Assembly (NCBI GenBank): GCA_947632715.1
Contig: CANRQF010000009.1
Location: forward strand, 1-33,512
Source of the DNA: an uncultured Bacilli bacterium
Lineage (GTDB): Bacteria; Bacillota_I; Bacilli_A; RF39; UBA660
Direction of reading: 5' to 3'
Length of the DNA: 33,512 nt
Shown in pieces: positions 1 to 33,512 of the stretch. Every line of letters starts with the position of its first letter. Positions within the stretch are counted from its first letter, which is position 1. Below the pieces are notes generated by a model. The model was given only the letters and a program-made list of their open reading frames with translations, had not been told where the DNA came from and did not search any database. Position numbers and translations under genes: made by a program.

Positions 1-327
1 GTTGTTATAAAAGATCGTAAACTAATGAGTCAAGATGGTATATTAATAACTATTTTAAATATTAATACTTTAACAAGGAAATTATTAATAAAACCAAATG
101 TAACAGCAAGAGGTTTTGTTCTAGTTAATGAAAATCAAGAACTTATGAATAAAATAGAAAGAAAAATTAGTGATATAGTTAATACATTCTTAAAAACATC
201 TTTATATAACTATACTGATTTAAAAAATCAAATAATTTTAGAATTATTACCATATATTAATGAATTAACCGGTAGAAGACCAATTATTTTACCAGTAATT
301 ATGGAAGTTAATAAGAAAGAAGATTAA
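1..327 (+). CDS. rnj: Ribonuclease J, C-terminal fragment (5' end outside window)
   Basis: Frame open from base 1 (VVIKDRKLMSQDGILITILNINT...); C-terminal ...LTGRRPIILPVIMEV resembles the RNase J C-terminal domain. Confidence 0.8.
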   Translation, partial: VVIKDRKLMSQDGILITILNINTLTRKLLIKPNVTARGFVLVNENQELMNKIERKISDIVNTFLKTSLYNYTDLKNQIILELLPYINELTGRRPIILPVIMEVNKKED

Positions 328-356
328 CTTCTATTTTTTTTATAAAAAAATAGAAG
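328..356. terminator. Bidirectional hairpin terminator between RNase J and tyrS
   Basis: CTTCTATTTTTTT-tat-AAAAAAATAGAAG inverted repeat between convergent genes. Confidence 0.7.
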
Positions 357-366
357 AACTACTCTT

Positions 367-1593
367 CTATTCATATATACCTAAATAATATTTTTTCTTA
401 CCCTTTCTTATTAAATACACTTTTTTATCAATTGCGTTATCTTTTGTTACTAAATAATTATTATCAGTTATTTTTTCATTATTTAAACTAATTGCATTTC
501 CACTTATAAGTTCTCTTGCTTCTCTCTTACTTGGACATATATTAGTATTAACAAGTAAATCTTCTAATGGTAAATTATCTGTTAAATTAACTTTTTCCAT
601 ATCTTTAAAGTTATTTAAAATATCATCACTAGATAATTTCATAATATCACTTGTAAATAAAGCTCTACTCATAATTTCAGCTTTTTCACTTTCTTCACTA
701 CCATGTAAGAAAGTAATTATTTCTTTAGCTAAAGTTTTTTGAGCTATTCTATTTTCTGGATGTTCCTTTTGTTCTTTTTCGATATTTTCTATTTCTTCTT
801 TAGATAAGAAAGTAAATATTTTTAAATAATCAATAACCATTTCATCATCAGTATTAATTAAATATTGATATAATTCATAACTACTAGTTTTATTTTTATC
901 AAGCCATAAAGCATTACCTTCACTCTTACCAAACTTTTTACCATCTTTTGTAGTTACTAAAGGCATTGTAAAAGCATAAGCATCTTTACCTAATTTTTTC
1001 TTAATTAAATCAACACCAGCCGTAATATTTCCCCATTGATCAGAACCTGCAACTTGAAGTGTACAATTTTTTGTTTCATATAAATGTAAGAAATCTAGAG
1101 CTTGTAAAATCATATAAGAAAATTCTGTATAAGTAATACCAGTATCTAATCTTCTTCTGATAATATCTTTATCAAGCATATAATTAACATTAAAATATTT
1201 ACCATAATCTCTTAAGAAATCCAATGTATTAATATCTTTAGTCCAATCATAGTTATTTACTACTTCAAAACCAAATAAATCTTTAACTTGTTTAGTAAGA
1301 GCAGCAATATTTTTTTCTACTTCTTCTATACTTTTCATTTCTCTTTCTGTTGTAGGTCTAGGATCCCCAATTCTACCTGTTGCTCCGCCAATTAAAAGAA
1401 TCGGATTATGACCTGCCTCTTTTAATCTTTTAGATATTAAGAAACTAGATAAATGGCCTAAATGCAAACTATCAGCAGTAGGATCTGTGCCAATATAAAA
1501 AGTCATACCACCTTTATTTAATTTTTCTTCTAATTCAGGACTTGTAATATCTTTAATAAGTCCACGCCATTTTAATTCATCAAATATTTTCAT
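367..1593 (-). CDS. tyrS: Tyrosyl-tRNA synthetase
   Basis: 408 aa; GTDPTADSLHLGHL, QVAGSDQWGNI and KFGKSEG motifs; C-terminal S4-like domain; T-box upstream. Confidence 0.97.
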   Translation of the reverse strand: MKIFDELKWRGLIKDITSPELEEKLNKGGMTFYIGTDPTADSLHLGHLSSFLISKRLKEAGHNPILLIGGATGRIGDPRPTTEREMKSIEEVEKNIAALTKQVKDLFGFEVVNNYDWTKDINTLDFLRDYGKYFNVNYMLDKDIIRRRLDTGITYTEFSYMILQALDFLHLYETKNCTLQVAGSDQWGNITAGVDLIKKKLGKDAYAFTMPLVTTKDGKKFGKSEGNALWLDKNKTSSYELYQYLINTDDEMVIDYLKIFTFLSKEEIENIEKEQKEHPENRIAQKTLAKEIITFLHGSEESEKAEIMSRALFTSDIMKLSSDDILNNFKDMEKVNLTDNLPLEDLLVNTNICPSKREARELISGNAISLNNEKITDNNYLVTKDNAIDKKVYLIRKGKKKYYLGIYE

Positions 1594-1604
1594 ATAGTCT
1601 CCTT

Positions 1605-1765
1605 CTAATAAAAAAATTCATAAATCTGTAAGGACGAGTATAACCCGCGGTACCACCTTAATTTATGAATTATCATACACTTTATACTGATAACGGAGTA
1701 ACCGTTTTAGCTCCAGAGTTGTAAATTCCTTCATCGCTAATTAACTAAATTATATCAAATAATAA
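1605..1765 (-). promoter_or_regulatory. T-box leader upstream of tyrS
   Basis: Minus strand contains AAGGTGGTACCGCGG followed by a long terminator helix AATTCATAAAT...ATTTATGAATTTTTTTA just upstream of tyrS. Confidence 0.88.
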
Positions 1766-1776
1766 ATATTTCGCAA

Positions 1777-2079
1777 CTATTTTTTTAATATTCTTTGTTT
1801 ATTATCTTCTAATACTAGTAATTCATTTTGATATGCATTTACTAAATCTTCCATAGTGATTTCATCTTTTAAAGTTGCTGTTTCTAAAGTTATATAAGCA
1901 AAATTATAGTGAAAAAAGAAATTAACTAAATATAATTTAATCTCATCATCATCTAAAGGTAAATTAATAACTTTTCTACTACTTAGTATTGCTTCATAAC
2001 AAGTTTCATGAATAAAATTATAAAAATCTTCACTCTCTATATAATCTTCAATTTTTACATTATTACTACTATCTGCCAT
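1777..2079 (-). CDS. Hypothetical protein, 100 aa
   Basis: Clean ORF with RBS-like gggagg upstream; no family recognised. Confidence 0.7.
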   Translation of the reverse strand: MADSSNNVKIEDYIESEDFYNFIHETCYEAILSSRKVINLPLDDDEIKLYLVNFFFHYNFAYITLETATLKDEITMEDLVNAYQNELLVLEDNKQRILKK

Positions 2080-2105
2080 TATCTAAACCCTCCCTACAAA
2101 TATAA

Positions 2106-2828
2106 CTATAACTCTATATCAACATTATGATATATTTCTGTTACATCATCAATTGCATCTAACATATTATATAATTTTTTAAATGTTTCACTATCTTCAT
2201 CATTTAAAGTAATTTTATCTTTAGCAAACATACCAACTTGATCAATTTCATAATCAACATCTGGTATTAACTTTTCCACAACATCTTTAACTTTATCATG
2301 ATCATTTGGATGCATTGTAATAGTTACTTCACCATCTTCAACTTCAAAATCAATAATATCAATACCAGCATTTAATAATTCTTCAAATAAAACATCACTA
2401 TTTGGACATTTAAAAGTAAGGACACCAATATAGTCATAATTGTATGATACTGAATTAGTAACGCCTAAACTTTTATTTACTTTATTAAATGCTGCTCTCA
2501 CTTCACCAACCGTACGATTAACATTATCAGTTAAACATTTAATAATTAAGGTTGATGCTCCCGGACCAAATCCTTCATAAGTTACATCTTGATAATCTTC
2601 ACCACCAACACCTTTAGCTTTATCTATTGCTCTATTAATAATATCACTAGGTACTTGTTGTTTCTTAGCTTTTTCAATAATTCTTTTTAAACTAATATTG
2701 GCATCTGGATCCGGTATCCCCTTCTTTGCAGCTAAATAGATTTCTTTAGCAAAAGTTGTATATATTTTGCCTCTAGCTGCTCCTGTCTTTTGAATACTAT
2801 ATTTTCTTACTTCATATGCTCTTCCCAT
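2106..2828 (-). CDS. yebC: YebC/PmpR family regulatory protein
   Basis: 240 aa; MGRAYEVRK...AKEIYLAAKKG.PDPDANISLKRIIEKAKKQQVPSDIINRAIDKAKG, YEGFGPGASTLIIKCLTDNVNRT. Confidence 0.95.
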   Translation of the reverse strand: MGRAYEVRKYSIQKTGAARGKIYTTFAKEIYLAAKKGIPDPDANISLKRIIEKAKKQQVPSDIINRAIDKAKGVGGEDYQDVTYEGFGPGASTLIIKCLTDNVNRTVGEVRAAFNKVNKSLGVTNSVSYNYDYIGVLTFKCPNSDVLFEELLNAGIDIIDFEVEDGEVTITMHPNDHDKVKDVVEKLIPDVDYEIDQVGMFAKDKITLNDEDSETFKKLYNMLDAIDDVTEIYHNVDIEL

Positions 2829-2836
2829 AAATCCTC

Positions 2837-3880
2837 CTATAACAATCTTAATTTTCTCACAAATTCATAAACAAAATGTTTATTTTTTGTATTCTTTCTA
2901 ACATATTTTATGACTTTTAAAGTTTTATAGACATTAAAATAAGTTTTTCTTTCTTTTAACATCACATATTCTAATGCTTTTATAACTACTTCTCTATTAT
3001 CTTTAGCATTAAAATATCTTTTAACTTTTTTTATTAATTCGTCATCAATGCCTCTCAAAAGAGTATTATACAACAAATTACTATATTTTTTAAAGATAAA
3101 ATTATATCCATCATAATTTTTTAATACTTTTAATGTATCATAATATCCTAATTTAATATTTTCATTAATTTGATCTTTATTAACATTTAATGTACTTCCT
3201 AAAAATCTTGATGGTGTTATTCTTACTACTCTAGTTTTATCTTTTATTTTTTGTTTTAAACCAAAACCTTGAATTTCAATACTATAAACTTTATCATATC
3301 CTTTATCAAGTAACATATTAACTGGATTAGTATCATAAAAACCACCATCTATATAATAATCATCATCAATTAATTTAGTCCTTTTAAATACAGGTAAATT
3401 ACAACTAGCAAGTATATATTCCGCTAATTTTCCTTCTTTCATATCTTTTTTAAATAAATATAATGGTTTATAATCTTTAGCTCTAACGGTAACAAGTCCA
3501 TAATCTATTTTACTTTTTCTTAATTTTTTTTCATTAAGTATATTATTTAATACTTCTTTCAAATTATTTAAATCTATACCTTTATTTTTAACTATTAAAC
3601 TCATTTGTTCAATACCATAAACGAATTCTTTAAATTTTTGATTAGTATTAACACTGTTAACATATTCTTTTGTAAAATTAAGTAATTTACCTACATCAGC
3701 ATTTTTCCAAAATTCATATAATTTTTCTTCTTCATGACTAGCAATTAAAGCAGCATTAAAAGAACCAATTGAAGTTCCAACTACCCCATCTACTTTAATA
3801 CCACAACTTTTAAAAGCTAAATAACTACCAATTTGATAAGAGCCTTTTACTCCGCCTCCACCAAAAGCTAGACCTATCAT
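2837..3880 (-). CDS. Patatin-like phospholipase family protein
   Basis: GLAFGGGGVKGSYQIG oxyanion loop, VGTSIGSFNAAL (GxSxG), DGGFYDTNPV (DGG). Confidence 0.9.
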   Translation of the reverse strand: MIGLAFGGGGVKGSYQIGSYLAFKSCGIKVDGVVGTSIGSFNAALIASHEEEKLYEFWKNADVGKLLNFTKEYVNSVNTNQKFKEFVYGIEQMSLIVKNKGIDLNNLKEVLNNILNEKKLRKSKIDYGLVTVRAKDYKPLYLFKKDMKEGKLAEYILASCNLPVFKRTKLIDDDYYIDGGFYDTNPVNMLLDKGYDKVYSIEIQGFGLKQKIKDKTRVVRITPSRFLGSTLNVNKDQINENIKLGYYDTLKVLKNYDGYNFIFKKYSNLLYNTLLRGIDDELIKKVKRYFNAKDNREVVIKALEYVMLKERKTYFNVYKTLKVIKYVRKNTKNKHFVYEFVRKLRLL

Positions 3881-3889
3881 ATAACCACC

Positions 3890-4816
3890 TTATTTCTTAT
3901 TCTTAATAAATATTATTGGTTTAGCTAATAATTTTTGAACCACTCTTTTTTTACCACTATTTTTAAGTCTTTTATTATAATTATATAAAGTATCAAAACG
4001 ATAATGAATAATATTATCTAATTCATCACTATCCAATAATATAGGACTATTATAATTTTTTTCTAAAAAAATCTTTGATAAAATATATTTAAAACTTATT
4101 CCAAAATTAGATAATATATCCACTAATAATTCATTATATATAATTCTACCTTCACTACCTAAGCCGACATTAAATGTTTTTTTATTTAATTTTTCTTTAA
4201 AATCTAACGCTTTTACAAAAGCATAGGCTACATCTTTTGTAGTAGATACTTCTATTTCACTTGAATTTTTAACATTATATATAAAATTATCTTTTCTTAA
4301 ATTACTTAATATTAATGGTATTCTAAAAATGATATAATTTTTTAATTTCTTTTTAATTAATAATTCTGTATTATATTTATTTAAACTAAAATTAGTTAAA
4401 TTATCTTTATCTATTTCTTCATTAACTTTAGCTTCATTATTACTATATAAAGATGTTGTAGATGAATATAATAAATAACAATTCTTATTATAATAATTAA
4501 TCGCTTTTATTATATTCTCGGTACCACTGTAATCTACTATTTTACCAATTTTACTACTTAATTCTCCAAAAGGAGGAAGTACACTAGCTAAATGAATGAT
4601 ATAATCATGATCTCTTACTAATGCTTCAATTAAAACTCTATCATTCACATCACCATAAATAATATTGATTCTTTTTTTATATTTCTTTAATCGCAAATAA
4701 GTTCTTCTATTTTTTAAGTCTAAAGCAGTTATCTCATATTTACCTTCACTTAATAAATATCTGATTACTTCTAACCCTACACTACCAGCTGCTCCAGTTA
4801 CTAAAACCTTTTTCAA
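3890..4816 (-). CDS. NAD(P)-dependent epimerase/dehydratase (extended SDR)
   Basis: KVLVTGAAGSVGLEVIRYL Rossmann motif; IIHLASVLPP; LLYSSTTSLY; FRIPLIL. Confidence 0.85.
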   Translation of the reverse strand: MKKVLVTGAAGSVGLEVIRYLLSEGKYEITALDLKNRRTYLRLKKYKKRINIIYGDVNDRVLIEALVRDHDYIIHLASVLPPFGELSSKIGKIVDYSGTENIIKAINYYNKNCYLLYSSTTSLYSNNEAKVNEEIDKDNLTNFSLNKYNTELLIKKKLKNYIIFRIPLILSNLRKDNFIYNVKNSSEIEVSTTKDVAYAFVKALDFKEKLNKKTFNVGLGSEGRIIYNELLVDILSNFGISFKYILSKIFLEKNYNSPILLDSDELDNIIHYRFDTLYNYNKRLKNSGKKRVVQKLLAKPIIFIKNKK

Positions 4817-4826
4817 AATATATCAC

Positions 4827-5534
4827 CTACAATAAATTAGTAATAATGATAATTACTACACCTAATATTATACCATAGATAGTTTCTTTTTGCTTTAAAC
4901 TATCCTTAATTTCATTAAATAATTCAAATGCAAGTATATAAATTAACATACCAAATGTCAATGATAACAATATTCCTGAAATATTATCATTAATATTTCC
5001 TATTAAAACATTAATAGTAGCACCAACTAAAGCACTAATACATAAAATAAATATTAAAAAATAACTCTTTTTATTATTTTCCATTTGACTTCCTATTTGA
5101 AAACCTAGAGGAATATTATGTAAAGAAATACTTAACATCATTAATATACCTGCTCTTAAACTGGTTAATGTGACGTTATATAATGTAAATCCTTCAATTA
5201 AATTATGAATAGCTAAAGCCAAAATAGTTATTACCCCTATATGATTTAAATGATGTGTATGTTCTCTATGATTATGTTCATGATGATATGGAATAAGCTT
5301 ATCCAAAAGAATAAATAGAAATATACCAATGAAAATAGGAATTATTAAATAGATATTATTATATTCCATAATTTCTGGTAATAAATCAAAGATTAATAAA
5401 CCTATCATAACGACAAAGGCTAAAGCCATAGCAAACATATTCATTTTATCTTTATGATTAGTCTTTTTTAAGATTAAAATACCTATCAAAAAAAATAAGC
5501 CAACAAATAATGATAATATTAGTCCCCAAAACAT
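4827..5534 (-). CDS. ZIP family metal transporter
   Basis: Multi-TM; His-rich loop HHEHNHREHTHHLNHIG; ALAIHNLIEGFTL and SISLHNIPLGFQIG. Confidence 0.88.
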   Translation of the reverse strand: MFWGLILSLFVGLFFLIGILILKKTNHKDKMNMFAMALAFVVMIGLLIFDLLPEIMEYNNIYLIIPIFIGIFLFILLDKLIPYHHEHNHREHTHHLNHIGVITILALAIHNLIEGFTLYNVTLTSLRAGILMMLSISLHNIPLGFQIGSQMENNKKSYFLIFILCISALVGATINVLIGNINDNISGILLSLTFGMLIYILAFELFNEIKDSLKQKETIYGIILGVVIIIITNLL

Positions 5535-5569
5535 AAAATCACCAAAATAATTTTATCAAAAAAAGGGAA

Positions 5570-5599
5570 TAAAAAAAAGGATAATTTTGCAATTATCCT
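5570..5599 (-). terminator. Rho-independent terminator of the giant repeat-protein gene
   Basis: Minus strand AGGATAATT-gcaa-AATTATCCT followed by TTTTTTT; overlaps the stop codon. Confidence 0.8.
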
Positions 5600-8500
5600 A
5601 TTGTTTATAACAATTATCTACTCTAAATGTTAAGTAGCCACTTGCAGACTTATCAATATTTTCAGATTGATCATAGTCTCGATAGTTTCTAAATACTAAT
5701 TGTACATCATAATTATGAATAGTAGAACTTCCACTTCCTGCTCTATTATTAATAGTAATTGTTCCTAATAAGTTTTCACCTTTCTTAAGTTTAACTAAAT
5801 CAGTATCAATATTAGCAACTTGTACACCATCACTAGTTTCACCATGAATTTTTAAAACTAATTGATTATCAACATTACGATTAGTAAAGCTATTCTCATC
5901 AACATAATAGATGATATTATATGTACAAACTGTTATTCCAGAGCTTGAAGCTAAAGATACTCTTGCATCTTCTAAATTGCTTCCTATCTCAATATATTGA
6001 TTATTACCTACAGCATGAGGTGACATTTTATTAGCATCAATATGTAAATTAATTGGGCCTGAATTTTCCATTGTAACTAGAGCATCAACATCTGTATCAT
6101 ATTTGCTATCTTCACATTTACGATCGCAAACGCCATCGCCATCATCGTCACAATTTTCATCACATTTATCGTCACCATTGTAATCACAGTTACGATCACA
6201 TTCTTTATCGCCTGGAATTCCACCTAAGGAACCATCATCACAATTTCGATCACAAACTTTATCACTTGGAAGACCACCATTTGAACCATCATCACAGTTA
6301 TAGTCACAGATATGGTCACCCTTTTTACCACCATGAGAACCATCATCACAGTTACGGTCACAAACATTATCACCTGTTTTACCACCTAAGGAGCCATCAT
6401 CACAGTTATGATCACAGATACCATCACCTGGAATTCCGTTATTATCGCCATTATCACAGTTACGATCACAGACTCTATCACTTGGAGTATTACCAAATGA
6501 ACCATCATCACAATTGCGGTCACAAATTTTATCATTTGGTTTACCATCAAATGAACCATCATCACAATTTCGATCACAAATATCGTCACCAGGTACACCA
6601 CCGAATTCACCATGATCACAGTTGCGGTCACATATTCCATCACCAGCTACTCCACCAAATGAACCATCATCACAATTTTTATCACAAATACCATCATCTG
6701 GAGTACCACCGAATGATCCATCATCACAATTTAATGTACATACTTGATTTTCACAATCATGGTCGCAAACTCCATCACCGGCTTTACCAGGTTTACCATC
6801 ATCACAATTTTTATCACAAATACCATCATTATTAGTATCACAATTGCGGTCACATACTTCGTCATCTTTTGTTCCGCCGAATGATCCATCATCACAGTTG
6901 CGATCACAAACTTTATCGCTTGGAATACCACCGAATGATCCATCATCGCAATCTTTATCGCAAACATGGTCACCTTTTGTTCCACCAAATGAGCCATCAT
7001 CACAGTTACGATCACAAATTCCATCACCTGGAGTACCACCAATTGAACCATCGTCACAATTATGGTCACAAATCTTATCACCGGCTATTCCGTTATTACT
7101 TCCATCATCACAATTTCGATCACAGATGCCATCATTAGGTCTATTTCCAAATGAACCATCATCACAATTTCGATCACATTTGCCATCACCTTTTGTTCCA
7201 CCGAATGAACCATCATCACAATTGCGGTCGCAAATCTTATCACCTGGAATACCACCAAATGTACCATCATCACAATTGGTATCACATTTGCCATCGCCTT
7301 TTGTTCCGCCATTTTTACCATCATCGCAGTTACGGTCACAAACTAGGTCACCAGCAGCTCCACCATTTGAACCATCATCACAATTATGGTCACAAACTTT
7401 ATCGCCAGCTACACCATTATTATTTCCTGTATCACAGTTACGATCACATATACCATCATTAGGTTTACCATCAAATGAACCATCGTCGCAGTTACGGTCA
7501 CATTTACCATCACCAGCTTTGCCACCATTTGAACCATCGTCACAATTACGGTCACAAACTTTATCACTAGGTATACCATTAAATTTACCATCATCACAAT
7601 TAGAATCACATTTATGATCACCTTTTTGACCACCATTTGTTCCGTCATCACAGTTGCGGTCACACTTACCATCATTTATTTTACCATTATTAGTTCCATC
7701 ATCACAATTATGATCACAAATACCATCATTAGCTAAACCTTTGTTATCGCCATTATCACAGTTACGATCACATTTGTCATCACCAGCAGTATTACCAAAT
7801 GAACCATCATCACAGTTACGGTCACACTTGCCATCGCCTGGCTTACCACCGTATGAGCCATCATCACAGTTCTTATCGCATTTACCATCGCCTGGAGTAC
7901 CACCGAATTCACCATGGTCACAATTACGATCACATTTGCCATCGCCTTCAACTCCACCAAATGATCCATCGTCACAGTTACGATCACAAGTACCATCATT
8001 AGGTTTACCACCGTTTGAACCATCGTCACAATTTAGATTACAAACATCTTTATCGCAATTTTTATCACAGATACCATCATCTGGCTCACCACCATTTGAA
8101 CCATCGTCACAGTTACGATCACATTTGCCATCATCTGGATTACCACCATGGGAACCATCGTCACAATTTCGATCACATTTATTATCGCCAGCGTCTCCAC
8201 CAAATGAGCCATCATCACAATCGGAATCGCATTTACCATCGCCGGCATCGCCACCGTTTGAGCCATCATCACAGTTTCGATCGCACTTACCATCATCTGG
8301 AGTTCCATTTAGTGTTCCATCATCACAGTTACGGTCGCATTTACCATCACCTGGATCACCGCCATTAGTTCCATCATCACAATTACGATCACATTTACCA
8401 TCACCGGCATCACCACCGAATGAACCATCATCGCAATTTGTTGTACATTTTCCGCTTGGGTTAGTACAATTGCGGTCACATACTCCATCACCAGGTTTAC

Positions 8501-11486
8501 CGCCATTTGAACCATCATCACAATTGCGGTCACAAACATCGTCACCTTTAGTTCCACCATGGGAACCATCATCACAGTTTTTATCACAAACCCCATCATC
8601 AGGATTACCACCGAATGAGCCATCATCACAGTTACGGTCACATTTGCCGTCACCTTTTACACCATTATTACTTCCATCATCACAATTGCGGTCACATTTA
8701 CCATCACCAGCAGTATTGCCAAATGAACCATCATCACAATTTGTAGTGCATTTTCCACTTGGATTTGAACAGTTACGATCACATTTGCCATCGCCTGCTA
8801 CTCCACCATTAGATCCATCATCACAGTTACGGTCACATTTACCATCACCAGCTACACCGCCATTTGAGCCATCATCACAGTTTTTATCACATACATTATC
8901 ACTTGGTTTACCACCGAATGAACCATCATCACAGTTACGGTCACATTTACCGTCGCCTTCTTTACCACCATTAGATCCATCGTCACAGTTGAAATCACAT
9001 CTATTATCTCCGGCTACACCGCCACCACGACCATCATCACAGTTACGATCACATATACCATCACTTGGCTTACCATTAAATGAGCCATCATCACAATTCT
9101 TATCACAAATGCCATCACCAGGAATACCACCAAATGAACCATCATCACAACTTAAATCACAAACTCCATTACCATCAATATCAACATTTAAATCTGGGAA
9201 TCCATCACCATTTGTATCACAATTTATATCACATTTTCCATCATGATTATTATCTTGATTCATTAAATTTTCATCTGGAACAAAGTCATCATTATTATCA
9301 ATATTAACATCAGGCTTTCCATCACCATTTACATCAATATCAATGTCAGGTTTACCATCACCATTTGTATCAACATTTACATCTGGGAATCCATCACCAT
9401 CCGTGTCACAGTTTAAATCACATTTTCCATCTTTATCTTTATCTTGATTTGTCTTATTTTCTAACTCATCTTGATTATCTGGATGACAATGTAAATCACA
9501 TTTTCCATCTCCATCAACATCTAATTTATTATCAGCTTTACCATCGCCATTAACATCACAATTTAAATCACAAATATCATCATCATTGATATCAATGTTT
9601 ATATCAGGGAAATCATCACCATCTGTATCACAGTTAATATCACATTTTCCATCATTATTTGTATCTTGTCCTACTGGATTTTTATCTCCAACGCCATCAC
9701 TATTTGTATCGCAATTGATATCACACTTACCATCTTTATTGTAGTCAATATTAGTATCTGGAACACCATTATGATTTGTATCGCAATTCAAATCACATTG
9801 ACCATCATTATCTAAATCCAAATTAGTATCTGGAATTCCATCATTATCACGGTCACAATTTCTTGTTACACATTTACCAGTTTCATCTGGTTTTGTAACT
9901 GGGTTCTTTTCAACTACTCCATCATGGTCATTATCACAATTTACATCGCATTTACCATCACCATTTAAATCAAAATTGATATCTGGCTTGCCATCACCAT
10001 CTGTATCACAATATAAATCGCAAACTCCATCGTCATCAACATCAATGTTTATATCAGGGAATCCATCATGGTTAATATCACAATTCATGTCACATTTACC
10101 ATCATGATTATTATCTTGATTCATTAAATTTTTATCAGGTAACCCGTCACCATCTTCATCGATAGCGATATCACCTTTACCATCACCAGTTACATCTATG
10201 AATAAATCTGGTTTGCCATCTAAATTAGTATCACAATTGTAATCACATTTCTTGTCATTATCAACATCACAGTTTAAATCACATTCACCATCACCATCTA
10301 AATCAATATTAGGTCTAGTAAATGGATTAGGTTCTTTATTAAAGTCTGGAATACCATCTTTATTTTTATCAAGATTTGAATCTGGAATATTATCTCCGTT
10401 TTTATCACAATTTAGATCACAACGATCATCATCATCAATATCAATATTTATATCTGGATAACCATCACCATTTGTATCACAGTTAATATCACATTTTCCA
10501 TCTTTATTTAAATCTTGATTTGATGGATTTGTAATATTTCCATTACCATCATCACATTGAACATCGCATCTACCATCACGATTATAATCTAAATTTGTAT
10601 CTGGAACACCATTACCATCCGTATCACAATTTACATCACATCTGCCATCACCATCAATGTCAACATTAACATCTGGATAGCCATCTTCATTTTGATCACA
10701 ATTTAGCTTACGACAAATACCATCTTCATCTTTTTTATTTAGTTTATTATTTGTATTGCCACTATCACAATTAAGATCACATTTACCATCTTTATTTATA
10801 TCAATATTCTTATCTGCTATACGATCACCATCTGTATCGCAATTAAGTTCACAAATATCATCATTATTTGTATCAATATTTATTTCTGGGAAACCATCAT
10901 TATCTGTATCACAGTTTAAATCGCATCTTCCATCATTATCTGTATCACGATTCATTAAATTTTCATCAGGTTTACCATCACCATCTGTATCAAGATTGAT
11001 TTCTGGAATACCATCACCTGTAACATCAATATTAATATCTGGTTTGCCATCACCATCTAAATCTAGATTATAATCTGGGAAACCATCATTATCACTATCA
11101 CAGTTTAAATCACATTTACCATCTTTATCTAAATCTTGATTAAGAAGATTTTTATCGGGATAACCATCATTATTAGTATCTAAATTAAACACAGCAGTTA
11201 GATAATTTTTACCATACGTAATATTAGTATCTGGTTTACCATCTTTATTCATATCATAATATGTATCGCAATTTATATCACAGATACCATCATTATTTAA
11301 ATCTAAATTCATGTATGGTCCTCTACCTAATCTTCCGTGTCCAAATAAATCAAACACAAATCCTGTAAATAAAAGGATCAAACATAAAATCATGATTATC
11401 ATCATTATAACTAATGCTAATAATCTTTTTTTATGGATATCTATCATTTCAGTGTTTTCTATAACATTGTTTTCTTCTTCTAACAT
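5598..11486 (-). CDS. Giant (1962 aa) membrane-anchored Asp/Cys-rich repeat surface protein with C-terminal TasA-like beta domain
   Basis: N-terminal TM (RLLALVIMMIIMILCLILLFTGFVF), then DxDGDGxxD-type repeats, about 52 tandem 18-aa CDDGSxGGxxGDGxCDRN repeats, and a ~170-aa non-repetitive C-terminus ending YDVQLVFRNYRDYDQSENIDKSASGYLTFRVDNCYKQ. Confidence 0.93.
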   Translation of the reverse strand: MLEEENNVIENTEMIDIHKKRLLALVIMMIIMILCLILLFTGFVFDLFGHGRLGRGPYMNLDLNNDGICDINCDTYYDMNKDGKPDTNITYGKNYLTAVFNLDTNNDGYPDKNLLNQDLDKDGKCDLNCDSDNDGFPDYNLDLDGDGKPDINIDVTGDGIPEINLDTDGDGKPDENLMNRDTDNDGRCDLNCDTDNDGFPEINIDTNNDDICELNCDTDGDRIADKNIDINKDGKCDLNCDSGNTNNKLNKKDEDGICRKLNCDQNEDGYPDVNVDIDGDGRCDVNCDTDGNGVPDTNLDYNRDGRCDVQCDDGNGNITNPSNQDLNKDGKCDINCDTNGDGYPDINIDIDDDDRCDLNCDKNGDNIPDSNLDKNKDGIPDFNKEPNPFTRPNIDLDGDGECDLNCDVDNDKKCDYNCDTNLDGKPDLFIDVTGDGKGDIAIDEDGDGLPDKNLMNQDNNHDGKCDMNCDINHDGFPDINIDVDDDGVCDLYCDTDGDGKPDINFDLNGDGKCDVNCDNDHDGVVEKNPVTKPDETGKCVTRNCDRDNDGIPDTNLDLDNDGQCDLNCDTNHNGVPDTNIDYNKDGKCDINCDTNSDGVGDKNPVGQDTNNDGKCDINCDTDGDDFPDINIDINDDDICDLNCDVNGDGKADNKLDVDGDGKCDLHCHPDNQDELENKTNQDKDKDGKCDLNCDTDGDGFPDVNVDTNGDGKPDIDIDVNGDGKPDVNIDNNDDFVPDENLMNQDNNHDGKCDINCDTNGDGFPDLNVDIDGNGVCDLSCDDGSFGGIPGDGICDKNCDDGSFNGKPSDGICDRNCDDGRGGGVAGDNRCDFNCDDGSNGGKEGDGKCDRNCDDGSFGGKPSDNVCDKNCDDGSNGGVAGDGKCDRNCDDGSNGGVAGDGKCDRNCSNPSGKCTTNCDDGSFGNTAGDGKCDRNCDDGSNNGVKGDGKCDRNCDDGSFGGNPDDGVCDKNCDDGSHGGTKGDDVCDRNCDDGSNGGKPGDGVCDRNCTNPSGKCTTNCDDGSFGGDAGDGKCDRNCDDGTNGGDPGDGKCDRNCDDGTLNGTPDDGKCDRNCDDGSNGGDAGDGKCDSDCDDGSFGGDAGDNKCDRNCDDGSHGGNPDDGKCDRNCDDGSNGGEPDDGICDKNCDKDVCNLNCDDGSNGGKPNDGTCDRNCDDGSFGGVEGDGKCDRNCDHGEFGGTPGDGKCDKNCDDGSYGGKPGDGKCDRNCDDGSFGNTAGDDKCDRNCDNGDNKGLANDGICDHNCDDGTNNGKINDGKCDRNCDDGTNGGQKGDHKCDSNCDDGKFNGIPSDKVCDRNCDDGSNGGKAGDGKCDRNCDDGSFDGKPNDGICDRNCDTGNNNGVAGDKVCDHNCDDGSNGGAAGDLVCDRNCDDGKNGGTKGDGKCDTNCDDGTFGGIPGDKICDRNCDDGSFGGTKGDGKCDRNCDDGSFGNRPNDGICDRNCDDGSNNGIAGDKICDHNCDDGSIGGTPGDGICDRNCDDGSFGGTKGDHVCDKDCDDGSFGGIPSDKVCDRNCDDGSFGGTKDDEVCDRNCDTNNDGICDKNCDDGKPGKAGDGVCDHDCENQVCTLNCDDGSFGGTPDDGICDKNCDDGSFGGVAGDGICDRNCDHGEFGGVPGDDICDRNCDDGSFDGKPNDKICDRNCDDGSFGNTPSDRVCDRNCDNGDNNGIPGDGICDHNCDDGSLGGKTGDNVCDRNCDDGSHGGKKGDHICDYNCDDGSNGGLPSDKVCDRNCDDGSLGGIPGDKECDRNCDYNGDDKCDENCDDDGDGVCDRKCEDSKYDTDVDALVTMENSGPINLHIDANKMSPHAVGNNQYIEIGSNLEDARVSLASSSGITVCTYNIIYYVDENSFTNRNVDNQLVLKIHGETSDGVQVANIDTDLVKLKKGENLLGTITINNRAGSGSSTIHNYDVQLVFRNYRDYDQSENIDKSASGYLTFRVDNCYKQ
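6160..9160 (-). repeat. 54-bp tandem repeat array encoding the 18-aa Cys/Asp/Gly unit, about 52 units
   Basis: Manual alignment of the translation gives CDDGS[FNHL]GGxxGDGxCDRN repeated with few interruptions (CxNPSGKCTTN twice, CDKDVCNLN, CENQVCTLN). Confidence 0.95.
9160..11330 (-). repeat. Degenerate array encoding EF-hand/TSP3-like Asp repeats (DxDGDGxPDxNxDxDGDGxCDLNCD)
   Basis: Repeated Dx[DN]xDG motifs in the translation. Confidence 0.92.
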
Positions 11487-11499
11487 CTAAATCACCTCA

Positions 11500-12129
11500 T
11501 TATTTTTGATCCTTTGGGGTACTCTTAACATTTAATTTTAAATTTACAAGTTTACTTATTTCTGTCGTAGGTGTTGTGTCTATTAACCAAATATATACTC
11601 GATATGTTGTTGTTGCTTTACTATTTATAGTTCCACTTATAATTGGATATGAACCATCAGTGTTTGTCTTAATATTGCTTATTACTGATGAATAACTACT
11701 AGTATCACCTAAAGTCAACCATCTACCTATAGTTTCATTATATATGCCAACCCTCAAATAACTCATATTAACACGCTCGGCTTCTGTTTTTCCTGTAGGC
11801 AAAGTATCATTAGCTAAGCTAACTGAAAATTTGGCATCCAAACTACCAGTATTTTTTAATACTAGCTTAGCATAACTATTACTATCACCTTTAGGAGTAG
11901 ATGTTTGAGCTGTTGGATAATCAGATTCAGTAGAAGGCATTAATGATGATGTCATTTTTGTAGAAGTTACCGTTACATCAAGAGTTCCTGCTTTAAATTT
12001 TTGAATGTTCGTAGTTGATTTCACTGAAAATACATATGAATATGTTACATTTACAGTTAATAAAGCTAATACTACTACTGATAAAACTATTACAAGCGTA
12101 TTTTTCTTTATCTTTTTAAATGATATCAT
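11500..12129 (-). CDS. TasA/camelysin-like SipW-type-signal protein
   Basis: 209 aa; hydrophobic signal ending VTYSYVFSVKSTTNIQKFKAGTLDVTVTSTKM, then AKLVLKNTGSLDAKFSVSL and TTTYRVYIWLID, typical TasA-family pattern. Confidence 0.75.
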   Translation of the reverse strand: MISFKKIKKNTLVIVLSVVVLALLTVNVTYSYVFSVKSTTNIQKFKAGTLDVTVTSTKMTSSLMPSTESDYPTAQTSTPKGDSNSYAKLVLKNTGSLDAKFSVSLANDTLPTGKTEAERVNMSYLRVGIYNETIGRWLTLGDTSSYSSVISNIKTNTDGSYPIISGTINSKATTTYRVYIWLIDTTPTTEISKLVNLKLNVKSTPKDQK

Positions 12130-12228
12130 TCTACGTCACCTTATTCTAAGTTTATCATAATATCTTTTTAAGAACAATATTAAACTTGAAAATTTTTAAA
12201 AATTTTTATAATTTTTTTCAACAAATAA

Positions 12229-12257
12229 TTTACAAATATAGTTTTATAAGCTATAAT
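12229..12257 (+). promoter_or_regulatory. Sigma-A-type promoter of typA
   Basis: TTTACA - 17 nt - TATAAT upstream of 12283. Confidence 0.7.
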
Positions 12258-12282
12258 ATCAAAGGTTAACGGGTGATTTTAT

Positions 12283-14091
12283 ATGGAAATTAGAAATGTA
12301 GCAATTATTGCGCATGTCGATCATGGAAAAACAGCATTAGTTGATGAACTTATTAAATATGTTGGAACATTTAGAGAAGGACAAGATGCTTCAAAATTTT
12401 CTATGGATTCAAATGATATTGAAAGAGAAAGAGGAATAACAATATTAGCTAAGAATACATCTATTATATATAATAATGTTAAGATAAATATTCTTGATAC
12501 ACCAGGACATGCTGACTTTGGTGGCGAAGTTGAAAGAATTATGAAAATGGTAGATGGTGTTATTTTAGTTGTTGATGCTTATGAAGGACCTATGCCTCAA
12601 ACAAGATTTGTTTTAAAAAAAGCTATTGATGCCGGAGTTAAACCTATTGTTGTTATTAATAAGGTTGATAAACCAACTGCTAGAATTAAAGAAGTTGTTG
12701 ATGAAGTATTAGAACTATTCTTAGATTTAGGTGCATCAGATGAACAACTTGATTTTAAAGTTGCTTATACTTCTGCTTTAAATGGTACATCTAGTTTAAG
12801 TAGTGATTTATCTACGCAAGAAAAATCATTTAAATGTGTTTTAGATTTAATAATAAGTGAAATTAATCCACCTAAAGGAGATGCAAATGATAAATTTATG
12901 TTCCAACCTGCTCTACTTGATTATAATGATTATGTTGGAAGAATAGCCATCGGCAGAATATTTAGTGGTAAAGTAAAAGTTGGACAAATGCTTAATTGTT
13001 TAAGATTAGATGGAACGGAAAAAAACTTTAGAGTTCAAAAATTATTTTCTTTTACAGCCTTAGGTAAAGTTGAAGTTGAAGAAGTTTCCGCTGGTGATAT
13101 TTGCGCAATTGCTGGTCTTGAAGATATATATGTTGGTGAAACTTTAACGGAAGTTGGAAATCATGAAAGATTACCTATCATTCATATTGATGAACCAACA
13201 CTTCAAATGACCTTTGGCGTTAACACTTCACCATTTGCTGGTAAAGATGGTAAATTATTAACATCAAGAAAGATTGAAGAAAGATTAATGCGTGAAACCC
13301 AAAAAGATGTTAGTTTAAAAGTAGAACAAATAGATTCCGAAAATTTCTTAGTATCTGGTCGTGGTGAACTTCATTTATCTATTTTAATTGAAAATATGCG
13401 AAGAGAAGGTTTTGAACTTCAAGTATCTAAGCCTAAAGTTATTACTAAAGAAATTGATGGTAAATTATGTGAACCATATGAAGAATTATTAATTGAAGTG
13501 GATGATGAATACATGGGTGGTGTTATTGAAGAATTAAGTACAAGAGGTGCTATAATGGATAATATGACTCATTTAGGTTCACTTACAAGAATAACTTATA
13601 CTATTCCATCTCGTGGTTTAATTGGTTTTTCAACAAACTTTATGACTTTAACAAAAGGTTATGGTATTATGAATCATACTTTTAAAGAATATGGTCCATT
13701 TACTGAAGTTAATCTTGGGGAAAGAAAACTTGGTGTTCTTGTTTCTAGTGAAACTGGTAGTGCCACTGCTTATAGTATTGGTGGTCTTGAAGATCGTGGT
13801 ATTATGTTTATTGAACCAAATACTGAAGTATATGAAGGTATGATTGTTGGTGAATGTAATCGTGATAATGATTTAGCAGTTAATGTAGTTAAAGGAAAAG
13901 AACTTACTAATACAAGAGCAGCTTTCTCCGATAAAACTGTTGTTTTAAAAAGACCTAGACCAATTACTTTGGAATATGCTATTGAATATATTAATAGTGA
14001 TGAATATGTTGAAGTTACACCAAACTTTATTAGACTTAGAAAAGTAATACTTAATACAGAACTTAGAAAAAAAGCTGATGCTAAAAAATAG
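12283..14091 (+). CDS. typA: Ribosome-associated GTPase TypA/BipA
   Basis: 602 aa; AIIAHVDHGKTALVDELIK, DIERERGITILAKNTS, DTPGHADFGGEVERI, VINKVDK. Confidence 0.97.
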   Translation: MEIRNVAIIAHVDHGKTALVDELIKYVGTFREGQDASKFSMDSNDIERERGITILAKNTSIIYNNVKINILDTPGHADFGGEVERIMKMVDGVILVVDAYEGPMPQTRFVLKKAIDAGVKPIVVINKVDKPTARIKEVVDEVLELFLDLGASDEQLDFKVAYTSALNGTSSLSSDLSTQEKSFKCVLDLIISEINPPKGDANDKFMFQPALLDYNDYVGRIAIGRIFSGKVKVGQMLNCLRLDGTEKNFRVQKLFSFTALGKVEVEEVSAGDICAIAGLEDIYVGETLTEVGNHERLPIIHIDEPTLQMTFGVNTSPFAGKDGKLLTSRKIEERLMRETQKDVSLKVEQIDSENFLVSGRGELHLSILIENMRREGFELQVSKPKVITKEIDGKLCEPYEELLIEVDDEYMGGVIEELSTRGAIMDNMTHLGSLTRITYTIPSRGLIGFSTNFMTLTKGYGIMNHTFKEYGPFTEVNLGERKLGVLVSSETGSATAYSIGGLEDRGIMFIEPNTEVYEGMIVGECNRDNDLAVNVVKGKELTNTRAAFSDKTVVLKRPRPITLEYAIEYINSDEYVEVTPNFIRLRKVILNTELRKKADAKK

Positions 14092-14103
14092 TATCAACTT
14101 TTT

Positions 14104-15132
14104 TTATACCACTGGTTCTTGGACTTCATCCATTCCTACTCTACTTATTTCTTCTACTTTGATAAGTTTAGATTTTTTAAATATATCTGTTATACTCTCA
14201 TCATCTATATTATATAAACTATCTTTGAAAGTAAATTCATAATTTTTATTTATTTCTAATTTTTCTTTTAAATTAATTTCTATAGTTTCTTTATGACTTT
14301 GATATAATTCTAAAGTTACCCAATAAGAATCTTCTTCCTTCTTAGTTATATCAATTACTCTATATGTTTTAGTAAAAGTATCTTTAATTTTTTCTTTACC
14401 ACATACACCATTATTATAAGCTTTATTCATATTCATATCACTTGGTCCTATATAAATATCATTATTATCATCTACTGTATGACATTTAATTATTGTAATT
14501 TCTTCATTATGATATTCAGTTGTTCCTCCATCATATAATATATACTTCTTTACTCTAGGCATATTTAAAATTAATTCATCTATTCCTTTTTTATCAATAT
14601 ATTTTTTTAAAGATATATCATTATTAATACTTAATTTATTTAAACAATATAAATATATTTTTTGGTTATTTTTTATATAATATTCTTTAAATTCACCAGT
14701 ACAATTTTTATTTATTTCTTTATTAAAATGAACTTCAGCATTTAATAATTGAACACTCTTACCATAATTATAACCAATTTTATAAATTAATAATATTATT
14801 GTTAATAAAATAATAATTATTAACATTATACTCAGTATTCTTTTCTTCTTTTCTACTTTTCTTAAAAGTTTAAATATTGATAATATATTTTCTTCAGACT
14901 TATTTTGATACTCATCATTACTAATTTTTTCTCCACTTAAAAGTTCATTTATATTAATATCTAATATTTCACATAGTGGTTTAAGTAAAGACATATCCAT
15001 TAAACAAATACCTCTTTCCCATTTTGATACAGCGTTAATAGATACTCCTAAAATATTTGCTAACTCTTCCTGAGTCATATTCTTTTCTTTACGCATGCTA
15101 GCAATAAATTTACCTATTTTTTCTTGATTCAT
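14104..15132 (-). CDS. XRE-family HTH protein with TM segment and extracytoplasmic domain
   Basis: N-terminal IGKFIASMRKEKNMTQEELANILGVSINAVSKWERG; TM ILSIMLIIIILLTIILLIYKIGY; ~200-aa C-terminus. Confidence 0.85.
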   Translation of the reverse strand: MNQEKIGKFIASMRKEKNMTQEELANILGVSINAVSKWERGICLMDMSLLKPLCEILDININELLSGEKISNDEYQNKSEENILSIFKLLRKVEKKKRILSIMLIIIILLTIILLIYKIGYNYGKSVQLLNAEVHFNKEINKNCTGEFKEYYIKNNQKIYLYCLNKLSINNDISLKKYIDKKGIDELILNMPRVKKYILYDGGTTEYHNEEITIIKCHTVDDNNDIYIGPSDMNMNKAYNNGVCGKEKIKDTFTKTYRVIDITKKEEDSYWVTLELYQSHKETIEINLKEKLEINKNYEFTFKDSLYNIDDESITDIFKKSKLIKVEEISRVGMDEVQEPVV

Positions 15133-15243
15133 ACATTCACTTCCTAACTTGATAATAACATTTTATTTATTAATTTAACACACACCATAAGTTTAATTAA
15201 AAAAAATATTAGTCAAATTCAAACTAATAATTAATTCCTTTAA

Positions 15244-15525
15244 TTATTTAATTGTTTCTTCATTAATCCAGTTCAAATAATTTTGATTACAACTATTTAA
15301 ATCAAATACTGCAAACTCAAAACATTCATAACTTTCCTGTAAATTCTTTTTTGTTTTCATAAACACTAAATATTCTTTGGCGCTTTCCATTTTTTGCTGC
15401 CAATTCCATTTACTAATACTTTCTACCATTTGACAACTAGCAACTAATTTTTTATTTATTAATTCATTAATTACTTCTTTTGCTTCCTCAATATTATCAA
15501 ATGCAGTTTCTATCATACAATACAT
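15244..15525 (-). CDS. cutA: CutA-like divalent-cation tolerance protein
   Basis: 93 aa; CMIETAFDNIEEAKEVINELINKKLVASCQMVESISKWNWQQKMESAKEYLVFMKT fits the CutA1 pattern. Confidence 0.75.
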   Translation of the reverse strand: MYCMIETAFDNIEEAKEVINELINKKLVASCQMVESISKWNWQQKMESAKEYLVFMKTKKNLQESYECFEFAVFDLNSCNQNYLNWINEETIK

Positions 15526-15603
15526 ATAATCACCACCTTTAATATTTTTATAATTTAATTTTATTTTTTTTATGTTAGCAATTTACATATATATTTTTTT
15601 AGC

Positions 15604-15629
15604 AAAAAATCGACTCCAAAGAATCGACT
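15604..15629 (-). terminator. Terminator downstream of tRNA-Glu
   Basis: Minus strand AGTCGATTC-tttg-GAGTCGATT (9-bp stem with G-U pairs) followed by a T run. Confidence 0.65.
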
Positions 15630-15641
15630 TTATATTACATT

Positions 15642-15718
15642 TGGTAACCCGTACGGGGTTCGAACCCGCGAATGCTGCGCTGAGAACGCAGTGTGTTGAG
15701 CCACTTCACCAACGGGCT
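15642..15718 (-). tRNA. tRNA-Glu(CUC), CCA encoded
   Basis: Minus strand AGCCCGTTGGTGAAGTGGCTCAACACACTGCGTTCTCAGCGCAGCATTCGCGGGTTCGAACCCCGTACGGGTTACCA folds as a cloverleaf with anticodon loop TTCTCAG. Confidence 0.9.
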
Positions 15719-15866
15719 AGGCACAAAATAAGTTTAACATATCAATGTATTTAAATCAATTATTTTTTGTTTTATTCCTATTTTTTATCTTGGAATTACG
15801 CCTAAACACTTGACAAACGGGCATTAAATCTAGTAAAATAAGTAACTATTAGTGAGGGGTTTATTT

Positions 15867-17339
15867 ATGGAAGAAGAAGTAAAAGAAAAAAAATTGACCA
15901 CTAAAGAAATTTTAGTTAAAGTTGGTAAAAATTTAACTTTATGTGTTTCTATTATTACCTTACTCTCTTTAAATTTAAGATTATATGCCAATTTAAAGAA
16001 AGAAAATAATGATGACGAAGACAAAGACAATTCTACTAGTTTTAAATATTATATTAGATATGCAGATACTAACAATTTCGAATCACAATATGCTAATTAT
16101 GCTGACATTTATAAAGCATTTACTGATAATAATTTAGAAACTGAAACTGATGAAGAAATAGATCAAACAGAAACTAATGAAGAAGAAACTATAAATAATC
16201 AAATATTAGATGAAGAGTCAGTTCAAGAACCAATAAATATTGATAGCATTAATTCAAATGAAGATAAAACCATTCTTGAAAGTAATGGTATTAACTCTAA
16301 TTTAGATAGTATGGCTGAAGAATATGATGAAGAATTAATTATTCAAGAAAATGAAAGATATATTAAATATGTTTTAGAGTTAATTTATGATATTAATAAT
16401 GATGGAATATCTAAACAACATAAAATAGATACTATATGTCAATTGTATAAATGTTCTTATGATGATATTTATTCATTATATGAAATGTTTGTTTCATCAA
16501 TCAAAAAAAATCCAACTACTAATCCTTACGAAAATGTTAAAAATATATGTTCATATATTACTGATAAAGCAACATTTAAAAATAAACTAATCCAATTAAA
16601 AACTGAAGAAAATTTAACTGATTATGATATTAAGGAAGCAGCAAATGATTTTATAACCGAATATTTAAATGATGATTTTGGTGAAGCAGCAGATATTTTA
16701 ATTAATACTTTATATTATAAACAAATAAATAATACTCCACTTAAGACTAAATTAGATTATATTTATCAAAGATGGGATTTAACTGAAGAACAATTAACTA
16801 TTTTAATTGAATGTGTATTATGTGAAGCAATGCATCATAGTTATATTGATGCTTACGCAGTATCAACAACGCTTATGAATAGGATGTCAAGTATAAAATG
16901 GACTGAAGGATATGACAATATTTATGAACAATTAACCAAAAGATTTGGTGTTTACTATCGTGGTGACTATAAATGTTATGATGGCTTATCATTAAATGAT
17001 TTAATTAAACAATATGAAGGTGCATCTGCAGTTATAGATTGCCTTTATACAGAACTTCCTATTCATAACGCTACTAATTTTTATGGTAATGGTTACGAAG
17101 GAAAATATAGAGCTAAATTTACAGAAAATGGAAATAATTACTTTAATGAAAATGATCAACTTTCTAAAGAAGATAGAATACCAGCTGAACAATTACAAAA
17201 TGTTATTTTTGAAAAAAATATAATCTTATCATTTTCTAAAGGCAATGAATTTTATCAAAATTATTTTGATAAATATTTTAACATCAACTTAGATATTATA
17301 GAAGAAGAAAGAGATAATACTTTATCTAGAATAAAATAA
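15867..17339 (+). CDS. Secreted/membrane protein with C-terminal SleB-like (Hydrolase_2) cell-wall hydrolase domain
   Basis: N-terminal TM, acidic linker, then ECVLCEAMHHSYIDAYAVSTTLMNRM resembling SleB-type catalytic region; ATG at 15867 after gaggggt. Confidence 0.65.
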   Translation: MEEEVKEKKLTTKEILVKVGKNLTLCVSIITLLSLNLRLYANLKKENNDDEDKDNSTSFKYYIRYADTNNFESQYANYADIYKAFTDNNLETETDEEIDQTETNEEETINNQILDEESVQEPINIDSINSNEDKTILESNGINSNLDSMAEEYDEELIIQENERYIKYVLELIYDINNDGISKQHKIDTICQLYKCSYDDIYSLYEMFVSSIKKNPTTNPYENVKNICSYITDKATFKNKLIQLKTEENLTDYDIKEAANDFITEYLNDDFGEAADILINTLYYKQINNTPLKTKLDYIYQRWDLTEEQLTILIECVLCEAMHHSYIDAYAVSTTLMNRMSSIKWTEGYDNIYEQLTKRFGVYYRGDYKCYDGLSLNDLIKQYEGASAVIDCLYTELPIHNATNFYGNGYEGKYRAKFTENGNNYFNENDQLSKEDRIPAEQLQNVIFEKNIILSFSKGNEFYQNYFDKYFNINLDIIEEERDNTLSRIK

Positions 17340-17367
17340 TATTCTAGCTTAGTATTATCTTTTTTTA
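17313..17367 (+). terminator. Rho-independent terminator after the SleB-like gene
   Basis: Nested GATAATACT..CTAGAAT..ATTCTAG..AGTATTATC then TTTTTTT. Confidence 0.8.
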
Positions 17368-17412
17368 GCAGAAATAATAATTCTGAATATATTATAAATG
17401 TAAGGAGTGTTT

Positions 17413-18414
17413 ATGAAAAGAAAAATTACATTTAGTTTATTAGCAATTATTATTTTAATTATAATTGGATTAATATCCGGTTTGTTTTTTAAAAAAGATA
17501 CTAAAGATAATGATTTAACTACTATTAAAGTTTCTGAAGTAACTCATAGTATTTTTTATACACCTTTTTATGTAGCTATTGAAAAAGGTTATTTTAAAGA
17601 TGAAGGTATTAATATTGATTTAATGCTTGTAAGTGGTAGTGATAATGTTGCTGCTTCCGTTTTATCAAACGATACAGAAGTTGGGTTAGCTGGTCCTGAG
17701 TCTGCCACTTATGTTTATTTAGGTAAAGAAAAAGACTATTTACAAGTTTTTGCTGGACTTACTAAACGAGATGGACAATTTATTATATCAAGAATATCAA
17801 GAGATAAAAAAGAATTTGCATGGGCTGATTTAATAGGAAAAGAAATATTAATTGGCAGAAAAACTGGTATGCCTGGTTTAAGTTTCTTAAGAGCATTACA
17901 AAATGAAGGTATTAATATAAATGATGTTAATATTAATGAATCTGTGGAATTTGCTGAATTATCTGGAGCTTTTTTAGCAGGTGAAGGAGACTTTGTTAAT
18001 TTATTTGAACCACTTGCCTCAAAATTAGAGCAAAATAAAAATGGCTATGTTGTTACAAGTGTAGGAGCATCATCTGATGATTTTCCTTATACCGCATTTT
18101 ATGCTAGAAAAAGTTATATTGAAAATAATAAAGAATTATTAAAAAAATTTAGTAAGGCCATAGATAAAGGTATTAAATATACATTAGATAATGATGGTAG
18201 TACAATTGCTAAAGATATTCAAAAACAATTTAGTGATACATCTATAGAAGATTTAAGTTTAATGATTAATAGATATAAAGAAGCAGATGTTTGGTTAGAT
18301 AATCCTTTTGTCGAAGAAGACTTCTTTAATACATTAATTACTTTACTTGAAGAAAACGGATTGATAAAAGAAAAAGTTAATTATAATGATTTAGTTAATA
18401 ATATGTATGAATAA
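17413..18414 (+). CDS. ABC transporter substrate-binding protein (NMT1/SsuA/ThiY-like)
   Basis: Signal anchor; IKVSEVTHSIFYTPFYVAIEKGYFKDEGINIDLMLVSGSDNVAASVLSNDTEVGLAGPES. Confidence 0.88.
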   Translation: MKRKITFSLLAIIILIIIGLISGLFFKKDTKDNDLTTIKVSEVTHSIFYTPFYVAIEKGYFKDEGINIDLMLVSGSDNVAASVLSNDTEVGLAGPESATYVYLGKEKDYLQVFAGLTKRDGQFIISRISRDKKEFAWADLIGKEILIGRKTGMPGLSFLRALQNEGININDVNINESVEFAELSGAFLAGEGDFVNLFEPLASKLEQNKNGYVVTSVGASSDDFPYTAFYARKSYIENNKELLKKFSKAIDKGIKYTLDNDGSTIAKDIQKQFSDTSIEDLSLMINRYKEADVWLDNPFVEEDFFNTLITLLEENGLIKEKVNYNDLVNNMYE

Positions 18415-18826
18415 TTTATTAGAAATTAAAGATTTAACAAAGAGTTACCACACGAAAGAAGGAGAAATACTAGCTATCAAAGATATTAGTTTTAATATAA
18501 ATAAAGGAGAAATAATATCGTTAGTAGGTCCTTCTGGGTGTGGTAAATCTACTCTTTTATCAATCATATGTGGACTTGATAAATTAGATAAAGGTATTAT
18601 AAAAAAAGATAAATATTTAAAAATAGGATATATGTTACAAAATGATGCTCTACTTCCCTACTTAACAATATATGAAAATTGTATTTTAGGTTTAAAAATC
18701 CAACATAATATAACTAAAGAAAGATTAGAATATGTTGAATATTTATTAAAATTATATAATTTAGATGAGTTTAAAAATAATTATCCTAGTAGTTTATCTG
18801 GTGGTATGAAGCAAAGAGTTGGATGA
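18407..18826 (+). pseudogene. Truncated ABC transporter ATP-binding protein (NitT/TauT/SsuB-like)
   Basis: Walker A GPSGCGKST, Q-loop QNDALLP, signature LSGGMKQRVG then TGA; Walker B, D-loop and H-loop absent; no permease follows. Confidence 0.88.
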
Positions 18827-18901
18827 ATACTGTATACACACAAAAATAGTAACAATTAAGTAAGTAACTTATAACTAAAAATAGAAAGATAGAGGTAAAA
18901 T

Positions 18902-19297
18902 ATGTTGTTAGATAATAATACAATTAAAGTAATAAATTTATTAGATATGTTTGATAATTTAAGTAATATAGATAAAATAAGACTCGCCATATATATTTTA
19001 GAAAATAAAAACTTTGATACTAATTTTAATATCAAAGATATAATTATTCTTTTAAAAGAAGTTTTAACAAAATTAGATCCGAATTATAGTAAGGTAATTG
19101 TTAATTTTGCTAAATATAAGCACTTATTACTTTTTTCAGCCAAGTATTTAGAGTTGAATTTAGAAGAAAAAAAGAAATTTACAATTGAGATGTTATTTAA
19201 TATCTATGAAACTGATTTTAATGATAAAAAAATCAATAAAATGATAAATAAACATTTATATATTTATGATTATTGTTATGTAGTTTTAAATAAATAA
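18902..19297 (+). CDS. Hypothetical protein, 131 aa
   Basis: ORF with RBS-like agaggt; no family recognised. Confidence 0.6.
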   Translation: MLLDNNTIKVINLLDMFDNLSNIDKIRLAIYILENKNFDTNFNIKDIIILLKEVLTKLDPNYSKVIVNFAKYKHLLLFSAKYLELNLEEKKKFTIEMLFNIYETDFNDKKINKMINKHLYIYDYCYVVLNK

Positions 19298-19301
19298 GTA
19301 A

Positions 19302-19332
19302 AATCCTAGTAGTCTATTCGATTACTAGGATT
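19302..19332. terminator. Hairpin between convergent genes, overlapping the stop codon of the large SipW-type-signal protein
   Basis: AATCCTAGTA ... TACTAGGATT. Confidence 0.6.
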
Positions 19333-21253
19333 CTTCACCTGGCAATTTTATTTCAAATGCTGTTGTAGGAGTCTTTCCATCTCCACTTTTTATTATAACA
19401 TCTTCACTCAAAGTAATAGTTGGTTTTACAGCAAAATCTAAATCGTAGTTTTCTTGAAATATACCTTGTGTGTTTACCTCAAATACTCCAATCATCGGGG
19501 AGTTACCATCACCATATGGAGTCATTGTAGCAGTCTTATAATCGTGTGTATCAGTTCCTCCTAATGGATATGCAAACAATTCACCAACAATTGGAAGTCC
19601 AACATAGCCAGTCCAAGTATTCGTTGTTTTTTCACAGTCTTTAGTAGTTTCAGAAGTGTCTGTTTTTTTACATATCGTATTTTTATAACTACCAATCCTG
19701 CTTCCATCTTCAGGTTTAAGTTGAGCAGGATTTACATAATAAGTATCTTCAACCAAATATTTTTTTATACCTTGTTCTTCAAGTTTATTAAGCCACGTAT
19801 TATTTAAATACGATAGCCAATAACTATCATTCTTTGAAGCAACAATTCTATCATATGCAATATTTGCACCAGCCTCTTTATCATATGTAAATTCCATACT
19901 ACCAAATTGTTTTAGCATAACACCATTTTCATCTGTGATATATTCAGCGCTTTTTAATTTAGTTACAGTTTTTCCATTAAGTTCATGAGTATTTACTATA
20001 CGATATAACATACCATTAATTGTAACAAGTTCTCCTGGAAGTCTTGTATTTATTTTATCTCCTTCTTTAGCTGCCGACTTATCATCTAGTAAAACAAAGG
20101 GATCCTCTTGTGTTCCATTACCACTAAATTTAATATCTGGTTTTAATATTACTACAGGACGAACTCCAAAAGCGGTATTTGGCACATCCCATCCTGTTAT
20201 GTCACCATTTTGTTGAATTCCATTAACAGCTTTAGCACCAGCACTAATATAGGAAGATAACCACCAACTATGTCCAAGACTTAAAAAATTATGCTCACCA
20301 TCACTGTACTGTCGTACCTTACTATATTCATAAGGATTTAACAAACCAACTGTAGCTTTTACCGTTTCAGGTGGTTCTCTCCAACACCAATCATAAAAAT
20401 AAGATATATCCCAACTAGCATTTTCTACTAATATATTTTCATGATTATATAAAGTGTCTAAAAAATCTTCATTTAACCATTGTTTTATATATGAATTATT
20501 AAATTTTGCATCTTGACCAAAGTTGATGGCCGATACAATATTTTCCGAAATCATTTTTATTGATCCATCATTTAATATTTCTGTTATTCTCCACATTTTT
20601 CCCGAATACCAAACATAATTAAAATCAACACATTCATTACTTCCTGTTAAATATTTATAGTAATGAGGTTCTGCAACCGGTGGAAAATAATCATCTGAAC
20701 ATTTCGTATCAGTTACATGTGGGTGAATCTCCGTGTCCATAAAAGAACAAGTTTTATTATCAGCAAGTTCTATCACATAATTTCCTAGCATACCAATGGT
20801 TACTACTATTTTAATTTCCTTTGTATATGGTTCTGTTACCTTTACAACAAGCGTAACACTACCACCGGTTTTCGTATTTTCTCCTTTTGGAGTTAATTTC
20901 AATTCAATATCTTCATCCTGTTTGGATGCTTCAATTGTTCCTGTTATTTGTTGTTCTAAAGTAAAAATATCATTTTCTTCTAGAGTTATGCTATACTTGG
21001 TTTGAAAAGAATTGTAATTATCTTCAACATAATTTTTAATATTCAAATTTACTGTTTGTACCCCTCTATTAACATAAATTCTATCCGTATTATTCTTAAC
21101 CTCAAAATAGAATGGATATGATGAAAATGTTGTATCATAACGCTTAGTTAATTTATATCTTGCATAAGTTTCACCACAATTTATTGCCAAAGCAATTGTA
21201 ATTAAAAATACTGTAAAAATTATAATTACTTGTTTCTTCTTCATTTTCATCAC
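19325..21253 (-). CDS. Large SipW-type-signal surface protein with two DUF6273-like modules
   Basis: 642 aa; signal ending GETYARYKLTKRYDTTFSSYPFYFEVKN; WRITEILNDGSIKMISEN...WWLSSYI...AFGVRPVVILKPDIKFSGNGTQEDPF and a second similar module. Confidence 0.8.
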   Translation of the reverse strand: MMKMKKKQVIIIFTVFLITIALAINCGETYARYKLTKRYDTTFSSYPFYFEVKNNTDRIYVNRGVQTVNLNIKNYVEDNYNSFQTKYSITLEENDIFTLEQQITGTIEASKQDEDIELKLTPKGENTKTGGSVTLVVKVTEPYTKEIKIVVTIGMLGNYVIELADNKTCSFMDTEIHPHVTDTKCSDDYFPPVAEPHYYKYLTGSNECVDFNYVWYSGKMWRITEILNDGSIKMISENIVSAINFGQDAKFNNSYIKQWLNEDFLDTLYNHENILVENASWDISYFYDWCWREPPETVKATVGLLNPYEYSKVRQYSDGEHNFLSLGHSWWLSSYISAGAKAVNGIQQNGDITGWDVPNTAFGVRPVVILKPDIKFSGNGTQEDPFVLLDDKSAAKEGDKINTRLPGELVTINGMLYRIVNTHELNGKTVTKLKSAEYITDENGVMLKQFGSMEFTYDKEAGANIAYDRIVASKNDSYWLSYLNNTWLNKLEEQGIKKYLVEDTYYVNPAQLKPEDGSRIGSYKNTICKKTDTSETTKDCEKTTNTWTGYVGLPIVGELFAYPLGGTDTHDYKTATMTPYGDGNSPMIGVFEVNTQGIFQENYDLDFAVKPTITLSEDVIIKSGDGKTPTTAFEIKLPGEES

Positions 21254-21262
21254 TTCCTATCT

Positions 21263-21790
21263 TTAAATATTTTTCTTTTCTTTTGGTTTTATTGAACTCA
21301 AAAATAAACATATTCCAAGTAGCATAAATAAAATTATAATTCCCATTGGTTTTTGAAAAAATAATATTACACGCCCTAAAAATGGTATTTTAAAACAATA
21401 TTTTCCTTCTACATTTTCTTTCTCTAATAACTCTTGATCTGTATCAGAATTTGCATCTCCTTTTGTAATGTAATATTCTTTACCATCTTCTTTATAGACT
21501 TCAAATACTCTATGGGTAATTACTGAATTTCCCTCTTTAAATGCTATAATATCATTTTCTTTTATTTCTTTTGCTTCTTTGACAAAAACAATATCCCCTT
21601 CATTTAATGTTGGTTTCATACTTCCTGTTAAAACAATAAAGTTTTTATATCCAAAAAAACTAGGTGTCTTATCTTTAAAAAATAATTTTTGAACTATAAT
21701 AAATGTACTATAAAGAGCAATAATTACTAAAAAAATCCAAAACATAACCTGTGATACTTTTTTAATCATTTTCATTTTAAGCATCACCAT
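21263..21790 (-). CDS. Signal peptidase I, SipW/ER type (second copy; exact start uncertain)
   Basis: IVLTGSMKPTLNEGDIVFVKEAKEIKENDIIAFKEGNSVITHRVFEV...YYITKGDAN, TM at each end; Ser/His-type active site. Confidence 0.9.
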   Translation of the reverse strand: MVMLKMKMIKKVSQVMFWIFLVIIALYSTFIIVQKLFFKDKTPSFFGYKNFIVLTGSMKPTLNEGDIVFVKEAKEIKENDIIAFKEGNSVITHRVFEVYKEDGKEYYITKGDANSDTDQELLEKENVEGKYCFKIPFLGRVILFFQKPMGIIILFMLLGICLFLSSIKPKEKKNI

Positions 21791-22304
21791 CCACTACTTG
21801 TATTGCAATTAAATCAATAGTAAGACTTATATCTTTACCAGCATATTCATAATTATTATCTTCTTTATCCCATTCAATTTTAATATGATACTTGGTTTTC
21901 ATCATCTCATCATAAGGTAATTCATATTCTTCTGTTCTTTTATCATCTAATAATTTTAATTCTTTACCATCTTTATCTGTTAAAGTAACTTTGACAGGTA
22001 TTTCTGAATCTAATGTTACCTTTAAATAATATTTCATTAAAACTTCATTTGTCTTATTATCTTTATCATAATTACTAACAAAGAAATCTGATTCATCTAC
22101 ATCTCCAGGTAACATTTTTTTATTTGTATAAGTAAATGTTGGATTATCCAAACTAATAATAGGTATAGCCACTATATCTTCTGCTTTACCTTCAAGCTCT
22201 CCCATATATCTACTGGAAGTAACATTAAAAGTAAATAAGAATAAAATACTTATACTAAATACTAATAAAATACAAGGTTTCTTTTTTAATTTATACTTTT
22301 TCAT
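21777..22304 (-). CDS. TasA/camelysin-like SipW-type-signal protein
   Basis: Signal then FNVTSSRYMGELEGKAEDIVAIPIISLDNPTFTYTN; C-terminal YHIKIEWDKEDNNYEYAGKDISLTIDLIAIQVVDGDA. Confidence 0.75.
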   Translation of the reverse strand: MKKYKLKKKPCILLVFSISILFLFTFNVTSSRYMGELEGKAEDIVAIPIISLDNPTFTYTNKKMLPGDVDESDFFVSNYDKDNKTNEVLMKYYLKVTLDSEIPVKVTLTDKDGKELKLLDDKRTEEYELPYDEMMKTKYHIKIEWDKEDNNYEYAGKDISLTIDLIAIQVVDGDA

Positions 22305-22322
22305 TGTTACCTCCTTAACTTT

Positions 22323-22913
22323 TTAATTTATCTTTTGTTTTACAATAACCAAAATGTTCATATCTTTATTGTCGTAAATATCTATATCTGGATTTAATAT
22401 TTCATCTTGTTCATCCCAATACCAATATACTTTTATATTTATTTTGTCAGCATCTGTGAAACCAGTTTCTGTCGTTGGAAGAAGTAAATCATTTTTTGCT
22501 ATATTTCCATCTGTTATATCATAATGTGTTTTACCATCATTTACAGTAAAATATTCTAATTTAAAATCCTCATCTAATTCCTCTAACATAAATTTAATTT
22601 CATATTCTAAACTTACCTCTGTACCATCTGGATTTATTGTAAATTCAAAATATCCTCTACTATTTGGTGCTATTTTTCCTTTTGCAAAAGTTTTTGAATC
22701 ATTAAAATCAAACTTAATCGGTGTGCCATCTGTAACATCTATATCATTTACTGATACATTAAACTTTGCTATATCTATACCACCTATTCCTATCGATGTT
22801 TCAACATATCTTGATAAGGTGTAACTTGCCACAAAGAGAACACATACGATTGTATAAAATATCAAAAAGTTTTTAACTCGTTTTTTTAATCTATATCTTC
22901 TTCTTGTAGCCAC
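22323..22913 (-). CDS. TasA/camelysin-like SipW-type-signal protein
   Basis: SYTLSRYVETSIGIGGIDIAKFNVSVNDID; GKIAPNSRGYFEFTINPDGTEVSLEYEIKF; NIKVYWYWDEQDE. Confidence 0.8.
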   Translation of the reverse strand: MATRRRYRLKKRVKNFLIFYTIVCVLFVASYTLSRYVETSIGIGGIDIAKFNVSVNDIDVTDGTPIKFDFNDSKTFAKGKIAPNSRGYFEFTINPDGTEVSLEYEIKFMLEELDEDFKLEYFTVNDGKTHYDITDGNIAKNDLLLPTTETGFTDADKINIKVYWYWDEQDEILNPDIDIYDNKDMNILVIVKQKIN

Positions 22914-22933
22914 TTATTACACCTTCTTTCTTT

Positions 22934-23698
22934 TTAATACCCAGAAGCTGTAATTTTTAACTCTAATTTATAATTAGAATTGATATTTGTACCTACTTCT
23001 GTATCATTACTTGATTCAAACCACTTCCAGTCTAATGTATAAACATCATAAGTATTTGCAGCAAGACCAATATTTTCTTGTTTTAATTCTTCATAAGTTA
23101 ACCATTCATCATCACTTCCTGCTACATATACACCATTTAATTTCAAACGATATTTCATGTTGATATTATATTTGTTATCTTCAAACAAATCTAAATCATA
23201 TTTTATATTAAATTCATTATTGTTTCTTATTACAAATTGATAAGAATTTTCACTTGCTGGAGCAATCTTGTTATCAACAACATAATAAGCTGAGTTAGTA
23301 AAAATATGAAGTTGGGTAGCTTGCGAATATCCTGTTTGTTCATCAAATACTTCTACACCATCTTTATCTTCTGGCGTAGTAGGAGTATTTTGATTATCAC
23401 TACTAGATCCTCCACTTGTATTTCCTCCTGTATTTACAGAACTACCTCCATTATTATTTGAATTACCACCAGTATTGTTATTGCAATTATTACAGCTACC
23501 ATTATTACAATTACAATTATTATCACAATCTTTTTTGAAGATAATATCAAAAATATCTACATTACCTGTTGGAATTTTTGGTTTATGGTCGATAAATCCT
23601 ATATTTCTAACAAGTAAAAAGATAATAATAATTAAGGCGATAAGGATTAATAGCATTACGATAAAGTTTTTTTCATTCTTTTTTTCTTGCTTATTCAT
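22934..23698 (-). CDS. Membrane-anchored protein: TM, Cys cluster, Gly/Asn/Ser linker, TasA-like beta domain
   Basis: TM FIVMLLILIALIIIIFLLVRNIGF; KKDCDNNCNCNNGSCNNCNNNTGG; DNKIAPASENSYQFVIRNNNEFNIKYDLDLFED...YTLDWKWFESSND. Confidence 0.75.
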   Translation of the reverse strand: MNKQEKKNEKNFIVMLLILIALIIIIFLLVRNIGFIDHKPKIPTGNVDIFDIIFKKDCDNNCNCNNGSCNNCNNNTGGNSNNNGGSSVNTGGNTSGGSSSDNQNTPTTPEDKDGVEVFDEQTGYSQATQLHIFTNSAYYVVDNKIAPASENSYQFVIRNNNEFNIKYDLDLFEDNKYNINMKYRLKLNGVYVAGSDDEWLTYEELKQENIGLAANTYDVYTLDWKWFESSNDTEVGTNINSNYKLELKITASGY

Positions 23699-23736
23699 CT
23701 ATATTTATCACCACTTTCCCTTTTCAATTAAAGCCC

Positions 23737-23789
23737 CCAGTAAAGATTATAAAAATCTTATAAACTTTACTGGAAGTTTTAAAACTTCC
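23737..23789 (-). promoter_or_regulatory. Stem-loop pair 3' of the first TasA-like gene
   Basis: CCAGTAAAG...CTTTACTGG arms plus the perfect palindrome GGAAGTTTTAAAACTTCC directly after the stop. Confidence 0.65.
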
Positions 23790-23795
23790 ATAGTT

Positions 23796-24446
23796 TTATG
23801 CTCCAGCAGGAGAATAGCTCTCTCCTTCAATATGTTGTACAGCATAAAGAGTAATAGGAACTTTTAAGTTTGATTCAGTACCATACGCATATTTTCCACC
23901 AGCTGTGTCTGATGTGACTTTTTCATCATTTTTATTGTCCCATGTAACTGTTACAGTTAATGTAAGAGTATCTGCTTCTTCAAAAGCTTTACCTTCTGGC
24001 AATTTTACTACAAAAGGGGCAGTTTGATCTCCATTTTGAGTAAATTCATCAGTTATTTTTCCGTTTCCTTTTACTGAAACTTTTGTTGTAATTGATTCAG
24101 AATCTATACCAAAAGATGACAATCTGCTTTTCAATTGAGAATCATCAATTTTAGAGAAAATATCAACGGATACTTCGGTACCAGTTAAATTCAATGTCAT
24201 AGTACCTGTTGCAGTATATGAAGGGGCAATTTTTCCGTCAACAACATGGTCGCTATGCGTTGGACTTAGAGTTAACTCGAAAGGTTGACCTACACCACCT
24301 AATGCAACATTCCATTTTGCAACATCAACTGACGCATCACCAGTAAACTCACTTGCATATCTTGCATAAGTTCCTCCTACAAAGAATAGTGAAACTGCAA
24401 ATAACATAGCTACTGCCATTACTGATACTACTGTTTTCTTTTTCAT
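23796..24446 (-). CDS. TasA-like major fibre subunit candidate
   Basis: RBS ggaggtgag before MKKKTVVSVMAVAMLFAVSLFFVGGTYARYASEFTGDASVDVAKWNVALGG; SipW-type signal. Confidence 0.85.
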   Translation of the reverse strand: MKKKTVVSVMAVAMLFAVSLFFVGGTYARYASEFTGDASVDVAKWNVALGGVGQPFELTLSPTHSDHVVDGKIAPSYTATGTMTLNLTGTEVSVDIFSKIDDSQLKSRLSSFGIDSESITTKVSVKGNGKITDEFTQNGDQTAPFVVKLPEGKAFEEADTLTLTVTVTWDNKNDEKVTSDTAGGKYAYGTESNLKVPITLYAVQHIEGESYSPAGA

Positions 24447-24478
24447 TATCTCACCTCCTCGTACAATAAATTTTTGGG

Positions 24479-24532
24479 AATAATATTCTAGAATATTATT
24501 TTCTATATATAAAAGGATTCCCACCTTTTATA
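24479..24532 (-). promoter_or_regulatory. Hairpin plus 22-bp perfect palindrome between sipW and the TasA-like gene
   Basis: TATAAAAGG-attccca-CCTTTTATA (24508-24532) and AATAATATTCTAGAATATTATT (24479-24500). Confidence 0.7.
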
Positions 24533-24550
24533 CCGATTTAATTAATAAGG

Positions 24551-25192
24551 TTATTTTTCTTCCTTATTTTCTTTTTGGCGTTCTAATTCTCGTTGCCTTT
24601 TAAATTCTTCAAATTCTAATCTATCTTTTTCATCTTCTTTTCTATATTTTTTGTCATCTCTTCTGCTGACTATATATAGCCATAATAAACCGATTACTAA
24701 AATTACTAATAAAACAATAAATAAACCTATTGGCTTTTGCATGAACATCAAGAAATTCCCAGCTCCTGCAATTCTACCAACATACAAACCTTCAACATCT
24801 TCCATAGCTACTAAATTTTTATCATTTGCGTTGTTAGCATCACCTTTCGTTTGAAAGAATTGTTTACCATCTTCAAAAACAATATCAACAATTCTGTGAG
24901 TTGTAACTGTGTCTGCCTCGTTTCTAAATGCTATAACATCATTTTTCTTTAAAGTAGTTGTATCTACCATTTTTACAAATACTAAATCCCCTGTATGTAT
25001 TGAAGTTTCCATAGAACCTGATAATACTATCATAGGCTTATAGCCAAATACATCTGGTACTTTTGCTGGATCGGTGTTTGCTTTATACATAATTATTCCA
25101 GCTATTAGTAAAATTATAAATGCAAAGGAAAAGAAAATTATTTTACATACTTTGCCAACAATTCCCTTTTTATTTTGCTTATTCTTTTTCAT
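24551..25192 (-). CDS. sipW: Signal peptidase I, SipW/ER type, with charged C-terminal tail
   Basis: IVLSGSMETSIHTGDLVFVK...DVIAFRNEADTVTTHRIVDI...FFQTKGDANNANDKN; TM at each end. Confidence 0.92.
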   Translation of the reverse strand: MKKNKQNKKGIVGKVCKIIFFSFAFIILLIAGIIMYKANTDPAKVPDVFGYKPMIVLSGSMETSIHTGDLVFVKMVDTTTLKKNDVIAFRNEADTVTTHRIVDIVFEDGKQFFQTKGDANNANDKNLVAMEDVEGLYVGRIAGAGNFLMFMQKPIGLFIVLLVILVIGLLWLYIVSRRDDKKYRKEDEKDRLEFEEFKRQRELERQKENKEEK

Positions 25193-25215
25193 GTTACCTC
25201 CCTTTAAGCAAGATT

Positions 25216-25237
25216 TGGAATAAAGTTTTATACTTTA
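25216..25237 (+). repeat. Left copy of 22-bp inverted repeat (candidate recombination site)
   Basis: TGGAATAAAGTTTTATACTTTA; perfect reverse complement of 26571-26592. Confidence 0.95.
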
Positions 25238-25268
25238 TTCTTACATCTACCTACTATTATCAAATAAA

Positions 25269-25274
25269 ATTATA
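25269..25274 (-). promoter_or_regulatory. Candidate -10 (TATAAT) of the sipW-tasA operon
   Basis: Minus strand TATAAT about 77 nt upstream of the sipW ATG; -35 not convincing. Confidence 0.4.
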
Positions 25275-25412
25275 ACATATTTCGACAAATTTTAACACTA
25301 CTTTTATGTAAAAAAGTTTAAAAACGAATTAAATTTGTCAAAAAAGATACAAAATCAACTGTTTATAGCAGTCAGAATTTAAGTCTTAAAATAGTAAAGA
25401 AAGGAGGAAAAT

Positions 25413-33512: not shown

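Follow-up and report, generated by a model that had tools for sequence, protein, structure and literature searches.

The 33,512-nucleotide stretch of DNA analysed here (the window) carries a gene for a 1962-amino-acid protein that probably acts as the membrane-anchored organiser, i.e., the tether and probably also the seed, of a TasA-like surface fibre. Its sequence marks it as a membrane protein of type II, with an acidic repeat stalk bearing a C-terminal pilin-related domain. The proposed role is probable because of this pilin-related head, and because the stalk gene always lies right behind the gene for a predicted fibre subunit. Knowledge of TasA-type fibres comes largely from Bacillus and archaea, and their attachment to the cell is unsettled; an uncultured group of gut Bacilli appears to hold such fibres by a membrane-anchored repeat stalk with a pilin-derived domain, in the form of a gene pair that is amenable to testing.

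The stalk gene occupies positions 5598 to 11486 of the minus strand, with an ATG start codon at 11486 and a TAA stop codon at 5598-5600. A preliminary description of this DNA had given the position of the gene and the length of its product correctly and needs to be amended with respect to the strand: the plus-strand translation of this region is full of stops, and plus-strand open reading frames over the gene (e.g., 7741-9246) are mirror frames of the repeats that we rejected as genes. All other features with coordinates below likewise lie on the minus strand. A cytoplasmic N-terminal tail (residues 1-20; 11427-11486) ends in the basic cluster HKK, its counterparts in relatives terminating in LKKKKLLAI/ELKKKRLMAI, and is followed by a single transmembrane segment (approximately residues 21-44; 11355-11426), a positive-inside type II signal anchor that is conserved in relatives. 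The overall plan envisioned in the preliminary description, a long protein with an N-terminal tail, one hydrophobic N-in/C-out anchor, a repetitive stalk and a non-repetitive, distal beta-structured head, is borne out by our analysis, as is the absence of a sortase motif at the C-terminus (...FRVDNCYKQ). Asp accounts for 22.5% of the residues, Gly for 15.3%, Asn for 12.2%, and Cys for 8.6% (169 Cys). The full-length protein has no match above cut-off in Pfam, NCBIfam or PDB sequences, and scans for promoters and terminators performed no better than those of shuffled DNA.

Relatives of the stalk protein are present in 28 of the 36 same-genus genomes; the genus comprises gut bacteria, with rabbits and ruminants as sources. 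A true loss of the gene pair from the other eight was rejected since the flanking typA gene could likewise not be found in six of these genomes, and in the remaining two it is cut short where a contig ends; the misses thus coincide with assembly gaps, as expected if long repeats break assemblies. Family members range from 679 to 1982 amino acids and from 2 to 169 Cys, and the number and class of their repeats differ strongly among species.

Every family member possesses the head (residues 1792-1962; 5601-6113), however much the repeats vary. It carries the signature FRNYRDYDQxxNxxK and two invariant Cys, and AlphaFold2 predicts it to be a beta sandwich with pLDDT values mostly above 90. In hhalign comparisons, the head matches free SipW-type pilin-like proteins of a sibling genus (probability 94.7, E = 5.8e-8), while 40 shuffled controls yielded probabilities of at most 0.9 and E-values of at least 6e-2; the heads of sibling-genus stalks match the SipW-type proteins encoded next to them with a probability of 98.6 (E = 8e-16). 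In both comparisons the first approximately 55 residues of the free protein have no counterpart in the head (in the first of them, the alignment sets in at residue 59), and the repeats directly precede the head, which has neither a SipW-type signal nor an N-terminal donor segment of its own. By profile comparison, the head is hence a homologue of SipW-type pilin-like proteins, minus their N-terminal donor-strand region. A PDB profile search with the head alignment produced only a chance match (E = 0.85), a scan of viral contigs found no relative, and the head is, as far as seen, not phage-borne.

A competing reading, to which we attach a rather low probability, regards the protein as a self-sufficient adhesin, in which the stalk lifts a lectin-like head past the wall to host or plant glycans, with the TasA-like neighbour as a surface protein in its own right. 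Foldseek matches of the head are generic jelly rolls, including lectins, and the weak likeness to TNF-like lectins, the N-terminal lectin of BC2L-C and carbohydrate-binding modules (CBMs) suits an adhesin and thereby speaks against the tether model; furthermore, conservation is lower in the head than in the repeats (77% versus 83-88% to L033, and 44% versus 75-78% to L032), as expected of an adapting binding surface. However, the TM-scores of these matches are below 0.4, the invariant head residues (the Cys pair, FRNY, Q and K) look structural, and both the profile homology to pilin-like proteins and the obligate pilin-like neighbour gene argue against the adhesin and for the fibre organiser.

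This neighbour, a TasA/camelysin-like protein of 209 amino acids (11500-12129), is encoded directly upstream of the stalk gene on the same strand in all 26 loci having upstream sequence, typically with a gap of 0-22 nt; in the window, 13 nt separate the end of its gene from the start codon of the stalk gene, and this gap contains an AGGTGA ribosome site. Such synteny within a genus could reflect linkage only. The structural model of the partner consists of a signal anchor (transmembrane segment at residues 9-26), a flexible low-pLDDT segment (residues 27-48) whose predicted position is consistent with a donor strand, and a beta sandwich. Its top PDB fold match is the bundling pilin of Pyrobaculum calidifontis (7ueg; E = 6.2e-5, probability 1.00), the sole match below 1e-3 and one of modest TM-scores (0.32/0.35), and further matches (PapG, FimA, FimG and CS20 pilin domains, CanA, Saci_0406) are mostly donor-strand fibres, so that the predicted structure is of the TasA/bundling-pilin type. 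The partner shares with TasA/camelysin (PF12389) and archaeal bundling pili the signal anchor, an aromatic residue before the putative cut, a flexible N-terminal strand and the beta sandwich. Unlike TasA/camelysin, it scores below the Pfam gathering cut-off (16.3 bits versus 22.5; B. subtilis TasA as the positive control scores 85.3), with weak PF12389 matches in three of 17 orthologues at E-values of at most 0.1 (best E = 0.004), and it has no significant hhalign match to B. subtilis TasA, the sole aligned part being the N-terminal KS....F..GTLdv. A PDB profile search with the partner alignment gave no match. The distance from camelysin and TasA, together with the lack of detectable homology between head and partner in a direct comparison, counts against the tether model. 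The preliminary description had overlooked both the obligate partner gene and the head's homology to pilins.

Candidate enzymes for the processing of the partner are encoded in the window by two non-adjacent genes for SipW/archaeal-type signal peptidases I, 9-14 kb from the gene pair (21263-21790, with 117 bits to TIGR02228 at a cut-off of 51.85; and 24551-25192, with 105.6 bits). SipW-type peptidases occur in 37 of 38 genomes of the genus, with seven matches in the own genome of the stalk protein. Sibling genera possess stalk proteins of the same architecture, with a pilin-like gene upstream and/or a SipW peptidase gene downstream; in several of them the SipW gene adjoins the stalk gene. Some of their stalks have no adjacent pilin gene, a point against the tether model.

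We propose that the signal anchor of the partner would direct its export, that one of the several SipW-type peptidases would then cut the protein, and that its subunits would polymerise through donor-strand exchange, as sequence and predicted structure suggest. The 12-amino-acid DxDGDG units of the stalk would bind Ca2+ and stiffen it, as in thrombospondin type 3 repeats, C-x3-C pairs might add rigidity through either disulfides or metal binding, and the stiffened stalk would hold the head beyond the cell wall. Speculatively, the donor-strand-less head could take up the strand donated by the first subunit of the partner, thereby tying the fibre to the cell; it may be unable to do so, since it is predicted as a complete sandwich.

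In Bacillus, accessory proteins such as TapA and CapP, encoded beside tasA/calY, organise fibres at the cell surface (PMC9674648, PMC10151520, PMC13082335). TapA from B. subtilis and CapP/BC1280 from B. cereus are encoded next to a TasA/camelysin-type subunit that relies on SipW-type processing (PMC10151520, PMC13082335), as the stalk protein is next to its TasA-like partner with its candidate SipW-type peptidases, and TapA has an Ig-like beta domain. In contrast to these small, secreted or wall-associated proteins, the stalk protein has a type II transmembrane anchor, a stalk whose repeats extend over several hundred to about 1700 amino acids, its domain at the far C-terminus, and no donor-strand segment. 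In our best model, it is an analogue of TapA/CapP, and we do not claim homology.

The stalk is built from two classes of repeats. Class A (residues 60-780, 721 amino acids; 9147-11309) comprises 12-amino-acid DxDGDGx[P/C]DxN[C/I/L] units with a predominant motif spacing of 12, in which the positions of the pattern D1-x-[D/N]3-x-D5-G6-x-x-D9 are invariant or nearly so; it contains 38 Dx[DN]xDG motifs, while 1000 composition shuffles contain 2.0 on average and 8 at most. Class B (residues 781-1791, 1011 amino acids; 6114-9146) contains 51 exact 18-amino-acid C-x13-C-x3 units (CDDGS..GG..GDGKCDRN) with invariant Asp 2, Gly 4, Asp 12 and Asp 16, and variants of 9, 11, 12 and 17 amino acids scattered among them. 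The layout with Cys at positions 1 and 15 thus agrees with the earlier account, which had counted about 52 such units. Its assignment of both classes to the Ca-binding type was overstated because none of the 51 18-amino-acid units contains Dx[DN]xDG; for the 12-amino-acid class, Ca2+ binding is plausible in view of its motifs.

Thrombospondin type 3 and bacterial TSP3 repeats resemble the stalk in their tandem DxDGDGxxD Ca-type motifs, 12-amino-acid period, acidic wire-like character and interspersed Cys; the stalk departs from them by its C-x3-C pairs within the unit (DGDGxCDxNC) and its motif-free 18-amino-acid class. Neither the entire protein nor repeat fragments matched Pfam TSP_3/TSP3_bac at E-values of at most 10, although repeats as short and biased as these may be lost to the HMMER filters. 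The previously noted likeness of the 18-amino-acid unit to Myxococcus Cys repeats was not recovered in NCBIfam or Pfam scans; the CDDG...DGxC...C pattern is superficially that of the Myxococcus Cys-rich repeat/DUF4215 and of Notch LNR, from which Cys count and spacing differ, and LNR is the only, insignificant, Pfam match of repeat fragments (E = 0.12). The Asp-rich region resembles the SD repeats of staphylococcal MSCRAMMs (NCBIfam E = 7e-24 to SdrC), but an SdrC/ClfA identity was rejected as a compositional match to SD stalks only (83.9 bits versus a cut-off of 1700); the stalk protein has no adhesin A domain and no LPXTG motif, and its anchor is at the opposite end. An FG-GAP Pfam match to the repeats of a relative, which rests on 10-amino-acid DGDG stretches only, was rejected as well.

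The many Cys of this secreted protein, up to 169 and conserved position by position among species, pose a biochemical puzzle, as standard searches of the genus turn up virtually no exported enzymes for disulfide formation: neither VKOR nor DsbA (PF01323) occurs in any of the 38 genomes, Thioredoxin_4 is present in one, and the own genome encodes a single thioredoxin of about 104 amino acids. The two Cys of the C-x3-C pairs are coupled (693 pairs with both, 797 with neither, 91 mixed). Since some members possess only the two head Cys (L021, L043, both with the partner gene), the stalk can do without Cys, and the description of the stalk as disulfide-stapled is unsupported as worded. We tentatively entertain a joint proposition: that gut Bacilli possess a new class of fibre-anchoring proteins, in which a pilin-derived acceptor without donor strand on a Ca-loaded type II stalk would seed a TasA-like fibre beyond the cell wall, and that up to about 166 exported Cys, with VKOR, DsbA and Thioredoxin_4 near-absent, would require a novel oxidation route or bind metal. 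The coupled pairs and the scarcity of oxidants would also suit a surface metal store or scavenger whose Asp/Cys array binds soft metals and feeds a downstream transporter, and a ZIP/ZupT-like gene in the same orientation indeed occupies the +1 position in 18 of the 19 loci in which one was detected. We consider this improbable: the whole neighbourhood is conserved, including the housekeeping genes typA, yebC and tyrS, the two-Cys members retain the partner gene, and the sibling-genus stalks shown have pilin, SipW or other genes as neighbours, never a ZIP gene.

Compared with a close relative, the repeats have a dN/dS of approximately 0.11-0.12 and keep 168 of 169 Cys positions; the array is under strong purifying selection. 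This, and the presence of the same 12-amino-acid repeats in large proteins that come from further Bacilli families and end in a C-terminal hydrophobic anchor (L111-L113), would fit a surface-layer or wall-spacer protein whose array is itself the function and whose head merely caps the fold, an equally improbable reading given that repeat number and class vary so widely while the head is always kept. The array is also old: dS between repeat units is approximately 1.25, a value on which recent expansion by slippage was rejected.

The stalk gene occupies positions 5598-11486 of the window, and the preliminary description had observed it and its 1962-aa product correctly except for the strand, which is minus. 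Its reading of the ORF as anchor, stalk and head is likewise right: a short N-terminal tail with a basic end is followed by a single hydrophobic segment, the repeats, and a non-repetitive C-terminal domain, the head. When the last 304 residues were modeled with AlphaFold2 (mean pLDDT 85.7), the head, mostly above 90, was predicted as a β-sandwich of about ten strands, while the repeats scored roughly 67-87. Residues 60-780 are built from 12-aa units (D-x-[DN]-G-D-G-x-[P/C]-D-x-N-[C/I/L]; class A) and contain 38 Dx[DN]xDG motifs, against a mean of 2.0 and a maximum of 8 after shuffling. Residues 781-1791 (class B) hold 51 exact 18-aa units (consensus CDDGSFGGxPGDGKCDRN), in none of which (0/51) does this motif occur. 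The proposal that both classes bind Ca2+ can thus be kept for the 12-aa class, which would bind the ion, but not for the 18-aa class. A GDGxCDxNC core is common to both, and the longer unit looks like the shorter one with a Gly-rich insertion replacing the first Ca-ligand positions.

The cysteines are arranged as C-x3-C pairs. In the window protein, 18 of 41 class A units carry both cysteines and 23 carry neither, with none mixed; over all 43 proteins the corresponding numbers are 693, 797 and 91, and 2087 of the 2231 cysteines have a partner four residues away. Such strict coupling would suit either a local disulfide or a metal site shared by the pair. VKOR and DsbA (PF01323) were each found in 0 of 38 genomes and Thioredoxin_4 in a single one, although control genomes gave matches; in the genome carrying the window there is one thioredoxin, with an ORF length of about 104 aa. 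Low-molecular-weight oxidants can partially substitute for such enzymes (PMC12453122). Since the coupling fits either arrangement, the oxidases searched for were almost entirely undetected and small oxidants are partial substitutes, the 'disulfide-stapled' stalk of the preliminary description is possible but not established.

The contig derives from a metagenome-assembled genome of 1.23 Mb; related records are uncultured Bacilli, mostly from 'Lapin'-labelled isolates (taken as rabbit), with one from goat rectum and others with rumen-type naming. Whole-protein searches detected the stalk family in 28 of 36 genomes of the same genus; the sample's 23 genomes from other genera gave no match. Its absence from the remaining eight is not demonstrated, because the flanking typA was not found in six and is cut by a contig end on the stalk side in two. 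Across the genus, the N-terminal tail and transmembrane segment are the same and the head is conserved (invariant in 17 columns, two Cys and FRNY among them), while the repeat region is very variable (complete proteins of 679-1982 aa with 2-169 Cys). The array is old and maintained, and recent slippage can be dismissed as its origin: dN/dS against the closest relative, L033, is about 0.11-0.12 for the repeats (head, about 0.21), 168 of 169 Cys positions are kept in L033 and 169 of 169 in relative L032, and units within the window protein share only 69% DNA identity, with a unit-to-unit dS of about 1.25.

The preliminary description is incomplete, because it missed a fibre system. A gene for a 209-aa protein (11500-12129, minus strand) ends 13 nt before the stalk start codon, with an AGGTGA ribosome site in between, and its orthologue lies in the same place in all 26 loci with upstream sequence, usually at a gap of 0-22 nt. 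Genome G028 has two complete pairs (L028, L046) on different contigs. The model of this partner comprises a signal anchor (residues 9-26), a segment of very low pLDDT (27-48) and a β-sandwich. In the PDB, Foldseek gave a single match below 1e-3, the bundling pilin of Pyrobaculum calidifontis (7ueg; E 6e-5, prob 1.00). PapG, FimA, FimG and CS20 pilin domains, CanA and Saci_0406 come next, and TM-scores are modest at 0.2-0.4; most of these proteins polymerize by donor-strand complementation. The Pfam camelysin match is sub-threshold, and hhalign against Bacillus subtilis TasA is non-significant (prob 0.8), the aligned stretch being the N-terminus (VFSVKS..NIQKFKAGTLDV versus FNDIKSKDATFASGTLDL). 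Around its SipW site, B. subtilis TasA carries Trp (P2) and Phe (P2') (PMC10269814); at comparable positions, Tyr and Phe are invariant throughout the partner family. TasA polymerization has been described, and compared, in terms of donor-strand complementation (PMC9674648).

When 398 genomes of the class were searched with the head profile, the matches beyond the genus were small free-standing proteins that begin in SipW-type fashion (MEKKSGNTIMLTVIAIATLLVAVVGATFAYFSA...). The head aligns to them across 159 columns (prob 94.7, E 6e-8); none of 40 controls, made by column shuffling or reversal, exceeded 0.9%. Judged from these profile alignments, the head is derived from pilin-type proteins. 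The full-protein search of the class recovered repeat proteins both in sibling genera, within the same family, and in two further families; most of the readable ones again have an N-terminal tail, transmembrane segment, DGDG repeats and C-terminal domain. These stalks adjoin SipW-type proteins at L096, L097, L098, L100, L102, L103 and L107, and SipW-like peptidases, judged from sequence starts, at L098, L100, L103, L107 and L114. Their C-terminal domains match the neighboring SipW-type proteins (prob 98.6, E 8e-16; controls at most 0.7%) and, more weakly, the head of the window genus (prob 72.8). Relative to the free proteins, the head is in either comparison short of the initial ~55 residues, which comprise the signal anchor and the stretch in which a donor strand would lie. 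Not every stalk has a pilin neighbor: some sibling ones (L104-L106, L109) instead adjoin a different pair of conserved genes, coding for about 501 and 362 aa (SDTSWIDMVEESIPYLDNIIRNPRRFIVQEE...), and these four stalk proteins additionally carry a cytoplasmic domain some 100 aa long. The same repeats, as DGDGxPDxNID, are also present in other Bacilli families (L111, L112, L113), in surface proteins of 1400-1900 aa whose hydrophobic anchor is C-terminal; the repeat thus goes with both types of anchor.

We suggest that the stalk protein, anchored in the membrane, probably positions an acceptor domain of pilin type outside the wall and serves to tether or to seed a fibre of the co-encoded TasA-like subunit, which would be exported, cut by SipW and polymerized. 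The sequences themselves show the architecture, its conservation, the pairing of the genes and the homology of the head, whereas export, SipW cleavage, polymerization and the binding of Ca2+ by the 12-aa class are inferred. Strand acceptance by the head is speculative. On its own, the head is modeled as a sandwich that is already complete, which counts against it; TapA is likewise complete and donates its own N-terminus instead (PMC10151520). TapA and CapP are the closest functional precedents (PMC9674648, PMC10151520, PMC13082335), but they are a different type of protein, and we therefore limit the claim to a similar way of working. An accessory organizer of a TasA-type fibre is a known kind of protein; the form of this one is new, as far as the sequence searches and literature covered extend.

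SipW/archaeal-type signal peptidases gave seven matches in the 1.2-Mb genome of the window, two of them in the window itself, and at least one in 37 of 38 genomes of the genus. A second cluster (19325-25192, minus strand) encodes two SipW-type signal peptidases, several small, β-rich signal-anchor proteins of TasA-like style and a 642-aa surface protein, and is a probable separate fibre or surface system. A ZIP/ZupT-like metal transporter gene (4827-5534, minus strand) lies behind the stalk gene and, as in most relatives, is oriented like it; it could be operonic with the stalk gene or simply a conserved neighbor. NitT/TauT-type ABC genes (17407-18826, plus strand) look degenerate: the ATPase ORF has 139 aa versus 249 aa in the relative's locus L021, and the permease present in the loci of 12 relatives is missing from the window. 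Read by eye, 25413-33511 resembles an integrative mobilizable element, with a tyrosine integrase (25413-26516), an AAA/RepA-like ATPase (29380-30333), a Mob/Pre-type relaxase (30681-32141), HTH regulators, and a serine recombinase that starts at 32573 and runs off the contig.
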